Assembly (NCBI GenBank): GCA_017394805.1
Contig: JAFPXC010000003.1
Coordinates: 1-64,000, forward strand
Source: Clostridia bacterium
GTDB taxonomy: Bacteria > Bacillota > Clostridia > Christensenellales > CAG-1252
Length of the DNA: 64,000 nucleotides
Reading direction: 5' to 3'
Below are positions 1-64,000 of this stretch, one piece after another. The position numbers and the translations under genes are program-made. The notes under the pieces were generated by a model. The model did no database searches and was not told the DNA's origin. It saw only the letters and a program-made list of their open reading frames with translations. Position 1 is the stretch's first letter, and every line of letters begins with the position of its first letter.

Positions 1-61
1 GACCGAGGTATATTGTCATCACGCTTGGCCTGCAACGCACGGTATCGTGAATCCTACCCGA

Positions 62-91
62 ATACTACCACTTTCCGCTATTACCTGTCAA
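62..91 (-). promoter_or_regulatory. Sigma-A type promoter reading out of the window to the left
   Basis: On the minus strand TTGACA (91-86) is followed after 18 bp by TAGTAT (67-62). It points toward position 1, so the gene it drives lies outside the window. No gene is visible between it and the edge. Confidence 0.55.
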
Positions 92-172
92 CGTATATAC
101 CATATTATCTTCCAATCAACATCATTCGACAATCCCCGACACCGTACACGCGCTCGGCAATCGTTCCCAAAC

Positions 173-199
173 GAAAAACCGCAACGATATTCGTTGCGG
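173..199 (-). terminator. Terminator of the K+-channel/transporter operon
   Basis: Perfect 9-bp stem CCGCAACGA / TCGTTGCGG (179-187 with 191-199) with a 3-nt loop, followed on the minus strand by five T residues. It lies just downstream of the stop of the 221-1273 gene and closes the minus-strand operon that starts at the 5.9 kb promoter. Confidence 0.85.
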
Positions 200-220
200 C
201 TCTTCGTTCGATAGGACGGG

Positions 221-1273
221 TTACTCGTCGTCCGCGTCCGCGTCAGTCGGCGGGGCGGCTTCGCAAGGGGCGGGGCTGTCGGGCAAAGAGAGGGCCGCGT
301 CTTCGGGCACGACGTCTTCGTCCTCATCTTTTGCCGATTCTTCCTCGTCGGCTTCGTCGGCGAGTGCCGCCGCCGTTTTTGCCTCTTCGATTTCGCCGAA
401 TGCCTTTGCTTTTTCGATGCCCTCGTCGTCGCCGTTGTCCTTCACTTCGTTGTAGAAGTTGACGATGATAGAGGTGAAGATGGACACGCATATAATGCCG
501 TACAGGCCCAAAATGACCGTCAGGACGCGACCGAGGCCCGATACGGCGGCGATGTCGCCGAAGCCGATGGTCGTAATGACGGCGAAGCAGTACCACAGCG
601 CGTCGCCGAAGTTGTGAATGCTATCCTCGTTGTTCATCAATATCAAGGAGAACGCGATGACCAATAGCAATAGGCCGATTATTATCTCGCCCGCGTAGGT
701 CTTTTTGACGATGCGCAGGAGTATCTCCTTGTTAAATTGCGAGAAGACGGTCATGCAGATATTGACCAGACACGACAGTATGCAAACGGCGCTGGCGCCT
801 ATCGACGTCATGCTGTAGTTGCCTTCGACGTTCGCCAGGACCAAGCCGACGGTGAGGAGAATGGCCAATGCGCACATGACGAGTACCATGATATGGTAAA
901 CCTTTTTGAGTTTGCCCTTGCGGGTGATGGCAAGTATGCGCTTTACGGTAGGCACCGCAAGGTACAGTAGAGAGGGCACGACGAACGCGCGCGACGTCTC
1001 GGGAATGATGAACGCGCACAATCCCGCCACGACGCACAACGCCACGTAGGCGAATTGAATGAAATCCGTTTTCTTGTGCTGCGTGCGGCGCAGGTAGAAA
1101 AAGATGGCCAATTCGTACACGCCGAAAAACAGGAAGGCCAACCCGAGATAGGTGGCGCCGTTCGGCTCCATGAGAGAGGATTTGCTCAGGTTCATCAAAG
1201 CGACCATCAGCGCGGCGCATAGCACTGCGCTGGCAAAGATGCGTATAGCTTTCGTTTTGGTTTCCGTTTTCAT
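221..1273 (-). CDS. K+-channel-like membrane protein with acidic C-terminal tail
   Basis: 350-residue protein with about six hydrophobic segments in the first 215 residues, then a two-helix pore module: pore helix, filter TTIGFGD (about residues 236-242) and a last membrane helix. TTIGFGD is the potassium-selectivity signature of voltage-gated-like and two-TM K+ channels, so a K+ channel of the plasma membrane is the likely role. No charged S4-like helix is evident. The tail after about residue 285 is very acidic (runs of D and E) and low complexity; no RCK domain is seen. The ATG overlaps the TGA of the upstream gene (ATGA), so translation is coupled to the 520-residue membrane protein. Last gene of the operon. 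Confidence 0.8.
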   Translation of the reverse strand: MKTETKTKAIRIFASAVLCAALMVALMNLSKSSLMEPNGATYLGLAFLFFGVYELAIFFYLRRTQHKKTDFIQFAYVALCVVAGLCAFIIPETSRAFVVPSLLYLAVPTVKRILAITRKGKLKKVYHIMVLVMCALAILLTVGLVLANVEGNYSMTSIGASAVCILSCLVNICMTVFSQFNKEILLRIVKKTYAGEIIIGLLLLVIAFSLILMNNEDSIHNFGDALWYCFAVITTIGFGDIAAVSGLGRVLTVILGLYGIICVSIFTSIIVNFYNEVKDNGDDEGIEKAKAFGEIEEAKTAAALADEADEEESAKDEDEDVVPEDAALSLPDSPAPCEAAPPTDADADDE

Positions 1274-2832
1274 AGACCGATGAATTTTTTAACGACGTCC
1301 AATTCGTATATGACGCCTTGGTATAGCGCCTCGAGGTACACGAGTACCAATATCACGAGGCCGACGAGGTTGATGACGAGGTCAAGTTGGGTGTTTTTGT
1401 GCGTTCGCGTGTAGGAGAACAGCATGATGAAGGGGATGGCAAACGTCAGAGCGACGCATCCGCCCAAGCCCCAGGAGTTGACCGCTTGCAACGCGGCTTC
1501 GAAGGGTTCTTCCATCTCGGCAAAACGCCCCGTTATGGCCGCCGCAACGACTATCGCAAGCATAAGGTCGAGAATGGCGAAGATGAAGAATTGCAACGAA
1601 ACGAAAGAGGAGAATTGCCTCGAGTTGAGGTTGCTGCCCAAGTATTTGACGTATTGCTCGTGCGTCTTGCCGTTGCGACGGAAGAGCCATTCGCGCCGCT
1701 TGATGAAGAAGGTCAGCACTACGAAGATGCCGAACGTCATAGGCGGTTTAGTCGTCAATAGGGGGTATACGTAGGTGGGCAATACGATCGTGCCCACCGA
1801 GGCCAACGCCTTGACGACGATAGAGCCTACTTCGTACGCGGCGGGCAATATGGCCAGCAGGCGGAAGATGATGAGTTTCTTGCCTACGAACACCCGCTTG
1901 GGACGGTAGAGCACGAAGCAGGTGAACAACGTGCATAGAAACAAGTCGATGAAAATGTTGAAACTGAAATAGCCCGTCTTGGTGAACGCCGTGATGAGCA
2001 TATCCAATAGCGGTGTGGCTTCTTCGCGCGATACTTTGAAAAGGAGCATGAAGATACCCACGGCGTAGCGGTCGTGTAGTAGCATAAACAGCGCGTAGAA
2101 GAGTATGGAAAAGCCGCCGTACAGAACGAGCAGCGAACTGAATTTGCGCGAGTTGTTGAGAATGATGGCGAAGGTGGCCACCAAGAATAGGGGGGTCATG
2201 AGGTCGCGGAACAGGGGCAGAATGATCGTCCACACGCCCACCTTTTGGGCGAAGTTCGCGTCCATTTTGGCGGCGAAGGCGCACAGCATGCCGATTTGCC
2301 ACAAGATAAGGCTCACCCAGGCGATAATGCGCAAGGCGCGGTAGGACAGCGGTCCTCGATAGCGAATGTCGTTGTCTTCGGTAAGATCGAGTATACGCAT
2401 CTTTTTCGCGCGTTTGCGGCGTTTGCGGCGGCTCTCGCGCTTGCGCTGTTTGGCTACGATTTGCGCTTCGTCCATAGGCGAAACGTTTTCAATAGCGGGC
2501 GCGGCGGCGCTTTCTTCCGTCGTCGAGACTTCCTCTTCGGGTGTCGCGTCCGTCGCGACCGCTTCGGTCGTTTCGGCGGGCGAACCCTCGGTCGGTTCCG
2601 CTTCGGGCGACGGCGCGGGGGCGGCCATCACGGGTTCCTTGGGCGCTTCGGGCGTTTTCGGGGGTATTTTGGTCTTTATTTTCGGCGCGAATCCCCCTTG
2701 CTTGCGCAATACGACGAGCAGGGCGATGACGACGCCGACGATGACGAGCGCAAGGCAGAGTCCCACGATAAAGGCGGGCGTCCAGAACTCTTGCGGGGTG
2801 ATTGCGGCTGAAATAACGGTTGATATGTTCAT
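1270..2832 (-). CDS. Polytopic membrane protein with proline-rich and basic cytoplasmic linker, function unknown
   Basis: 520 residues. One hydrophobic helix near residues 16-42, then a long low-complexity segment rich in P, A, E and T (about 50-125), then a strongly basic stretch (KRESRRKRRKRAKK, about 130-145), then some eight or nine further hydrophobic segments to the C-terminus. I do not recognise the family. The basic patch next to the membrane suggests contact with lipid head groups or nucleic acid, which is inference. It lies 28 bases after the M20 peptidase and overlaps the K+-channel-like gene by four bases, so the two membrane proteins probably act together. Confidence 0.6.
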   Translation of the reverse strand: MNISTVISAAITPQEFWTPAFIVGLCLALVIVGVVIALLVVLRKQGGFAPKIKTKIPPKTPEAPKEPVMAAPAPSPEAEPTEGSPAETTEAVATDATPEEEVSTTEESAAAPAIENVSPMDEAQIVAKQRKRESRRKRRKRAKKMRILDLTEDNDIRYRGPLSYRALRIIAWVSLILWQIGMLCAFAAKMDANFAQKVGVWTIILPLFRDLMTPLFLVATFAIILNNSRKFSSLLVLYGGFSILFYALFMLLHDRYAVGIFMLLFKVSREEATPLLDMLITAFTKTGYFSFNIFIDLFLCTLFTCFVLYRPKRVFVGKKLIIFRLLAILPAAYEVGSIVVKALASVGTIVLPTYVYPLLTTKPPMTFGIFVVLTFFIKRREWLFRRNGKTHEQYVKYLGSNLNSRQFSSFVSLQFFIFAILDLMLAIVVAAAITGRFAEMEEPFEAALQAVNSWGLGGCVALTFAIPFIMLFSYTRTHKNTQLDLVINLVGLVILVLVYLEALYQGVIYELDVVKKFIGL

Positions 2833-2860
2833 AGATAGATCCTAAGCGCGTTGCGTTAGA

Positions 2861-4357
2861 TTACTCGGCGCAGGCGTTTGAAATGAAGTTGACGAAGAAT
2901 TGCACGGCACGCGCCAACTGCTCGGGGCGGATGCGCTCGTCTATGCCGTGTACGCGCGACTCGTCGTCCATACCCCACACGAAGGGACCGAAGCGGTAGA
3001 CGTTGGGCGTCAGGGGCGCGTAAAAGCGCGAGTCGGTGGCGCCTACCATCGTGTAGGGCACGACCGCCACGTCGGGGAATGTCTCTTTGATGCTCGTAGC
3101 GAGCGTTCGATAGGCGACCGATTCCACGTCGGCCACGGCGGAAGGATCGGAAAATCCCAGCATATTGACGGAAGCGATCCCTTTCTTGATATAGGGGCGC
3201 AACAACTTCTCGAGGTGCTTTTTGACGTCTTCGGCGGTGTCGCCCGTCAGCGTGCGGTAGTTGATATTCAATTTGACCTCGCGCGGCAGCACGTTTCTTG
3301 CGTCCGGTCCCCATAGCATGGTGGGCGCCAACGTGGTGCGGATAAGGGCGTTGGTCACCGAGGCGGCTTTGCCCAAAATATAGCGGAAGAGGGGCGAAAA
3401 CACGTCCGAGTTGACCATAAAGAACTTGAACAGGGGGTTGGTGTACGGCGCCAAGGCCAAGAAAGTCTTGCGCGTCAGGGGCGTGATATGCGAGGGCATA
3501 TAGCGACGCTCGATTTTCTTGATGACCGTGGCCAATCTGCCGTTGGCCGAGGGGAAGCGGGGGCTGCTGGCGTGACCGCCTTGCCCGTGCACCACGATCT
3601 CGAGGTCTCCGTTGCCTTTCTCGGCCGCGCCGACCATGGCCACCAAGCCTTGGGCAAAGAGGGTTTTTCCCTCGATGGCCGTGCCGCCTTCGTCCAGCAC
3701 GAACTCCATTTCCACGCCCTTGCCTTTGAGATATTTGACGATATTGGGCGCGCCGTTGAAACTCTGCCCCGGCTCCTCGTCGTGACCGAAACAAACGTAG
3801 ATATCGCGCTTGAACGTCACGCCCTTGTTCATCAGGTACTCCAAGGCTTCCAACAGGCTGACCAAATGGCACTTCATGTCCAACGCGCCGCGACCATAGA
3901 TATAGCCGTCCTCGGCGAGTTCGCCGCCGAAGGGATCGTGCGTCCACCCGTCCGCAGGGGCGGGCACCACGTCCATGTGCGACAGGAAGCACGCGCCTTT
4001 GAGGGTGGCGTCGGTGCCTTTGAGGTGGAAGATGAGGCTATAATCGGCGATGACCGCCAGATCGGCCGCCGAGGTGAAGCGGGGATAGGTGTCGAACATC
4101 CACTTGCGAAAGGCCAAAAAGGGCGCCGAGTTGTCGGCGTATTCGTCCACCATCGACACGGTTTTGAAGCGTATGGCTTCCTGCAAATGGGTGGCGGCGG
4201 CCTCTTCGCTGACGTCCGCAGCGAGTTTGAGGGGCGTATCGGTCTTATCCTTGCGGAAGGTGGCCGTGCGGACGATCAACGCCGCGAAGAACACGCAGAT
4301 TGCGGCGGCGACGGCTATGCCGACTATAGCGCCGACGGAAATGCTACCCAACAACAT
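2861..4357 (-). CDS. Membrane-anchored M20 family metallopeptidase (PM20D1/carboxypeptidase-like)
   Basis: 498 residues. An N-terminal membrane helix (about 5-28) precedes an M20 peptidase fold. Visible metal-site motifs are SHMDVVP (about 128), GALDMKCH (about 157), DEEPG (about 192; the glutamate pair carrying the catalytic base) and a late histidine in VHGID (about 470). M20 enzymes bind two zinc ions and cleave peptides, N-acyl amino acids or dipeptides. The overall layout resembles PM20D1-like N-acyl amino acid hydrolases/carboxypeptidase S more than PepT. The catalytic domain is predicted outside or at the membrane. It starts 11 bases after the transporter stop, so it is in the same operon and may process a transported substrate. 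ATG preceded by TAAGGAGGTAAAC. Confidence 0.82.
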   Translation of the reverse strand: MLLGSISVGAIVGIAVAAAICVFFAALIVRTATFRKDKTDTPLKLAADVSEEAAATHLQEAIRFKTVSMVDEYADNSAPFLAFRKWMFDTYPRFTSAADLAVIADYSLIFHLKGTDATLKGACFLSHMDVVPAPADGWTHDPFGGELAEDGYIYGRGALDMKCHLVSLLEALEYLMNKGVTFKRDIYVCFGHDEEPGQSFNGAPNIVKYLKGKGVEMEFVLDEGGTAIEGKTLFAQGLVAMVGAAEKGNGDLEIVVHGQGGHASSPRFPSANGRLATVIKKIERRYMPSHITPLTRKTFLALAPYTNPLFKFFMVNSDVFSPLFRYILGKAASVTNALIRTTLAPTMLWGPDARNVLPREVKLNINYRTLTGDTAEDVKKHLEKLLRPYIKKGIASVNMLGFSDPSAVADVESVAYRTLATSIKETFPDVAVVPYTMVGATDSRFYAPLTPNVYRFGPFVWGMDDESRVHGIDERIRPEQLARAVQFFVNFISNACAE

Positions 4358-4368
4358 AGTTTACCTCC

Positions 4369-5844
4369 TTATTCGCCATCCGTCGCCGGTTGGGCGGCGG
4401 CTCTACGCGTCTCCAATTCGGCGTGCATGGCTCGTTTGGTGTCTTTGTCAATCTTGTAGAAGAACATGGGAATAGTGCTCAGGATGCTGCATACGGCGGG
4501 CAGACCGATATAGGCGAAGAAGACGATATTCTGCATCTTGGCGGACGTCTCCCGCCCATATCCCGCGAGGCCGACCAAGAAGATGCCCACCGCCATGGAG
4601 ATGCCCGTGGCCAACTTGTGGCTCATAGACAGTATGGCGTAGTCCACGCCGTCCTTGCGCGTGCCCGTCTTCCATTCTTGGTAGTCCAAAATATCCGCCG
4701 TCATAATGGTGGGGATATAGTTGTGCGTGCAGTACATGATGCTGACCAAGGCCTGTACCACCCAAATAAACCACAACGCCGTGGTGCCCGAGCGGAACGC
4801 GCTGTCCGCGGGGAAGCAAACGTAGGTGACGAAACCCGCTATGCCGAGTATGCCCGATATGACGGCGATGAGGATAAAGGACTTCTTTTCGCCCCACTTC
4901 TTGTTGATGAAGGGAATGGCCACCAACCCCAACGCGCTAACGACCGCCGAGGTAAGCCCGATGAGCCAACTGGCGTCGTGTCCGGGGTTGACCGTGCCCA
5001 AGAGGGGCAGGACGAGGCTGGTGCCCAAGAGGGCGCCGCTTGCCTGCAAGGCGATGGACTGCGCGATATTACGCCCGAAGCCGAGCATATAGCACAAGAA
5101 GACGATGCGGATATTCTTGTTCTCTTTGAGCTCGACGAACATCTCCTTGAATCCCACGGGCGCGCTCGTTTCCACCGTGACGCGTTCGCGGTTGCACCAA
5201 TAGATGAGCAGGTACAATATGACGCCGAGAATGGCCACCACCAACGCCGTGACGAAGTAACTTTTGACCTTGTCGGCTTTGAGCGCGGGCGCGACCAAGG
5301 TTACCAAGGTGATCATCACCCCGGGGATGCCGAGGCCGATACTTTTGAAGGTGTTGCTGATGGCGGCCGCCTTGTTGCGCTCCTTGGGCACGGGGCTCAA
5401 TCTGGCCAGCATACCTTGCGAGGGAATGTCGGCGAAACTCATGGCGATATTCCACAGAGCGGTCATGACGGCTATGTACAAATACATGACGAACTTGCCC
5501 GCCGTGCCCAACCGCTCGAAGGGGATATAGATGAACATGACCACCGTCAAAACGGCCAGCGGCGCTGCGCTCGCAAGGATAAAGGGGCGCATTTTGCCCC
5601 CTTTGAGGCGGCTACGGTCGATGAGGGAACCGATGATGGGGTCGGCGATACAACTGATGACCTTGCCCAAAAGAATGATGGCGGCGGCGACGTACAGCAC
5701 GTTGGCGTCCAGACTTTGGTAGGCGTCGCGCACGAACTCCGAGTGAATGCTGTTGACGTAGCCGAAAACGAGTTGCACGCCCAATATTCCCAAGCTGTAG
5801 GCAAACGCCGCTTTGGTACTCAGAATAGCCGAACTCTTTTTCAT
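4369..5844 (-). CDS. GPH-type (glycoside-pentoside-hexuronide:cation) symporter, MFS superfamily
   Basis: 491 residues with about twelve hydrophobic helices. The loop after the fourth helix (FADIPSQGMLARLSPVPKERNKAAAI) matches the GPH/MelB-type conserved loop, and the spacing of helices fits the MFS_2 family. These carriers import sugars or glycosides with Na+ or H+; the substrate cannot be read from sequence. First gene of the operon, with its own promoter 30 bp upstream and a good ribosome site (AAGGAG). The partner M20 peptidase suggests that the real substrate could be a peptide or an amide rather than a sugar, which is inference. Confidence 0.82.
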   Translation of the reverse strand: MKKSSAILSTKAAFAYSLGILGVQLVFGYVNSIHSEFVRDAYQSLDANVLYVAAAIILLGKVISCIADPIIGSLIDRSRLKGGKMRPFILASAAPLAVLTVVMFIYIPFERLGTAGKFVMYLYIAVMTALWNIAMSFADIPSQGMLARLSPVPKERNKAAAISNTFKSIGLGIPGVMITLVTLVAPALKADKVKSYFVTALVVAILGVILYLLIYWCNRERVTVETSAPVGFKEMFVELKENKNIRIVFLCYMLGFGRNIAQSIALQASGALLGTSLVLPLLGTVNPGHDASWLIGLTSAVVSALGLVAIPFINKKWGEKKSFILIAVISGILGIAGFVTYVCFPADSAFRSGTTALWFIWVVQALVSIMYCTHNYIPTIMTADILDYQEWKTGTRKDGVDYAILSMSHKLATGISMAVGIFLVGLAGYGRETSAKMQNIVFFAYIGLPAVCSILSTIPMFFYKIDKDTKRAMHAELETRRAAAQPATDGE

Positions 5845-5872
5845 GCCGTACTCCTTAATAATAATATACTTT

Positions 5873-5902
5873 ATTCTATCATTTTATAGTAATCCGTGTC
5901 AA
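5873..5902 (-). promoter_or_regulatory. Promoter of the symporter/M20/K+-channel operon
   Basis: Minus strand TTGACA (5902-5897), 18-bp spacer, TAGAAT (5878-5873). It sits 30 bp upstream of the symporter ATG. Confidence 0.75.
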
Positions 5903-5966
5903 TAGGGATAGCGCCGCGAATTGCCGATAAACGCATCCAAAAAAAGCCGAACGCCGCTTGGCGGAC

Positions 5967-5997
5967 GAAAAAACGGCGAAGCCGAAGCTTCGCCGTT
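5967..5997 (-). terminator. Terminator of the 321-residue anchored-protein gene
   Basis: 11-bp perfect stem AACGGCGAAGC / GCTTCGCCGTT (5972-5997) with loop CGAA, followed on the minus strand by six T residues. It lies just beyond the stop at 6015. Confidence 0.88.
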
Positions 5998-6014
5998 AAG
6001 TTTGGACAATCGCG

Positions 6015-6980
6015 TTATTCCGCGGTGGACGTGATGAAGAACAGTTTGCCGTCCGAAACGCCCGCCATGCCGCGCGTTATTGCGCCGACCACGACGAATT
6101 TGCCGTCCACAGACGTGCTGGCCGTGCCGATCTCGCCGATATGGTTGATGACCGCCGCCGTTTTGTCGAAGACGACGGAGGCGAAAGTCTCCTCGTTCTT
6201 GGCGGGATCCTCGACGGATTGACCGATGGCCTTGTTGAGAATGCCGAAGAGGAAACTGTTGAGCGCGTTTTTATCGTCGCCGCCTATATTGGCGTGCGTA
6301 TTTTGGAAGACGATTTTGCCCGCTTGCGCGCCGTCCGCGCTCACCGTGAAGTCGGCGGCGCATACGACGTAGACGTATTCGGGCAATTTGATAATCTTGA
6401 CCTTATCGAGGACGCCGCTCAACTTTTCGAGGTTGATGAAACTCTTGGCTGCGACGCCGACGACCATGCGAAGGTGCCCCGTTTGGACGCCCTCTTTGTC
6501 CGTCTTGGATACGATCACTTCGCGCACGGACATAGCGGGCGTTTTGTTGCCGTCTCCCGCGTCCAAAGCGTAGGTCTCGCTGATGACGTTATTCAGCACG
6601 TAGGCTACGGTGGTATCGTTGGCACTACGCAGATACCGCTTGTCGTACGTCGCTTGGTCTACGACCAACTGTGCGTAATTGTCGGCGTGTTCGTAGGTGC
6701 TGTTGGCAAACAGGGCTTTGGCCGAATCCGCCTCGTCCGTGGGGTTGTAGGCGTTGGCGACCACGTTGCTTTCCTTTTCGGAAAGGCCGCGGAATCCCTT
6801 GATAATCTTGATGAGTTTGACGTCCGCCAAACCGTACTCTTCCACGGTGCTACCCGCGATGGATTTGTCTGCCAAGTGCAGTTGTTTCGGCGTCAGATTG
6901 AGCAAAACGATGACGCCGACCGCGATAATGACGACGAACACCAATAGGGATATACAGCCGCGCAAGCAACATTTTTTCAT
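6015..6980 (-). CDS. Membrane-anchored exported protein of unknown function
   Basis: 321 residues: short basic N-terminus with two cysteines, one hydrophobic helix (about 11-31, ISLLVFVVIIAVGVIVLLNL), then an extracellular domain. The rest has no motif that I recognise; it is mixed alpha/beta with a repeated theme of short hydrophobic strands (for example YVYVVCAADFTV). No catalytic signature and no lipobox are visible. Monocistronic, with its own promoter and terminator. ATG preceded by AAGGAG at good spacing. Confidence 0.6.
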   Translation of the reverse strand: MKKCCLRGCISLLVFVVIIAVGVIVLLNLTPKQLHLADKSIAGSTVEEYGLADVKLIKIIKGFRGLSEKESNVVANAYNPTDEADSAKALFANSTYEHADNYAQLVVDQATYDKRYLRSANDTTVAYVLNNVISETYALDAGDGNKTPAMSVREVIVSKTDKEGVQTGHLRMVVGVAAKSFINLEKLSGVLDKVKIIKLPEYVYVVCAADFTVSADGAQAGKIVFQNTHANIGGDDKNALNSFLFGILNKAIGQSVEDPAKNEETFASVVFDKTAAVINHIGEIGTASTSVDGKFVVVGAITRGMAGVSDGKLFFITSTAE

Positions 6981-7015
6981 TGCGAAAGTCTCCTTATACG
7001 GGGTTTCTCACTATA

Positions 7016-7044
7016 TTATTAGGGAAGATTGCCCCTTTCGTCAA
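7016..7044 (-). promoter_or_regulatory. Promoter of the 321-residue anchored-protein gene
   Basis: Minus strand TTGACG (7044-7039), 17-bp spacer, TAATAA (7021-7016), 35 bp upstream of the ATG. It overlaps the space just after the end of the hydrolase gene at 7055. Confidence 0.55.
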
Positions 7045-7054
7045 CCGATTTTCG

Positions 7055-7996
7055 TCAGATATTCGCTTTGAGGAAAGCCAAAACGTCCGAGCATACCTCT
7101 TGGAACATCTCGCTTTCGTTGAGGATCTCGTGACGGCAGTCGCCGTAGAGGTGCATATCCACCTTGGTATGTCCCGAGGCGATCAACTTGTCGCACACCT
7201 CGCTGACGCCCTTGCCGTAGTTGCCCACGGGGTCCATTTCGCCTGCGATGAGCAGGATGGGCAGGTCTTTGGGAATCTCGGCGTAGCATTCGGGCTTGGA
7301 CACTTCGCGCAGAATGTCGAAGAGGGTGATATAGCCGTTGAGCGTAAAGAGGTAGCCGCAGTCGGGGTCGGCGATATAGGCGTCCACCACCGTGGTGTCC
7401 TTGGTGAGCCAATCGAAGGGGGTGCGCCCCGCGAACTTCTTGTTGTAGGCGCCGAAGGCCATGCCGTCGATGAATTTGCTGCGATGCTTCTCGCCCTTGC
7501 AACCGGCGATCATCTTAGAGAGGGCGATACCGATGCCCACCGCGGGATTGCCGCCGCCCGTGCCGCAGTAGATGGCGCCGGCGAGGTCCTTGCCGTACTC
7601 GCGGGTATATTCACGCGCGACGAAGGAGCCCATGCTGTGGCCGAAGAAGAAATAGGGCAGGTCGGGATATTCGGCGTGCGCCTTTTCGTACAAGGTGTGG
7701 CAGTCGGCGATCATGGTGTGCCAAGTGTCCTTGCCGAAGTAGCCTTTGTCCTCCTCCGAGGCCACGCTCTTGCCGTGCCCGATGTGGTCGTTGGTGAAGA
7801 CGGCCAAGCCGGCGTCCGTCAGCACCTTGATAAAGGGCTCGTAGCGCTCGAAGTGTTCGGCCATGCCGTGCGCGATCTGGAGTACGGCGACGGGATCGCC
7901 TTCGGGGACGTATTTCGCGGCGTGGATGTTGCACAGGCCGGACGCGGAAGGGAAGTAGAATTCGGTTTTTTCGTACATAACGGTACCTCCAAACAA
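7055..7996 (-). CDS. Alpha/beta hydrolase, monoacylglycerol-lipase-like
   Basis: 313 residues, the usual length for the serine aminopeptidase S33/Hydrolase_4 family that contains monoacylglycerol lipases and lysophospholipases. Motifs in order: the oxyanion HG in IAHGMAEHFERYEPF (about 45-60), nucleophile elbow GHSMGS (Ser about 122), acid in AGEMDP (about 257) and histidine in DCRHEILNE (about 292). No signal peptide, so cytosolic. Likely cleaves a monoacylglycerol or a related ester; the substrate is not proven. Alone behind a strong promoter, with a GGAGGT ribosome site. Confidence 0.82.
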   Translation of the reverse strand: MFGGTVMYEKTEFYFPSASGLCNIHAAKYVPEGDPVAVLQIAHGMAEHFERYEPFIKVLTDAGLAVFTNDHIGHGKSVASEEDKGYFGKDTWHTMIADCHTLYEKAHAEYPDLPYFFFGHSMGSFVAREYTREYGKDLAGAIYCGTGGGNPAVGIGIALSKMIAGCKGEKHRSKFIDGMAFGAYNKKFAGRTPFDWLTKDTTVVDAYIADPDCGYLFTLNGYITLFDILREVSKPECYAEIPKDLPILLIAGEMDPVGNYGKGVSEVCDKLIASGHTKVDMHLYGDCRHEILNESEMFQEVCSDVLAFLKANI

Positions 7997-8010
7997 TAAA
8001 TCTATTATCT

Positions 8011-8039
8011 ATTATACCATTGAAAGCGCGGTATGACAA
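8011..8039 (-). promoter_or_regulatory. Promoter of the alpha/beta hydrolase gene
   Basis: Minus strand TTGTCA (8039-8034), 17-bp spacer, consensus TATAAT (8016-8011). It is divergent from the plus-strand operon that begins at 8130. Confidence 0.8.
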
Positions 8040-8129
8040 TAGCCATTTGAGATATTTTTCGCGGTTTTCGGGGCAAAAGCGCGCCCAACGCGGGTTTTTA
8101 CCGCCCGAGGTCTTGCGTAGCGGGGCAAA

Positions 8130-9131
8130 ATGTGGTACTCTTATGATATGGACGACAGCGTAAAGAATCTTTTGAACAACATGCGGGAAGCCGCCGAGCG
8201 GGCGATGGAAGTGCAGGCCGAATTGGAATTGCCCGAGACGGCCGCCGACGCGCGTTACTATCAACACCTCGGGCGCGAAGCGGCGCGTTTGGCGCCCTAC
8301 GCCGAGGCCTATCGTCGGCTCAAGAGCGCGGCGGACGCGTTGGATAGGTGCCGGTTGGAAAAGCAGTCGGCGGAAGGGGAGTTTCGCGCGCTATATCAAG
8401 AGGAAGAAGACAGGCTGTCGGCCGAACTGAAAGAGGCCGAAGCCAATGCGGAAGCCCTCGTTCGCTTGACCGAACTGGGCGGCAACGAGCCGTGCGTTTT
8501 GACGGTCAAAGGCTCCGCCGTCAATAAATTCGGGGTGGACGTCCTACGCCTTTATCGTCACTATCTCGATTTGTCGGGTGTCAGATACGCTGCCGACGAG
8601 ACCGCCGAGGGCGGTACCTTGACCGCCGAGGGCGGGCTGGGGCGCTTGCACTTCGAGGCGGGGTTGCACAAGCGTTCGGACGGTGCGTCCTGCACGGTGA
8701 CGGTGATGCCTGCCAAGCCCGAGGGCGAGGTGTGCGTATCGCCCGAGGATATCCGCGTGGATATATTTTGCTCGAGCGGCAAGGGCGGTCAAAACGTCAA
8801 CAAGGTGGAGACGGCCGTGCGCATTACGCACGTTCCCACGGGCACGGTGGTCACCTGTCAGGACGAGCGGTCGCAACTGATGAACAAGCGCCGCGCGTTG
8901 GCCACTTTGGCGAAGCGCCTCGGCGAAGAACGCGCCAAAACCCTCAATCAAGCGTACGTCTTGGAGCGCGACGCCCAAATCAAAGATAGGTCCAACGCCA
9001 TTCGGCGTTACGATATAGCCAACAACAAATTGTGCGACACCCGCACCAACGTCTCCGTCCCGCTCAAAGAGGGAATGCGGGGCAAAATAGAGCGACTGAT
9101 CTTGTCGGTCGCCGGCAGTCATACCAAATGA
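8130..9131 (+). CDS. RF1-family GGQ protein with degenerate stop-codon recognition domain
   Basis: 333 residues (canonical RF1 is about 360). The C-terminal half is a clear class-I release factor: GKGGQNVNKVETAVRITHVPTG with GGQ near 218-220, then CQDERSQLMNK and DRSNAIRRYD. The N-terminal half has the RF1 helical domain and a match to the RF1 segment before the anticodon loop (VLRLYRHYL). The RF1 motifs GTGGDEA and RVQRVPxTES are missing: the protein passes from HFEAGLHKRS straight to DGASCTVTVMP, so the PxT/SPF tripeptide that reads stop codons is not recognisable. A rescue or specialised hydrolase of peptidyl-tRNA is therefore more likely than normal termination (inference). The start is uncertain: ATG 8130 or ATG 8148, neither with a strong ribosome site. 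The TGA overlaps the ATG of the helicase gene. Confidence 0.75.
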   Translation: MWYSYDMDDSVKNLLNNMREAAERAMEVQAELELPETAADARYYQHLGREAARLAPYAEAYRRLKSAADALDRCRLEKQSAEGEFRALYQEEEDRLSAELKEAEANAEALVRLTELGGNEPCVLTVKGSAVNKFGVDVLRLYRHYLDLSGVRYAADETAEGGTLTAEGGLGRLHFEAGLHKRSDGASCTVTVMPAKPEGEVCVSPEDIRVDIFCSSGKGGQNVNKVETAVRITHVPTGTVVTCQDERSQLMNKRRALATLAKRLGEERAKTLNQAYVLERDAQIKDRSNAIRRYDIANNKLCDTRTNVSVPLKEGMRGKIERLILSVAGSHTK

Positions 9132-11494
9132 ACTTTACCGTAAGTATAGACGCATCCACGACGGTGCTCAGCGGGCGCTATCGCGTATACAAGACCGAGC
9201 GCTTCGTCAAGCAGACGACGCGGTTCAAGCATACCGACAAAATGCTCGACGCCGTAGCGGGCGGGCTTTTGCTTGCCATGGCCTCGTTGCCCCTGACGGA
9301 CGGCAAGGGATTTTGGAGTGTCGCCACCGCCGACCGCTTGCACGTCTTTTGGGTGCGCCTTACGGCGGACAGTCTTATCTTTTGCGGGTACGACTCCACG
9401 ATGGAGTCCATTTGGCAGGAGGACACCCGCTTTGTTTCCTTTTTGTCCGCGCATACCGTCTTTGACGTGACGGTGAGCGAGGGCAGTCCCGCCTATCCCG
9501 AGAGCGATTTCGACAAGTTGTACAAGTTGTCCTTGACGGACGGCGTGTATTTCCCTTGTCTCAATCCCGAACAGCGCGCGTTGGTCACGTTGGAGGACGT
9601 CAACGTCCTCGTACAGGGCGTGGCCGGCAGCGGCAAGACCAACGTGTGCATCGACAAGATTCTCTTCGCGGCGTGCCGCGGATACGGCGGCAAAGTGCTG
9701 TACACCACCTATTCGAGAGGGCTTTTGTTGGACACCAAAATGCGCGTGGAGCGGTGGAAAGAGAATCTCGTATCCTTGGCCGCCGCCATGACGGCGGGCA
9801 CTGTGCGGTACGTGGACGAGGACAGACAAGCCGCCGTCGTCAATCGGCTGGGGCTATATCTCGCGGAGGATTGCACGGACGCGCTCACGCGGAAGTTGCG
9901 GGAGATAGCGGCGTGGCTGGACGACCACGTGGACTATCGGCTGGTGCAGGATATTTATACGGCCGTCACGGGCGAGCGCGTTGCGATGGCGGACGAGGAG
10001 TACTTCGTGCGTACCTATATGGGCGAAACGCGCAACTACTACCTCACGGGGCGGTTGGACAAGATCAAGGCCTTGTCGCCCGAGGTCATTTACAAGGAGA
10101 TTTTCGGCCTCATCGAAGGGTGGTGCGATCCGAGCGAACCCCAAAAGACGCTCACGAAAGAGCAATACGCCGCCTTGCGGCAGGACAGTTTTTCCAAGAG
10201 CGAGTGCGACACCATCTACGGCATCGCCGAGGACTATCGCAAGCACCTCGCCAAAGCGGGGCGAGAGGACAACAACACTCTCAGTCGCCGACTGCTTGCG
10301 GGTACGTTGCCGCGTTATAGCCTCGTCGTGGCCGACGAGGTGCAGGACTTCGCCGAGGTGACGTTGGTGCTGTTGGCACGCATGGCGTACAAGACGTTCG
10401 CCGTAGGCGACGCCTTGCAGATGATCAACCCCTCTTTCTTCAATTTCGCCTATCTCAAGCGCCTTCTTTTCGAGCAGGAAACGGCGCGCGTGTCCACATT
10501 GACGCACAACTACCGTTCGGGACGGCGCATACAAGAAGTCATCGAGGCGCTGGGCGCGCTCAACGAGGCGCAATTCGGCACGCACAACTTCGTCTTGAAG
10601 GGCGCGGCTTTTGCGGACGACGGGTATACGGACGCCTACTTCGTCGCGGACGACGACGCGTTTCTCTCCACCGTGCGCGAGGCCGACTTGGGCGACGTCA
10701 CCTTTATCACGGCCAACCGCGCGGAAAAGGAGCGGCTTTTGGCCGCGTTGCCCTCGTACGAGGTGTTGACGGTCAGCGAAATCAAAGGCTTGGAGCGCGA
10801 CAACGTCGTGCTCTATCGTCTGTTGGGCGCCAACCTCGCGCATTGGCAGGCGTTGGAGCGCAAGTGGATAGACCGCAAGACCGCCGACGAAAACTCGGTG
10901 TACCGCTACTATTTCAATTTGTTCTACGTGGGCGTGAGCCGTGCTCGGCGCAACCTTTACGTCTTGGAGGGGCAGACGCCCGCTTTGTTCGACGAATTGC
11001 TGATGTCCCTTACCGCCCAAACCACGACCGAGGCCGTGCGCAACCTACAGGCGGTAGCGGGCAAAAAACTCGAAGAAGCCGAGCAACTCGAGCGTGTGGC
11101 GCAGTTCATTTCGCTCGGTCAATACGAGAATGCACAGCACGCCGCCGACAAGTTGCCCAACGGCGCATGGCACGCAAAACGTATAGACGTATATGCCGAT
11201 TTGGTCAACGCGGGGCGTTTGCGCGAGGCGGGCATCGCCTTTTGGCAGTTGGGTGCTACCGCCGACGCCGAGAAGTGTTTCGTCCTCGCCGGCGAGACGG
11301 GACTTCTCGATTTGATGCGCTCCACCATGGCTTCGGGCGAGGTGGCGTTCAACGTGGATATGCTCCGCTACTACCCCGATCTTGCGGGCAACGCGGCGGC
11401 GCAATCGGCTTTGGTGGACGTAGTCAAAGAGGATTTAACGCGTTTGCAGGATACACGCAAACGCTTGCATAACCGTATGAAAACACGCAAATAA
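9128..11494 (+). CDS. UvrD/Rep-type superfamily 1 helicase
   Basis: 788 residues from the ATG that overlaps the previous stop (ATGA); a longer reading from 9032 lies inside the upstream gene and is rejected. Motifs: Q-motif LNPEQRAL (about 147), Walker A GVAGSGKT (about 163-170), Walker B VADEVQD (about 401), motif III GDALQMINPS, NYRSG (about 461), motif V region SEIKGLERDNVV (about 548), motif VI VGVSRARRNLYVL (about 600). About 145 residues of unknown fold precede the helicase core, and about 170 mostly helical residues follow it. It is not UvrD, PcrA, RecB or AddA by layout; it resembles the short UvrD-like helicases found with diverse partners. DNA unwinding is likely; RNA is possible given the GGQ partner. 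Confidence 0.82.
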   Translation: MNFTVSIDASTTVLSGRYRVYKTERFVKQTTRFKHTDKMLDAVAGGLLLAMASLPLTDGKGFWSVATADRLHVFWVRLTADSLIFCGYDSTMESIWQEDTRFVSFLSAHTVFDVTVSEGSPAYPESDFDKLYKLSLTDGVYFPCLNPEQRALVTLEDVNVLVQGVAGSGKTNVCIDKILFAACRGYGGKVLYTTYSRGLLLDTKMRVERWKENLVSLAAAMTAGTVRYVDEDRQAAVVNRLGLYLAEDCTDALTRKLREIAAWLDDHVDYRLVQDIYTAVTGERVAMADEEYFVRTYMGETRNYYLTGRLDKIKALSPEVIYKEIFGLIEGWCDPSEPQKTLTKEQYAALRQDSFSKSECDTIYGIAEDYRKHLAKAGREDNNTLSRRLLAGTLPRYSLVVADEVQDFAEVTLVLLARMAYKTFAVGDALQMINPSFFNFAYLKRLLFEQETARVSTLTHNYRSGRRIQEVIEALGALNEAQFGTHNFVLKGAAFADDGYTDAYFVADDDAFLSTVREADLGDVTFITANRAEKERLLAALPSYEVLTVSEIKGLERDNVVLYRLLGANLAHWQALERKWIDRKTADENSVYRYYFNLFYVGVSRARRNLYVLEGQTPALFDELLMSLTAQTTTEAVRNLQAVAGKKLEEAEQLERVAQFISLGQYENAQHAADKLPNGAWHAKRIDVYADLVNAGRLREAGIAFWQLGATADAEKCFVLAGETGLLDLMRSTMASGEVAFNVDMLRYYPDLAGNAAAQSALVDVVKEDLTRLQDTRKRLHNRMKTRK

Positions 11495-11503
11495 GGAGAG
11501 GAT

Positions 11504-12220
11504 ATGGAACAATCTACCAATCTTAACGCTCTGATTACCGCATTCTTGGGGTACCGCGACCTGCTGGCGCCCGTATTGGAGAGTCTCGCGCAATTCGTGG
11601 ACACCTACGACAGCTTGCGCAACGATATAGACCGACTTAACGACGCCTTTTCGGACGACGTCAAGGGCAAGTTGCAGGAGATTTACGAGACCTTGGCCAA
11701 GCAGGCGGCGCGGTCGGGCGATTTGGCCACCCAAATCGACCGCTTCGTCTCGTTGGGCGCGAATTACGTCAAGGAGATGGCCAAGTTGGAGACCGCTCTG
11801 GACAAGGCGCAGGACAGCCTCGCCACGGTGGGCGAGTTGGACAAAAAGGCCGAGGAGCAGTTGCAACGACTGGACGTCATCATCGCCGAGAAGCGCACCA
11901 ACTACAACGTCAAAGACTTGCAGCGCAGTCTCGAAAACTACAACAACACCGTGCAAAAGGTGAGTGATTTCATCAACAAGGACGTGGGCGAGGCCTTGAC
12001 GAGCGGCAACAGCAAGTTGGACGCCATTCGGTCGCAAAACGAAGTGATCGCCAAGGAGTTGGGGCGCAAGGACCAAGCCGTCGCCGAATTGACGGAAGAA
12101 TACAAACTCAACAATCGATTGCTCACCAAGCTGGTGGAGCAAAACGACGTGGACAGGGCCTACCTCTACGAACTGTTGGACGCGTGGGCGGACGAGCGCG
12201 GCGTCAAGCGCAAACGCTGA
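11504..12220 (+). CDS. Coiled-coil protein of unknown function
   Basis: 238 residues, almost entirely helical, with heptad-like spacing of L, I and A from about 25 to 215 and many charged residues; no membrane helix and no signal peptide. No family recognised. It begins nine bases after the helicase stop with a strong ribosome site (AAGGAGAGGAT) and ends four bases before the next ATG, so it belongs to the same operon. A structural or adaptor role between the cytosolic helicase and the downstream membrane protein is plausible but is inference only. Confidence 0.6.
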   Translation: MEQSTNLNALITAFLGYRDLLAPVLESLAQFVDTYDSLRNDIDRLNDAFSDDVKGKLQEIYETLAKQAARSGDLATQIDRFVSLGANYVKEMAKLETALDKAQDSLATVGELDKKAEEQLQRLDVIIAEKRTNYNVKDLQRSLENYNNTVQKVSDFINKDVGEALTSGNSKLDAIRSQNEVIAKELGRKDQAVAELTEEYKLNNRLLTKLVEQNDVDRAYLYELLDAWADERGVKRKR

Positions 12221-12224
12221 TCGT

Positions 12225-14105
12225 ATGGCAGACGACGCGAAGGGCATTCTCCAAGCCGTGCGAGCGGACGACGTAGCGGCGTTCGACGCCGCCGTCGGCA
12301 AGCACAAGAACCTGTATATCGGCAGGTTTTCTTTGCTTGCCGTCTGCTATTTGTACGGCAGCCACCGTATCGTCGGGGCGTACGCGCAGGCGATGCGGCA
12401 GGACAATCCCCTTCGCTTGGATGAGGACAGGCAGGTCTACAACGATTTCGCCAAGGTGGCAGGGAAGGCTTTGCGCCTATGGGCGGGCTATTCCACCGCC
12501 GACGTGGAGCCGTTGGAGATGCTGGCGCTTACGGGGGATTGGCGTGCGCTGCGGCGCGAATTTGCCCGCGGCGGTGTATCCGCCGAAGAGGGCGAGCGCG
12601 TCGTTTTGATTATCAAGTTGCGCTACGGCGTACGCGCGGCCGTGCGCGACGGGCAACTCGTTTTGCCCCCCAAACCCCTCAAACGATCGACCGAGGGCTT
12701 ACTTACGGCGTTGCTTGCGGCGCTCGTCGTGGTGTTTTTGGCGGGCGTGGCCGCATTGGCGTTGGGGCTCGTCTACCGCGAGGGCGTTCCCGTGGGCAGT
12801 CTTGCCGATTTGCAAACCGTATCCGCCGACAAGCAATACGTACTCAAACGCGACCTTGCGCTCGACGACACGGTGGATTGGTCGCATTTGCATTTGAACG
12901 GCGCGGGGCATACGCTCACGATCGACGTTTCCGCCACGCCGCATACGGACGTCTTTGACGGCGCTATCGAAAATTGCACCGTGCGCATCGTCGGGCATGA
13001 CGTCACCGTCACGCAGTCTTACGCCACGCTTGCGCGCGTCAACGCGGGCAGTTTTCGCAACGTCACGTTCTCGCTGGAAAGCGCGGAGGGGTGGACGGTC
13101 ACGCTCGCCGACTTCGCACGCAACGAGGAAGGGCGCGCCGAGTCGTGCGCGTTCGGCGGACTGTTCGTCGAGAATAAGGGCGAGATATGCGGCTGTACCC
13201 TTCAGGGCGACCTCAACTGGGTAGGTATGGGCGAGGTGGACGGCGAATTGGGCGGTTTCGCTTCGACCAATACGGGGCTCATCGAGTCGTGCGCGTTGGA
13301 GGGCAACGTCAGGGCCGAAACCGTAGATTTGGGCGGCTTCGTCTTCCGCAACGAGAAGGGGGGCGTCCTGCGCGATTGTATCCAAAAAGAGGGGTACGTG
13401 GTGGCCCAAACCACGTCCGTCTATCAATGGTCGCCCAAAACGGGCGGCGTCTGCGCCGTCAATTACGGCGTGGTGGAGAACGCACGCGTATACGGCGACG
13501 TCGAATGTGCCAAAGCGGACGTTTCCTTCCCCGACGGCGAAAAGATATTGGTCAGTTACGTCCACGCGGGCGGCGTTTGCGCCAACAATTACGGCGTGTT
13601 GACGCATTGTCTGGCGACGGGCGGCGTGTACGGACGCGGGGATTATACCGCCGTCTACGCGGGCGGCATTGCGGCGGACAACTACTACGACAAAGAAACG
13701 AGCGACCAACCCGCCGTACTGCGGCAATGTATCGCGGCGGGCACCGTGCGTGCGGCGGGATATTATATCAATTTGGGCGGGCTGACGGGTGCGACCTCGG
13801 GCTATCTTGAGGCCGACTGTTTCAACGGCAAGTTGGAGTACGACGCCTCGCGTGCCGCCGCCGTGTACGTTGGCACGGTGTCGGGGTACGGGCGTTTCGA
13901 GGACGCGGACGTGCCCGAGTTGTTCAAGGACGATCACGTCTGCCGCTTGTACTATCAAACGCTGTTCGGGTACAACGCCGTGCCCGTCATCGGCTACTAC
14001 GAGCAGGCGGCTTCGGCCATCGCGACCTTGGTCGGCGTCACCGACCACGATGCGTTGGAGTTCGGCACGTTGGAGGCATATTGGTATGGAAAAGAGAGCG
14101 AATAA
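12225..14105 (+). CDS. Single-pass membrane protein with GLUG-like beta-helix repeats
   Basis: 626 residues. Cytosolic N-terminal helical domain (about 1-155) with an ankyrin-like opening (ILQAVRADDVAAFDAAV), one membrane helix (about 158-182), then a large outer part. From about 330 it carries repeated units of the form GGxxxxNxGxxxxCxxxGxV, for example GGFASTNTGLIESCALEGNV, GGVCAVNYGVVENARVYGDV and GGVCANNYGVLTHCLATGG. This matches the GLUG-type repeats of right-handed beta-helix surface proteins. Such repeats usually bind or display at the cell surface. It follows the coiled-coil gene by four bases and overlaps the next small gene. The link between a cytosolic helicase and a surface beta-helix is unusual. 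Confidence 0.65.
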   Translation: MADDAKGILQAVRADDVAAFDAAVGKHKNLYIGRFSLLAVCYLYGSHRIVGAYAQAMRQDNPLRLDEDRQVYNDFAKVAGKALRLWAGYSTADVEPLEMLALTGDWRALRREFARGGVSAEEGERVVLIIKLRYGVRAAVRDGQLVLPPKPLKRSTEGLLTALLAALVVVFLAGVAALALGLVYREGVPVGSLADLQTVSADKQYVLKRDLALDDTVDWSHLHLNGAGHTLTIDVSATPHTDVFDGAIENCTVRIVGHDVTVTQSYATLARVNAGSFRNVTFSLESAEGWTVTLADFARNEEGRAESCAFGGLFVENKGEICGCTLQGDLNWVGMGEVDGELGGFASTNTGLIESCALEGNVRAETVDLGGFVFRNEKGGVLRDCIQKEGYVVAQTTSVYQWSPKTGGVCAVNYGVVENARVYGDVECAKADVSFPDGEKILVSYVHAGGVCANNYGVLTHCLATGGVYGRGDYTAVYAGGIAADNYYDKETSDQPAVLRQCIAAGTVRAAGYYINLGGLTGATSGYLEADCFNGKLEYDASRAAAVYVGTVSGYGRFEDADVPELFKDDHVCRLYYQTLFGYNAVPVIGYYEQAASAIATLVGVTDHDALEFGTLEAYWYGKESE

Positions 14106-14304
14106 ATGGTTGTTTGTCGTCTTGTGCGTATGCCTTGCGGCCGCCGTGGCGGCGCTCGCGGTCGGCGTCGTATTTTTATCGCGGATTGCGCGGACGGGCG
14201 TTGCGCCCTTCTATGCGGTGGTCTGCGCCGCCGTGGCCATGGGCGCGTCCTTCGCGTCGCTGGGCGGTGTGGCGCTTTTGTGGTATCGACTGCGCCGCTT
14301 CTGA
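14086..14304 (+). CDS. Small two-helix membrane protein
   Basis: 72 residues from the ATG at 14086, which overlaps the end of the beta-helix gene by 20 bases. Basic start (MEKRANKW), two hydrophobic helices (about 9-29 and 40-62) and a basic end (LRRF). No family recognised. The overlap suggests coupled translation with the preceding gene. Last gene of the five-gene unit; no clear terminator follows before the next promoter. Confidence 0.55.
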   Translation: MEKRANKWLFVVLCVCLAAAVAALAVGVVFLSRIARTGVAPFYAVVCAAVAMGASFASLGGVALLWYRLRRF

Positions 14305-14318
14305 GGCACGAATGGGTA

Positions 14319-14347
14319 TTGACTATTGGCGCAAAAAGTGCTGTAAT
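14319..14347 (+). promoter_or_regulatory. Promoter of the lipoprotein hydrolase gene
   Basis: TTGACT (14319-14324), 17-bp spacer, TGTAAT (14342-14347), 18 bp upstream of the ATG at 14366. Confidence 0.6.
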
Positions 14348-14365
14348 AGATAAAGAGGTATAGAT

Positions 14366-15922
14366 ATGAAGCGTATATTGATAGTATTGACGGTGATTAT
14401 ATTGTGCGTTTGTATGGTATTTGCGGCCTTTGCCTGCAAAGACAAAACGCCCGCCGAAACGAAGCCTGCGGGCGAGCAAAACGGAACGCCCGATCACTCC
14501 GCCGAGGTCACGTTGACTTCCGCCGTGACGTTGGCTGAAGCCAACGCCGCCCAAGTGAGCGACGTGCCCACCATCGCCGATTGCACGGTAGGGGAGGGCT
14601 TCGATATCGGCACCGTGCGTTTCGCCTTCTATTCGCCCGAGACGGGCTGGACCGAGGACGTGGCCAACGCCCCCTTCGACGAGAGCAAACCCACGGTTAT
14701 TCACTCGCACGGGCAGGGTGCGGACGGCTATATGTTCACGCCCGACGCCTTGTACGACGAGGGCTTCAACGTCATCAGTTTTTTGTGGGGCACGCTGTCG
14801 GACGATATGGACGTGCTGCGTATCGAGTTGCGCATTTGGCAACTCATCGAGGACTACGTCGACTACGGTGACAACGGCAACGTCCGCGAGGCCGCGGGCT
14901 TCAACTGCACCGTGCCCGAGATTTTCGCGGCGCGGTATTGCGATTTCTTTGCCCTGCACCCCGATTATAACTTGCCCATTCGCTTGACGGGGCATTCCTA
15001 CGGCGGTCAACTCACGTTCGCTTTGTCGACCTATTTCACTAAATTGTTCCTGTCCCATCGTTTGCCCGCGCGCCTGTTGCCCGAGCGTTACACCTTGCTG
15101 GATCCTTATTTCGACAACTACGCACAGGACTTCGATTGCCGCTGGCTGGGCGTCAAAGTGCCCTATAGTTCGGTCGGCATGGCGCTCTATTGTCTAGAGA
15201 ACGTCATTACGCCCAACAACGTGGCCATCGAGATGCTGCGCACTTCCAATTTGGTGGAGTTGGCGTGCATTATGGGCATCGACGACGACAACTCGCCCGA
15301 TTACTTTACCCAAATGAAACCCCTCTTCCGCGTGGTGGAATTGGCCAACAAGAACGAGTTGCGCAATCAATTCAGCAGTTCCATCACGGGTTCGGGCTTC
15401 CTGCACACCATCGCCAACGATTTCTATTTCAGCCCCAACGCCCGCACCCTTTACGCCGACGCGGACGGCGTGGCTATCTTCGGCAGAGCCAATTCCGCCT
15501 CTCTCGTGTTGGCCACGCGCGGGATGCGCTTTGATTTCAACGTGGACCAAGAGGATTATCGTCGGTACGAAAACGTCACCGTATGGCGCACCCAACACGA
15601 GGCCGTGGAAGAGATGAGCGCAGAGGAGTTCGACGCGTATACCGTCGTTTCGGGCATAGTCGCCCGCGACGCCAACGCCAACGGCACTATGGACGAGAAA
15701 GCGGCCGAACGCCTTACGGGCGTCACCGTCATTTTGAAGGATCAGGCCGACGGCAGCGTGCAGACGGCGACGACCGCTTCGGGCTTCTACTCCTTCCGCG
15801 TCAAACGCGGCGCCACCTACACCCTCACTCTCAAGGCCGAGAATTATCAAGAGAAGACGGCCACCATTACGGCCTCTTCCTTCGTCAACCTCGCCGACTT
15901 CGCCCTCGCCAAGAAGGGCTAA
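14366..15922 (+). CDS. Lipoprotein with alpha/beta hydrolase domain and C-terminal carboxypeptidase-regulatory-like domain
   Basis: 518 residues. Signal peptide with lipobox (FAAFAC, Cys about 29), so lipid-anchored outside the membrane. The central domain carries a nucleophile elbow GHSYGG (Ser about 210) after HSHGQGADGYMF, where the first histidine region resembles an oxyanion loop; a lipase/esterase fold is likely, but the acid and histidine are not assigned. The last 90 residues (VSGIVARDANANGTMDEKAAERLTG then GVTVILKD and GFYSFRVKRGATYTLTLKA) look like a carboxypeptidase-regulatory/SdrD-B type beta sandwich with a DxNxNGxxD calcium-like loop. Own promoter and terminator. Confidence 0.7.
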   Translation: MKRILIVLTVIILCVCMVFAAFACKDKTPAETKPAGEQNGTPDHSAEVTLTSAVTLAEANAAQVSDVPTIADCTVGEGFDIGTVRFAFYSPETGWTEDVANAPFDESKPTVIHSHGQGADGYMFTPDALYDEGFNVISFLWGTLSDDMDVLRIELRIWQLIEDYVDYGDNGNVREAAGFNCTVPEIFAARYCDFFALHPDYNLPIRLTGHSYGGQLTFALSTYFTKLFLSHRLPARLLPERYTLLDPYFDNYAQDFDCRWLGVKVPYSSVGMALYCLENVITPNNVAIEMLRTSNLVELACIMGIDDDNSPDYFTQMKPLFRVVELANKNELRNQFSSSITGSGFLHTIANDFYFSPNARTLYADADGVAIFGRANSASLVLATRGMRFDFNVDQEDYRRYENVTVWRTQHEAVEEMSAEEFDAYTVVSGIVARDANANGTMDEKAAERLTGVTVILKDQADGSVQTATTASGFYSFRVKRGATYTLTLKAENYQEKTATITASSFVNLADFALAKKG

Positions 15923-15942
15923 AAACGTATGCGGACGAAAAC

Positions 15943-15975
15943 GAGGCGCACCCGAAAGGACGCGCCTCTTTTTTT
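15943..15975 (+). terminator. Terminator of the lipoprotein hydrolase gene
   Basis: GAGGCGC (15943-15949) pairs with GCGCCTC (15962-15968), followed by a run of T to 15975. Confidence 0.85.
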
Positions 15976-16021
15976 GTATATGCGCGTTAAGCATTACCCA
16001 AAAAGGCAATGAAAGGGGGCG

Positions 16022-16092
16022 TTTGCGATATCGTTCGGGATATTGCGTGAGAAAAAGCGCGGCGGCCGTTGACAAGGCGGCGGGCGCCGACC
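16022..16092 (+). repeat. 71-bp direct repeat, copy A
   Basis: Matches 18670-18740 at 62 of 71 positions in the same orientation; the last 44 bases differ at one position. It holds TTGACA (16069-16074), but the -10 present in copy B is absent here because the match stops right after GCCGACC. The two copies bracket the 16359-18617 gene. Confidence 0.85.
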
Positions 16093-16202
16093 GTTCCGAC
16101 ATCGTCTATCTGGACAAGATACCCTTGCTGTAAGCGTGCGGTTTGATTGATTTATAGGGGCGTTTCCGTATTGGGTAACGCCATTTTTCTTCCCCTCTAT
16201 AC

Positions 16203-16230
16203 GCAAAAACGCCCCCTACGTAGGGGGTGT
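16203..16230 (-). terminator. Probable terminator of the NAD-binding/RyR-like gene
   Basis: Palindrome CGCCCCCTAC/GTAGGGGGTG (16210-16229) followed on the minus strand by a T-run (16204-16208). It is 130 bp beyond the stop at 16359. The stem has no free loop in the fully paired form, so efficiency is uncertain. Confidence 0.55.
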
Positions 16231-16358
16231 TTCGTGCAAAAGGCGTAGAAAAGTCCAATCATGCGTATTCGTCGAGCGGGTTTTTCCGACGCAACGGTTG
16301 CGGAACGGTACGACGCGTGGTATAAATGGGCCCAATCGAACGGGATGGGGAGCGGAGA

Positions 16359-18617
16359 TTACTTCGACGCTTTTTCGGCGGGGATGGCCGACTCGTCGCG
16401 GACGTAGAGTTGGAAGCCGCATTGATCGAGGAACCAGTAGGCGTCGTCGAGGAGTTGATAGTCGTATTTCATCACGTCTTGCGCCAGTTCGGTAGAGCCT
16501 TTGATTTCCGCGGCGATGCGGCGGAAGGTTACCAATCCCTCGTAGGTAGACAGGTTTCCGTGGTGGCGCAGGAGGATGTTTTTGCCCTTGGTGGGTGCGC
16601 CGTCGGCGTTTTTCTCTTCTCGAATTTGTTGCAAAGTGGCGGGGATGAAGCCCTTGCTTATCATAAAACTATTCCAGCGATAGTGCTCCTGCATGGCCAA
16701 ATTTCTACGGCGTGAGTCGGGGAAGTTGAGGTCGTATTCGATGATATGCTTGCCACGCGTGGTCAATTTGGGGTCGAAGCGGGGCATATCGTCTTTGGCG
16801 TAAATGCGCAGGTATTCCGCCTCGGTCAGTGCCTTGACCTCTTCGGTTTTGTCGCAGTAATCCAAGCCCATCAAGTGCAATTTGGTACGAAGGCTCAGAC
16901 AGCAGTAAACGTTGGATTCGCGTTCGACGTGCGGCATGGAATTGTGCCATTTTTCCATAGATTCGTCGTGTGCTTTTTGCGCGGTCTCGGCGTCCACTAC
17001 GCTGAGTTTGCGCGCCTTGATGTCGCTTTCGAGGGTGTAGGTTTCGTCGCGCAGCATCGCCATTTGATACAAGCGGTCGTTGAGAATGTGGTCAAGGTTG
17101 TACACGGTGGCGTCGAGGTCTGCGATGATGTAGCAATTCTCCTTTTGCATAAAGCTGTACTCTTTGCACCAAGTCTTGGCTTTGACGAAGATAACCATAT
17201 TGTACGCGCCCCATTCACGCCGTTTTTCGAGTAGTTTTTGGGCCAAATCGAGGTTAGCGAGGTCGGAGCCAAAGGCAATAATCACATAGTTGACGTCGTC
17301 CTTGCCTTGCGTGACCAATTGGCGTAGCCGCGCGTAAAACGCGGGTGAGTCGATGCTCATACCGTAATAGTATTCGTGCGCGGGTTCGGCGGGTAGGGGC
17401 AAAAAGTTCTCTTTAGGTAAGCGGTCGTTTTCCGCGAGGACTACGCCCTCGGGCGGATTGATGCGGTACAAAACTTCATCACGATAGCGATAGTAATTAT
17501 GATTGAGATTTTTGTTGTTGCCGTTGTCCTTGTCGAAGATGTGGTAATTGACCTGTTTGAGCACGGCGTCTCCCGTCTCGGCGCGGGTGAGAAACTGGTT
17601 GTTGGCGACCGAGGTCATAAATATTTTTTGATTGGTATCGCCGAAGCCCACCAGCATGACGTTGAGATTCACGTCGGGTTTGACGAGGGACGTGGCGTAG
17701 TCGATTTGACGCGCGTCCATGAAATGCGTGAGGGGGTATTTGTCGATAAAATCGGTGGCGATTTGTTGGTAGCGATCGACGTAGCGAATGATGCCGGAAC
17801 CGTGGTCTACCAAGTCGTCATAGAGGTCGTCGTATTGCGAATTGCCGAATACGTATATCTGCAATGTCGTGCCGATGGATTGCAACGTTGCTTCGTCCAG
17901 GGTATGCAAATAGTCGTAAAATTGACGGCAGATATGCAGGTTGCGCTCGTCGTCTTGGGTGTTGATGATGACGACGTGGCGTGCAAGGGCGGCCTTTTTG
18001 GTGAGGCGTACGACGGCATCCGTCACGTCGTTGCCGCTGCCGATAGAGAAATACGCTACCTTGCGGGCGTAGTAACTCGTGCGCACGTCCGCGGGAATGC
18101 GTTCTTCGACGATAAGTTTGGCGTAGTCGAGGGCGCTTTCGTAGATGGTGACGGAGGTGGGGTTCGCACCGATGATGATGAGTTTGGCGCGGCGCGACGT
18201 CAAGAAGCGCAGATTCTGCCAAGACGCCCATATGTTTTGGTTGAAAACCGAAAAGGACAAGAGGAGCATATTGAGCGCCACCACGACGAAGAAGGAGTAG
18301 ACGACGCCCCGATAAAACGCGTTGACGGCCATCAGACCGGAGATAGAGGCAACCTCGTATTTGAGCACGATGGTAGTGACTGCTTTGTTGATGGCGGCCA
18401 GGAGAGCGGTGGCGAAGTCGTTGCCGCTATAAATATGTCCGACCACATACAGCGGAACGGAAATAAAATAGATCAGGAATCCTTTGCCTTTTTTGAATCC
18501 GCGGACGAATGCGATGCGGTCTCTTCTGTTTTTGACGATGAGCGAGATGACGACGTAGAGCACCAAAGTCGCCATCAATCCCAAACATATAGCCGTTGCG
18601 ATATTGTAACCGAGCAT
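16359..18617 (-). CDS. Membrane protein with TrkA-N-like nucleotide-binding folds and C-terminal RyR-like domain
   Basis: 752 residues from the ATG at 18617 (ribosome site AAGAGAG). A longer open frame runs upstream to 19457, but it crosses the promoter and rtcB and is rejected. Three membrane helices lie in the first 130 residues. The long cytosolic part has several Rossmann-like strands: LIIIGANPTS (about 147), VMLVGFGDTN (about 320) and YVIIAFGSDLANLDLAQKL (about 444), as in TrkA-N/RCK domains. Near residue 642, LAMQEHYRWNSFMISKGF fits the RyR-domain consensus (EHxRW with a following G). Similar multidomain proteins are known as NAD-binding/RyR proteins of unknown role. No K+ filter is present. 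Flanked by 71-bp direct repeats. Confidence 0.65.
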   Translation of the reverse strand: MLGYNIATAICLGLMATLVLYVVISLIVKNRRDRIAFVRGFKKGKGFLIYFISVPLYVVGHIYSGNDFATALLAAINKAVTTIVLKYEVASISGLMAVNAFYRGVVYSFFVVVALNMLLLSFSVFNQNIWASWQNLRFLTSRRAKLIIIGANPTSVTIYESALDYAKLIVEERIPADVRTSYYARKVAYFSIGSGNDVTDAVVRLTKKAALARHVVIINTQDDERNLHICRQFYDYLHTLDEATLQSIGTTLQIYVFGNSQYDDLYDDLVDHGSGIIRYVDRYQQIATDFIDKYPLTHFMDARQIDYATSLVKPDVNLNVMLVGFGDTNQKIFMTSVANNQFLTRAETGDAVLKQVNYHIFDKDNGNNKNLNHNYYRYRDEVLYRINPPEGVVLAENDRLPKENFLPLPAEPAHEYYYGMSIDSPAFYARLRQLVTQGKDDVNYVIIAFGSDLANLDLAQKLLEKRREWGAYNMVIFVKAKTWCKEYSFMQKENCYIIADLDATVYNLDHILNDRLYQMAMLRDETYTLESDIKARKLSVVDAETAQKAHDESMEKWHNSMPHVERESNVYCCLSLRTKLHLMGLDYCDKTEEVKALTEAEYLRIYAKDDMPRFDPKLTTRGKHIIEYDLNFPDSRRRNLAMQEHYRWNSFMISKGFIPATLQQIREEKNADGAPTKGKNILLRHHGNLSTYEGLVTFRRIAAEIKGSTELAQDVMKYDYQLLDDAYWFLDQCGFQLYVRDESAIPAEKASK

Positions 18618-18647
18618 AATATATTCTCTCTTAAAATCATTTACAAT

Positions 18648-18676
18648 ATTATAGCATAGAAACGAATTGTTGGCAA
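18648..18676 (-). promoter_or_regulatory. Promoter of the NAD-binding/RyR-like gene
   Basis: Minus strand TTGCCA (18676-18671), 17-bp spacer, TATAAT (18653-18648). The -35 box lies inside the left end of repeat copy B, so repeat and promoter overlap. Confidence 0.75.
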
Positions 18677-18740
18677 TATCATTCAACCTATTGCGCGAGA
18701 AAAAGCGCGGCGGGCGTTGACAAGGCGGCGGGCGCCGACC
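18670..18740 (+). repeat. 71-bp direct repeat, copy B, forms the rtcB promoter region
   Basis: Second copy of the repeat at 16022-16092. This copy contains the -35 of the rtcB promoter and ends one base before its -10. It also contains ATATCATTCAACC (18676-18688), found again at 22891-22903 before metY, and TCAACCTATTG (18683-18693), found at 20923-20933 before iscS. Confidence 0.85.
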
Positions 18741-18746
18741 TATAGT
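18717..18746 (+). promoter_or_regulatory. Promoter of rtcB
   Basis: TTGACA (18717-18722), 18-bp spacer, TATAGT (18741-18746). The transcript leader to the ATG at 18810 is about 55 bases. Divergent from the promoter at 18648-18676. Confidence 0.65.
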
Positions 18747-18809
18747 AAGAGAGTATTTGCTTCTCACGCAAACCATGCGGAGATAACGGATACGAAGGGG
18801 GTAATTACT

Positions 18810-20009
18810 ATGAAAACCATATCGAAAACCATCGTAGGCAAATACAACACCGCCATCGTCTTCACCGAGCAAGTGGAAGACGGCGCCGTGGAGCAAATCA
18901 AACGCTTGTGCGATTTCGAGCCCTTCCGCGACGCCAAGATCCGCATTATGTCCGACGTGCACATGGGCGTGGGCTGTACCATCGGCACCACTATGACCAT
19001 CACGGACAAGGTCGTGCCCAATATGGTGGGCGTGGATATCGGGTGCGGTATGCTCGTGGTCAAGTTGGACGCCAAGGCGGTAGACTATCCCCGTCTGGAC
19101 GAGTATATCCATCGCAACATTCGCTCCGACACGAGCGTCCGCGACACGGCGCACGATTACGCCGCCCGCATAGACCTCGGCGAGTTGCGTTGCAAAAAAT
19201 ACGTAGACCTCTTCCGCGCCGAGCGCAGTATCGGCACGTTGGGCGGCGGCAATCACTTCATCGAGATCGATCGAGACGAGAGTGGCGACCTCTATTTGGT
19301 GATTCACTCGGGTAGTCGCCATTTGGGCGTCGAAGTGGCCGATAGCTATCAACGCGCCGCGTTCGAGCGCTTGGGCGGCAAGTGGGGCACACGCGGCTGC
19401 GAAGTGGTGCTCGAACGGATGCGAGCCGAAGGCGAAGAAGGGAACGGGTTGCCGCAAAAACCCCTATACGTCCCCCAGGAATTGGCGTACGTCGAGGGGG
19501 AGTTGATGGACGATTATCTCCACGATATGCGCATCACCCAGCGCTTTGCCTCGCTCAACCGCAAGGCGATGGCGGACGACATTTTGCGCGGTATGGGGCT
19601 TGCGAAATGCGACGAATTCGAGACCGTGCACAACTACATCGACCTCGAGCACCGCATCTTGCGCAAGGGCGCGGTGTCCGCCGAGAAGGGCGAGCGCTTG
19701 CTCATTCCGCTCAATATGCGGGACGGCAGCCTGTTGTGCGTGGGCAAGGGCAACGAGGAGTGGAACTGTTCGGCGCCGCACGGCGCGGGGCGTCGTCTCA
19801 GCCGCAGTTGTGCCAAAAACACGTTGAGCCTTGCCGAATACCACCGCGAGATGGAGGGCATATACTCCACGTCGGTCAATATGCGCACGCTGGACGAAAG
19901 CCCCATGGCCTACAAGTCCATGTACGACATTCTCAAAAATATTCGTCCCACCGTTGCGGTGGTGGAACGCATCGTGCCCACCTACAACTTCAAAGCACCC
20001 GAAAAATAA
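18810..20009 (+). CDS. rtcB: RtcB family RNA ligase
   Basis: 399 residues from the ATG at 18810. RtcB joins RNA 2',3'-cyclic phosphate or 3'-phosphate ends to 5'-OH ends, using GTP and Mn2+. Motifs: MSDVHMGVG, GVDIGCGM (metal ligands Asp and Cys near 76-79), GGGNHFIEID, HSGSRHLG, and SAPHGAGRRLSR with the histidine that takes up GMP (about 323). The length fits the shorter bacterial RtcB group rather than the 480-residue archaeal type. No archease or RtcA gene is adjacent. Monocistronic with its own terminator; likely role is RNA repair after stress or toxin cleavage (inference). Confidence 0.92.
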   Translation: MKTISKTIVGKYNTAIVFTEQVEDGAVEQIKRLCDFEPFRDAKIRIMSDVHMGVGCTIGTTMTITDKVVPNMVGVDIGCGMLVVKLDAKAVDYPRLDEYIHRNIRSDTSVRDTAHDYAARIDLGELRCKKYVDLFRAERSIGTLGGGNHFIEIDRDESGDLYLVIHSGSRHLGVEVADSYQRAAFERLGGKWGTRGCEVVLERMRAEGEEGNGLPQKPLYVPQELAYVEGELMDDYLHDMRITQRFASLNRKAMADDILRGMGLAKCDEFETVHNYIDLEHRILRKGAVSAEKGERLLIPLNMRDGSLLCVGKGNEEWNCSAPHGAGRRLSRSCAKNTLSLAEYHREMEGIYSTSVNMRTLDESPMAYKSMYDILKNIRPTVAVVERIVPTYNFKAPEK

Positions 20010-20047
20010 TACAGCACCCATTCACATCACCCGAAAAACAAAAATAC

Positions 20048-20081
20048 GCCGTCAAGAAATACGATTCTTGGCGGCTTTTTG
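20048..20081 (+). terminator. Terminator of rtcB
   Basis: GCCGTCAAGAA (20048-20058) pairs with TTCTTGGCGGC (20065-20075), one mismatch, then TTTTT. Confidence 0.85.
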
Positions 20082-20111
20082 TCGGTATGGGTGACGATAT
20101 GATTCGGCGTT

Positions 20112-20747
20112 TTATTGTGCGGGATCTTCTATGCGGTCGGCGGACGTTTCGTTTTCGGCGTGCAATATGCGGCAAATCGCCTTGCGCGCCCCGTGTTCGG
20201 CGAGATTCATAATCAATCTGTCCGTCCCGTCTTCTGCGTTCAGCGGCGTAAAACCATAGGCCGCCAATTCCCCGTTGATATAATCGATCTTATTTTCTTT
20301 CGTAGTTTCCGTGTTTTTTTCGGTGAGTTTCCAAAGCAAAAATTCTTTTCTCGTCAACGGATTATCCGTCTTTGGCTCACATTGTAAATCCCGCAACGCG
20401 CTACCGTCCATATTGAATAGGCACAGTACCGTTGTCGGCATATTGTAAAAAAGTCGCATTGCCTCTCGGCTCAAAGTGTTGGTATATCTATCGTATAAGG
20501 GGTTTTCGTCGTTGCCTATATTGACAAGCGTTTGCACTATTAGGCTGCGTATTTCGTCTATATCTTTGCTCGAAGCGGCGGCTTCGATCAGCATTCTGTT
20601 GGTTCGCTTCGCGATCATCGGCCTGAGGCTCGATAGCTCCTTCTGCATGGTTGCGATCAATTCTTTTCCCATCGCCTTTTTTCGTTCGGCGCAATCGGTA
20701 CTTGCCTTGGTAAATTGCAGGTACCATTCTCGATTTCTGTCATTCAT
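20112..20747 (-). CDS. Hypothetical protein, mostly helical
   Basis: 211 residues, predicted cytosolic, charged and helical, no signal or membrane helix. I do not recognise a family. The middle holds FYNMPTTVLCLFNMDGSALRD; there is no clear catalytic motif. It has its own promoter with a good -10, and a strong Shine-Dalgarno (AAGGAGGTG near 20785) lies about 35 bases before the ATG, too far for this start; a non-ATG start nearer to it cannot be excluded. Codon use is somewhat more AT-rich than its neighbours, which hints at transfer. Confidence 0.55.
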   Translation of the reverse strand: MNDRNREWYLQFTKASTDCAERKKAMGKELIATMQKELSSLRPMIAKRTNRMLIEAAASSKDIDEIRSLIVQTLVNIGNDENPLYDRYTNTLSREAMRLFYNMPTTVLCLFNMDGSALRDLQCEPKTDNPLTRKEFLLWKLTEKNTETTKENKIDYINGELAAYGFTPLNAEDGTDRLIMNLAEHGARKAICRILHAENETSADRIEDPAQ

Positions 20748-20799
20748 TTTCTTATTCGCCCCGTGAATAGAATGGGGGCACCTCCTTCACTATGCTTTA

Positions 20800-20828
20800 A
20801 TTATAGTCCGTAAAAACCCGTTCGACAA
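20800..20828 (-). promoter_or_regulatory. Promoter of the 211-residue hypothetical gene
   Basis: Minus strand TTGTCG (20828-20823), 17-bp spacer, TATAAT (20805-20800). Confidence 0.65.
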
Positions 20829-20919
20829 TAGTCTCGGGCAAATTTTTTTTCGTTTGCCTCCCGCAAAACACGAATCGCGCCCGCCGACAACGCCGCGAAA
20901 AAGAATTTTCGTGCAATCG

Positions 20920-20950
20920 CTATCAACCTATTGACAAGGTGGGTAAATAG
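20920..20950 (+). promoter_or_regulatory. Putative operator over the iscS promoter
   Basis: CTATCAACCT at 20920-20929 is the exact reverse complement of AGGTTGATAG at 22780-22789 near metY. Here it overlaps the -35, and an imperfect dyad (ACCT then AGGT, outer CTAT and ATAG) spans the -35 and spacer, where a bound repressor would block RNA polymerase. The Rrf2 protein encoded at 25254 is the natural candidate. Confidence 0.5.
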
Positions 20951-20959
20951 CGATATAAT
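20931..20959 (+). promoter_or_regulatory. Consensus promoter of iscS-iscU
   Basis: TTGACA (20931-20936), 17-bp spacer, TATAAT (20954-20959): full match to the sigma-A consensus. A promoter this strong normally needs a repressor. Confidence 0.9.
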
Positions 20960-20964
20960 GCAAC

Positions 20965-21000
20965 CGTACGAGGGGTGTACGGGTATGCCGCCCTCGTACG
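20965..21000 (+). promoter_or_regulatory. Stem-loop in the iscS 5' leader
   Basis: CGTACGAGGG (20965-20974) pairs with CCCTCGTACG (20991-21000), a perfect 10-bp stem with a 16-nt loop right at the predicted transcript start. There is no T-run, so it is not a terminator. It could protect the 5' end or be a regulatory structure. Confidence 0.6.
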
Positions 21001-21027
21001 AGGATATTATTGATAAAGAGGTAACGT

Positions 21028-22218
21028 ATGCAAGTATATCTGGACAATGCGGCGACCACCGCGATGAGTCAAGCGGCCGTAGACGCTATGACGCCCTATT
21101 TTCGGGAGGCGTACGGCAACCCCTCCAGCCTGCACTCGATGGGCCAGCGCGCCAAAGAGGTGTTGGAAGAGGCGCGGGCGAAGGTAGCCGCCTGTTTGGG
21201 CGCGGACGTCGGCGAAATCTATTTTACGTCGGGCGGTAGCGAAGCGGACAACCAAGCCATTCTTTCGGCCGCCGAAATAGGCAAAAGGAAGGGCAAAAAA
21301 CATATCGTCACGACGGCGTTCGAGCATCACGCCGTACTGCACACTTTGAAGAAGCTCGAAAAAGAGGGCTTCGAGGTCACCTATCTCTCGGTGGGGCGCG
21401 AGGGCAACGTCACGCCCGCGCAGGTGGCGGACGCCATACGCGAGGACACCTGTTTGGTCACCGTGATGACGGCCAACAACGAGATAGGTTCGGTACTGCC
21501 CATAGCCGCCATCGGCGCGGTGTGTCGGGAGCGGAAAGTTTTGTTCCACACGGACGCCGTGCAAGCCGTCGGGCACGTTCCCGTAGACGTGGCGGCGATG
21601 CACGCGGATATGCTGTCGCTGTCCGCGCACAAGTTCCACGGGCCCAAAGGCGTGGGCGTGTTGTACGCGCGCAAAGGCGTTGCGCTTACCCATCTGATAG
21701 AGGGCGGCGCGCAAGAGCGGGGCAAGCGCGCGGGTACCGAGAATATCGCGGGCGTCGTGGGGTTGGCGACGGCACTCGAGGAAGCCACCGCGCATTTGGC
21801 GGAGAATATGGCCAAGGTGGCGGCTTTGCGCGACAGATTGATAGAGGGACTCCGTGCTATCCCGCACTCCGTACTCAACGGGGACAAGCAAAACCGCCTG
21901 CCCGGCAACGTCCACTTTTGCTTCGAGGGCATAGAGGGCGAGAGCCTCTTGTTGCTCTTGGACGAGTACGGCATCGAGGCGTCCTCTGGCTCGGCGTGCA
22001 CGTCGGGTTCGTTGGATCCCAGCCACGTATTGCTGGCCATCGGGCACCCGCACGAGATCGCGCACGGCTCCTTGCGGCTTACGCTTAGCGAATACACCAC
22101 CGCAGAGGAGATCGACTACGCGTTGGATATCATTCCCAAGGTGGTGGACAGACTGCGCAATATGTCCCCCGTATGGCGGGACAAGATCACGGGCAAGAAG
22201 CCCTTTATATTGGAATAA
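21028..22218 (+). CDS. iscS: Cysteine desulfurase IscS/NifS
   Basis: 396 residues. PLP enzyme that takes sulfur from cysteine and passes it to the IscU scaffold. Visible: SGGSEADNQA, HTDAVQAVGH, the PLP lysine in LSAHKFHGPKG, and the persulfide cysteine in SSGSACTSG on the mobile loop, which is long enough to reach IscU, as in group I desulfurases. Ribosome site AAAGAGGT before the ATG. Twelve bases precede iscU. Driven by the consensus promoter at 20931 and probably repressed by the Rrf2 protein downstream. Confidence 0.93.
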   Translation: MQVYLDNAATTAMSQAAVDAMTPYFREAYGNPSSLHSMGQRAKEVLEEARAKVAACLGADVGEIYFTSGGSEADNQAILSAAEIGKRKGKKHIVTTAFEHHAVLHTLKKLEKEGFEVTYLSVGREGNVTPAQVADAIREDTCLVTVMTANNEIGSVLPIAAIGAVCRERKVLFHTDAVQAVGHVPVDVAAMHADMLSLSAHKFHGPKGVGVLYARKGVALTHLIEGGAQERGKRAGTENIAGVVGLATALEEATAHLAENMAKVAALRDRLIEGLRAIPHSVLNGDKQNRLPGNVHFCFEGIEGESLLLLLDEYGIEASSGSACTSGSLDPSHVLLAIGHPHEIAHGSLRLTLSEYTTAEEIDYALDIIPKVVDRLRNMSPVWRDKITGKKPFILE

Positions 22219-22230
22219 GGAGAGATAATT

Positions 22231-22665
22231 ATGGCTTTGTATAGTGAAAAAGTGATGGATCATTTCCGCAATCCGCGCAACGTGGGCGTTATCGAGGACG
22301 CCAACGGCGTGGGCGAAGTGGGCAACGCCAAATGCGGCGATATTATGAAAATATATCTCAAGATAGAGAACGACGTCATCGCGGACGTCAAATTCGAGAC
22401 CTTCGGCTGCGGCTCTGCCATCGCGTCCAGCTCTATGGCGACCGAACTCATCAAGGGCAAGCCCCTGTCCGACGCGCTGACTTTGACCAACAAGGCGGTG
22501 GCCGAGGCCTTGGACGGTTTGCCCGCCTACAAAATGCACTGTTCGGTGCTGGCGGAAGAGGCCATCAAGCGGGCCATTCTCGACTATTACAAACGCGCTG
22601 GCATTCCCTATGACGAGGAAGCGTTTCGCGAGGTGGATTGCTGCCACGACGGAGCGGACGATTAG
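22231..22665 (+). CDS. iscU: Iron-sulfur cluster scaffold IscU/NifU N-terminal type
   Basis: 144 residues. Scaffold on which [2Fe-2S] clusters are built. The three ligand cysteines are at 35 (NAKCGD), 60 (FGCGSA) and 104 (KMHCSV), with the conserved Asp37 typical of NifU/IscU. The C-terminus adds VDCCHD, an extra cysteine pair not found in most IscU. Strong ribosome site AAGGAG. Operon with iscS; no iscA, hscA, hscB or fdx follow, a pattern usual in Clostridia. A terminator follows directly. Confidence 0.92.
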   Translation: MALYSEKVMDHFRNPRNVGVIEDANGVGEVGNAKCGDIMKIYLKIENDVIADVKFETFGCGSAIASSSMATELIKGKPLSDALTLTNKAVAEALDGLPAYKMHCSVLAEEAIKRAILDYYKRAGIPYDEEAFREVDCCHDGADD

Positions 22666-22688
22666 AGCGCGCTATCCCTATCGACGAG

Positions 22689-22717
22689 GAGACCGAAAAA
22701 ATCGGTCTCTTTTTTTG
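22689..22717 (+). terminator. Terminator of iscS-iscU
   Basis: GAGACCGA (22689-22696) pairs with TCGGTCTC (22702-22709), followed by a T-run. Confidence 0.9.
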
Positions 22718-22735
22718 CAAATGCGTGAAAATCGC

Positions 22736-22765
22736 TTGACCGAGTAACGTTCGTTGTGGTAAAAT
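22736..22765 (+). promoter_or_regulatory. Promoter of the leader peptide/metY/cysK operon
   Basis: TTGACC (22736-22741), 18-bp spacer, TAAAAT (22760-22765). Confidence 0.72.
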
Positions 22766-22771
22766 CATATT

Positions 22772-22790
22772 AACCTACGAGGTTGATAGG
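22772..22790 (+). promoter_or_regulatory. Putative operator at the metY transcript start
   Basis: Palindrome AACCT-ACG-AGGTT (22772-22784), extended to AGGTTGATAGG. It sits at the expected +1, so a bound protein would stop initiation. It shares a 10-base half-site with the iscS operator (see 20920-20950). Confidence 0.55.
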
Positions 22791-22804
22791 CAAAAGGAGA
22801 ATGT

Positions 22805-22876
22805 ATGAAAAACCAGTTGCGAATACTTGCGCGTAAAGATTTCCGTTGCGGACGAATGTGCGGACGATGTCGATAG
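22805..22876 (+). CDS. Short leader peptide ending in cysteine codons, upstream of metY-cysK
   Basis: Open frame of 23 residues with ATG at 22805, an AAGGAG ribosome site at 22794-22799 (5-base spacing) and a TAG stop at 22876. The peptide starts [13 protein letters not shown] and ends CGRMCGRCR, giving three cysteine codons (TGC, TGC, TGT) within the last nine. It lies between the operon promoter and metY, whose ATG is 47 bases after the TAG. Position before cysteine-synthesis genes and cysteine-rich end are the hallmarks of an attenuator peptide: slow translation when Cys-tRNA is scarce would alter expression of metY-cysK (inference). Known parallels are poly-cysteine upstream frames in mycobacteria. 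No classical terminator hairpin is evident after it, so the mechanism may act on metY initiation or Rho access. Confidence 0.7.
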
Positions 22877-22923
22877 CAAACGAACGAACGATATCATTCA
22901 ACCGACCAAAAGGAGATAGTATT

Positions 22924-24207
22924 ATGGCAAATTACAAATTCGAAACTTTACAAATACACGTTGGGCAGGAGCAGCCCGATCCGGCGACGGACGCGCGGGC
23001 GGTGCCCATCTATGCGACCACGTCCTACGTCTTTAAGGATTCCGCGCAGGCGGCGGGGCGATTCGGTCTGACCGAGGGCGGCAATATCTACACCCGCTTG
23101 ATGAACCCCACGAGCGACGTGTTCGAGAAGCGCATCGCGGCCTTGGAGGGCGGCGCGGCGGCACTCGCCACGGCTTCGGGCTCCGCGGCCATCACCTACG
23201 CGATACAGAATATCGCCACGGCGGGCGATCACGTCGTATCGTCCACCAACTTGTACGGCGGCACGTACAACCTATTGGCGCATACCCTGAAAGATCAAGG
23301 GCTGTCCGTGACCTTCGTGGACCCCTCCGATCCCGCCAATTTCGCCCGCGCCATTCAACCCAATACCAAGTTGCTGTATGCGGAGACGTTGGGCAACCCC
23401 AACTCGGACGTCATCGACATAGAGGCCATCGCCGACGTAGCGCACGCCAACGGCATTCCGTTTATCGTGGACAACACCTTCGCCACCCCGTATCTATTGC
23501 GCCCCATCGAGCACGGCGCGGACGTGGTGGTGCACTCGGCCACCAAGTTCATCGGCGGACACGGCACGGTGATGGGCGGCGTGGTCGTAGACGGCGGCAA
23601 ATTCGATTGGGCGCAGAACGACAAATTCCCCGGTCTCAGCCGACCGAATCCCTCCTATCACGGCGTGGTATTCACCGAGGCGTGCGGCAATTTGGCGTAT
23701 ATTCTCAAGCTACGTACCACCCTTATGCGTGACCAAGGCGCGGCCATATCCCCCTTCAACTCCTTTCTCTTGCTGCAAGGGTTGGAGACCTTGTCTTTGC
23801 GCTTGGAGCGGCACGTGGAGAACGCGTTGAAAGTGGTGGATTATCTCAAAAATCACCCCCAAGTGGAGAAGGTCAATCACCCCTCGCTCGAAGTGGGGCG
23901 GCAAAAGGCGTTGTACGACCGCTATTTCCCCCACGGCGCGGCGTCCATCTTCACCTTTGAGGTCAAAGGGTGCGCCGCCGACGCTAAAAAATTTACCGAA
24001 AGCCTCGAACTGTTCAGCCTGTTGGCCAACGTGGCGGACGTCAAGTCGCTGGTCATTCACCCCGCGTCCACCACGCACTCACAGCTGTCCGACGAGGAAC
24101 TGTTGCAGGCGGGCATCAAGCCCAATACCGTGCGTCTGTCCATCGGCACCGAGCACATAGATGACATTATCGCCGACCTCGAAAGAGGATTTGCGGCCAT
24201 CAAATAA
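22924..24207 (+). CDS. metY: O-acetylhomoserine sulfhydrylase (Cys/Met metabolism PLP enzyme)
   Basis: 427 residues from the ATG at 22924 with AAGGAGAT before it. Cys/Met metabolism PLP family: [44 protein letters not shown] and the PLP lysine in [11 protein letters not shown]. The length (about 430) and the inserted region around [15 protein letters not shown] favour MetY (O-acetylhomoserine + sulfide to homocysteine) over MetB/MetC, which are about 380. Cytosolic. It is followed by cysK after 19 bases, so sulfide is used by both enzymes encoded in this operon. Confidence 0.88.
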
Positions 24208-24226
24208 TCATAAGGAGAACGAAATT

Positions 24227-25159
24227 ATGGCAAACATCTATACTTCCGCCGATCAGTTGGTCGGCAAAACCCCTCTTTTGGAACTCACCCACATAGAAAA
24301 AGCGCTTGGCTTGCAGGCGAAGATTTTGGCGAAGCTGGAGTATTTCAATCCCGCTGGCTCGGTCAAGGACCGTATCGCCAAAGCCATGATCGAGGACGCC
24401 GAGGCGAAAGGGCTATTGTCGGCCGACTCGGTCATCATCGAGCCGACCTCGGGCAATACGGGCATCGGTCTCGCGGCCATCGCCGCGGCCAAAGGCTATA
24501 AGATCGTCATCGTGATGCCCGAAACCATGTCGGTCGAGCGTCGCCAACTGATGAAGGCCTACGGCGCCGAACTCGTGCTGACCGACGGTGCCAAGGGTAT
24601 GAAAGGCGCCATCGCCAAAGCGGCGGAGTTGGCCGCCGAGACGCCCAACAGCTTCATTCCCGGTCAATTCGTCAACCCCGCCAATCCCCGTATACACCGC
24701 GAGACCACAGGCCCCGAGATATACGAGGATACGGACGGCGCGGTGGACTTCCTCGTCGCGGGCGTAGGTACGGGCGGCACCATCACGGGCGCGGGCGAGT
24801 ACCTCAAGAGTCGCAATCCCGCCGTCAAAGTGGTGGCGGTGGAGCCGAAGACGAGCGCGGTGCTGTCCACGGGCGTGGCCGGGCCGCACAAGATACAGGG
24901 CATCGGCGCGGGATTCGTGCCCGACGTTCTCAATACCGCCGTGTATGACGAGATCATTCCCGTCGCCAACGAGGACGCCTTCGCTACCGGCAAACTCATC
25001 GGCAAGTCGGAGGGCGTGCTGGTGGGCATTTCCTCGGGCGCGGCGACCTGGGCGGCCATCGAATTGGCCCGCCGTCCCGAAAACAAGGGTAAGAATATCG
25101 TGGTCATTTTGCCCGACACGGGAGATAGGTATCTATCCACGGCGCTATTCGCGGATTAA
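24227..25159 (+). CDS. cysK: Cysteine synthase A (O-acetylserine sulfhydrylase)
   Basis: 310 residues from the ATG at 24227 (ribosome site TAAGGAG). Makes cysteine from O-acetylserine and sulfide with PLP. Visible: [12 protein letters not shown] lysine Lys47 in [11 protein letters not shown], the substrate loop [11 protein letters not shown], the phosphate-binding region [15 protein letters not shown], and GISSGAA. Length is typical. Second gene after metY behind the Cys-codon leader peptide; its cysteine also feeds IscS nearby. Confidence 0.93.
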
Positions 25160-25207
25160 CGACGGCATATCTTTGGGAAAAGGGTAGATTTTTGCGGATA
25201 ATGGTTG

Positions 25208-25213
25208 TATAAT
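25208..25213 (+). promoter_or_regulatory. -10 box of the Rrf2 regulator gene
   Basis: TATAAT at 25208-25213, 40 bp before the ATG at 25254. No good -35 is found at 16-18 bp, so it may be weak, extended or activated. Confidence 0.4.
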
Positions 25214-25253
25214 GGTCGTAGACCGCACCGCCCAACCCCAAGGAGGTATCGTT

Positions 25254-25685
25254 ATGAGGATTTCGACGAGAGGAAGATACGCTTTGCGCGTAATGATAGA
25301 TTTGGCCGAACACAACAGCGAGAAGTATATCCCGCTGAAGGACGTCGTGGCCAGACAGGATATTTCGCAGAAATATCTCGAGAGCATTATGACCGACTTG
25401 TCGAAAGCGGGTATGTTGGACGGTCAGCACGGCAAGGGCGGCGGGTATCGTCTGAACCGCAGCCCCGACCGCATCACCGTGTTGGAAATATTGCAGGTCA
25501 CCGAGGGCGACCTCGCGCCCATCGCGTGTCTCGACCGCGCATCCGAGCCTTGCGCGCGAGCGGCCGAATGCCGCACCCTGCCTATGTGGGAGAAACTATA
25601 TACGATGATACGCGACTACTTTGACGGCATCACCTTGGCCGACCTCATGCAAGAGGGCGGCGGCGTGGACGATTACGTCATTTGA
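25254..25685 (+). CDS. Rrf2 family transcriptional regulator (IscR/CymR-like)
   Basis: 143 residues from the ATG at 25254, which has the strong ribosome site AAGGAGG; the ATG at 25212 overlaps the -10 box and is rejected. Winged-helix N-terminus: MRISTRGRYALRVMIDLAEH, then DISQKYLESIM and GGGYRLNR, characteristic of Rrf2. Three cysteines, Cys92, Cys100 and Cys106, stand where IscR and RsrR-type proteins bind an iron-sulfur cluster. CymR, the cysteine-synthase-linked regulator of Bacillus, lacks this set. The position directly after iscSU and metY-cysK suggests it senses Fe-S or cysteine status and controls both promoters (inference). Closed by a terminator. Confidence 0.88.
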   Translation: MRISTRGRYALRVMIDLAEHNSEKYIPLKDVVARQDISQKYLESIMTDLSKAGMLDGQHGKGGGYRLNRSPDRITVLEILQVTEGDLAPIACLDRASEPCARAAECRTLPMWEKLYTMIRDYFDGITLADLMQEGGGVDDYVI

Positions 25686-25699
25686 CCAATACGACAAAA

Positions 25700-25729
25700 G
25701 GCGCGTCGCAGATGCGGCGCGCTTTTTTC
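25700..25729 (+). terminator. Terminator of the Rrf2 regulator gene
   Basis: GCGCGTCGC (25701-25709) pairs with GCGGCGCGC (25714-25722), one wobble, then six T. Confidence 0.82.
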
Positions 25730-25754
25730 GTGTATGGTTTACGGGTTTATGCGC

Positions 25755-27224
25755 TCAGTCCAAATCGCGGTGACGGAAGACCACCACGCGGCGGAGTTGC
25801 CCGTCCTCTTGCGGCTCGGCCAAGGCGGGGTTTTGGCGTAGCAGTTCGGAGGGGGCCACGTGCACGGCGCGGGCGACGTCCCACACGGATTCGTCGGGTG
25901 CGGCGAAGTAGACGGACATCACGGCGTCCGTATTCGTCCGCTCGGTCGCTTCGATGGCGGTGGTATAACGCACGAGGGTGGGGCGGTAGCATTTGACGGA
26001 GAACAACAAAGTCATTTCGACCGTGCCTCCCACGGCGCTCACGTCCAGAGCGATGGCTTCGCCCGACAAAAGGCAGTTCTCGGATACGCCTTCGGAGGCG
26101 AACGCGGTTGAGAAGGGCATCTCTACCTCGGTAGCGTCGTACGCGCCTTCCTCGGTGCGGTACAAAACGCTCGCTACGGCCAATCCTTCCACCGTGATTT
26201 GCCCGTCGCCCGCTATCAGGTTGGCGACGTTGACGGTGCTCGCCGTGGCGGCGATAGCGCTTGCCGATACGGGCAGGTCGTCGCCCACCTTGGCGGTGAT
26301 GCGCTCGGTGCGTGATAGTTGCCCCGCGAAGCGGCGGCATACGAAACTGTCGCGGCGCACGACGAGGTCGCAGTCGGCCACGTAGGCGTCCGCCACCAGG
26401 ACGTAATCGTTGCGGTTGACGCGGTAGCCCCTTGCCGCCAGCACCATTTCTATGCGCAAGACGTTGTCGTCGTCCTCGCCCGTCAGCACCAATTTGGCCT
26501 GCTTGGTCGCGAGGGTAATATCCACCTCGCCCTCCACGTCCAACTGTTCGGCGAAGTCGAACGCGATCTCCTTTTCGCGCACCTCGCCTTGGGTTTTGTA
26601 CACCACGACGGCGGCCACTTTTCCCTCGACCGTGGTACTGTCTACCCCCATACGTGTGGCGGTATGCAGTGCCTTGGCGTCAAAATAGAGCACGCGATCC
26701 ACGCCCGTGCCCACCTCGACTTCTTCCACCAATTCAAAGGTGCTGTCGGGGATGGCGGTGAGGGTGACGGTGGAGATTTCTTCTTCCAGACACTCGCCCT
26801 CTACGGCCGCTACGGCGTCCGCTTCGTGCGATACGACGGCCAATACGTTGATCTCGCACACGGCTTCGAGTTGGATCCTGTCGGCCGAAAGGGTGTAGTC
26901 CGCGTCCAACACGCCCGCCGTGGCCGAGGCTTCGCCCACCGCGATGGCTTCGTCCTCTACGTCCATATCGAAATCGGCGAAATAGTCCAATCCGCAGGTC
27001 TTGCCCTCGCCGTCCAGATAGAGGATCTTGTAGGTCACCTTGCCCGCCGCTTGCGCTTTGCCCTCGACGGTTTCGACCGAGGTGACTGTGGCGCCCACGT
27101 TGACCGTGAGCAGTTTCGTGGCGCCGCCTCTATCCTTGAGGTCTATCTCGGTGCGGACGACGGTTTGGCCCTTGGCCACCCATTGCATACAATCGTTACG
27201 AATGTTTTGATAATTGATTTCCAT
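25755..27224 (-). CDS. SPOCS (DUF3794) and LysM-like protein, SipL-type spore morphogenesis candidate
   Basis: 489 residues. Made of repeated SPOCS/DUF3794-type beta domains: the N-terminal one opens with VVRTEIDLKDRGGATKLLTVNV and KVTYKILYLDGEG, and two similar ones follow (about 150-280 and 290-420), each with YKIL/VVYKT/SVLYRT strands. The last 50 residues (VYFAAPDESVWDVARAVHVAPSELLRQNP) fit a LysM domain. This layout is that of SipL, the clostridial partner of SpoIVA at the spore surface. No signal peptide. If the assignment is right the organism, or an ancestor, forms spores. Strong ribosome site GGGAGG. Convergent with the Rrf2 gene; no confident sigma-E promoter was read. Confidence 0.72.
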   Translation of the reverse strand: MEINYQNIRNDCMQWVAKGQTVVRTEIDLKDRGGATKLLTVNVGATVTSVETVEGKAQAAGKVTYKILYLDGEGKTCGLDYFADFDMDVEDEAIAVGEASATAGVLDADYTLSADRIQLEAVCEINVLAVVSHEADAVAAVEGECLEEEISTVTLTAIPDSTFELVEEVEVGTGVDRVLYFDAKALHTATRMGVDSTTVEGKVAAVVVYKTQGEVREKEIAFDFAEQLDVEGEVDITLATKQAKLVLTGEDDDNVLRIEMVLAARGYRVNRNDYVLVADAYVADCDLVVRRDSFVCRRFAGQLSRTERITAKVGDDLPVSASAIAATASTVNVANLIAGDGQITVEGLAVASVLYRTEEGAYDATEVEMPFSTAFASEGVSENCLLSGEAIALDVSAVGGTVEMTLLFSVKCYRPTLVRYTTAIEATERTNTDAVMSVYFAAPDESVWDVARAVHVAPSELLRQNPALAEPQEDGQLRRVVVFRHRDLD

Positions 27225-27281
27225 ATCCTTGCCTCCCTAAGTTTTCGCCATACTATATGCGGCGGGGGCAAGTTATAGAAC

Positions 27282-27314
27282 AAAAAAACGCGGCGAAAGT
27301 CAAATCGCCCGCGT
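27282..27314 (-). terminator. Terminator of the acetyltransferase operon
   Basis: Minus strand stem ACGCGGGCGA / TCGCCGCGT (27305-27314 with 27288-27296), then seven T. It separates the 28-30 kb operon from the SPOCS gene. Confidence 0.8.
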
Positions 27315-27343
27315 TTCCGGTTTGCCGAAGAAAAACGGCAACG

Positions 27344-28084
27344 CTACTTCTTTACCTGAAAGAGGCGGTCTTTGAGCATATATTGGTTGTAGACGGTGGG
27401 ATCGTCGGAGACGACTTTGCGTTCGCGCTGGGGTTTGGCGGGAATGCCCGCGACCAGGGTGTAGGGCGGCACGTCCTTGGTGACGACCGCCGAGGTGGCC
27501 ACCATCGCGCCCGTGCCGACAGTCACGCCGGGCAATACGGTGCAGTTGGTGAATAGTTTGGCGTAGGCGCCGATATGCACGGGGGCGTAGGTGCGCACCA
27601 TGTGGTCCACCTCGCTGTGGTTGTGCGAAAAGATCTTGACGTACTCGGTGAGCATGGCGAAGTCATCCATCGTTACGCCGCCCTTACTGTCCACGTACAC
27701 GCCCGCGTTCCAACTGACGTTGTCGCCCAATTCGATTTGATTGCCGAAGTTGAAGCGGCACCCTTCCGCGCACACGAAGCCCTCGCCACACCGCTTGAAA
27801 AGGCGCTTCGCTATCATTTGACGGAAAGGAATGGCAAAGGCGCAGTTGATACCCCAAGGTGTTCTATCCAACAGTTCCCACACCACGTGCAGGCGGTGTT
27901 GCTCGGGGGTGTAGGGGTGCTCGTCGTAGAGGGGCATATAATCCGTCCACAAGCGCATACCGTCGAGGGTTTCCTCGTCCGTCGTCAGCCCCAATTCGGC
28001 CAAAACGGCCACGGCCTTGGCGGCGGTCATCTCCCCCTCGAAGAGGGCTTGCATCGTTTCCAATTTGATTTGTACTTTGTCCAT
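27344..28084 (-). CDS. Hexapeptide-repeat acyltransferase (maltose/galactoside O-acetyltransferase-like)
   Basis: 246 residues. Left-handed beta-helix trimer family: repeats such as NFGNQIELGDNVSWNAGVY, IGAYAKLFTNCTVLPGVTVG and GAMVATSAVVTKDVPPYTLVAGIPAK. The catalytic-type histidine is in FSHNHSEVDH. The family moves an acetyl group from CoA to a sugar or other acceptor. The N-terminal helical 70 residues are longer than in LacA/Maa, so the acceptor is uncertain. Last gene of the operon, 64 bases after the MnmM-like gene, with a CGGAGAA ribosome site. Confidence 0.8.
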   Translation of the reverse strand: MDKVQIKLETMQALFEGEMTAAKAVAVLAELGLTTDEETLDGMRLWTDYMPLYDEHPYTPEQHRLHVVWELLDRTPWGINCAFAIPFRQMIAKRLFKRCGEGFVCAEGCRFNFGNQIELGDNVSWNAGVYVDSKGGVTMDDFAMLTEYVKIFSHNHSEVDHMVRTYAPVHIGAYAKLFTNCTVLPGVTVGTGAMVATSAVVTKDVPPYTLVAGIPAKPQRERKVVSDDPTVYNQYMLKDRLFQVKK

Positions 28085-28148
28085 ATCGTTCTCCGTTTAG
28101 TTGAACTTTAACTATTTTCGCGCAGTTTGGTTTTAATACGAAAGGCGT

Positions 28149-28709
28149 TTATTGCAGTTTGCGGATAAATACGGGGATGGGCGGATCGCCCTTCCAGTTG
28201 TGGAAGCGCGCCACGACCACTTGGTAGCGGCTGTCGTCCAAGGTCGCGAGGAAGGGCAACAGGCTATCCCGCTCCTCGTAGCCCGAGTCGCCGCCGTAAT
28301 ATATGCCTATGGTCATCAATCCCCCTATACGTAGTAGGGAAAGTCCTGCCAAAACGGCCGCTTTGGTGCTGTCGAAATGAGTAAAGACCATGTGGTCGCC
28401 CTTGGGCAAATAGCCCAAATTGAACATAATGCAGTCGACGCTGTCCTTGGGGCGATAGGCCGCCATATCGGCGTGACTCGACAGGACCACCTCGGCCTCG
28501 AGTCCTTTCTCGGCGAGCAGTCGGCGGGTGCTTTCTACCGCCTCTTGCTGGACGTCCATCGCCAGCACGTCGCCCGAACTGCCCACGAGTCCGCACAAAA
28601 AGGCCGTGTCGTAGCCGCGCCCCGCGGTGGCGTCTATGCAACGGTCGCCCGCTTTGACGTGGGCGGACACTACGTCGTGAATGAGTTGAAGGGGAGAGAT
28701 AGCGTTCAT
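28149..28709 (-). CDS. rRNA_methylase-family SAM methyltransferase (YtqB/MnmM-like)
   Basis: 186 residues from the ATG at 28709, which overlaps the stop of the glycosylase gene (ATGA). Motif I DATAGRGYDTAFLC (about 26-38), motif with MDVQQEAVESTRRLL, then FNLGYLPKGDH in the place of the catalytic NxGYLP motif, and GIYYGGDSG. This is the PF06962 group; Bacillus YtqB was shown to be MnmM, which methylates the wobble uridine side chain (nm5s2U to mnm5s2U) in tRNA. MnmE and MnmG, which start that pathway, are encoded at the right end of the window. Confidence 0.78.
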   Translation of the reverse strand: MNAISPLQLIHDVVSAHVKAGDRCIDATAGRGYDTAFLCGLVGSSGDVLAMDVQQEAVESTRRLLAEKGLEAEVVLSSHADMAAYRPKDSVDCIMFNLGYLPKGDHMVFTHFDSTKAAVLAGLSLLRIGGLMTIGIYYGGDSGYEERDSLLPFLATLDDSRYQVVVARFHNWKGDPPIPVFIRKLQ

Positions 28710-29224
28710 ATCGTTTTGATGATTTGCCAAGCGGCAACGAGGTCGTCCAATCGCCATCGGGCGTTGGCGGGGGAGGTGGAGGGTAGCAAGGTCGCTTTGT
28801 CTACGTATTGCGGGAAGTGGCGCACGAACAGGTCGTAGGCCGTCCGTCCGTTGAGGAAGACTCGGCGTATAGGCGCGCCCTCTACGAGCGCCTTGAGGTC
28901 GGTGGGGCGCACTTCGCGTATGGTGGCGTCGGCGGAGCCCACGATGGCGCACCGCTCCACTACGTCGTACAACGCGACGTGACGCACGAGGAGCAGCCGC
29001 GCTTTTTCGTCCTTGTCCGCGCCCACGAAGTCGGCGTCGAACAAAGCGGACATCACCCGCCAAAAGCGATTTTGGGGATGCATATAGTAGAAGCCGTTTT
29101 CTTTGGACTTCACCGAGGGGTGCGAGCCGAGGATGAGCACGGTACAGCGCTCGTCCCACACAGGGCGAAAGGGCATCTGCGACGTGGCGCCGCCTATCTC
29201 GTCATGGTGTACGTTCCTTGCCAT
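28706..29224 (-). CDS. DNA-deoxyinosine (hypoxanthine) glycosylase, UDG superfamily
   Basis: 172 residues. Motifs: LILGSHPSVKSKENGFYYMHPQNRFWRVM near the N-terminus, and LLPSTSPANARW near the C-terminus. This matches the family 6 hypoxanthine-DNA glycosylases (also mismatch-type uracil glycosylases), which remove deaminated bases; the asparagine of HPQNRFW is the expected key residue. The start at 29224 has AAGGAG with 5-base spacing, so although it overlaps the end of the upstream phosphoesterase gene by 31 bases it is preferred over the ATG at 29176. Confidence 0.85.
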   Translation of the reverse strand: MARNVHHDEIGGATSQMPFRPVWDERCTVLILGSHPSVKSKENGFYYMHPQNRFWRVMSALFDADFVGADKDEKARLLLVRHVALYDVVERCAIVGSADATIREVRPTDLKALVEGAPIRRVFLNGRTAYDLFVRHFPQYVDKATLLPSTSPANARWRLDDLVAAWQIIKTI

Positions 29225-30780
29225 ACGGGCTCCTTGGCGCGGGTGTTGTAGGCGGTCATACGCACCACGCCGTCGTGGAACTCGACCACGCTGTAGGTCA
29301 GGCTATGGCCGATAAGTCCCGCCGAAATGCCGCCGCACCGCAGTACGGGCACGTCCACGCCGTCCACGCCGTTTTGGAAGAAGTTGAGGTCGTGTTTGTG
29401 CCCGGACAGTTGGAAGTCGGCGCTCATCGCTTGCAGGCAATGGTTGTAGCGCACGACTTGCGCCTCTGCCTGTGCGTTCTTGACGCCCTCCGCCACCGAG
29501 GCGTAGTCCCACACGTGCACCAACACCACGTCGTAGCCGGCGGACGCCGTTTGTCCGGCGAGCCAATCCAACTGCTCTTCGCGGTAGGGGATATAGCGCC
29601 CCACGCCCGCGTATTTTTCTTCCTCGAGGTCCACGTTGCAACTGCCCGAATCCAGCACCGTGAAGGTGTAGTCACCGTAGGTGGTGCGGTAGTAGAGGCT
29701 GTCGAAGCCCAACAGGTAGGCGAGGTCCGCGCCCATCTCGCAATGCGTGTCGTGATTGCCCTTGGCGTAGAGAACGGGCACTTCGCCGTGCGAGAGATAC
29801 CACGCGGGGTAGAGCAAAAAGTCGGATATGTCCAACTCCTGGTGCACGAAGTCCGAGAAGTCGCCGAGCATCACCACCACGTTGTAGTCGTCCTGCCGTA
29901 CCGATTGGAATTTGGTGCGGCTGAGGCAATGGTTGTCCGTCACGACGGCCATCTTCACGTCCCCCGTGGGGCGTCCCTTGAAGGTGCGTGCGGCCGTAAT
30001 GGTCTTGCCTCGCTTGGCGAAATAGGGGGCGTTGTCGCAAAAACGCGTGGCGTGCACGGTGTAGGTGTTGCCGTCGAGGTGCTCGTAGGGCACGTTGGCG
30101 TGGTGTATGGTGCGGGCGGAATACAGCCTGCCGTAACTGGCGTCGTCCACCTCGTACTCTACGCCTGCGTAGGTGTAGGTGACGTAGCCCGAGGAGATGG
30201 TGGACGTACTCCACACGATACTGTAATCCTTGCCCGTGTCGAAGACGATGGGCTCGCTGACGAACGTGAAGGGTTCGATATTCCAAAACTCGGCGGCCAC
30301 CAATAGCAGTCCGCAGAGGGCGTATACCGTCACGATGATGGCGATGCGGATCTTGTCGGTAAGGTGCGGTATGACGAAAGCGAGCGACAACGCCGCGCCG
30401 AAGCCCAAAAGGAAGGGCGCTTCTTTGTCGAAATAGAACCGCGCCATAGGTATGGACGAGGATAGCAAGATGAGTATAATGACGTTGGCAAGGGTGCACA
30501 GCGCCGTGGCGATGGCAAAGGCAAAGTACAGCCCCACCACGACCTTATGCTCGGTAAAGGCGCGACAGATGCCCAAGTTGCGCACGAACAGCAGGGACAA
30601 AACGCACACGGCCGCGACGATTTGGAAGATGCGTAGGCCGTAGTCTATCCCCCACACGGCGGTGGCGAAACTCGGGTGAAAGTCGGTGGATAGATAAAAC
30701 AAAAACGGATTGAAAAACGCCATCAACCCGATAGCCAACGCCACGGGACGGCGATAGACGAAGCGCTTGATACTCTCCAT
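29194..30780 (-). CDS. Polytopic membrane protein with extracellular metallophosphoesterase domain
   Basis: 528 residues from the ATG at 30780 (ribosome site AAGGAG). The first 170 residues hold about five membrane helices. A small beta domain follows (about 195-265: DYSIVWSTSTISSGYVTYTY), which resembles the fibronectin-like domain of purple acid phosphatases. The catalytic part has VVTDNH (about 280), GDFSDF (about 306), GNHDTH (about 340), HVW and SGHKHD (about 460), the full calcineurin-type metal-ligand set. Likely an outward-facing phosphatase or phosphodiesterase. Head of the operon with the glycosylase, MnmM-like and acetyltransferase genes; no strong promoter read. Confidence 0.78.
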   Translation of the reverse strand: MESIKRFVYRRPVALAIGLMAFFNPFLFYLSTDFHPSFATAVWGIDYGLRIFQIVAAVCVLSLLFVRNLGICRAFTEHKVVVGLYFAFAIATALCTLANVIILILLSSSIPMARFYFDKEAPFLLGFGAALSLAFVIPHLTDKIRIAIIVTVYALCGLLLVAAEFWNIEPFTFVSEPIVFDTGKDYSIVWSTSTISSGYVTYTYAGVEYEVDDASYGRLYSARTIHHANVPYEHLDGNTYTVHATRFCDNAPYFAKRGKTITAARTFKGRPTGDVKMAVVTDNHCLSRTKFQSVRQDDYNVVVMLGDFSDFVHQELDISDFLLYPAWYLSHGEVPVLYAKGNHDTHCEMGADLAYLLGFDSLYYRTTYGDYTFTVLDSGSCNVDLEEEKYAGVGRYIPYREEQLDWLAGQTASAGYDVVLVHVWDYASVAEGVKNAQAEAQVVRYNHCLQAMSADFQLSGHKHDLNFFQNGVDGVDVPVLRCGGISAGLIGHSLTYSVVEFHDGVVRMTAYNTRAKEPVWQGTYTMTR

Positions 30781-30896
30781 ATTTCTTACTCCTTGGTGGA
30801 TATAATCAATTATATCACTTCGGCGTGCAAATTGCAAGATACCCCGCCGCATTTTCTTTCGCGTTGCTGTCGAGGGGCGTGATGGGGCTATGGTAA

Positions 30897-30924
30897 CAAA
30901 AACCCCGCCACGCGGCGGGGTTTT
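30897..30924 (-). terminator. Terminator of malQ
   Basis: Minus strand AACCCCGCC / GGCGGGGTT stem (30901-30922) with a 4-base loop, then five T. It lies 20 bp after the malQ stop. Confidence 0.9.
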
Positions 30925-30940
30925 CGATACCAAATAGGCA

Positions 30941-32413
30941 TTATTTGCTACGGCCGAACTCTTTGTTTTTGGCCTTAATGAGGTCTTTGACGCGCTTGGA
31001 CGGAATGCGCTTGGCGCGCCACGTCCAGTTGCCGTAGGGAATGGACGGGGTGTTCATACGCCCCTCATCGTTGGTGAGGCCCAACCAATCCTGCAAGGGA
31101 ATGACGGCCAGATTGGCGCGGGAAGCCAAAGCCATATCGATGAGGGCTTGGGTGCGCGTGCAATGATGGGTGGGACACTCGCGCTTGAAGCGCGCCAGCA
31201 CTTCGCCCTCCAGATTGCGGCAGAAGGTGCGCGTGCAGTCGCTGTCGTGCGAACCCGTGTAGACCACGCAGTTGTCGGTGGTGTATGTGCGGGGCAGGTA
31301 CTCGGCGTCCTCGTCAAAGAAGGCGAATTGCAATATCTTCATGCCGGGGTAGCCGCAGAAATCCAACAGGTCGCGCACTTCGGGGGTGATGAAGCCCAAA
31401 TCCTCGGCGATGATGCGCGTATCGGGCAACTTCTCCTTGATGGTGGCGAAGAGTTCCTTGCCGGGGCAGTATTCCCAATGCCCTCTACGGGCGTTTTCGT
31501 CCCCGAAAGGAATGCTGTAGTAGCCCGCGAAACCGCGGAAGTGGTCGATGCGCAAAATGTCGTAGAGGCGCATATTGTTGCCTATTCGCTTTACCCACCA
31601 ATCGAAGCCATGGCTACGCATAACTTCCCAATTATAGATGGGGTTGCCCCACAGTTGACCGTCGGGGGAGAACCCGTCGGGCGGACAGCCCGCCACCACG
31701 GTAGGATTGAGCCTTTCGTCCAAGAGAAACAGGGAGGGATTGCGCCACACGTCCACGCTGTCGTAGGCCACGTAGATGGGCATATCGCCGATGATCTGCA
31801 CGCCTTTTCGGTGGGCGTAGGCCTGCACCTTGTGCCATTGACGGAAGAAGGTGTATTGCACCCAACGCCAAAAACCCATCTCGCGGCGGAAGTCGTCCGC
31901 GTGTCGCTTGGCGCTGTCGTAATACTTGTATTCGTCCTCCCACGAGGACCAGGGGCGATACTCGTGCGCCACTTTGAGCGCCATAAACAGAGCGTAGTCC
32001 TCCACCCATTCGTTCTCGCGGCAGAAGCGGGTGTACCACGCCTCGCCTTTGAAGCGGGCGTACGCCTTGCGCAAAAGGTCGAACCGCGTATAGAAGAGCC
32101 AACCGTAATCCACTTTGCCTTGCGGACAACGGGCCGACTGCGCCTCGCTCGCCGTGAGAAGCCCCTCGGCCACCAACTCGTCAAGGTCGATGAAATAGGG
32201 GTTGCCCGCGTCGGCGGCGGGAGATTGATAGGGACTGTCGCCATAGGCGGTGGGATTGAGGGGCAAGACCTGCCAGCAGGTGGTTTTGGTGGAGGCCAAA
32301 AAGTCAATCCACCGATAGCAAGGACGGCCGAACGTACCGATGCCGTAGGGAGAGGGAAGAGAGCTGACGGCCATCAGGATGCCGCTTTTTTTTGTAAAAC
32401 CAAAATTATCCAT
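30941..32413 (-). CDS. malQ: 4-alpha-glucanotransferase (amylomaltase)
   Basis: 490 residues from the ATG at 32413, near the usual 500; the 34 extra upstream codons read through the promoter and are rejected. Glycoside hydrolase family 77: SSLPSPYGIGTFG, WQVLPLNPTAYGDSPYQSPAADAGNPYFIDL, GDMPIYVAYDSVDVW, nucleophile region RIDHFRGFAGYYSIP (Asp), acid/base region RIIAEDLGFITPEV, and TGSHDSDC. It transfers maltodextrin units and acts in maltose or glycogen use in the cytosol. Monocistronic; no other mal genes nearby. Ribosome site GAGGTG. Confidence 0.93.
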   Translation of the reverse strand: MDNFGFTKKSGILMAVSSLPSPYGIGTFGRPCYRWIDFLASTKTTCWQVLPLNPTAYGDSPYQSPAADAGNPYFIDLDELVAEGLLTASEAQSARCPQGKVDYGWLFYTRFDLLRKAYARFKGEAWYTRFCRENEWVEDYALFMALKVAHEYRPWSSWEDEYKYYDSAKRHADDFRREMGFWRWVQYTFFRQWHKVQAYAHRKGVQIIGDMPIYVAYDSVDVWRNPSLFLLDERLNPTVVAGCPPDGFSPDGQLWGNPIYNWEVMRSHGFDWWVKRIGNNMRLYDILRIDHFRGFAGYYSIPFGDENARRGHWEYCPGKELFATIKEKLPDTRIIAEDLGFITPEVRDLLDFCGYPGMKILQFAFFDEDAEYLPRTYTTDNCVVYTGSHDSDCTRTFCRNLEGEVLARFKRECPTHHCTRTQALIDMALASRANLAVIPLQDWLGLTNDEGRMNTPSIPYGNWTWRAKRIPSKRVKDLIKAKNKEFGRSK

Positions 32414-32429
32414 AAGACACCTCGCTATC

Positions 32430-32458
32430 ATTGTAAAATGGAAAAAAGAGCGTGTCAA
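32430..32458 (-). promoter_or_regulatory. Promoter of malQ
   Basis: Minus strand TTGACA (32458-32453), 17-bp spacer, TACAAT (32435-32430). Confidence 0.85.
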
Positions 32459-32519
32459 GCGGAAAAGAAATATTTGTCGATAAACCGTATGCTTCCTATG
32501 CAAAGAAGAGCGCATTATA

Positions 32520-32548
32520 TTGACAACATCGCGCTTGCAATCTATAAT
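32520..32548 (+). promoter_or_regulatory. Consensus promoter of the YdjI/G/H-like operon
   Basis: TTGACA (32520-32525), 17-bp spacer, TATAAT (32543-32548): full sigma-A consensus, divergent from malQ. In Bacillus the homologous operon uses sigma-W; no sigma-W type TGAAAC-CGTA is seen here. Confidence 0.88.
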
Positions 32549-32592
32549 TATAATATGAAATATGGGCTAATCGCCCGCTTTGGAGGTATACT

Positions 32593-33819
32593 ATGGGATT
32601 AATCAGAGCAATCGCGTCTTCTATCGGCGGCAAATTTGCGGATAGCTGGCTGGAAGTATTGGAAGCGGACAATATGGACGACAATACCGTATTCACCAAA
32701 GGAGTGTTGGTGCGCAAGGATTCCAGGCGCAACAACAACCGCAAAGGTGAATCGGATATCATCAACAACGGCTCCATCATCCACGTCTACGACAATCAAT
32801 GCGTGCTGTTGGTGGACGGCGGCAAGATCATCGACTACTGCGCCGAGCCCGGCTACTACAAGGTGGACAACACCGCGTCGCCCTCGCTGTTCAACGGCGA
32901 ATTGTGGGAGTCCGTTAAGGAGACCTTCCGCCGTATCAAGTTCAGCGGTGTGCCTTCTGCTTCGCAAAAAGCGTTCTTCATCAACTTGCAAGAGATCAAG
33001 GGCATCAAATTCGGCACGCCCAACGCGGTCAACTACTACGACAGTTTTTACAATGCCGAGTTGTTCCTCCGTGCGCACGGCACGTATAGCATCAAAATCG
33101 TGGATCCGTTGAAGTTCTACGCCGAGGCCATTCCCCGCAACGCGTCGAGAGTGCAAATTCAAGACATCAACGAGCAATATCAAAGCGAGTTCCTCGAGGG
33201 CTTGCAGACCTCCATGAACCAAATGAGCGCGGCGGGCATCCGCATCAGTTTCGTCACCTCGAGAGCGGCGGATTTGTCCCGCTATATGGCGGACGCTCTG
33301 GACGACAGCTGGCGCGACAAACGCGGTATGGAAATCTTGGCCGTCGGTTTGGCGAGCATCAGTTACGACGAGAAGAGCAAAGAGCTCCTCAATATGCGCA
33401 ACCAAGGCGCTATGCTCGGCGATCCCAACGTGCGCGCCGGCTACGTGGCCGGTTCGGTCGCGCGCGGTATGGAAGCGGCCGGTTCCAACTCGGCCGGCAG
33501 TATGAACGGCTTTATGGGCGTCGGCATCGGCGCGTCTATGGCGGGCATGGCCGGTATGATGGGCGGCGCGGTAGGCGGCGCTATGGGTACCGCCGCACCT
33601 GCGGCACCCGCGGCGGGCGCGGCCCCTGCGGCAGGCAGCGGCGCGACGGCGGCTCCTGCGGCGGGCACTTGGACGTGTGCTTGCGGCGCGGTCAACTCGG
33701 GCAAATTCTGCTCGGCTTGCGGCAAACCCAAACCCTCGGGCTGGTTCTGCCCCAACTGCGGCAGAAGCAACGACTCCTCGATGAACTTCTGCCCCGACTG
33801 CGGCACGCGTAAACCCTAA
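32593..33819 (+). CDS. SPFH-domain protein with C-terminal zinc ribbons (YdjI-like)
   Basis: 408 residues. The SPFH/band-7 domain (about 40-270) has the YdjI-type opening MGLIRAIASSIGGKFADSW and the segment LFLRAHGTYSIKIVDPLKFYA. A low-complexity G/A/M linker follows (about 275-355), then two CxxC zinc-ribbon units (CACGAVNSGKFCSACG and CPNCGRSNDSSMNFCPDCG). In Bacillus subtilis YdjI belongs to the pspA-ydjGHI operon and brings the phage-shock protein PspA to stressed membranes. Here it heads a three-gene operon and no pspA is present. Its stop overlaps the next start (TAATG). Confidence 0.8.
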   Translation: MGLIRAIASSIGGKFADSWLEVLEADNMDDNTVFTKGVLVRKDSRRNNNRKGESDIINNGSIIHVYDNQCVLLVDGGKIIDYCAEPGYYKVDNTASPSLFNGELWESVKETFRRIKFSGVPSASQKAFFINLQEIKGIKFGTPNAVNYYDSFYNAELFLRAHGTYSIKIVDPLKFYAEAIPRNASRVQIQDINEQYQSEFLEGLQTSMNQMSAAGIRISFVTSRAADLSRYMADALDDSWRDKRGMEILAVGLASISYDEKSKELLNMRNQGAMLGDPNVRAGYVAGSVARGMEAAGSNSAGSMNGFMGVGIGASMAGMAGMMGGAVGGAMGTAAPAAPAAGAAPAAGSGATAAPAAGTWTCACGAVNSGKFCSACGKPKPSGWFCPNCGRSNDSSMNFCPDCGTRKP

Positions 33820-34886
33820 TGGAACCAGAAGTATTTGAAGATTCGAAAGAAGCGTCCTCGCTTACCTGTCCCGGATGCGGCGCTCCCATCAAATACGATC
33901 CCGAAAAGGGGGAGTTTTGCTGTGAGTACTGCGGTAGCAGTTTCTCCTATCAACAGATGGAGGAGTATCGCCGCCAAGAAGCCGAGGCGAAGAAAGAGGA
34001 CGAGGCCTTCGACGCGCAACTTCGGGAGTACGCTTGTCCCTCCTGCGGCGCGTCTATTTTGGCGGACGAGACCACCGTGGCGCAGTTTTGCGCCTATTGC
34101 GGCAATCCCGTTATTCTCAAAGGCAGGGTGACGGGGCAACTCAAGCCGCAGAAGATCATTCCTTTCGCCGTCGGCAAAGAGAAAGCCATCGAGATCCTCA
34201 AGGGAGTGCTGTCCAAAAAGCCCTTTGTGCCCAACGATTTCAAGCGCGAGTCCACGTTGGACAAAATCACGGGCATCTATCATCCTTTTTGGATGACGGA
34301 CGCGGATACCGATTGCGCGTTGAACGCCGACGCCACCAAGGTCAAGGTGTGGGTGACGGGCAACAAGCAATATACGCGCACCGACTACTACGACGTGTGG
34401 CGCCGCGCGGACATTCACTTCGAGGACATTGCGACCAACGCGTTGCAGAGCGCGGACAAAGTCTTGATGGAGGGCGTGCTGCCCTATCCCGTCGAGGCGC
34501 ACCGCGACTTCGATATGAGTTATTTGTCGGGCTTTTTCGCCAAGCGCAACGACCTCACGCGCGAGGACGTCAAGAGCGAGGTGGCCAAACGGATGCGCAG
34601 CTATTCGCAGCAGCTCCTCTCTGGGACCATTCGCGGGTACGATACGGTCAAGGTCACCAAAAACGCCGTCATCGTCAACAAGTGCAACTGGGACTACACC
34701 CTTTTGCCCATTTGGGTGCTCAACTACCGCTATCACGGCAAGACCTACGTCTTCGCCATCAACGGTTATACGGGCAAGATGTTCGGCGATTTGCCGCTCA
34801 GTCGGCCGAAGATGGGCATTACCTTCGGTAGCATTGCCGTAGGCTTAGCCACCGTCCTCAGTTTGATAGGAGGGCTTCTGCTGTGA
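33819..34886 (+). CDS. Zinc-ribbon membrane protein (YdjG-like)
   Basis: 355 residues. Two zinc ribbons at the N-terminus: CPGCGAPIKYDPEKGEFCCEYCG (about 16-40) and CPSCGASILADETTVAQFCAYCG (about 70-95). A conserved middle domain follows, with PFAVGKEKAIEIL, ITGIYHPFWMTDADTDC and LLPIWVLNYRYHGKTYVFAINGYTGK. One or two membrane helices close the protein (about 330-355). The layout fits YdjG and other TFIIB-type zinc-ribbon proteins. In Bacillus YdjG and YdjH form a membrane complex that with YdjI recruits PspA. Overlaps both neighbours by 1-4 bases. Confidence 0.78.
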   Translation: MEPEVFEDSKEASSLTCPGCGAPIKYDPEKGEFCCEYCGSSFSYQQMEEYRRQEAEAKKEDEAFDAQLREYACPSCGASILADETTVAQFCAYCGNPVILKGRVTGQLKPQKIIPFAVGKEKAIEILKGVLSKKPFVPNDFKRESTLDKITGIYHPFWMTDADTDCALNADATKVKVWVTGNKQYTRTDYYDVWRRADIHFEDIATNALQSADKVLMEGVLPYPVEAHRDFDMSYLSGFFAKRNDLTREDVKSEVAKRMRSYSQQLLSGTIRGYDTVKVTKNAVIVNKCNWDYTLLPIWVLNYRYHGKTYVFAINGYTGKMFGDLPLSRPKMGITFGSIAVGLATVLSLIGGLLL

Positions 34887-35662
34887 AAAAATTGCCTGTC
34901 ATTTTACTTTTGATAGTAGTAGCGGTCGTTTCGGTGCTGGCCTTTTCGGGGTGCGTAGCGGACAAAAATCGCACGACCTTCCTATATGACGAAAAGGGGT
35001 TGTTCTCCGCCGAGCAAGTGGCGCAAATCAACGAGGCGTGCGCCAAGACCACCAAGAAGTACGGCGTGACCATGCTCGTGGCCACCACCAATCGCACGAA
35101 TAACTTCGCGGATATGAACGGGGAGCAATTCCTCGCCGCGCAAGGGCTCTCGGACAAGGACGACTATATCCTCATCATCATCAACGCCAATGGCTACCAA
35201 GATAACTACCACTTCGACCTCTACAAGTACGGTCGTGCGGCCACGCGTTTGTCCGAGGGCGAGGCGAGCGACGCGATATGGTCTATCTACGGCGACTACA
35301 TCGTGTCCAACGATAGCGGCGTCGCGGCTGACGGCGTGGTGGGTATGCTCAAAATGTTGGGCAAATCCTACGACGGTATGCCCCTGTGGCTCAACATCGT
35401 CATCGGCGTAGCCATCGGCCTCATCGTGGCGGGCGTGGTAGCCGCGCGCATTTCCAAGGGTTACAGCCGCAAGCGCAAGAACGAGACGTATCCTTTGGAT
35501 AAGTATTGTCAAATGGCCCTCAACGGGCACGAGGACAAGTTCCTCCGCAGCACCACCACCGTGGTCGTTATCAACAATTCCTCGGGCGGCGGTCGCAGCG
35601 GCGGCGGTGGTTCCCATTCCTCGGGTGGCGGCGGTGGCGGCGGTCACGCCGGCGGCCGATAA
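34883..35662 (+). CDS. TPM-domain lipoprotein (YdjH/YgcG-like)
   Basis: 259 residues, GTG start overlapping the preceding TGA (GTGA) with AGGAGG upstream. The N-terminus looks like a lipoprotein signal (LAFSGC, Cys about 24). The TPM domain (about 35-165) has FLYDEKGLFSAEQVAQINEA and DDYILIIINANG. A membrane helix follows (about 172-192), then a basic cytosolic stretch and a tail of G, S and H (GGGRSGGGGSHSSGGGGGGGHAGG). This tail is typical of YgcG/TPM proteins. It is the third member of the YdjI-YdjG-YdjH set. A bidirectional terminator follows. Confidence 0.8.
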   Translation: MKKLPVILLLIVVAVVSVLAFSGCVADKNRTTFLYDEKGLFSAEQVAQINEACAKTTKKYGVTMLVATTNRTNNFADMNGEQFLAAQGLSDKDDYILIIINANGYQDNYHFDLYKYGRAATRLSEGEASDAIWSIYGDYIVSNDSGVAADGVVGMLKMLGKSYDGMPLWLNIVIGVAIGLIVAGVVAARISKGYSRKRKNETYPLDKYCQMALNGHEDKFLRSTTTVVVINNSSGGGRSGGGGSHSSGGGGGGGHAGGR

Positions 35663-35684
35663 GGGCAGATAAATAAATGTTAAT

Positions 35685-35719
35685 AAAAACAGCACAACTC
35701 ACGAGGTTGTGCTGTTTTT
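35685..35719. terminator. Bidirectional terminator between the Ydj-like operon and the GuK-TIR gene
   Basis: AAAAACAGCACAAC (35685-35698) pairs with GTTGTGCTGTTTTT (35706-35719), a 14-bp perfect stem with T-runs on both strands. It can stop both convergent transcripts. Confidence 0.92.
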
Positions 35720-35731
35720 AACACTATTGGA

Positions 35732-36835
35732 TTATTTTAATTCATTAAGCCATTCTCCGAGAATATCCTTGATATCCATAACTTCGTTATATTCTTTTCC
35801 TTCATCTTTTAATATATCAAAGAAATTATATTTACGCAAGGTGCTGTGTTTTATGATTAGGCAATGTTTAAATTGAGTCTGCATACATCCTAATTCATAT
35901 GCGACATTTGGACTAAAAGCATTGCAATCTTCAGGTTCCTCAAAAACTGCTACGCCATATTTACAAACATAAGATAAAGCTATTGGATTGTAAACATCAT
36001 GAGTTAAGTCGTTTTTATCTGCAAAAATGCAATTATATCCTTTTTCAGCTACCCATGTTTGTATTGCAGGGCGTAGTATAGAATTATTATTTCTATATCG
36101 AATCATTATAAAAATGTTTTTATCGTAGTCTTTTCTTTTTATAAAGTTACGCATAACTTCATATTGTCCGGCAATAGTTTCTCCAAGATGAATGCACTCT
36201 CCGTTGTGTAAGCGAAGAACACCTTGAATTGGTTCGTTATATAAAGTAAGGAGTTGACGTATTAACCGATGAAAACAGTTTGGATCGGAGTTGTTTATAA
36301 TGGTGTGTTTGTAGATTGGGACATCCTGCGATGCGTAGTCATTCCAAACCATTTCATTTCTAGATAACCTGTCCGCTATGTCTTCTTCTGAATATCCCTC
36401 GTTTTTTAATCGTTTTTGCACAAGGAGCATATCCGTATAAATGAAGATAGGTATAACGTTATACACCTTATCATATCTCTTAACAAGTTTAGTTATAATA
36501 TCTACGTCGCGTATAATAATAAAAACATTCTTACATGTAGACAACTCTTTTTCTATTTCATATAATGAGAAACCATATCTATATTTTATTTTACCACCAT
36601 ACTCATATGAGATGAACATATCTCCGATACTGGATTCTATTTGTTCGAATTGTTCATCTGAAACAAATTGTAAATCAACATTTAATTCACCGTCTTTTTC
36701 TCTTTTTCGTTCGGGGCGGGTAGTGTATTTTTTAATAATAACAGCATGAAAAGAGTTTTTTTTGTCGTTTAGATAAGATACGGCATCTGATTTCCCCGTA
36801 CCGGCTAAACCGTCGATTATGAATAAGTTCTTCAT
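35732..36835 (-). CDS. Fusion of a guanylate-kinase-like domain and a TIR/deoxyribosyltransferase-like domain; candidate defence protein
   Basis: 367 residues. Residues 1-195 follow the guanylate kinase fold: Walker A GLAGTGKS (9-16), KKYTTRPERKREKDGELNVDLQFVS (GMP-binding TTRP and YHFVS-like region), KYRYGFSLYEIEKEL, FIIIRDVD, a lid region LLVQKRLKNEGYSEEDIADRL. Residues about 237-367 are a separate alpha/beta domain: NIFIMIRYRNN, VAEKGYNCIFAD, then SPNVAYELGCMQTQ (about 303-316), which is the signature seen in TIR-like NADases and nucleoside 2-deoxyribosyltransferases, with Glu as candidate catalytic residue. I know of no described system with this fusion. Base composition is far more AT-rich than all neighbours, which points to transfer. 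Own promoter, alone between two convergent/co-directional operons. Confidence 0.72.
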   Translation of the reverse strand: MKNLFIIDGLAGTGKSDAVSYLNDKKNSFHAVIIKKYTTRPERKREKDGELNVDLQFVSDEQFEQIESSIGDMFISYEYGGKIKYRYGFSLYEIEKELSTCKNVFIIIRDVDIITKLVKRYDKVYNVIPIFIYTDMLLVQKRLKNEGYSEEDIADRLSRNEMVWNDYASQDVPIYKHTIINNSDPNCFHRLIRQLLTLYNEPIQGVLRLHNGECIHLGETIAGQYEVMRNFIKRKDYDKNIFIMIRYRNNNSILRPAIQTWVAEKGYNCIFADKNDLTHDVYNPIALSYVCKYGVAVFEEPEDCNAFSPNVAYELGCMQTQFKHCLIIKHSTLRKYNFFDILKDEGKEYNEVMDIKDILGEWLNELK

Positions 36836-36861
36836 ATGTTTCCCTCCATCACTTTTTGATT

Positions 36862-36890
36862 ATTATACCACAAATAAAATGCATTGCCAC
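36862..36890 (-). promoter_or_regulatory. Promoter of the GuK-TIR gene
   Basis: Minus strand extended -10 TGGTATAAT (36870-36862), 17-bp spacer, -35 GTGGCA (36890-36885, 4 of 6). A GGAGGG ribosome site follows before the ATG. Confidence 0.65.
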
Positions 36891-36919
36891 ATTAATTGTT
36901 TGTGTTTAATAGAGTTAAT

Positions 36920-38728
36920 TTAGCCCAATATCGCTTTGGTCTTTTCGTCCTCGTATTGGCGTTGGTAGAGGGTGCGGTAATAGCCGCCGAGGGCGAGCAG
37001 TTCGGGGTGAGTGCCGCGCTCCACGATCTTGCCGTTCTTGACCACGAGGATGCAGTCGGCGTTCTTGACGGTGGAGAGGCGGTGCGCTATGACGATGGAC
37101 GTGCGGCCTTTGATGACCGTGTCGATGGCGGCTTGAATACGCGCTTCGGTGAGGGTGTCCACGGAGGCGGTGGCTTCGTCGAGGACGAGCAGTTTGGGGT
37201 CGCACAGAATTGCTCTGGCGAAGGCGATGAGTTGCTTCTCGCCCGTGGACAACAGGTCGCCGCCCTCGCCCACGTCGCTGTCTATGCCCTTCTCCAATTT
37301 GGCCACCACGTCGGTGGCGCTCACGGTTTCGAGCGCGCGCCGTATATCTTCGTCGGTGGCGTTGGGGTTGCCGTAGAGGAGATTTTGGCGAATGGTGCCC
37401 GAGAAGAGGTGGGGCGTTTGCAGGACGTAGCCCACGTTGGCGTGCAGCCAATTTTGCGACCGCTTGCGGATATCCTTGCCGTCCACCAATATTTGCCCTT
37501 CCTGCACGTCGTAGAAGCGGCATATCAAATTGACCAGAGTGGACTTGCCCGCGCCCGTTTCGCCCACGATGGCGACGTTGGTGCCGAAGGGGATATCCAG
37601 GCTGAAGTGCTCGAGCACGGGCTCGGTGCCGTCGGGGTAGGTGAAGGTGATATCGCGTATCTCGATATCGCCCTTCATGGGCTCGAACGCGTCGTATTGC
37701 GGGTGGAATTGGTCGCCGTACAGCATCTTGACGGCGGGCGTATCCACCACGTCCGGCTCGGTGACGAGCAGTTTGTGCACCCGCTCGATATTCACCTGGC
37801 AGGTGATGAGGTCGCTCACCGCGTCGATGAGCCAGCGCATAGGCTCCATCATGCCTTCGGCGTAGCTCATAAAGAGGCTGAACGTACCCACCTCTTCCTC
37901 GGCGAGGTAGCCACCCCGCCACAGGACGATGGCCAGCCCCACCGAAGAGGCAAAATTGATGGTGGCGGCGAAGAGACCTCGCAGGTGCGCCACGCGCAGG
38001 GTTTTGCGGCGAATGTTGGCGGTATCGCGGGCAAACGCCGACTTCATTTTGCCCTGTATCACCAAGGTTTTGATGGTCTTGGCACCCGTAATGCCTTCGT
38101 TGAAGTCGGAGGTGATGATGGAGTTGAGCTCGCGCACCTGACGATTGCCGCGCACCAATTTGCCTTGGAAAATGCCGAACATCACGGCCGTTACGGGCAG
38201 TACGATGAGCACTAGTAGCGCCAACCGCCAATTGACGGCCAGCATCACCACGATGGAGCCCAAGAGGTAGGAGCCGTGCCACACGCCGTCCATCAGGCTC
38301 CAACTCACCAGCATACCGATTTTGGACGTGTCGCTCATCACGCGCGCGTGAATATAGCCCACGCTGTTGGCGTTGTAGTAGGACAGGCCGAGGGTTTGCA
38401 GTTTGGCGAAGGCCTCGTTGCGCAGGTCGCGGTTGATCTCCACCTCGGTGCGGAAGGCAAAGGACAGCGCGATGTAGTTGACGAACGCCGCGCCCAGCAC
38501 CGTCACCACGAAGAGGGCGATATAGTAGGGCAGAGTGTCCAACGTGCCGCCCATCACGAAGTGATTGAGCGCGTAGCGCTGGAAGATGGGCAACACCACG
38601 TCCACGGCGCTGCCCAAAAGGCCGCAGACGATCATCGTAAAGATGCGCTTGCGGTACACGCGCAGGAAGGGTATCAGATAGGGGATGCCGAAGCATTTTA
38701 GTTTGACGGAGTCGGATTTCTTTTTCAT
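36920..38728 (-). CDS. ABC exporter subunit, canonical Walker B half of a heterodimer
   Basis: 602 residues: six-helix type IV exporter membrane domain (about 20-320) fused to an ATPase domain. Walker A GETGAGKS (about 388), signature LSTGEKQ (C at the expected LSGGQ place, with T and E changes), Walker B LLVLDEATASVD (about 515) with the catalytic Glu, and H-loop IAHRLSTV. The partner gene ends by a four-base overlap (ATGA), so the two are translated as a pair. Such pairs (YheI/YheH, LmrC/LmrD, TM287/288 type) export lipids, drugs or peptides. Substrate unknown. Confidence 0.9.
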   Translation of the reverse strand: MKKKSDSVKLKCFGIPYLIPFLRVYRKRIFTMIVCGLLGSAVDVVLPIFQRYALNHFVMGGTLDTLPYYIALFVVTVLGAAFVNYIALSFAFRTEVEINRDLRNEAFAKLQTLGLSYYNANSVGYIHARVMSDTSKIGMLVSWSLMDGVWHGSYLLGSIVVMLAVNWRLALLVLIVLPVTAVMFGIFQGKLVRGNRQVRELNSIITSDFNEGITGAKTIKTLVIQGKMKSAFARDTANIRRKTLRVAHLRGLFAATINFASSVGLAIVLWRGGYLAEEEVGTFSLFMSYAEGMMEPMRWLIDAVSDLITCQVNIERVHKLLVTEPDVVDTPAVKMLYGDQFHPQYDAFEPMKGDIEIRDITFTYPDGTEPVLEHFSLDIPFGTNVAIVGETGAGKSTLVNLICRFYDVQEGQILVDGKDIRKRSQNWLHANVGYVLQTPHLFSGTIRQNLLYGNPNATDEDIRRALETVSATDVVAKLEKGIDSDVGEGGDLLSTGEKQLIAFARAILCDPKLLVLDEATASVDTLTEARIQAAIDTVIKGRTSIVIAHRLSTVKNADCILVVKNGKIVERGTHPELLALGGYYRTLYQRQYEDEKTKAILG

Positions 38729-40536
38729 AGTTCGTCCACCCCCGCCGTTTGCGCTTGATAAATACTTCTATACAGCCCGTCCGCTTGTACCAATTGGTCG
38801 TGCGTGCCCATTTCGCATATACGCCCTTTCTCCAATACCACGATGAGGTCTGCCTTGCGCAAGGTGGATACGCGGTGAGAGATGAGGAAGATGGTCGCCG
38901 TGCCGAAGCGGCGCTCGAGGTTGGCGCGTATGATGGCGTCCGTCTCGGTGTCCACCGCCGACAGCGAATCGTCGAAGATGAGGATGGGCGCGTCGTCCGT
39001 CAGCACGCGCGCAATGGCGGCGCGCTGTTTTTGCCCGCCCGACAAGGTGACGCCGCGTTCGCCCACCTGGGTGTCGTACCCTTGGGGGAAGGCGTCGATG
39101 GTTTCGTCCAACCGTGCGGCCGCGGCGGCTTCGCGGATGCTCTCCAACGTGATGCCCTCGTGCTTGATGCCGATATTTTCACGCAAGGTGCGCGAAAAGA
39201 GATAGGGCTCCTGCAACACGATGCCGATATGCGCTCGCAGATAGTCGGTCTTGACCTTGCGGATATCCACGCCGCCTATGGTGATGCGCGAGGCGGGGTC
39301 TTCGAGGTCGTACAGTTTGTCCAAAAGGAGCATGAGGGTGGATTTGCCGCTCCCCGTGCCGCCCATAATGCCCACGGTAGTGCCCGCTTTCACCGAGAAA
39401 GTGACGTCGTGCAGTAGTTCGGGGCAGTTGTCGTAGGCGAAGTTGACGTGCTCGAAGGTGACGTCGCCCGCCATATTCGTCTCCACGGCGTCCACGGCGT
39501 CCTTTTCGGGCTCGGAATTGACGACGTAGCCGATACGCCCCAACGCCACGCCCGCCTTGCTCATCTCTGCGAGCAGTCGTCCGAGCATACGCACGGGCCA
39601 CACCAGCATACCGTTGTAGGACATAAAGGCGATATATTCGCCCACCGTGATGCCGCCTTGGACGGCGTACACCGCGCCCGCTACGATGACGATCATCAAT
39701 TCCAATCCCGTTATGACGTCCAGCGAGGCCCAAAATCTGGCCATAATGCGGGCAAGGCGCACGTACAGCCCCGTATATTCGGCGTTGTGCTTCTCGAACT
39801 TCTCGCGTTCGTAGCCCTCGCGCCCAAAGGCACGCACCACGCGCACGCCCGTCAGGTTTTCCTGCACCAGGTTGGACACCTCGCCCTCTTTTTCGTCACA
39901 CTCGGTAAAGGATTTTTTGATATGTTTGTGGAACAAGAGTGAATAGAGCACGACGAGGGGCATCAAGGACACCGCGATGGTGGCCAACTGCCAATGCATC
40001 GAATACATGAAAGAGATGGACATCACGGCCATGACCACGATGCGCACGATGCCCGTCAACTGCTCGGACGAGAAGGTCTTCAATGTCTCCACGTCCGAGG
40101 TGCAGCGTTGAATGATATCGCCCGTGTGGTTGCGCATATGCCACGAGAAGGGCAGGTGGGAGATACGCCCGTACAATTCGTCGCGTATGTTCTTGGTGAA
40201 GGTCTCCGCGCCCAACGTGTTCATCACGCGGAAGAGGTATTGCGCCACGAACGCCACCAACGCCACGCCCAAAAGGACGAGCGCCAAGATCCACAGATTG
40301 TCTTTGAGGTACGCCGCACCGCCCAACGCGGACAAAAAGGTCGTGGCAAAAGAGGACAGCGAATCCGTCGGCTGTCCCATGATGACGTTATCCAAAGCGA
40401 TTCGGATAATTTGCGGCGAGACCATTCCCGTGAAGGTGACGACGAGCATAGACGTAACGCCCAATGCAAACGCCCATTTGCTCCCCCGCAGGAAGTGCCA
40501 CGCCAAGCGTGCGTTGCCCGTACCTTTCTTTTTCAT
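38725..40536 (-). CDS. ABC exporter subunit with degenerate Walker B
   Basis: 603 residues: type IV exporter membrane domain with FSWHMRNHTGDIIQRCTSDVE coupling-helix region, then the ATPase. Walker A GGTGSGKS (about 392), signature GVTLSGGQKQR, Walker B ILIFDDSLSAVD (about 520) where Asp replaces the catalytic Glu, and ISHRVSTLRKAD. The Asp is the mark of the degenerate subunit in heterodimeric exporters, so it pairs with the gene at 36920. First gene of the two-gene operon. Upstream a TATAAT-like box (near 40571) is visible, but no good -35. Ribosome site AGGAG. Confidence 0.9.
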   Translation of the reverse strand: MKKKGTGNARLAWHFLRGSKWAFALGVTSMLVVTFTGMVSPQIIRIALDNVIMGQPTDSLSSFATTFLSALGGAAYLKDNLWILALVLLGVALVAFVAQYLFRVMNTLGAETFTKNIRDELYGRISHLPFSWHMRNHTGDIIQRCTSDVETLKTFSSEQLTGIVRIVVMAVMSISFMYSMHWQLATIAVSLMPLVVLYSLLFHKHIKKSFTECDEKEGEVSNLVQENLTGVRVVRAFGREGYEREKFEKHNAEYTGLYVRLARIMARFWASLDVITGLELMIVIVAGAVYAVQGGITVGEYIAFMSYNGMLVWPVRMLGRLLAEMSKAGVALGRIGYVVNSEPEKDAVDAVETNMAGDVTFEHVNFAYDNCPELLHDVTFSVKAGTTVGIMGGTGSGKSTLMLLLDKLYDLEDPASRITIGGVDIRKVKTDYLRAHIGIVLQEPYLFSRTLRENIGIKHEGITLESIREAAAAARLDETIDAFPQGYDTQVGERGVTLSGGQKQRAAIARVLTDDAPILIFDDSLSAVDTETDAIIRANLERRFGTATIFLISHRVSTLRKADLIVVLEKGRICEMGTHDQLVQADGLYRSIYQAQTAGVDEL

Positions 40537-40682
40537 GCTCCTATCATATCATAAAAAAAATAATTATACAAATACTTTTGCCGGCGTATTTCCGCCGAAA
40601 CCCAAAAGGACGGCGCCTCAAGGCGGTCGGCACTCCCCAAATGATGTTTTGGCCGCCGATCGCCCCGCATAATACGCGCTTA

Positions 40683-40712
40683 AAATATGAATGTGAAATC
40701 ATCTTCATATTT
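40683..40712 (+). promoter_or_regulatory. Inverted repeat just upstream of a promoter
   Basis: AAATATGAA (40683-40691) and TTCATATTT (40704-40712) are perfect inverted arms with a 12-nt gap, ending three bases before the -35. This fits an activator or response-regulator site of the kind found upstream of BceAB-like transporter genes. Confidence 0.55.
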
Positions 40713-40714
40713 TG

Positions 40715-40743
40715 TTGACTTCACCGAAAAGAATGAGTATAAT
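40715..40743 (+). promoter_or_regulatory. Promoter of the decayed ABC gene and following methyltransferase operon
   Basis: TTGACT (40715-40720), 17-bp spacer, TATAAT (40738-40743). It is intact although the first gene behind it is broken, so it probably now drives the methyltransferase genes. Confidence 0.75.
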
Positions 40744-40821
40744 TCAGTTGAAATCGGATAGGGGGCGGAAACGCCTTTCCCCGAGAAGTGGTCGGCGTGG
40801 GCCGACGAAAGGCGGTGCGGT

Positions 40822-41179
40822 ATGTTTATAGAGGTGAAGAACGCAAAGAAACAATACGGAAAAGGCGAAGCGGCGGTGTGCGCGTTGGACGGCGTTGACT
40901 TTTCGTTGGAAAAGGGAAAGATATGCGTCATTCTGGGGCCGTCGGGCTCGGCAAATCCACCCTTCTCAATATGATCGGCGGGTTGGACTCGTTGGACGCG
41001 GGCGAGATATCGGTGGACGGACAGGACGTTACGCGCCTCAACAAAAAGGAACTGACGACCTATCGCAAGGAGAGTATCGGCCTCGCGTTTCATTCTACAA
41101 CCTCATAGCGGACTTGACCGTGGAAGAAAACGTGCAAAACGAATATGGTGGAAAGTCTAAAGGACAACAGGAAATAGAT
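40822..41179 (+). pseudogene. Frameshifted and truncated ABC transporter ATPase (MacB/BceA/LolD type)
   Basis: Reading across three frames recovers MFIEVKNAKKQYGKGEAAV, LGPSGSGKSTLLNMIGGLDSLDAGEI and YRKESIGLAF, then FYNLIADLTVEENVQN, the N-terminal 105 or so residues of a 225-residue ATPase. One base is missing inside the Walker A (near 40950) and one in the Q-loop (near 41092). The signature, Walker B and the cognate permease are absent. After the second break the frame runs straight into the next gene at 41180, so a deletion has joined them. A recent loss, since the rest is not degraded. Confidence 0.8.
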
Positions 41180-42034
41180 ATGGAAAAATCGTCGAAATAT
41201 CACATTGAAAAAAACAGCGTGCAGGAGACTTTGGTGATACCCCTCTACGGGCGCAAACTATGCACCGAGCAATTTCCGCATTTGTTCCAAGACAAAAAAG
41301 CGGTGGAATTGATAGACAAGCTCGACTATGACTTCGCGGATTTGGAGAAGAAGAGCAAGGGGTTCGCTCACCGCTTCGGCGCGTTGGAAGTGGCCATGCG
41401 CGAAAACGACTTGACGTGGGAAATCAAGGACTATTTGGCGGGACACCCCCAGGCGGCAATCGTCAACTTGGGGTGCGGCTTGGACCAGACCGCCGAGAAT
41501 TGCGACAACGGCGAATGCAAAATCTACAACGTGGATTTGCCCGACGTGATAGCGGTGCGCAACGCCCTATTGCCCGAAGAGAATAGGGTGCGCAACGTCG
41601 CCGCCGACCTCAACGAGATAGGGTGGTTTGACGAGATAGACGCCACGGGCGGCGTGGTCTTCATCGCGGCGGGCGTGTTCTATTATTTCAAACGCGAGGC
41701 CGTGAAGCGGCTCTTTGCCGCTATGGAGAAACGCTTTGCGGGCGGCAAGTTGTGCTTCGACGCCGCCAACAAAAAAGCGGTCAAAATCATGCTCAAAACC
41801 TGGGTGAAAGAGGCGGGCATCACCTCTATCGAGGACTATTTCTATATAGAGGACGCGGCGGTCGAATTGTCCCCGTGGTGCAACGCCTCCCGCGTGTCGA
41901 GTAGAGGCTATATGCTCGGCTACAACGACCTCGAGGACAAATCCGTGCCGCCTCTTTTTCGCCTGTTGGCGAAAATCGGCGACGACAAGATGAAGATGCA
42001 GATCGTGCGAATAGATTTCGGGGGGAAGCAATGA
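41180..42034 (+). CDS. Class I SAM methyltransferase of the LCM/TcmP-like family
   Basis: 284 residues from the ATG at 41180; an open frame extends upstream into the ABC remnant, but that part is not homologous. Features: GRKLCTEQFPHLF, EVAMRENDLTWEIKDYL, motif I AIVNLGCGLDQTAENCD, NVDLPDVI, GGVVFIAAGVFYYF. These match the leucine carboxyl methyltransferase/tetracenomycin C-like (PF04072) group, which methylate O or carboxyl groups of small molecules or peptides. Ends with a four-base overlap (ATGA) with the next gene. Confidence 0.75.
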   Translation: MEKSSKYHIEKNSVQETLVIPLYGRKLCTEQFPHLFQDKKAVELIDKLDYDFADLEKKSKGFAHRFGALEVAMRENDLTWEIKDYLAGHPQAAIVNLGCGLDQTAENCDNGECKIYNVDLPDVIAVRNALLPEENRVRNVAADLNEIGWFDEIDATGGVVFIAAGVFYYFKREAVKRLFAAMEKRFAGGKLCFDAANKKAVKIMLKTWVKEAGITSIEDYFYIEDAAVELSPWCNASRVSSRGYMLGYNDLEDKSVPPLFRLLAKIGDDKMKMQIVRIDFGGKQ

Positions 42035-42672
42035 GGTATTTCGGCCTGCCTTTGGGGATGAAACTCGTTTTCGGCGGCTCTTTCAAGAAGAACCTGTCCG
42101 TTTTCGGCTACGATAAGAAGACGGCGAACGCCATCGCAAAACGCGCAAGCAAGCGCTATAAATCCATCATCGCCGACGTGCCCGACTTTGAGAAAGGCGA
42201 CCGCTTCCAAGTGAATATCGTATCCTGCGCGCAGTTTGCGGCGTTCTATCTTTCGCTACCCGAACGGCAAACTTTGGCTTCTGTGACCGCGTACTACGAC
42301 AAGGCGATGATGACCAAGACGATGAAGCGGTTTTGCAAAATGATGGGCAAGAAAAAGTTTTCCCCGAAGGACGTTGCGCGAATGCGAAAGACCGAGGCCT
42401 TCCGCGCCGCGGACAGGAACCCTTTTTCTTGGAATATGACCTTTGAGCCATTCGCGTCCGACGCGGGCTACTGTGCCAAATTCACGCATTGCGGGATATG
42501 CGTTTTACTGCAAAAACTCGGCATACCCGAGGTAACGCCCGCTATGTGCGCTTGGGACTATGCGATGGCCGAAGCGGGCGGGGTATGCACGTTCACGCGG
42601 CAATACACTTTGGCGACGGGTGGTCCGTACTGCGATTGCAACTATCACAAGAATATACGGGTGCTGAAATGA
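42031..42672 (+). CDS. L-2-amino-thiazoline-4-carboxylate hydrolase-like family protein
   Basis: 213 residues, cytosolic. The C-terminal part, with GYCAKFTHCGICVLLQKLGIPEVTPAMCAWDYAMAE and ATGGPYCDCNYHK, fits the ATC hydrolase family (PF14196), where conserved Cys and Asp residues end the protein. The family is named after a Pseudomonas enzyme that opens a thiazoline ring toward cysteine, but most members have no known role. It overlaps both neighbours by four bases, so it is firmly in the methyltransferase operon. Confidence 0.68.
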   Translation: MRYFGLPLGMKLVFGGSFKKNLSVFGYDKKTANAIAKRASKRYKSIIADVPDFEKGDRFQVNIVSCAQFAAFYLSLPERQTLASVTAYYDKAMMTKTMKRFCKMMGKKKFSPKDVARMRKTEAFRAADRNPFSWNMTFEPFASDAGYCAKFTHCGICVLLQKLGIPEVTPAMCAWDYAMAEAGGVCTFTRQYTLATGGPYCDCNYHKNIRVLK

Positions 42673-43457
42673 CAAGTATGGGGATTACGATATTAGGCTT
42701 TGCATTGATATTCGCGGCGACCACGTTGGGCGCGGCGGTCGTGTTTTTCTTCAAAAAGGACATACCCGAAAAGGTCAACACCGTATTCTTGGGCTTTGCG
42801 GCGGGCATAATGGTCGCCGCTTCGATATGGTCGCTTTTGCTCCCCTCGTTGGAGGGAGCCGCCTCGTGGGGGCAGTGGTCCTTCGTCCCCGCGGCGGTGG
42901 GCTTCGTGGTCGGCGGACTGTTTTTGGTGCTGATAGACAAACTCGTCCCCCACTTCCACGTGGGTACGGCGCAGGAAGAGGGCGTACACAGCAGACTGCC
43001 CAAGTCCACCAAAATGTTTTTGGCGATGACCATTCACAATATCCCCGAGGGGTTGGCGGTGGGTTTCGCCTTCGGCGGTGCGGCGGTCGCGGGGACCGAC
43101 GCGGCGTTGCTCGCGGCGTTGGGGCTTGCCATCGGCATCGCCATTCAAAATATTCCCGAGGGGGCGGCGGTATCGCTGCCCATAAAAAACGTGACGGGTT
43201 CGAGGGCAAAGTCCTTCCTTTTGGGTATGGGCAGCGGCGCGGTCGAGCCCGTGGCGGCGGTGGTCGGCTACTTTTTGGCGACGGCACTCGCTGCGGCGCA
43301 ACCCTGGCTACTGTCCTTTGCGGCGGGCGCGATGATATTCGTGGTAGCCGAGGATCTCATCCCCGACGCCAAGCTGTCGTCCCACCCGCATTTGGGCACC
43401 TGGGGCGTGATGGTCGGCTTCGTACTGATGATGGTGCTGGACGTGGCGTTAGGTTAA
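42669..43457 (+). CDS. ZIP family metal transporter
   Basis: 262 residues from the ATG at 42669 that overlaps the previous stop (ATGA); the longer frame from 42489 is inside the previous gene. Eight hydrophobic helices. Metal-site motifs: HNIPEGLAVG in helix 4 and QNIPEGAAVS in helix 5. The loop HFHVGTAQEEGVH before helix 4 is histidine-containing but short. ZIP carriers bring Zn2+, Fe2+ or Mn2+ into the cytosol. Odd placement among methyltransferase genes. Confidence 0.88.
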   Translation: MTSMGITILGFALIFAATTLGAAVVFFFKKDIPEKVNTVFLGFAAGIMVAASIWSLLLPSLEGAASWGQWSFVPAAVGFVVGGLFLVLIDKLVPHFHVGTAQEEGVHSRLPKSTKMFLAMTIHNIPEGLAVGFAFGGAAVAGTDAALLAALGLAIGIAIQNIPEGAAVSLPIKNVTGSRAKSFLLGMGSGAVEPVAAVVGYFLATALAAAQPWLLSFAAGAMIFVVAEDLIPDAKLSSHPHLGTWGVMVGFVLMMVLDVALG

Positions 43458-43478
43458 AAACAATAAAAGGAGATATAT

Positions 43479-44270
43479 ATGAAACCGAATTACAAAAATT
43501 GGGTGCCTACGGGCATGGTGTTCGGCTATGCGGCGGGCGCTTCGGCGTTCCTCGCCTTGACAATCGTCTTCGCCGTTTTGGGCTTCGTCAATCGGTGGAC
43601 GTGGGCCATAGCGTTGTTCGCCGTTTGCGCGTTTATATGCGTGATACTGTGCGTTATCACCGCCTATATGGCGATGTGGCACAACGCCTTTTCCTACACG
43701 GGACGGCGGCAACTGTCCAAGTATATCGTCGAGGGAACGGCCGCCTACGCCAGCCTGCCCGAGGGCGGCAAGTGTTTGGACGTGGGGTGCGGCAGCGGCG
43801 CTTTGACCATTGCGGTGGCCAAACGCAACCCGCAAGCCGACGTCGTCGGCGTGGACAGATGGGGCAAGGATTACGCGTCCTTCTCCAAACCGCTATGCGA
43901 GCATAACGCGCAAGCCGAGGGGGTGACGAATACGTCTTTTGCGCGGGGAAACGCGTGCGAATTGCCTTTCGCGGACGAAACCTTCGATGCCGTGACGAGC
44001 AACTACGTCTACCACAATATCCCCTCCAAGGACAGGCAATCCATTTTGTTGGAGACCTTGCGCGTACTCAAAAAGGGGGGTACGTTCGCCATTCACGACC
44101 TATTCACCGCGCAAAAGTACGGGGATATGGCGGCGTTTATCGCCAAGCTCAAGACGATGGGTTACAAAAAAGTCGAATTGATAGATACGACCAACGGCAA
44201 GTTTATGACCAAGAAGGAAGCCAAACGCTTGTTCCTTGACGGCTCGAAACTGCTGGTCGGCAAAAAGTGA
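43479..44270 (+). CDS. Membrane-anchored class I SAM methyltransferase
   Basis: 263 residues. Two membrane helices (about 12-35 and 40-62) precede a class I methyltransferase domain: motif I CLDVGCGSGALTIAVA (about 105), VVGVDRW, LPFADETFDAVTSNYVYHN (motif IV region) and LRVLKKGGTFAIHDLF. This is a Methyltransf_11 type. Membrane location suggests a lipid, quinone or membrane-bound substrate (inference). Ribosome site AAAAGGAGATAT; eight bases precede the next gene. Confidence 0.8.
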   Translation: MKPNYKNWVPTGMVFGYAAGASAFLALTIVFAVLGFVNRWTWAIALFAVCAFICVILCVITAYMAMWHNAFSYTGRRQLSKYIVEGTAAYASLPEGGKCLDVGCGSGALTIAVAKRNPQADVVGVDRWGKDYASFSKPLCEHNAQAEGVTNTSFARGNACELPFADETFDAVTSNYVYHNIPSKDRQSILLETLRVLKKGGTFAIHDLFTAQKYGDMAAFIAKLKTMGYKKVELIDTTNGKFMTKKEAKRLFLDGSKLLVGKK

Positions 44271-44278
44271 GGTGAATT

Positions 44279-44899
44279 ATGGGATTGATGAACAAGTTTT
44301 TCAACCAAACGCGCAAGCCCGAAGGCAAGTTGGGCAAGATGATGCTCAACGGTATGAACGGGGGCGGACACGCCCGCCTCGCCACCTTCGGCATGCAACT
44401 ATTGCCCGACGAGGGGCCGACGGCCATCGCCGAATTGGGGTGCGGCGGGGGGCGCAATATCGCCGCGTTGCTCGACAAATACCCCACGGCGCGCGTCACG
44501 GGCGTGGACTATTCCCCGCTGTCCGTGGAAACGGCGCGGGCGTACAATCAATCGAACGCCGCGCGGTGCGAAGTGGTGGAGGGCGATATAACGGCGCTTG
44601 CTTTGCCCGCGGAAGCCTACGACCTCGCCACCGCCTTCGAAACCGTGTATTTTTGGGGTGATTTGGCGCGGGCGTTCGCCAACGTGTACGGCATTCTTCG
44701 AAAGGGCGGCCGTTTCCTTATCGTCAACGAATCGGACGGGCGCGACAAAACGGGCAAGAAGTTCGAGAAGATCATCGACGGCATGACGGTGTACACGCCC
44801 GAGGAATTGCAACGCTATTTGCAGTTGGCGGGCTTTTGCAAAATCGTGTTGACGCATCACTCGGCGAAGCCGTGGATTGCCGTCCTTGCCGAGAAATAA
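44279..44899 (+). CDS. Class I SAM methyltransferase
   Basis: 206 residues. Motif I IAELGCGGGRNIAALL (about 48-62), TGVDYSPLSVETA, VVEGDITALALPAEAYDLATAFETVYFWGDL and ILRKGGRFLIVNESDG. Methyltransf_11/25 type with the N-terminus MGLMNKFFNQTRKPEGKLGKMML that is frequent in small clostridial methyltransferases often next to AraC or metal genes. Substrate unknown. Last gene of the operon; a bidirectional terminator follows. Confidence 0.78.
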   Translation: MGLMNKFFNQTRKPEGKLGKMMLNGMNGGGHARLATFGMQLLPDEGPTAIAELGCGGGRNIAALLDKYPTARVTGVDYSPLSVETARAYNQSNAARCEVVEGDITALALPAEAYDLATAFETVYFWGDLARAFANVYGILRKGGRFLIVNESDGRDKTGKKFEKIIDGMTVYTPEELQRYLQLAGFCKIVLTHHSAKPWIAVLAEK

Positions 44900-44904
44900 G
44901 CATA

Positions 44905-44940
44905 CGAAAAACGACTATCCGTTGCGATAGTCGTTTTTCG
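44905..44940. terminator. Bidirectional terminator between methyltransferase operon and pgcA
   Basis: CGAAAAACGACTATC (44905-44919) pairs with GATAGTCGTTTTTCG (44926-44940), T-runs on both strands. Confidence 0.92.
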
Positions 44941-44960
44941 TTTGGGGTATGCTTCGCCGC

Positions 44961-46709
44961 TTAACCCAAGAACTTCTCTTTGAGAGCGGCGATGAGCACG
45001 CTTGCCTTTTGGTCGGCGGCCTCTTTGGTGTCGCCTTTGGCCGAGACGTACACTTTGAGTTTTGGCTCGGTGCCCGAGGGACGGGCGCACACCCAATCAC
45101 CCGAGGCGAGGGCGTAGTACATCACCTTGCTTTGGGGCAGGGTAATGGCTTCCGTCCTGCCGTCCGCATAGGTGCGCACACGGGCGTTGTAGTTGTCGGT
45201 ATAGGCCACCTTGTAGCCCGCCAAGGCGTCTATCTTCATCTTTTCCAGGTTGTTCATCTTGTCGGCCATCACCGCCATACCGTCCAACCCCGGGAACGAG
45301 GTGGATTCGCTCTTCTCGGTGTAGTAGCCGTGCTTTTGGAAGAGGGCTTGCAAGCGGTCGTAGACGGACACGCCCTTGTCCTTGTAGTAGCACACCATCT
45401 CGGCGAAGAGCATAGCCGACACCACGGCGTCCTTGTCCTTGGCGTGCGTGCCCGACAGATAGCCGTAGCTCTCCTCATAGCCGAACATAAAGGTATACTC
45501 TTTGGATACCGCCCAGTCGTTGATCTTCTCGCCGATGAACTTGAATCCCGTCAGCACGTCGAAGCAGGTCACGCCGTAACTTTGGGCGATCTGCTTGCCT
45601 AACGAGGTGGTGACGATGGTCTTGACCACGGCGGCGTTACGGGGCAGCGTGCCCTTCTCGGTGTGGCGCAAAAGGATGTAGTCCATCAGTAGCGAGCCGA
45701 TTTGGTTGCCGTTCAACAGAACGAACTCGCCCTTGTCGTTTCGTACGGCCACGCCCATACGGTCGGCGTCCGGGTCGGTGCCGATGACCACGTCCGAGCC
45801 GAGTTTATCCGCCAATTTGACGCCCAAAGCCAAGGCGTCGGGTTGCTCGGGGTTGGGCACCTTGACGGTGGAGAATTCGGTATCGGGTTTGGCTTGCTCT
45901 TCCACCACGTCGAAGGGAATGTGCATTCTCGACAAAATGGTGGTCACGGGCACGTATCCCGTGCCGTGAATGGGGGTGTAGACGATGCGCAGGCTCTTGC
46001 CCTGCCGTTCGACGGCTTCGGGCGACAAGGACAACTTCTCGATGGTGGCGTAGTAGGCTTCGTCCACCGTGCGCCCCACCACCGTGATATGCTCGCTGAT
46101 GGGTTGGTCGTCGAGCCCCATTACCTCTTCGCGGCACTTCGCCGAGACGGGCTCTTCGGCTATACCGAAGTAATCGGCCCGCTCGATGTATTCCACCACC
46201 TTGGCCGTGTGCTCGGGGCTCATCTGCGCGCCGTCCGCGCCGTAGACCTTGTAGCCGTTGTATTCCTTGGGATTGTGGGAGGCCGTGATCATAATGCCCG
46301 CCGTCGTGCCGAGGTAGCCGATGGCAAAGGAGCAGAGGGGCACGGGGCGCACGTTCTCGAAGAGGTAGACCTTGACGCCGTTCGCGCCCAGTACGCGCGC
46401 GGCCGCCAAAGCGAACTCGTAGGACATACGACGGGTGTCGTAGGAGATCAACACGCCGCGGCGCATAGCGTCTTCGCCCAATTCGGTGATGAACGTCGCC
46501 AATCCCACGGTCGCACGGCGCACCGTGTACAAATTCATACGGTACGTACCCAGGCCGATCGTGCCGCGCATACCCGCCGTGCCAAACGCCAAGGGCAGGG
46601 TGAAGCGGTCCGCCAATTCCTTTTCGTTGCCCCGTAAGGCCGTCAATTCCTCTTTTTCCTGCGGGGTAACGCAAGCCAACCACCGCTCGTACGTCTCTTG
46701 ATAACTCAT
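44961..46709 (-). CDS. pgcA: Phosphoglucomutase/phosphomannomutase (PgcA type)
   Basis: 582 residues from the ATG at 46709 with GGAGG upstream; the extra upstream codons cross the promoter. Alpha-D-phosphohexomutase with all four signatures: active-site serine in TASHNPKEYNGYKVYG, metal loop DPDADRMGVAV, sugar loop FGYEESYGYLSGTHAKDKDA and phosphate loop RPSGTEPKLKVY. Length and layout match Bacillus PgcA, which interconverts glucose 1- and 6-phosphate for glycolipid and teichoic acid synthesis. Monocistronic. Confidence 0.93.
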   Translation of the reverse strand: MSYQETYERWLACVTPQEKEELTALRGNEKELADRFTLPLAFGTAGMRGTIGLGTYRMNLYTVRRATVGLATFITELGEDAMRRGVLISYDTRRMSYEFALAAARVLGANGVKVYLFENVRPVPLCSFAIGYLGTTAGIMITASHNPKEYNGYKVYGADGAQMSPEHTAKVVEYIERADYFGIAEEPVSAKCREEVMGLDDQPISEHITVVGRTVDEAYYATIEKLSLSPEAVERQGKSLRIVYTPIHGTGYVPVTTILSRMHIPFDVVEEQAKPDTEFSTVKVPNPEQPDALALGVKLADKLGSDVVIGTDPDADRMGVAVRNDKGEFVLLNGNQIGSLLMDYILLRHTEKGTLPRNAAVVKTIVTTSLGKQIAQSYGVTCFDVLTGFKFIGEKINDWAVSKEYTFMFGYEESYGYLSGTHAKDKDAVVSAMLFAEMVCYYKDKGVSVYDRLQALFQKHGYYTEKSESTSFPGLDGMAVMADKMNNLEKMKIDALAGYKVAYTDNYNARVRTYADGRTEAITLPQSKVMYYALASGDWVCARPSGTEPKLKVYVSAKGDTKEAADQKASVLIAALKEKFLG

Positions 46710-46723
46710 ACATGCCTCCGTTT

Positions 46724-46739
46724 TGCGCACACGTGCGCA
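46724..46739. promoter_or_regulatory. Palindrome in the pgcA leader
   Basis: TGCGCA-CACG-TGCGCA, between the pgcA -10 and its ribosome site. Possible operator; no matching site was seen elsewhere in the window. Confidence 0.4.
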
Positions 46740-46746
46740 TAATCTA

Positions 46747-46774
46747 ATTATACCATACATTATGCCAAAATCAA
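46747..46774 (-). promoter_or_regulatory. Promoter of pgcA
   Basis: Minus strand TTGATT (46774-46769), 16-bp spacer, extended TGGTATAAT with TATAAT at 46752-46747. Confidence 0.75.
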
Positions 46775-46834
46775 GATTTTTCTTAAATCCGTTAATTTTT
46801 TGCTTGCCGTGTCGCGCGGATAGCCCCGCGGCTA

Positions 46835-46863
46835 TTGACGGACGGGCAATTATAGCCTATACT
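46835..46863 (+). promoter_or_regulatory. Promoter of the NLR-like gene
   Basis: TTGACG (46835-46840), 17-bp spacer, TATACT (46858-46863), 43 bp before the ATG at 46906. Confidence 0.8.
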
Positions 46864-46905
46864 TACTATAGATATCAAAGCCTTTACGGGCACAAGGAGC
46901 AAAAT

Positions 46906-49900
46906 ATGCGCACCGTACGAATGATGATATGCTACGTTCAAAATGACAAAGCCGTGGCCGAGGCCATAGCACGCCTAACGGACGGCATGGTCTTTGACGA
47001 CCTCGACGCGAAGGTAGAAGTCGTCTATATGGACAAGCCCCTCGTGGGCTGTGCGAACGATTGGGTGGAGTGGTCGACCGTCAACGTCAAACGTGCGGAC
47101 ATCGTGATGCAGCTGTGGACGATGCACACGATGACCTCGGCCGGCAAATATATCGCCGACGAGTTGGCGTTGGCAAAGGTGGAAGGCAAGCAACTGATTA
47201 TTCTCGACGAGGCGGGATACTATATGTACACAACCAAGTTGCAGGGGCTGTCTCAGACGGTCAGCGTGACCTATCTGCCCACCTTGGAAATGAACGAGCA
47301 CGTCGAGGGGGTTGTTCTCTCCGTCCTTCGCGACCGCGTGTACAAATGTCTAAACGGCATACAGCCCGAGTACCGCGCTCCCGTGGTATGCATCCGCCAG
47401 AAGGAAAGCGTGGGCGAGCCCGACGCCAACTTCGTAGGGCGAGAGGCGGAATTGGCCCAAATCGAGCAATACTACCGCGAGGGCAAGAAAGTCGTGATCG
47501 TGCATGGCGAGGGCGGCATCGGCAAGACCGAAATAGTGCGCCGCTACGTGCAGGAGAAAGGCCTGCGGGACCTGTATGCGTACAAGTTGTGCAGTGACGA
47601 CCACGACCTGAGCTTGGCGACCGAAATCGTGTCCCTCGGCTACAATCGCGACCTTACCGAGGAGGAGCGGCGGCTGAGCACCTTCGAGCAGGCCAAGATA
47701 CGTATCGACTCCATGCGCAATATGGACAAGCGCTTTATTTTGGTGCTTGACAACTACAACGCCGACTTCGACCACGGCGAAAATCGCCGCATCCTCGACT
47801 ATTTGGCCGAGGCCGTGCCCTTCCTCGTGATGTTCTCCTCGCGCACCGAGAGCCGCAATCAATCCATCGGGCTGGTGGAGGTGGAAAGCCTGCCTATGGA
47901 GCGGCAAAAGGAACTCTTCTATAGAGAGAGCGGCCTCGCGCCTTCCCCCGACAACGACCGCAAGATAGAGGCCCTGTCCCGCAGTATCGCCGGCCACACC
48001 ATGACCTTGGATCTGTGCGCACGGTTGGTGGAGAAGGGGCGCGCCACCGTCGAGACCCTCACCGAGGACTTGCTCGCGGTCGCGCGCAAGATAGACACCG
48101 CCAAACTGCAGAACGAGGACGTGGGGCGCGCCACCGTCAACGAGCACCTGCTACACCTCTTCGAGTTGGCGGATATGAGCGAGGGGCAGCGGGATCTACT
48201 GTACGCTCTCTGCTACTTCTGCCAACTGGGCGCCACGTTGGAAGAATTGGAAAAGATTCTCGAAAGAGACGCCGAGGACGACCTCGACTACCTCGAGGCG
48301 ATAGGCCTCGCCAAGCGTGACGCCCGCCGCTACCATCTGCACCCCTTGGTGGCGGGGTTGGTCAACCGCAACTACCACGAGGGGCGTGCGGAATTAGGCA
48401 ACGCCGCCTATAGTTTGATATGCGACGACTACAAGCCTTTGCAATACGATGACAGCGTGACCGAATCGGCACGCAAACGCGCCTATTGGGCGCACCTCGT
48501 CGGCGTGCTTTCATATAGGCAGACCGACCGATGGCCTTTGGCGGTCTCGTATTTATACTTGGGCAATATCGCCGAAACAACGGGCGACTTCAAAGAGGCC
48601 AAGACCTGCTACGAGCGTGATATAGAGATACGCGAGCGCTTGGATGAGAAAAAAGGAAGCCTCGACAATCTGCAAAATTTGTCGTATACGTGTAGGCGCT
48701 TGGGAACGGTCCTTAGCGCTTTGGGCGACCTTCAAGCGGCCAAGACCTCCCACCGGCGGGCATTGGAAATGCGCGAACGCTTGGTGGAGGAACTGCGTGA
48801 GTACGGTTTTAGTCGGCGTTCCTTGGCCGAATCGAGTATAGCCGAGTCATATTGTGATTTGGGCGATATCGCCCTTGACGAGGGAGACTTGAAGCAAGCT
48901 AAGTTGTACTACGAGCGTGCTATGGAGATAGACGAGCGCTTGGCGGTGAAACTGATGAAAGCGCCCAATGTTATGAAGGATTTGTCCGCTTCGTGCGTCG
49001 GTTTGGGCGATATCGCCGAAGCAGAGGGAGACTTGAACCAAGCCAAGTCGTACTACGAGCGTGCTATGGAGATACGCGAGCGTTTGGCGGAGGGGTTGGG
49101 CACGCCCGACAGCCTGCGGGATTTGTCCGTCTCGTGCGACAAATTGGGTGACGTTGCCGTGGCCGAGGGTAATCTCCAAGAGGCCAAGTCGTACTATGAG
49201 CGGTCTATGGAGATAGATGAGCGCTTGGCGGCGCAGTTGGGCACGCCCGACAGCCTGCGGAATTTGTCCGTCTCGTGCAGCAAATTGGGTGACGTTGCCA
49301 AGACCGAGGGTAATCTCCAAGAGGCCAAGGCATATTACAAGCGGTTTATGGAGATAGCCGAGCGCTTGGCGGCGCAGTTGGGCACGCCCGACAGCCTGCG
49401 GGATTTGTCCGTCTCGTGCGACAAATTGGGCGATATTGCCCAAGCCGAGGGAGAACTCCAAGAGGCCAAGTCGTACTATGAGCGGTCTATGGAGATATGC
49501 GAGCGCTTGGCGGCGCAGTTGGGCACGCCCGACAGCCTGCGGAATTTGTCCGTCTCGTGCGGCAAATTGGGTGACGTTGCCGTGGCCGAGGGTAATCTCC
49601 AAGAGGCCAAGTCGTACTATGAGCGGTCTATGGAGATAGATGAGCGCTTGGCGGCGCAGTTGGGCACGCCCGACAGCCTGCGGAATTTGTCCGTCTCGTG
49701 CGGCAAATTGGGCGATATTGCCCAAGCCGAGGGCGAACTCCAAGAGGCCAAGGCATATTACAAGCGGTTTATGGAGATAGCCGAGCGCTTATCGGAGACG
49801 TTGGGCACGCCGCAATCCTTGGACGACCTATTGGTAAGTCACGCCAAATTGTTCGCCCTCTCGTTCGATACGGACGAATTGGCTTGGACGCTGGGTATCG

Positions 49901-50061
49901 CCTGCGAATTGCACGCCGCAGGCAAGGATTTGCAGGGGCGGTATGATGTCATTTTTGATATAATACGTGAGCAATACCATATAGAAACGAAAGAGGAACT
50001 TGACGCAAAGGTTGCCGAATTGTCGGCGCGGTATGCGGAACTGAAAGATAAAAAGGAGTAG
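46906..50061 (+). CDS. TIR-like/NB-ARC STAND NTPase/TPR protein (bacterial NLR-like)
   Basis: 1051 residues from the ATG at 46906 (ribosome site AAGGAG). Domain order: N-terminal TIR-like domain (about 1-145) with MICYVQNDKAVAEAI, KRADIVMQLW and KYIADELALAKVEGKQLIIL, where the Glu of DEL is at the usual catalytic place; NB-ARC ATPase with Walker A GEGGIGKTE (about 205), Walker B FILVLDN (about 282), FSSRTES, and a winged helix ending in YHLHPLVAGLVNR; then nine TPR-like units (about 553-980). This is the plan of STAND/NLR immune sensors: TPR senses, NB-ARC oligomerises, TIR destroys NAD or signals. Alone behind its own promoter. The target and activity are unknown; the TIR call is the least certain part. 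Confidence 0.78.
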   Translation: MRTVRMMICYVQNDKAVAEAIARLTDGMVFDDLDAKVEVVYMDKPLVGCANDWVEWSTVNVKRADIVMQLWTMHTMTSAGKYIADELALAKVEGKQLIILDEAGYYMYTTKLQGLSQTVSVTYLPTLEMNEHVEGVVLSVLRDRVYKCLNGIQPEYRAPVVCIRQKESVGEPDANFVGREAELAQIEQYYREGKKVVIVHGEGGIGKTEIVRRYVQEKGLRDLYAYKLCSDDHDLSLATEIVSLGYNRDLTEEERRLSTFEQAKIRIDSMRNMDKRFILVLDNYNADFDHGENRRILDYLAEAVPFLVMFSSRTESRNQSIGLVEVESLPMERQKELFYRESGLAPSPDNDRKIEALSRSIAGHTMTLDLCARLVEKGRATVETLTEDLLAVARKIDTAKLQNEDVGRATVNEHLLHLFELADMSEGQRDLLYALCYFCQLGATLEELEKILERDAEDDLDYLEAIGLAKRDARRYHLHPLVAGLVNRNYHEGRAELGNAAYSLICDDYKPLQYDDSVTESARKRAYWAHLVGVLSYRQTDRWPLAVSYLYLGNIAETTGDFKEAKTCYERDIEIRERLDEKKGSLDNLQNLSYTCRRLGTVLSALGDLQAAKTSHRRALEMRERLVEELREYGFSRRSLAESSIAESYCDLGDIALDEGDLKQAKLYYERAMEIDERLAVKLMKAPNVMKDLSASCVGLGDIAEAEGDLNQAKSYYERAMEIRERLAEGLGTPDSLRDLSVSCDKLGDVAVAEGNLQEAKSYYERSMEIDERLAAQLGTPDSLRNLSVSCSKLGDVAKTEGNLQEAKAYYKRFMEIAERLAAQLGTPDSLRDLSVSCDKLGDIAQAEGELQEAKSYYERSMEICERLAAQLGTPDSLRNLSVSCGKLGDVAVAEGNLQEAKSYYERSMEIDERLAAQLGTPDSLRNLSVSCGKLGDIAQAEGELQEAKAYYKRFMEIAERLSETLGTPQSLDDLLVSHAKLFALSFDTDELAWTLGIACELHAAGKDLQGRYDVIFDIIREQYHIETKEELDAKVAELSARYAELKDKKE
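48562..49851 (+). repeat. Tandem TPR-coding repeats, 141-bp period
   Basis: Nine units begin at 48562, 48703, 48862, 49006, 49147, 49288, 49429, 49570 and 49711. The last six are exactly 141 bp (47 residues, GDxAxxEGxLQEAKxYY type). Units 49147 and 49570 differ by one base, and blocks are shared between 49288, 49429 and 49711, so the array has expanded recently by unequal exchange or conversion. The first three units are older and differ in length. Confidence 0.92.
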
Positions 50062-50068
50062 CAAGCGT

Positions 50069-50557
50069 ATGAACATCGTATTGGTAGAGCCGGAAATACC
50101 GCAAAATACGGGCAATATCGCCCGAACGTGCGCCGCGACGGGGTGCAAGTTGCACCTTATCAAGCCGCTCGGCTTCGACATTAGCGAGCGTGCCGTCAGG
50201 CGGGCGGGGTTGGACTATTGGGACAAGTTGGACGTCGCGGTCTACGAGAACTGGGACGACTTCGTGGCGAAAAACCCCGCGGCGAAGTGCTGGTTCGCCT
50301 CCACCAAGGCCGCGCATTGCTACGCGGACGTGGCGTATCAATCGGACGACTACCTCGTCTTCGGCAAGGAGACGAGGGGTTTGCCCGAGCCGCTTTTGGC
50401 CGCCAACTACGAGCGCTGCGTGCGCATTCCCATGCGCGAGGGTTTGCGCAGTCTCAATCTCTCCAACAGCGTGGCCGTCGTGGTGTACGAGGCGTTCCGT
50501 CAGTTGGACTTCGCGGGACTTACGGAGGAGGGGCACCTCACGGGCAGGAAGGATTAG
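50069..50557 (+). CDS. trmL: tRNA (cytidine/uridine-34-2'-O-)-methyltransferase TrmL
   Basis: 162 residues. SPOUT fold: MNIVLVEPEIPQNTGNIARTC, LVFGKETRGLPEPLL, IPMREGLRSLNLSNSVAVVVYEAFRQ, which form the knotted SAM site. TrmL methylates the wobble ribose of tRNA-Leu. It follows the NLR-like gene after seven bases with AAAAAGGAGTAGC, so it may share its transcript by chance, since a long immune gene and a tRNA enzyme have no known link. Terminator follows. Confidence 0.92.
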   Translation: MNIVLVEPEIPQNTGNIARTCAATGCKLHLIKPLGFDISERAVRRAGLDYWDKLDVAVYENWDDFVAKNPAAKCWFASTKAAHCYADVAYQSDDYLVFGKETRGLPEPLLAANYERCVRIPMREGLRSLNLSNSVAVVVYEAFRQLDFAGLTEEGHLTGRKD

Positions 50558-50628
50558 GTTGCCTTGCGGCGGCGAATGTAATGGATTGCCAACGCAAAGC
50601 GAGATAGTTGCCTTCGGCAACCGAAAAG

Positions 50629-50669
50629 AAAAAGGCTGTTGAGAAATCGTCGTTCTCAACAGCCTTTTT
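50629..50669. terminator. Bidirectional terminator between trmL and the parvulin-like gene
   Basis: AAAAAGGCTGTTGAGAA pairs with TTCTCAACAGCCTTTTT around a 7-nt loop, T-runs on both strands. Confidence 0.93.
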
Positions 50670-50685
50670 GTTTGCTTGGGCGAAA

Positions 50686-53103
50686 TTATTTGTTGTTCTC
50701 TTGCAACTTGTTCAGCATATACTCGTAGCCCTTGGGATTGTACTTGATGTTGGACTCTTCGTATTTGGTGATGAAGTCTTTTTGGAACGCGGCGTAGTCG
50801 GCGGACACTTTCTCGGAGAGGAGAGAAGCACCCAACTCGGCGGCGACGGTACCCTTGTTGTAGTAGGTGACGTTGGCGCCGTCCTGGACGGCCAAGCCCT
50901 TGGTCGCGTCCGCGTCGTAGTCGTAGCTGTTGTAGATGTAGTCCAGACCGAGTTGGTCGTAATTGGTCTCACCCACGGTGGTCTCGGAGACGGTGCCGAA
51001 GTCGTCGTCCACCGCATAGGCGGTCAGCACGACGAAGTGGATGCCGTACTCGGACACGCACCAGGCGTAACCGCCCACGCCGCCACGCGCGCTCTCGATG
51101 AACACGCCCTTGGCTTCCAATTCGGCCTTGGCGTCGGCGAAAGATTTGCCATTGTAGGTATCCCTGCCGTTGTAGGCGGCCAAGGTGTCGCACGCCAACT
51201 CGAAAGCCTCTACCATACCGCTCTTCTCGTTCTCGGCGGTCATCAGGTAGCCGTACTCTTTGTTGGTGATGGAAGAGAAAGCGCCCGAATCCTCGTTGGC
51301 CTTGTAGATCCACTCGTTGATGGTGGAAAGGAGAGCCTGACGATACTCGTACGCGTTGGCGGTGACGGTGGCGTCGTTGTTGACGGTGTTCAAGGCGTTC
51401 TCGATATCCGCGATGACGTCAAGCACGTTGACGGCCTCTTGGTTGAGGTACTTCTTGGCGGGGCAGTTGACGCAAGGACAATTCTCGTCGCAGGCGTACC
51501 ACTCGTCCAAGGTGGTGTAAGAGGGACGGTCGGCGCCCGCGGGCAAGACGTAGTTCTTGCAATGGGGGCAGGTGCAGGTCTCCGCCTCGCAGGTGGCGTT
51601 CTTGTCGTAGTCGGGGTTGGAGAGCCACACTCCTATCTCCTTGGCCTTGTTGACGGTGAAGTCTTGGATGGCGGTATCGTTGGCATTCTTGGCCGACTTG
51701 AAGGCGCTGATGGCGTTGGATTGCTCTTCGGTGAACTTGAACAGCACTTGGGACACGTAGTAGTAGCCGTAGCTATCCTCGTGCACGGGTTGCAGCACGG
51801 CGTCTTCCAGGCTGCTCATATCGCCCTTGACGAAGGACTTGACGGCCAATTCGGCTTTGCGCTCGTCCACCACGCGGTTGTACTCGGCTTCGAGCTCGGC
51901 CTTGGTGAGGGTGATTTGCTCGGCCTTGGTGTTCTCGGTAAGGGAGCGTAGTTGGTTGACCATATAGGAATACAAATAGTTGTCGTAGGTGCGGTAGTTG
52001 TCCTCGAGATACTTCGTGAGACGGCTCATCGCGCTACGGGCGAACTTGTATTCTTTGCGGGCCTCGGTGAGTTCGGCCTCGGTCATACCTTCCTTGATAT
52101 AGTCGGCCTCTTTCACCTCGAAGGAGTATTTGGCCTCGAGCTTGGTGTCGTCGTCGGCGTTGTCTTCCTCGTTGGAGGCGGCTTGCTCACGCGTGGGGCG
52201 AGCGGTCACGATATCCACGGTGAAGGTGGCGGATTTGCCGCCGTAGGTCACGGTGATTTCCTGCGCCTTGGCGGCGGAGGACGCGCTGAAGCCCGAAGTT
52301 ACCAAATACTTGGTGGGGATTTCCACCGTGAGGCCGTGCGCGTCGTTGGCTTCGGCGTAGTTGGCTACGACCACCAAGCCGCGGGTGTCCAACGTGGCGT
52401 CGCTATCTACTTCGTAGATAAGGCGGTAGGGTTTTTCCTGTATGGAGATGGACGTGAATCCCTCGGGCGTGGTGTCCTTCTCGGTGCCGTCCAAAGCGGC
52501 GTACTCGGCTTTGACGGTCTCGAGATAACTGTCGAAACGGTCTTGCATATCCTTGTTGGCCGAACGGATGGCGCTGTTGACGTAGCTGTAGTCGGTGTAG
52601 CAGGCCATGATGGTCTCCAACTCGGCGATACGCTCGCTGTAGAAGCGATTGAGTTCGCTCATTTGGTTGAAGTTGTAGGTGTGCCCCTTGGTGGAGGCGG
52701 CTTTCATCGCTACGACGCGTGCGTCGGCGTCGCCCAATTCTTTTGCGTAGGCCTCGGACAGCGTTTCGATGCACAAAAGACTGTACAACGCGCTCTTGGC
52801 CAAGGACTTGTTGCTGTTCTCAAAGGTCTCGTCCAGGTTGGACATATAGCTTTGGAACTGTTCGGCCGAGATGTAGCCGTATTGGTAGTAGGTGTACAAA
52901 TAGTTGTAATAGCTGTAGAACTGATTGTACAACTCTTCCACGGATACGATGGATACGCGGTCGGCGTAGTTGACGGTGGCGGTCACTTGTTTGCCCGCCC
53001 GCTCTTCGTTGACGGGGAACATCTTGGTGCCGCAGGCCGTCAAAAGCACGGTGCTGACTGCGAGAATCATAACGATGATCACGGTTAAGATAGTTTTTTT
53101 CAT
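50686..53103 (-). CDS. Parvulin/PrsA-like foldase lipoprotein with a cysteine-knuckle insertion
   Basis: 805 residues. Lipoprotein signal (VLLTACG, Cys about 24). A SurA/PrsA-like helical N-terminal region (about 50-220), a beta domain of the Ig-like kind (about 215-310), helices to about 430, then YYYVSQVLFKFTEEQSNAI, which matches the start of a parvulin PPIase domain. The expected parvulin end, GYAWCVSEYGIHFVVLTAY, comes only near residue 690, so about 190 residues are inserted. The insertion holds two knuckles, CEAETCTCPHC and CDENCPCVNC (about 502-548), eight cysteines in all, as for zinc binding. Likely helps fold exported proteins. Own promoter, monocistronic. Confidence 0.7.
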   Translation of the reverse strand: MKKTILTVIIVMILAVSTVLLTACGTKMFPVNEERAGKQVTATVNYADRVSIVSVEELYNQFYSYYNYLYTYYQYGYISAEQFQSYMSNLDETFENSNKSLAKSALYSLLCIETLSEAYAKELGDADARVVAMKAASTKGHTYNFNQMSELNRFYSERIAELETIMACYTDYSYVNSAIRSANKDMQDRFDSYLETVKAEYAALDGTEKDTTPEGFTSISIQEKPYRLIYEVDSDATLDTRGLVVVANYAEANDAHGLTVEIPTKYLVTSGFSASSAAKAQEITVTYGGKSATFTVDIVTARPTREQAASNEEDNADDDTKLEAKYSFEVKEADYIKEGMTEAELTEARKEYKFARSAMSRLTKYLEDNYRTYDNYLYSYMVNQLRSLTENTKAEQITLTKAELEAEYNRVVDERKAELAVKSFVKGDMSSLEDAVLQPVHEDSYGYYYVSQVLFKFTEEQSNAISAFKSAKNANDTAIQDFTVNKAKEIGVWLSNPDYDKNATCEAETCTCPHCKNYVLPAGADRPSYTTLDEWYACDENCPCVNCPAKKYLNQEAVNVLDVIADIENALNTVNNDATVTANAYEYRQALLSTINEWIYKANEDSGAFSSITNKEYGYLMTAENEKSGMVEAFELACDTLAAYNGRDTYNGKSFADAKAELEAKGVFIESARGGVGGYAWCVSEYGIHFVVLTAYAVDDDFGTVSETTVGETNYDQLGLDYIYNSYDYDADATKGLAVQDGANVTYYNKGTVAAELGASLLSEKVSADYAAFQKDFITKYEESNIKYNPKGYEYMLNKLQENNK

Positions 53104-53161
53104 GTTTTCTCCTTACGTGTACGCGTGCATTTGAGTGTCGCGCGCGAAATTACACAAAACA

Positions 53162-53190
53162 ATTATACATAAAACAATGGGGATTGGCAA
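53162..53190 (-). promoter_or_regulatory. Promoter of the parvulin-like lipoprotein gene
   Basis: Minus strand TTGCCA (53190-53185), 17-bp spacer, TATAAT (53167-53162). Confidence 0.8.
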
Positions 53191-53213
53191 CAATATTTAC
53201 GCGTTTTTTGTCT

Positions 53214-56200
53214 TTATTGGCTATAATTTCCGCCTACGTAGCGCAAAAATCGGGTGACCAACTGCATTTTGTAAGCGATACTCTCCTTCTTTTGCACGAG
53301 TTCGAGGGCCGTTCCCACCCAAATCGCCTGGCATTCGTCCGCGATTTTTCTCGTGGCGGCGGTGACGGCCACGCTCTCGGTGTAGTCGGCCGACACGAAG
53401 CGCACGCGGCAGAAGCGGCGGTCTATCTCTATTTTCTGCACGCCGACTTTACTGCCCAATACGCGCAGCAGCGAGACGGACAAGAGGTTGTCTACCACCG
53501 TGGGTATCTCGCCGTACAATTCGGCTATATCTTTGCGGATGGCGTCCCGTTCGACCTCGTCCGTAAGCCCCGCTATGCGGCGGTAGAGTTTCAGCCGCTC
53601 CACTTCGCCTGCCACATAGTCCTCGGGGATATAGGCGTCGCAGTTGACCGATACTTCGGTATTGGTCTCGGGCGCGACGATCTCGCCTTTCAAGAGGGCG
53701 ATGGTCTCCCGCAATAGGCGGCAATACATATCGTAGCCGATGCGCTCCACGTGTCCGTGCTGTTCTCGTCCGAGCACGTCGCCCGCCCCACGGATCTCGA
53801 GGTCCATGAGGGCCAGTCGGTAGCCCGAGCCCAAGCCCGCGTTGTCGCACAAGGCGTCGAAACGCTTGGCCACGTCGCCCGTGGGCACGTACCCTTCGGG
53901 GTAGGTGAAGTAGGCGTGCGCCTGCCTCGTCGAGCGTCCCACGCGGCCCTTGAGCTGGTACATTTGCGCGAGTCCCAGACGGTTGGCTTCCAGCACGAAG
54001 AGGGTATTGGCGTTGGGTACGTCTATGCCGTTTTCGATGATGGTGGTGGCCAATAGCACCTGCGCCTCTTTGTTGTAGAACTTGTAGATATTGCCTTCCA
54101 ACTCGTGCGCGGACATTTGCCCGTGCCCCACGACGAACGTGACTTCGGGCAGGAGTTTTTGCAGTTTGCCGAGGCAATGGTATATCTTCTCCACGCTGTT
54201 GTACAGCACGAAGACCTGCCCTCCGCGGTTGAGTTCGGCGCGGACGGCGTCTTCCAACAGTGCGTCCGAATACTCGCCGACCATCGTCTCCACGTCCCGC
54301 CTTCCCTTGGGCGGGGTGTCCAATACGCTGACGTCGCGGATGCCCGACAACGCCATGTGCAAGGTGCGCGGTATGGGCGTGGCCGACAGCGACAGCACGT
54401 TGACGTTGTTGCGCATGGTCTTGATTTTTTCCTTGTGCTCCACGCCGAAACGCTGCTCCTCGTCCAACACCAATAGGCCGAGGTCGAAAAACTCCACGTC
54501 CTTGCTGAGCAGTCTGTGGGTGCCGACCACCACGCTGACGGTGCCCTCGGCGAGCCCTTTGAGTATCTCTTTGGACTCCTTGGCGGTGCGGAAGCGCGAA
54601 AGACACGCCACCTTGACGCCGAAGGGCAGTAGGCGTTGGGCCACGGTCATGAAGTGCTGTTCGGCCAATATGGTGGTAGGCGCGAGAATGGCGGCCTGCT
54701 TGTTTTCCATGATGGTCTTGAACACGGCGCGGAGGGCCACCTCGGTCTTGCCGAAGCCCACGTCGCCACAGATGAGGCGGTCCATCACCCGTCCCGATTC
54801 CATATCGCGTTTGATTTCGGCCACCGCGTTGAGTTGGTCGGGCGTTTCCTCGAATTCGAACGCCGCCTCGAATTGCCGTTGGAAGGGGGTGTCGGGCGGA
54901 TAGACGTAGCCCTTGCTTTGCTCGCGCTTGGCGTACAACTCCAATAGGTCGAAGGCGAGTTTGCGAATGCTCGCGCGCGCCTTGGCCTTTTGTTGTTTGA
55001 ATTCCTCTTTGTTGGGGTTGGACAGTTTGGGCGCGGATTCCGAGCCGGCGTAGAGTTTCAACAGCCCCATTTGGTGCATAGGCACGTAGATTTTGTTTTC
55101 GCCCGCGTAGCGAAGCACCAAATAGTCCATTTCGCCCACGTAACTTTTGACGTGCTGTACGCCCATACATTGACCGATGCCGTACTCATCGTGCACGACG
55201 TAATCGCCCGGTTTGGGCGCGACCACGCGCTCTTGGGGCAGGTTGGTCAGGGCGGGCACGGTGGTAAGGCACATATCCTGCGTGCCGACCACCACGCACT
55301 TGGCGGCAGGGAAGACGAAGCCGTTGTCCAAGCGCGTTGGCACGAATTCCGCCCCCACGTCCCCCGTCAATGCGGTCATCGTCCTCACCCATTCGGGCGT
55401 GCCGCAGTAGAGGCGCACGGCATAGTCGCGCCGTCTGTATTCCAGTAAATCCTTGACCAGTAGGTTGATATCCTTCGAATAGGCGGGCAGATTGGTGCCG
55501 TGCAGGACGAATTGCCCTTTTTCGCGGTCCACCTGTCCTTGGGGGATGCCGCTGAATCCGAGCATACCGAAGCCGCCTATCTTGGTCATGACCACGTCGG
55601 CGGCCAAGGCGCTTTCGGCGTGGCGGCGCATGACTTCGCCCTCGGGCATCAAGCGGTCCACCCTCGCGCGCAGGTCGGCGGTGAGGGCGTTGAGCGTGTC
55701 GAACAGTTGCTTGGGTTCGTCCAATACGAACAGGCAATCGGGGGGCAGATAGTCGAAAAGGGTTTGGAATTGATCTTTGACGAAAGGCAATATCCAAGAC
55801 AAGGCCGCGTCTTTCGGGTTGGCGTTCAGTTGCGACTCCACTTCGGATAGGATCTCTTCCGTGCGGCATTGCGCCTTGGCGTTTTGCAGGGGGCTGCGGG
55901 CGGCGACGATGCGCCGCATCACTTCCTTGGGGGGTAGGTCGTACAGCATATCCGTCGCGGGCAATAGGTCCACCGCGTCCGATCGCCCCATTCCCTTCAT
56001 GGTTTCGGGTTGAAAGAACTTAATGCTCTCTATCTCGTCGAAATCCAATAGCACCCGCAGGGGCATTTCGGCGTCGATGGGGAATATCTCCAAAGCGTCG
56101 CCCGTCACCGAGAAAGTGCCCTTGCTTTCGGCGCGATCGCTTTGACGGACGTAGCCCATGGCGGCAAGTCTGTCGGATAGCGTGACGGGGTCCCACTTGT

Positions 56201-56612
56201 CGCCTACCGCCAGTCGCAATGTCGCCGACAGCAGACGGTCGCGCCGAGGCGCGTATTGCGTCAGCGCCTTGGGCGAGACGACCAACGCGTCGTAGTCCCC
56301 CTTGGCGAGCGAGAGCAGACACCCCAACCGCATACTGACGTTGCCGAGGTTGACCTGCCGCCTGTGCACGATCGTATCGAACGGCGCGGGAATGGTGCGC
56401 ACCTTGCAACCCATCTGCGTGAGAGTAGTGACGATTTTGGGACACTTATCCTCTCCTGCGACGTAGACGAACTGCCGCCCCGCAAGGGTGGCTATATGCG
56501 CCCGCTGCGTGTGCGATGCGCCGTAGACGACCGTCCTGTCTTTGGTGGCGACGGACGATAGCACGTCGGCGTAGGCCGCTCGTAGGGAGGGGATGGCAAA
56601 AAAATCTTTCAT
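53214..56612 (-). CDS. mfd: Transcription-repair coupling factor Mfd
   Basis: 1132 residues from the ATG at 56612 that overlaps the pth stop (ATGA); the longer frame lies inside pth. N-terminal UvrB-like part (DYDALVVSPKALTQY, GTFSVTGDALEIFP, VLLDFDEIESI), the RNA polymerase interaction domain (PGDYVVHDEYGIGQCMGVQ, DYLVLRYAGENKIYVP), then the RecG-like translocase: Walker A GDVGFGKTEVALRA, DEEQRFGV, LSATPIPRTLH, QLKGRVGRSTRQAHAYF, and the TRCF C-terminal domain. It removes stalled RNA polymerase at DNA damage and recruits UvrA. Last gene of the nine-gene housekeeping run. Confidence 0.95.
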   Translation of the reverse strand: MKDFFAIPSLRAAYADVLSSVATKDRTVVYGASHTQRAHIATLAGRQFVYVAGEDKCPKIVTTLTQMGCKVRTIPAPFDTIVHRRQVNLGNVSMRLGCLLSLAKGDYDALVVSPKALTQYAPRRDRLLSATLRLAVGDKWDPVTLSDRLAAMGYVRQSDRAESKGTFSVTGDALEIFPIDAEMPLRVLLDFDEIESIKFFQPETMKGMGRSDAVDLLPATDMLYDLPPKEVMRRIVAARSPLQNAKAQCRTEEILSEVESQLNANPKDAALSWILPFVKDQFQTLFDYLPPDCLFVLDEPKQLFDTLNALTADLRARVDRLMPEGEVMRRHAESALAADVVMTKIGGFGMLGFSGIPQGQVDREKGQFVLHGTNLPAYSKDINLLVKDLLEYRRRDYAVRLYCGTPEWVRTMTALTGDVGAEFVPTRLDNGFVFPAAKCVVVGTQDMCLTTVPALTNLPQERVVAPKPGDYVVHDEYGIGQCMGVQHVKSYVGEMDYLVLRYAGENKIYVPMHQMGLLKLYAGSESAPKLSNPNKEEFKQQKAKARASIRKLAFDLLELYAKREQSKGYVYPPDTPFQRQFEAAFEFEETPDQLNAVAEIKRDMESGRVMDRLICGDVGFGKTEVALRAVFKTIMENKQAAILAPTTILAEQHFMTVAQRLLPFGVKVACLSRFRTAKESKEILKGLAEGTVSVVVGTHRLLSKDVEFFDLGLLVLDEEQRFGVEHKEKIKTMRNNVNVLSLSATPIPRTLHMALSGIRDVSVLDTPPKGRRDVETMVGEYSDALLEDAVRAELNRGGQVFVLYNSVEKIYHCLGKLQKLLPEVTFVVGHGQMSAHELEGNIYKFYNKEAQVLLATTIIENGIDVPNANTLFVLEANRLGLAQMYQLKGRVGRSTRQAHAYFTYPEGYVPTGDVAKRFDALCDNAGLGSGYRLALMDLEIRGAGDVLGREQHGHVERIGYDMYCRLLRETIALLKGEIVAPETNTEVSVNCDAYIPEDYVAGEVERLKLYRRIAGLTDEVERDAIRKDIAELYGEIPTVVDNLLSVSLLRVLGSKVGVQKIEIDRRFCRVRFVSADYTESVAVTAATRKIADECQAIWVGTALELVQKKESIAYKMQLVTRFLRYVGGNYSQ

Positions 56613-57166
56613 TGCAATACTTGTATGGCTTTGGGTATGGAGCGCGTATCGAGATAGGCTGACAGCACGGTTTTGGCGTCCGTGGTCGCCTTGTCCCACC
56701 GCGCGAAAAGGTCGTCCTTGGGGCGGGACAACACGAAGTTGTAGAGGGACATTTCGCCCGTCGGGCGGCCGATACCTACCCTCAGGCGCGGCACGTTCTC
56801 GCCCACGCAACCCACGACGGAACGCATACCGTTGTGCGTGCCCGCCGAGCCTTTCTCACGCATACGCAAAACGCCCAAATCCAAGTCTATATCGTCGTAG
56901 ACCACGACGACCTCTTGGGGTTTGGCGTGGTAGTAACCCAATAGTTCTCGCACGCTGTCCCCCGATAGGTTCATATAGGTCTGGGGCTTGGCGACGATTA
57001 TTTTTTCGCCTTTGACGAACAGTTCGCACACTTTGGCGTGGCAAATGCGGCGTTTGAAGGTGCCGCCCAAATCGGCGACGAGCTTGTCCACCGTATTGAA
57101 TCCCGTATTGTGATAGGTGTTGCGATAGGTCAACCCGGGGTTGCCTAAGCCGACGATAATCAACAT
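56609..57166 (-). CDS. pth: Peptidyl-tRNA hydrolase
   Basis: 185 residues. Frees tRNA from prematurely dropped peptidyl-tRNA. GLGNPGLTYRNTYHNTGF holds Asn9 and catalytic His19, then KPQTYMNLSGDSV with the substrate Asn, DDIDLDLGVLRMREKGSAGTHNGMRS. Ribosome site AAGGAG. It overlaps mfd by four bases, the pth-mfd order common in Bacillota. The 111 bases between tadA and pth contain a GGGGTACGTACCCC palindrome without a T-run. Confidence 0.95.
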   Translation of the reverse strand: MLIIVGLGNPGLTYRNTYHNTGFNTVDKLVADLGGTFKRRICHAKVCELFVKGEKIIVAKPQTYMNLSGDSVRELLGYYHAKPQEVVVVYDDIDLDLGVLRMREKGSAGTHNGMRSVVGCVGENVPRLRVGIGRPTGEMSLYNFVLSRPKDDLFARWDKATTDAKTVLSAYLDTRSIPKAIQVLQ

Positions 57167-57277
57167 AATGTCTCCTTGCGGTGCCGTTGCACCTCGTTCT
57201 ATGGGGCGTTCGCCCTCGTTTTTGATGGTAACGGTCGTAATAGGCGGGGTACGTACCCCCGTTTTTCGCGCCGTCTG

Positions 57278-57727
57278 CTATTTTTTGCGCTTGTTGCGGA
57301 AGAAGTCGGTCAGCAGCCGTCCGCATTCTTCGCCGAGTACGCCGCCGACGACGGTCATACGATGGTTGAGTTTTTTATCCCCGATGAGGTCGTACACGCT
57401 CCCCATACAGCCCCCTTTCGGGTCGTATGCGCCGAAGTAGACGGCTTTCAATCGACAGTTGACGACGGCGCCCGTGCACATGGCGCAAGGCTCCAAAGTG
57501 ACGTACATCTCGCACTCGTCGAGGTACCAGTTGCCGCACGCTTTGGACGCTTCCGCAAGCGCCAATATCTCGGCGTGCGAAATGGCGGAGTTGTCGCGCT
57601 CTTTGCGGTTGGCGGCAGCGGCGATCACCTCATCCCCGCGCACGACGACGGCGCCGACGGGTACTTCGTCGGCTTCGGCCGCTGCTTTTGCCAATTCGAT
57701 GGCCATACGCATATATTTTTCGTCCAT
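57278..57727 (-). CDS. tadA: tRNA adenosine-34 deaminase TadA
   Basis: 149 residues from the ATG at 57727 with AAGGAG; the longer frame reads into the upstream gene. Zinc site: His51 and the catalytic Glu53 in SHAEILA, and Cys81 and Cys84 in EPCAMC. Converts A34 to inosine in tRNA-Arg(ACG). VPVGAVVV and the GCMGSVYDL loop fit TadA rather than cytidine or guanine deaminases. One base separates it from the M14 peptidase stop. Confidence 0.93.
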   Translation of the reverse strand: MDEKYMRMAIELAKAAAEADEVPVGAVVVRGDEVIAAAANRKERDNSAISHAEILALAEASKACGNWYLDECEMYVTLEPCAMCTGAVVNCRLKAVYFGAYDPKGGCMGSVYDLIGDKKLNHRMTVVGGVLGEECGRLLTDFFRNKRKK

Positions 57728-57728
57728 A

Positions 57729-58559
57729 TTACTCCTTGTACGCCGCCATATACGACGCAACGTCTTTGTGCGCCGCGACGAGGGCGGGCAGTTCCCCGTA
57801 GGGGAATGGGTGTGCGAAGTCGTCCGAGCCTATCTCCACCGTCAAGGCTATGCCTTGGGGGTAGTTCAGGGCATACCAGTCCTTGTATCCGCCCGCACTA
57901 CCGACGCTACGCGAATAGGCGTACCCCAGCCGCTCGGCGAGATAGCGGGCCGCGCCTTGGCTATGCGCCGCCGCTTCCCCTTCGCCGAACCCGTAGTAGA
58001 TCACTTCGCCCTTGCAATGGTAGCTGAGCGTCAGGCGGTATCGTCTATTCCTCGTCAGGCGTACCAAGCACCGCGCCTCGGGCGAGGACAGCGGATAGGG
58101 GCCGACGTAGTTCGCGGGTGCGGGACGGCGGACGTTTTGTTTGCCCGTACCCCACCGCGCGTCGAAGTTGACGTTGACGTCCACCCCTTCGCCGTTGGCT
58201 TTCCACAAAGCGAAGTCTTCTCCGCCGTTCAGGGCGAGCAACCGTTCGCGGGCGAGGAGCGGCGCGGACGATACGCCCTTGGCGCACAGTTCCACCCCGT
58301 CGGGGTTGACCATGGGCACGAAGTCGCAAGGGGGCAGTCCGCCCACGGCGTAGGCCTCCCGATAGGCGCGCGCCATCGCCACTACGACGGGCGCCGTAAT
58401 ATGTTCGCGCGCGTGGATGGCGCCGTGTATCAGCATACCGCCGCCACGGCCTACCGCGATGACGTAGATAGGCCGTCCAAACGCCGAACGCCCCGCCGTG
58501 TACACGGTGGGGAAATCTTGTATATCTCGTCGCAAACTGTCGTAATCGTATATGGTCAT
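57729..58559 (-). CDS. M14 family zinc carboxypeptidase
   Basis: 276 residues from the ATG at 58559. Zinc ligands HAREH (His and Glu, about 49-52) and the later His in TLSYHCKG (about 180); the catalytic Glu is in LTVEIGSDDF (about 249). The active-site arginine is in NVNFDARW. The size and motif spacing fit the gamma-D-glutamyl-diaminopimelate peptidase-like M14 group that trims cell-wall peptides. No signal peptide is visible, so it may act on imported muropeptides. It starts 19 bases after tsaD; a ribosome site is weak. Confidence 0.8.
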   Translation of the reverse strand: MTIYDYDSLRRDIQDFPTVYTAGRSAFGRPIYVIAVGRGGGMLIHGAIHAREHITAPVVVAMARAYREAYAVGGLPPCDFVPMVNPDGVELCAKGVSSAPLLARERLLALNGGEDFALWKANGEGVDVNVNFDARWGTGKQNVRRPAPANYVGPYPLSSPEARCLVRLTRNRRYRLTLSYHCKGEVIYYGFGEGEAAAHSQGAARYLAERLGYAYSRSVGSAGGYKDWYALNYPQGIALTVEIGSDDFAHPFPYGELPALVAAHKDVASYMAAYKE

Positions 58560-58578
58560 ACGACAGTATATGCCGTGG

Positions 58579-59610
58579 TCAGTCGCTACGCAAAGGTATG
58601 GTGGCCACGGCGTCCAGCGTGTTGGGCGCAAAGGGCGCACCCGCGCGGATCTGCACCAAAGCCTCCATGCCGATCATCGAAGCATTGTCCGTGCAGAAGC
58701 GCTTGGGCGGGAATAGGGTAGCGATACCCTTGGGATAGGCGTAGTTGTTGAGCACCTCGCGCAAGCGACCGTTGGCGCCCACGCCGCCCGCAACGGCTAT
58801 GGTACGTATACCCCTTTCTTCGGCCAAAGCCACCGCGTGTTCGGCCAAAACCGATACGGCCGCGTCTTGGAAAGAGGCCGCCACGTCCGCTTTGGAATAG
58901 GGCTCTCCTTTTTGCTCCTTGGTGTGTACGTAGTTGATGACGGCGGTTTTGAGACCGCTGTAACTGAAGTCGTATTTGCCCGCCATCTTCGCCTGCGGCA
59001 GGGGAATGCACGCTTTGCCTTCGCGCGCCGCTTTTTCTATTTCGGGGCCGCCGGGGTAGGGCAGTCCCAGCACCCGCGCCACTTTGTCGAAGGCTTCGCC
59101 CACGGCGTCGTCCGCCGTAGAGCCGTAGATTTTTAAGTGGGTGTAGTCGGTCACTTCGGCCACCGCCGTGTGTCCGCCCGATACGATGAGTGCCACGTAG
59201 GGGGGCCTCAGCTCGGGGTGCGCCAGGTAGTTGGCGGCGATGTGCCCGCGAATGTGATTGACGGCCACGAGGGGCTTGCCGTAGGCGAACGCGAGGCCTT
59301 TTGCGTAGGATACGCCGACCAACAGAGCGCCGATGAGTCCCGCACCGTAGGTGACGGCGACCGCGTCCACGTCGGGGATGGCGAGGCCGCTTTGGCGTAG
59401 CGCATCGTCGACCACCGCGTTGATATTGACGGCGTGATTGCGCGAGGCTATCTCGGGCACGACGCCGCCGAACGCGCGATGGATGGGTATTTGGGTGGAA
59501 ATGCTTTCGCCCAAAACCACGCCGTCCCGCACGATGGCGCAGGCGGTTTCGTCGCAACTCGATTCGATGGCGAGTACTGTCAGATTGGTCTTGTTTTGCA
59601 AAGCATTCAT
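58579..59610 (-). CDS. tsaD: tRNA N6-adenosine threonylcarbamoyltransferase TsaD
   Basis: 343 residues. Transfers threonylcarbamoyl to A37 of ANN-decoding tRNAs. Metal-binding His119 and His123 in NHIRGHIAANYL, ATP-binding AIESSCDETACAIV and the C-terminal GGVGANGRLRE. Start at 59610 with AAGGAT. TsaB and TsaE are not in the window. 37 bases after prfB. Confidence 0.95.
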   Translation of the reverse strand: MNALQNKTNLTVLAIESSCDETACAIVRDGVVLGESISTQIPIHRAFGGVVPEIASRNHAVNINAVVDDALRQSGLAIPDVDAVAVTYGAGLIGALLVGVSYAKGLAFAYGKPLVAVNHIRGHIAANYLAHPELRPPYVALIVSGGHTAVAEVTDYTHLKIYGSTADDAVGEAFDKVARVLGLPYPGGPEIEKAAREGKACIPLPQAKMAGKYDFSYSGLKTAVINYVHTKEQKGEPYSKADVAASFQDAAVSVLAEHAVALAEERGIRTIAVAGGVGANGRLREVLNNYAYPKGIATLFPPKRFCTDNASMIGMEALVQIRAGAPFAPNTLDAVATIPLRSD

Positions 59611-59647
59611 GCTATCCTTCTTGCGCCCCGTTATAGGGCGGCTTACT

Positions 59648-60745
59648 TTATGATTTCCGCAGATATTCGGTGATGAAGGGATCCAAGTCCCCGTCCATCA
59701 CGGCTTGCACGTTGCCGGTCTCGTACCCCGTGCGGTGGTCTTTGACCATCGTGTAGGGGCAAAAGACGTAACTGCGAATCTGGCTGCCCCATTCGATGCG
59801 CTTCAGTTCGCCCTTGATTTCGTTGGCTTTTTCCAACTGTTCGCGCTCTTTCTTCTCGGCGAGGCGTGCGCGCAGCATGGTCATGGCCACTTCGCGGTTT
59901 TGTATTTGCGAGCGCTCGTTTTGGCATTGTACCACGATGCCCGTAGGCAGGTGTGTGATACGTACGGCGCTGTCGGTACGGTTGACGTGCTGGCCGCCCG
60001 CGCCGCCCGAGCGATAAGTGTCGATTTTGAGGTCTTCGGGGTTGATGACGATGGCGCCGTCGTCGGGTATGACGGGCATGACCTCGAGGGAGGCGAAAGA
60101 GGTATGACGGCGGCTGTTGGCGTCGAAAGGCGATATACGTACCAGCCTATGCACGCCCTTTTCGGCTTTCATGTAGCCGTAAACGTTGTCGCCCGAGAGC
60201 TCGAACGTCACGGATTTAATGCCCGCTTCGTCGCCCGCTAAGTAGTCGATGGTCTTGCATTGATACCCCTTCTTTTCGGCGTAGCGCGTGTACATACGAT
60301 AGAGCATACTCACCCAATCCTGCGCCTCGGTGCCGCCCGCGCCCGCGTGCAAGGTGAGAATGGCGTCGCACGCGTCGTATTCGCCTTTGAGTAGCGCCGC
60401 CAAGCGCATTTCTTCGATGTCGGCGGACAGTCTAGTCAGTTCGGCGCTCAGTCCGTCCAACTCTTCCACGGCTTCCATTTCGTCCGCCATGTCCAGTAGG
60501 ACCAAAGCGTCCGCTATCCCCGTTTGCAGTTTGCGATAGGCGTTCAACTTGTTGTTGATTTTCTTGGCTTCCTGCGCGATTGCTTGGGCTTTGGTCATAT
60601 CCGTCCACAGATTTTGGTCGTCGAGTTTCGCCTGCAATTCGGCGCTCTTCTTCTCCAACTCCTCTATGCCCAAAGACACGCCCACACCGTCAAGTATGCG
60701 CTGCTGCTCGTTGAATTTGGCTTTCAGTTCTTCGAATGCGATCAT
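59648..60745 (-). CDS. prfB: Peptide chain release factor 2
   Basis: 365 residues. Reads UGA and UAA. SPF recognition motif in VRISPFDANSRRHTSFASLEV (about 203), GGQ in GAGGQHVNRTDSAVRITHLPTG (about 248). The open frame is continuous from the ATG with no in-frame UGA near codon 25, so the usual autoregulatory +1 frameshift of prfB is absent here. TGA is used as stop by several genes in the window, so RF2 is needed. Ribosome site AAGGAG. Confidence 0.96.
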   Translation of the reverse strand: MIAFEELKAKFNEQQRILDGVGVSLGIEELEKKSAELQAKLDDQNLWTDMTKAQAIAQEAKKINNKLNAYRKLQTGIADALVLLDMADEMEAVEELDGLSAELTRLSADIEEMRLAALLKGEYDACDAILTLHAGAGGTEAQDWVSMLYRMYTRYAEKKGYQCKTIDYLAGDEAGIKSVTFELSGDNVYGYMKAEKGVHRLVRISPFDANSRRHTSFASLEVMPVIPDDGAIVINPEDLKIDTYRSGGAGGQHVNRTDSAVRITHLPTGIVVQCQNERSQIQNREVAMTMLRARLAEKKEREQLEKANEIKGELKRIEWGSQIRSYVFCPYTMVKDHRTGYETGNVQAVMDGDLDPFITEYLRKS

Positions 60746-60761
60746 GTCGTACTCCTTGCCG

Positions 60762-61445
60762 CTATTGAAGCGGCGCCGTGCGGGGCTTGTTGCCTCCGCG
60801 CGGATATTGCGAGGGGGTGGCGGCGGTTTTTTCGTATACCAACAGACACCGCGCCGCGTCCTCTATGGTGTAGTCGAAGGTTTCGACGAGCGCAAGGTGC
60901 AGCAGTTCGGCGGCTTTGCGCCCCGAGGTCGCTTCTTCTTCCGCGTTCGTCTTATATACTACCACACGTCCGCCCGTTTTGGCAAGCGGCGAGAGGTATT
61001 CCAGCAGGGTGGCGATGGGGGCGACCGCGCGCGCCGTCACCACGTCGAACGCGCCACGGTACGCGCCTTTGCCCGCGTCTTCCGCGCGGATATGCACGGC
61101 CTTGGCGTTTCGCAAGCCCAAATCCTCAATGACCGCCGTCTGGAAGGTCACCTTCTTGTTGACGCTGTCCAAAAGCGTGAATTCCACGTCGTTTGCGGCG
61201 ATGGCGAGGGGCAGAGAGGGAAATCCCGCGCCCGCGCCCACGTCGCACACCTTGCCGCGCATATACCGTAACCCAGCCAGACTGTCGGCGAAGTGCTTTT
61301 GATACACGGCGTCGCGCTCGGTGACCGCGGTCAGGTTGAAGCGCTCGTTCCATTCGGTAAGAAGCGCGTAATATCGCTCGAATCGTTCGAGTTGCGCTTC
61401 GGTCGGCACGAAGCCCCATTCGGATAGTTGTCGTACGAAATCCAT
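60762..61445 (-). CDS. rsmG: 16S rRNA (guanine-527-N7)-methyltransferase RsmG
   Basis: 227 residues. SAM motif VCDVGAGAGFPSLPLAI (about 70-86), then VTARAVAPIATLLEYLSPLAKTGG and YKT. The N-terminus, LTEWNERFNLTAVTERDAVYQKHFADSL, is typical of RsmG/GidB. Directly follows mnmG by 12 bases, the standard order. The next gene is prfB, where many Bacillota have noc/parA. Confidence 0.94.
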   Translation of the reverse strand: MDFVRQLSEWGFVPTEAQLERFERYYALLTEWNERFNLTAVTERDAVYQKHFADSLAGLRYMRGKVCDVGAGAGFPSLPLAIAANDVEFTLLDSVNKKVTFQTAVIEDLGLRNAKAVHIRAEDAGKGAYRGAFDVVTARAVAPIATLLEYLSPLAKTGGRVVVYKTNAEEEATSGRKAAELLHLALVETFDYTIEDAARCLLVYEKTAATPSQYPRGGNKPRTAPLQ

Positions 61446-61457
61446 AGCGTTCGGGTT

Positions 61458-63311
61458 CTATTGCTTGGTTTGGCGCAATAGGTAGATGATGAGCACGTTG
61501 ATATCGGCGGGGGATATGCCGCTGATACGCGCGGCCTGCCCCAAGGTGAGCGGGCGCACGGCGTTGAGTTTTTGTCGCGCTTCCAATCGTAGATTGTCCA
61601 GAGTCGCGTAGTCGACGTCGGCGGGCAACGCCTTGTCTTCCAAGGCCATCGCCTCTTCGCGCATCGTCGCCTCTTGTTGCAGATAGCCCTCGTACTTGCA
61701 GTCGATGGCCGCCTCTTGCATGACGGCGGGCGAAAACGCCTCGAACGGCGACAGGGCGTACACGTCCCGCCAAGTGACCTTGGCGTGTTTGAAGAGGTCT
61801 TTTGCGCGGATGCCCGATTTGGGCTCCTGCTCGCCGCCTTTAAGGAGAATGGGCTTCGTTACCGAGGGCGGCAGAATGGTCTCCAACGCCTCGTCCAATG
61901 CGGCCCGTTCTTGCTGTTTGGCTTGAAAAGCCGCCCAACGTACCCCGTCTACGAGGCCTATTTCGCGCCCTAACGGCGTTAAACGGCGGTCGGCGTTGTC
62001 CTGTCTTAGTGTGATGCGGTATTCGGCTCTCGCCGTCATCATGCGGTAGGGCTCGTTAGTGCCTCGCGTCACCAAATCGTCTATCAAAACGCCTATATAA
62101 GCCTGGTCGCGGCGAAGCACGACGGGCGGCTTCCCTTCGAGCGTTCGCGCCGCGTTGACGCCCGCCATCAGGCCTTGCGCCGCCGCTTCTTCGTAGCCCG
62201 AACTGCCGTTGACCTGTCCCGCGAAGAACAGCCCTTTGACGACTTTGCTCTCCAAGGTGGGATACAGCGACAAAGGGTCGATGCAGTCGTACTCGATGGC
62301 GTAGGCGTATTTGAGGAAGCGGCAATGCCGCAATCCCGGCAGGGTGCGGTACATGGCTTCCTGCACGTCGCGCGGCAGGCTGCTGCTCATACCCTGTATA
62401 TACATACTTTCGCCGCCCAAGGTCTCGGGTTCGACGAAGATTTGATGCCGTTTGTGGTCGGGGAAGCGCACGACCTTGTCCTCTATGGAGGGGCAGTAGC
62501 GCGGCCCGACGCCTTTGATGTTGCCGTTGTACATGGGCGCACGGTGCAGGTTGTCCAGTATAATGCGGTGCGTCTCCTCGTTGGTGTAGGTGAGGTAGCA
62601 CGGCTCTTCCTCGAACACCCGTTTTTCGGTCAGGAAGGAGAAACTGTAGACGTCCTCGTCCCCCTTTTCCACTTCCATCTCGTCGAAATCTATACTGTCG
62701 CGCGCGATACGTGCGGGCGTGCCCGTCTTGAATCGGCGGATGGGAATGCCCGCGGCCACCAGCGACGCCGTCAGCCGTTCGGCCCTTGCGAAGCCCGACG
62801 GCCCCTCGAAATACTCCTCTTCGCCGCGAATGATACGCGCGTTGAGGTATACGCCCGACGCGATCACCACCACGGCGGCGGTATATAATACGTCCCCTAC
62901 GTACACCCCTTTTATGCGACCGCCCTCGATGAGAAGCGCGGTCGCTTCCCCTTCCGCGAGGGTAAGGCGGGGCGTTTGCCGCAGGGTATCCAGCATATTG
63001 CGGTGATAGACCGCTTTATCCGTCTGACCTCGCAGGCTTTGCACGGCGGCGCCTTTGGTGGCGTTGAGCATCTTGATTTGCAGTAGGCTACGGTCGGCGT
63101 TCAACGCCATCTGCCCGCCCAAAGCGTCGATCTCGCGCACCAGATGTCCCTTGCCCGTGCCACCCACGTTGGGATTGCAGGCCATATAGGCCACCGAGTC
63201 TATACTGATGGCCAATAGCAGGGTTTCGTGCCCCAATCGCGCGAGGGCCAATGCGCTTTCCACCCCCGCGTGTCCCGCGCCGATTACGATTGCGTCGAAT
63301 GCGGTATTCAT
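61458..63311 (-). CDS. mnmG: tRNA uridine-34 5-carboxymethylaminomethyl modification enzyme MnmG
   Basis: 617 residues. FAD-binding DAIVIGAGHAGVESALALARLG at the start, MACNPNVGGTGKGHLVREIDALGG, and the C-terminal helical tRNA domain with RISGISPADINVL. Works with MnmE to put (carboxymethyl)aminomethyl on U34 of tRNAs. Starts one base after the mnmE stop; GGGAAG ribosome site. Confidence 0.96.
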   Translation of the reverse strand: MNTAFDAIVIGAGHAGVESALALARLGHETLLLAISIDSVAYMACNPNVGGTGKGHLVREIDALGGQMALNADRSLLQIKMLNATKGAAVQSLRGQTDKAVYHRNMLDTLRQTPRLTLAEGEATALLIEGGRIKGVYVGDVLYTAAVVVIASGVYLNARIIRGEEEYFEGPSGFARAERLTASLVAAGIPIRRFKTGTPARIARDSIDFDEMEVEKGDEDVYSFSFLTEKRVFEEEPCYLTYTNEETHRIILDNLHRAPMYNGNIKGVGPRYCPSIEDKVVRFPDHKRHQIFVEPETLGGESMYIQGMSSSLPRDVQEAMYRTLPGLRHCRFLKYAYAIEYDCIDPLSLYPTLESKVVKGLFFAGQVNGSSGYEEAAAQGLMAGVNAARTLEGKPPVVLRRDQAYIGVLIDDLVTRGTNEPYRMMTARAEYRITLRQDNADRRLTPLGREIGLVDGVRWAAFQAKQQERAALDEALETILPPSVTKPILLKGGEQEPKSGIRAKDLFKHAKVTWRDVYALSPFEAFSPAVMQEAAIDCKYEGYLQQEATMREEAMALEDKALPADVDYATLDNLRLEARQKLNAVRPLTLGQAARISGISPADINVLIIYLLRQTKQ

Positions 63312-63312
63312 A

Positions 63313-64000
63313 TCACTTCCCCACGCAGAAGGACGCGAAAACGCGGTCTATCACGTCTTCGGTGGCGGTGGCGCCGTCCACTTCGCCCAGCGCCTGATAG
63401 GCGGCGCGCAAGTCTACCAATACGCAGTCGAGGGGCATATTTTCATAGGCCTCGGCTGCTCGCTTCAAGTGGTCGAGCGCGCGCTTGACCGCCTCGATGT
63501 GCCTGTCCTCGGACAGCATACCGCCGTAGGCGCGATCCACCTTGGCGATGGCGGCCACTTCGTGCAGAAGCGCCTCTACGCCCGCGCCCGTTTTGGCGCT
63601 CACCGAGGGGTGATCCGCCGTCGGCGCTTCGGCCACGTCCGTCTTGTTGTAGACCACGAATAGGTGCTTCTTTTTGAAACGGCGTAGCCACGCGGGGTTG
63701 GGCGTTTCGCCCCGTTCCGCGTCCAAGAGGTAGACCACGGCGTCGGCCTTATCCGCGGCCGAGTAGGCGCGTTCCACGCCCATTTTCTCCACCGCGTCCT
63801 CGGTTTCGCGCAGGCCCGCGGTATCCAAAAGGTTCAGACGTACCCCGTCTATCGATACACTTTCGCACAGCGTGTCTCTCGTCGTACCCGCGATGGGCGT
63901 GACGATGGCTCTGTCCTCGTGCAGAATGCAATTCAAAAGGCTACTCTTGCCCGCGTTGGGCGTGCCGATGAGGGCGACGGATACGCCGTGCCGCACCAGC
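63313..64000 (-). CDS. mnmE: tRNA modification GTPase MnmE, C-terminal part (cut by window edge)
   Basis: The last 228 or so residues. G domain: GTPNAGKSSLLN (P-loop), TPIAGTTRDT (switch I), LLDTAGLRE (G3), NKTD (G4) and SAKTGAG (G5). The protein ends in FCVGK, the conserved CxGK of MnmE that takes part in catalysis. The N-terminal folate-binding domain lies beyond 64000. First gene of the run within the window, partner of mnmG. Confidence 0.96.
   Translation of the reverse strand, partial: LVRHGVSVALIGTPNAGKSSLLNCILHEDRAIVTPIAGTTRDTLCESVSIDGVRLNLLDTAGLRETEDAVEKMGVERAYSAADKADAVVYLLDAERGETPNPAWLRRFKKKHLFVVYNKTDVAEAPTADHPSVSAKTGAGVEALLHEVAAIAKVDRAYGGMLSEDRHIEAVKRALDHLKRAAEAYENMPLDCVLVDLRAAYQALGEVDGATATEDVIDRVFASFCVGK

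Follow-up and report, generated by a model that had tools for sequence, protein, structure and literature searches.

A guanylate-kinase-like domain fused to a TIR/NDT-like domain: a candidate single-protein anti-phage module in a Clostridia genome and its relatives in bacteria and an archaeon

We describe GK-TIR, a protein in which a guanylate-kinase-like N-terminal half is joined to a C-terminal half related to TIR domains and nucleoside deoxyribosyltransferases (NDTs). In our reading, to which we give a probability of roughly 55%, GK-TIR is a horizontally acquired, single-protein anti-phage conflict module in which a kinase-derived sensor controls a TIR/NDT-type glycosidase. The family is small, is encoded by a single gene at three of its five loci and spans bacteria to archaea.

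The gene and its surroundings

The window, that is, the whole stretch of DNA analysed, comprises the first 64,000 nucleotides of contig JAFPXC010000003.1 of a Clostridia bacterium (Christensenellales, CAG-1252). The features discussed here are as follows.

35732..36835, minus strand: GK-TIR gene, ATG start, 367 aa, with full-length relatives at loci L027-L030
36236..36835, minus strand: guanylate-kinase-like domain, residues 1-200, from a PF00625 match, a fold match and residue mapping
36134..36235, minus strand: linker, residues 201-234, poorly conserved, one invariant residue
35735..36133, minus strand: TIR/NDT-like domain, residues 235-367, from C-domain relatives, PF10137/PF05014 matches in those relatives, and fold
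36843..36847, minus strand: Shine-Dalgarno sequence GGAGG, 7 nt 5' of the GK-TIR ATG, from the sequence
36862..36890, minus strand: candidate promoter of the sigma-70, extended -10 type, GTGGCA-17-TATAAT, matching the consensus at 10 of 12 positions
35688..35716, no strand assigned: inverted repeat AACAGCACAAC-7-GTTGTGCTGTT, probable bidirectional terminator at the GK-TIR 3' end, from the sequence
35569..36920, no strand assigned: segment dissimilar to the sister genome G018, from synteny and blastn (similarity ends at 35568 and restarts at 36921)

A preliminary description of this DNA had pointed to a single low-GC gene at this position, and the gene is exactly there, with an open reading frame free of internal stops. 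Its GC content is 0.324, against 57% for the window, and its GC3 is 0.277, whereas the adjacent genes have a GC of 0.56-0.60 and a GC3 of 0.76-0.83; it is the lowest-GC stretch of the window. The same description credited the gene with its own promoter and terminator, of which the promoter survives as a candidate. Since nine promoter-like sites of this quality compare with 6.5 +/- 2.5 for shuffled sequence, the candidate is convincing by position only. The inverted repeat, which was missing from the list produced by an automatic scan, is probably not exclusive to GK-TIR, as the sister genome carries its own hairpin at the equivalent place; the terminator is probably common to GK-TIR and the upstream plus-strand operon.

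The gene was found in none of the five congeners searched, two of which yielded no flanking marker and one of which was only 54% complete. In G015, G016 and G018 the flanking genes were found and the GK-TIR gene was absent. G018 is the closest sister genome, with neighbour genes 77-85% identical; it retains the upstream genes and the ABC transporter that flank GK-TIR and has, at the equivalent site, an unrelated gene of normal GC encoding a 222-aa membrane protein. Judged by these sequence comparisons, the site is a variable one that holds foreign cargo in the genome of the window.

The guanylate-kinase-like half

The preliminary assignment of the N-terminal half to guanylate kinases (GKs) is borne out by a Pfam profile search, in which PF00625 matches residues 3-167 (E=4.5e-10), and by the AF2 model of the protein (pLDDT 82.5, pTM 0.55), in which the predicted fold of this half resembles the guanylate kinases 2anb (target-normalised TM 0.69) and 2an9. 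Its motifs are the P-loop GLAGTGKSD, TTR..R..E, the lid arginines R156 and R159, and INNS. For residue mapping, the five GK-TIR members were aligned with yeast GK, used for residue numbering, and with two kinds of internal reference, the canonical gmk of the window's own genome and gmk genes of the family.

The alignment modifies the earlier view that the layout of a guanylate kinase is complete here. The P-loop GxGTGK, K15, R40, R43 and R156 are invariant in all five members; in yeast numbering, the GMP-phosphate arginines R38 and R41 are both kept in all five, and Tyr78, Arg146 and Asn168 are kept as well. The guanine contacts, by contrast, are altered in every member (S34 to K, E69 to S, K or T, S80 to F or L, D98 to I), Y50 is replaced by L in all five, D100 is not conserved, and the lid arginine R135 has become Glu or Asp throughout. 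The own-genome gmk retains the canonical residues except for the conservative changes of Ser80 to Thr and Asp100 to Glu. The window protein scores 54.8 bits against TIGR03263, for which the equivalog cut-off is 160. Given the loss of the guanine contacts, GK-TIR is, as far as its residues indicate, no GMP kinase; the GK-like half would combine a GK fold with another acceptor or else be a sensor. The invariance of the P-loop, K15, R40, R43 and R156 argues for retained nucleotide binding.

We rejected two enzymatic identities. A housekeeping gmk is not in question since the canonical gmk lies elsewhere (contig C33, in yicC-gmk-coaBC) and the GMP pocket is lost, and ribose-1,5-bisphosphokinase (PhnN) was discarded because the matches of some members to TIGR02322 fall far below its cut-off.

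The TIR/NDT-like half

The C-terminal half contains the motif SPNVAYELG, and its presumed catalytic residue, Glu314 (PNVAYELG), is invariant in the five members. Searching the two halves separately, as had been proposed, gave PF00625 for the N-terminal half and no direct Pfam match for the C-terminal half, which alone also lacked matches in PADLOC and among PDB sequences. Searches with the whole protein or the C-terminal half in Pfam, PADLOC, PDB and, by tblastn, phage and plasmid sequences returned guanylate kinases or nothing, bar enterobacterial plasmid relatives, and no PADLOC model covers the window protein.

The plasmid relatives, on small Citrobacter, Salmonella and Klebsiella plasmids, share a related C-domain (tblastn E=2e-5); their protein matches PF10137 (CAP12-PCTIR_TIR) at 1.9e-4 and PF05014 (NDT) at 0.004, both short of the curated cut-offs. 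Among 14 aligned relatives, six match PF10137, the best at 2.8e-6, the window protein itself being unmatched; PF05014 matches in relatives reach 4.6e-4 at best. The plasmid protein, of 312 aa with a TIR-like C-domain, is encoded at L015:2543-3481 and L017:6539-7477; the plasmids that encode it are small enterobacterial ones (3.6 kb) and also one that carries KPC-3.

An AlphaFold (AF2) model of the C-domain only, built from the 14-sequence alignment (pTM 0.80), is flavodoxin-like and has the TIR/NDT fold that the preliminary description had anticipated and had named as a check. Query-normalised TM values are 0.65 for DNPH1, 0.64 for TIR-STING, 0.60 for SARM1, 0.60 for T. brucei NDT and 0.57 for AbTir, and the model also resembles viral NDTs and phage hydroxymethyl-CMP hydrolases. 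The full-length model resembles the CMP N-glycosidase BcmB (4jen; target-normalised TM 0.72). Membership of the C-terminal half in the TIR/NDT superfamily is thus well supported by relatives and predicted structure, and the fold scores of the model do not separate an NADase-type TIR from a nucleotide glycosidase.

The family and its neighbourhoods

A genome-wide scan identified 14 loci that share the C-domain at 32-46% identity. Its search patterns were chosen from an alignment of which rows 2 and 3 were invented motif strings, used for pattern choice only. The full architecture, in the same domain order as in the window protein, is found at four of the 14 loci.

L027: Erysipelotrichaceae, GK-TIR of 359 aa
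L028: Chlorobiota, GK-TIR of 365 aa
L029: Ca. Argoarchaeum (archaeon), GK-TIR of 377 aa
L030: Clostridium, GK-TIR of about 368 aa

These four proteins are 37-44% identical to the window protein, and the five members are 37-53% identical among themselves, with 73 invariant residues, of which 37 fall in the GK half, 35 in the TIR half and one in the linker. That four independent relatives share this domain order over their full length excludes a chance fusion and upholds the fusion as first described. The closest pair comprises the Chlorobiota and archaeal proteins (52% identical), a closeness that departs from organismal kinship and suggests horizontal transfer. Since profile searches of about 400 phylum genomes, a sampling, yielded no further full-length member, the family appears rare; no relative turned up when viral contigs were scanned with peptide patterns, and we therefore see no sign that GK-TIR is a phage gene. 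A match at L014 proved to be a LacI-type regulator and was dismissed as chance.

Related C-domains are also joined to other N-terminal parts (helical, FtsZ-like, or embedded in type I R-M), as expected for a portable effector.

Several such loci merit description in their own right. The TIR-like proteins encoded at L031-L036 (e.g. L035:2207-3602) are 275-293 aa long and have a helical N-half, and each gene is preceded by a conserved gene of about 165 aa (VTMRVRIGE.EIEVTGPSDYVEKK...), forming a two-gene cassette present in MAGs of Deltaproteobacteria, Verrucomicrobia, Planctomycetota and Nitrospirae. In a Bacteroidia MAG, the product of L039:4363-5817 joins a CAP12-PCTIR_TIR-like domain to an FtsZ/tubulin GTPase (PF00091, 3.5e-37; PF12327, 1.7e-14). 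Finally, L020:946-1899, between type I HsdS-like and HsdR-like genes, encodes a C-terminal TIR effector-like domain (PADLOC 2.8e-14).

The full-length relatives adjoin or lie near defence genes and not in housekeeping contexts, the two outcomes between which the preliminary description had asked the homologues to decide. At L030, HTH regulators are followed by GK-TIR, a NUDIX protein whose gene has a 31-nt overlap with GK-TIR, a protein containing two GK-like regions (the profile matches the second only) and then Avs4, 3.5 kb downstream of GK-TIR (PADLOC E=1.8e-239). At L029, a TdeIII endonuclease (PF09520, E=5.4e-92) and a methylase lie 2.5-4 kb downstream, an R-M pair outside the GK-TIR operon. 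At L028, a ResIII-type helicase ends 250 bp upstream; its likeness to PbeA and to type IV restriction helicases lies in the helicase core, and it has a C-terminal HNH-like motif by eye. L027 encodes a further, divergent GK-TIR fusion, with a C-domain that matches a PADLOC TIR effector (E=3.4e-13), as well as a GK-like protein, an adjoining, divergently oriented NUDIX protein and a TrkA-N/RyR-like membrane protein. Defence genes are therefore found near GK-TIR at L030 (Avs4) and L029 (R-M) and are probable at L028 and L027; within the window none adjoins the gene. By a rough, uncontrolled estimate from general defence-gene density, two to four defence neighbourhoods out of four would be unlikely by chance.

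The NUDIX proteins of L027 and L030 are homologous (E=8e-24, 35% over 142 aa), and these loci also have related GK-like proteins. No NUDIX or GK-like neighbours occur in the stretches read at L028 and L029, and a search of the genome to which the window belongs gave no NUDIX homologue. The original proposal of a one-gene system thus suits the window and loci L028 and L029, whereas at L027 and L030 NUDIX and GK-like proteins accompany the gene; the system may have optional partners. The L027 membrane protein is homologous to the product of a window ORF at 16359-19457 on the minus strand (1032 aa, start uncertain; blastp E=7.5e-13); its TrkA-N/RyR label comes from this similarity and from sequence reading, with no Pfam match. 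Elsewhere in the window's genome, an NT5C nucleotidase-guanylate kinase fusion adjoins a membrane protein of 1010 aa that matches RyR weakly (G000:C19, L023:922-2025 and L025:10601-13633).

Proposed mechanism and alternatives

For many immune effectors of the TIR type, the switch is a cyclic nucleotide, an Argonaute or STAND sensor, or a phage protein. For GK-TIR, we infer a defence role, a sensing step, a substrate and an abortive outcome as follows. The GK-derived half, having kept its ATP- and phosphate-binding parts and gained a new acceptor pocket, would most likely bind, and perhaps phosphorylate, a nucleotide or a different phosphorylated compound that arises or is altered in the course of infection. 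This event would release or assemble the C-terminal TIR/NDT-type N-glycosidase, which, by means of Glu314, would cleave either NAD+ or a nucleotide related to it; the cleavage would arrest or kill the infected cell. The five scattered members, the AT-rich gene, its absence in sisters, the defence neighbours, the invariant Glu314, the kinase core kept without its guanine contacts and the portable C-domain favour such an anti-phage module; that there are only five full-length members, that the window has no adjoining defence gene and that the protein falls outside all PADLOC models weakens the case. More tentatively, the former NMP kinase might detect infection-altered nucleotide pools, or phosphorylate its partner's product or substrate, and so switch the glycosidase directly, with NUDIX and GK-like partners optionally tuning the signal.

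A role in nucleotide metabolism seems rather unlikely to us. The protein would then combine an NMP kinase of altered specificity with a DNPH1- or BcmB-like NMP/dNMP N-glycosidase for salvage or pool cleaning, a reading consistent with the likeness of the full-length model to BcmB and NDTs, that of the C-domain to DNPH1 and phage hydroxymethyl-CMP hydrolases, the NT5C-GK fusion in the window's genome and the NUDIX proteins near relatives. However, GK-TIR is sporadic, missing in sister species and foreign in composition, no conserved metabolic operon surrounds its genes, and genes for Avs4, R-M and a restriction-type helicase lie near relatives. The NUDIX proteins acquire another meaning if the two domains, together with NUDIX and the extra GK-like proteins, make and remove a messenger, derived from NAD or a nucleotide, for a further effector such as the TrkA-N/RyR-type membrane proteins present at L027, in the window and at other places in the genome. 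We consider this unlikely: although homologous NUDIX and related GK-like proteins stand beside GK-TIR at both L027 and L030, and the L027 membrane protein has its homolog in the window, the window's own genome has no NUDIX homologue, L028 and L029 have no such neighbours in the stretches read, and the TrkA-N/RyR link runs between loci, outside the window's GK-TIR gene. Least probable is a kinase-dead GK-like half that, as in MAGUK proteins, binds a protein or phosphoprotein and senses a phage protein with no nucleotide involved; the acidic replacement of lid R135 in all members and the missing GMP pocket would suit it, but the invariant P-loop, Lys15, R40, R43 and R156 would not.

If the anti-phage reading with a nucleotide-kinase-derived sensor is true, cells would read the nucleotide pool directly, and the switching of a fused TIR/NDT glycosidase by such a sensor would be a new one-protein immune principle.

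Comparison with known systems

The literature searched, which included few subscription papers, contains no description of a GK fused to a TIR/NDT domain, and the family is apparently undescribed. Bacterial Gmk and PhnN share the GK fold, the P-loop and TTRxxR with GK-TIR, which, unlike Gmk, lacks the guanine contacts and one lid arginine. NDT, BcmB and DNPH1 have the fold and the Glu of the xYELG motif in common with the C-terminal half, but they are stand-alone enzymes, and in sequence they are only weakly similar (the best PF05014 match in relatives is 4.6e-4). Fusions between NDT domains and Abi N-terminal domains have been reported (PMC3710099).

Nucleotide-kinase domains occur in other conflict proteins, where they are proposed to respond to nucleotides: that of DndF in DndFGH has been proposed as the trigger (PMC10853773), and SLOG-guanylate kinase fusions occur in phages (PMC9503650). 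In contrast to GK-TIR, neither of them carries a TIR/NDT-like domain. By sequence, the TIR-like domain of the DUF4062 NADases (Swarozyc) falls between TIR and NDT; it is accompanied by an auxiliary domain and has a Glu that is essential, and Swarozyc responds to a phage portal protein (PMC13174449). GK-TIR likewise combines a TIR-like domain, an auxiliary domain and a Glu, but the families differ and no kinase domain is described for DUF4062 NADases (PMC13174449). Similarly, CAP12/PycTIR (PF10137) and other CBASS/Pycsar TIR NADase effectors correspond in fold and Glu motif, and six of the 14 aligned relatives match PF10137 in the C-domain. In contrast to these effectors, GK-TIR has no adjoining cyclase gene or cyclic-nucleotide sensor, and a GK-like domain occupies the position of the sensor.
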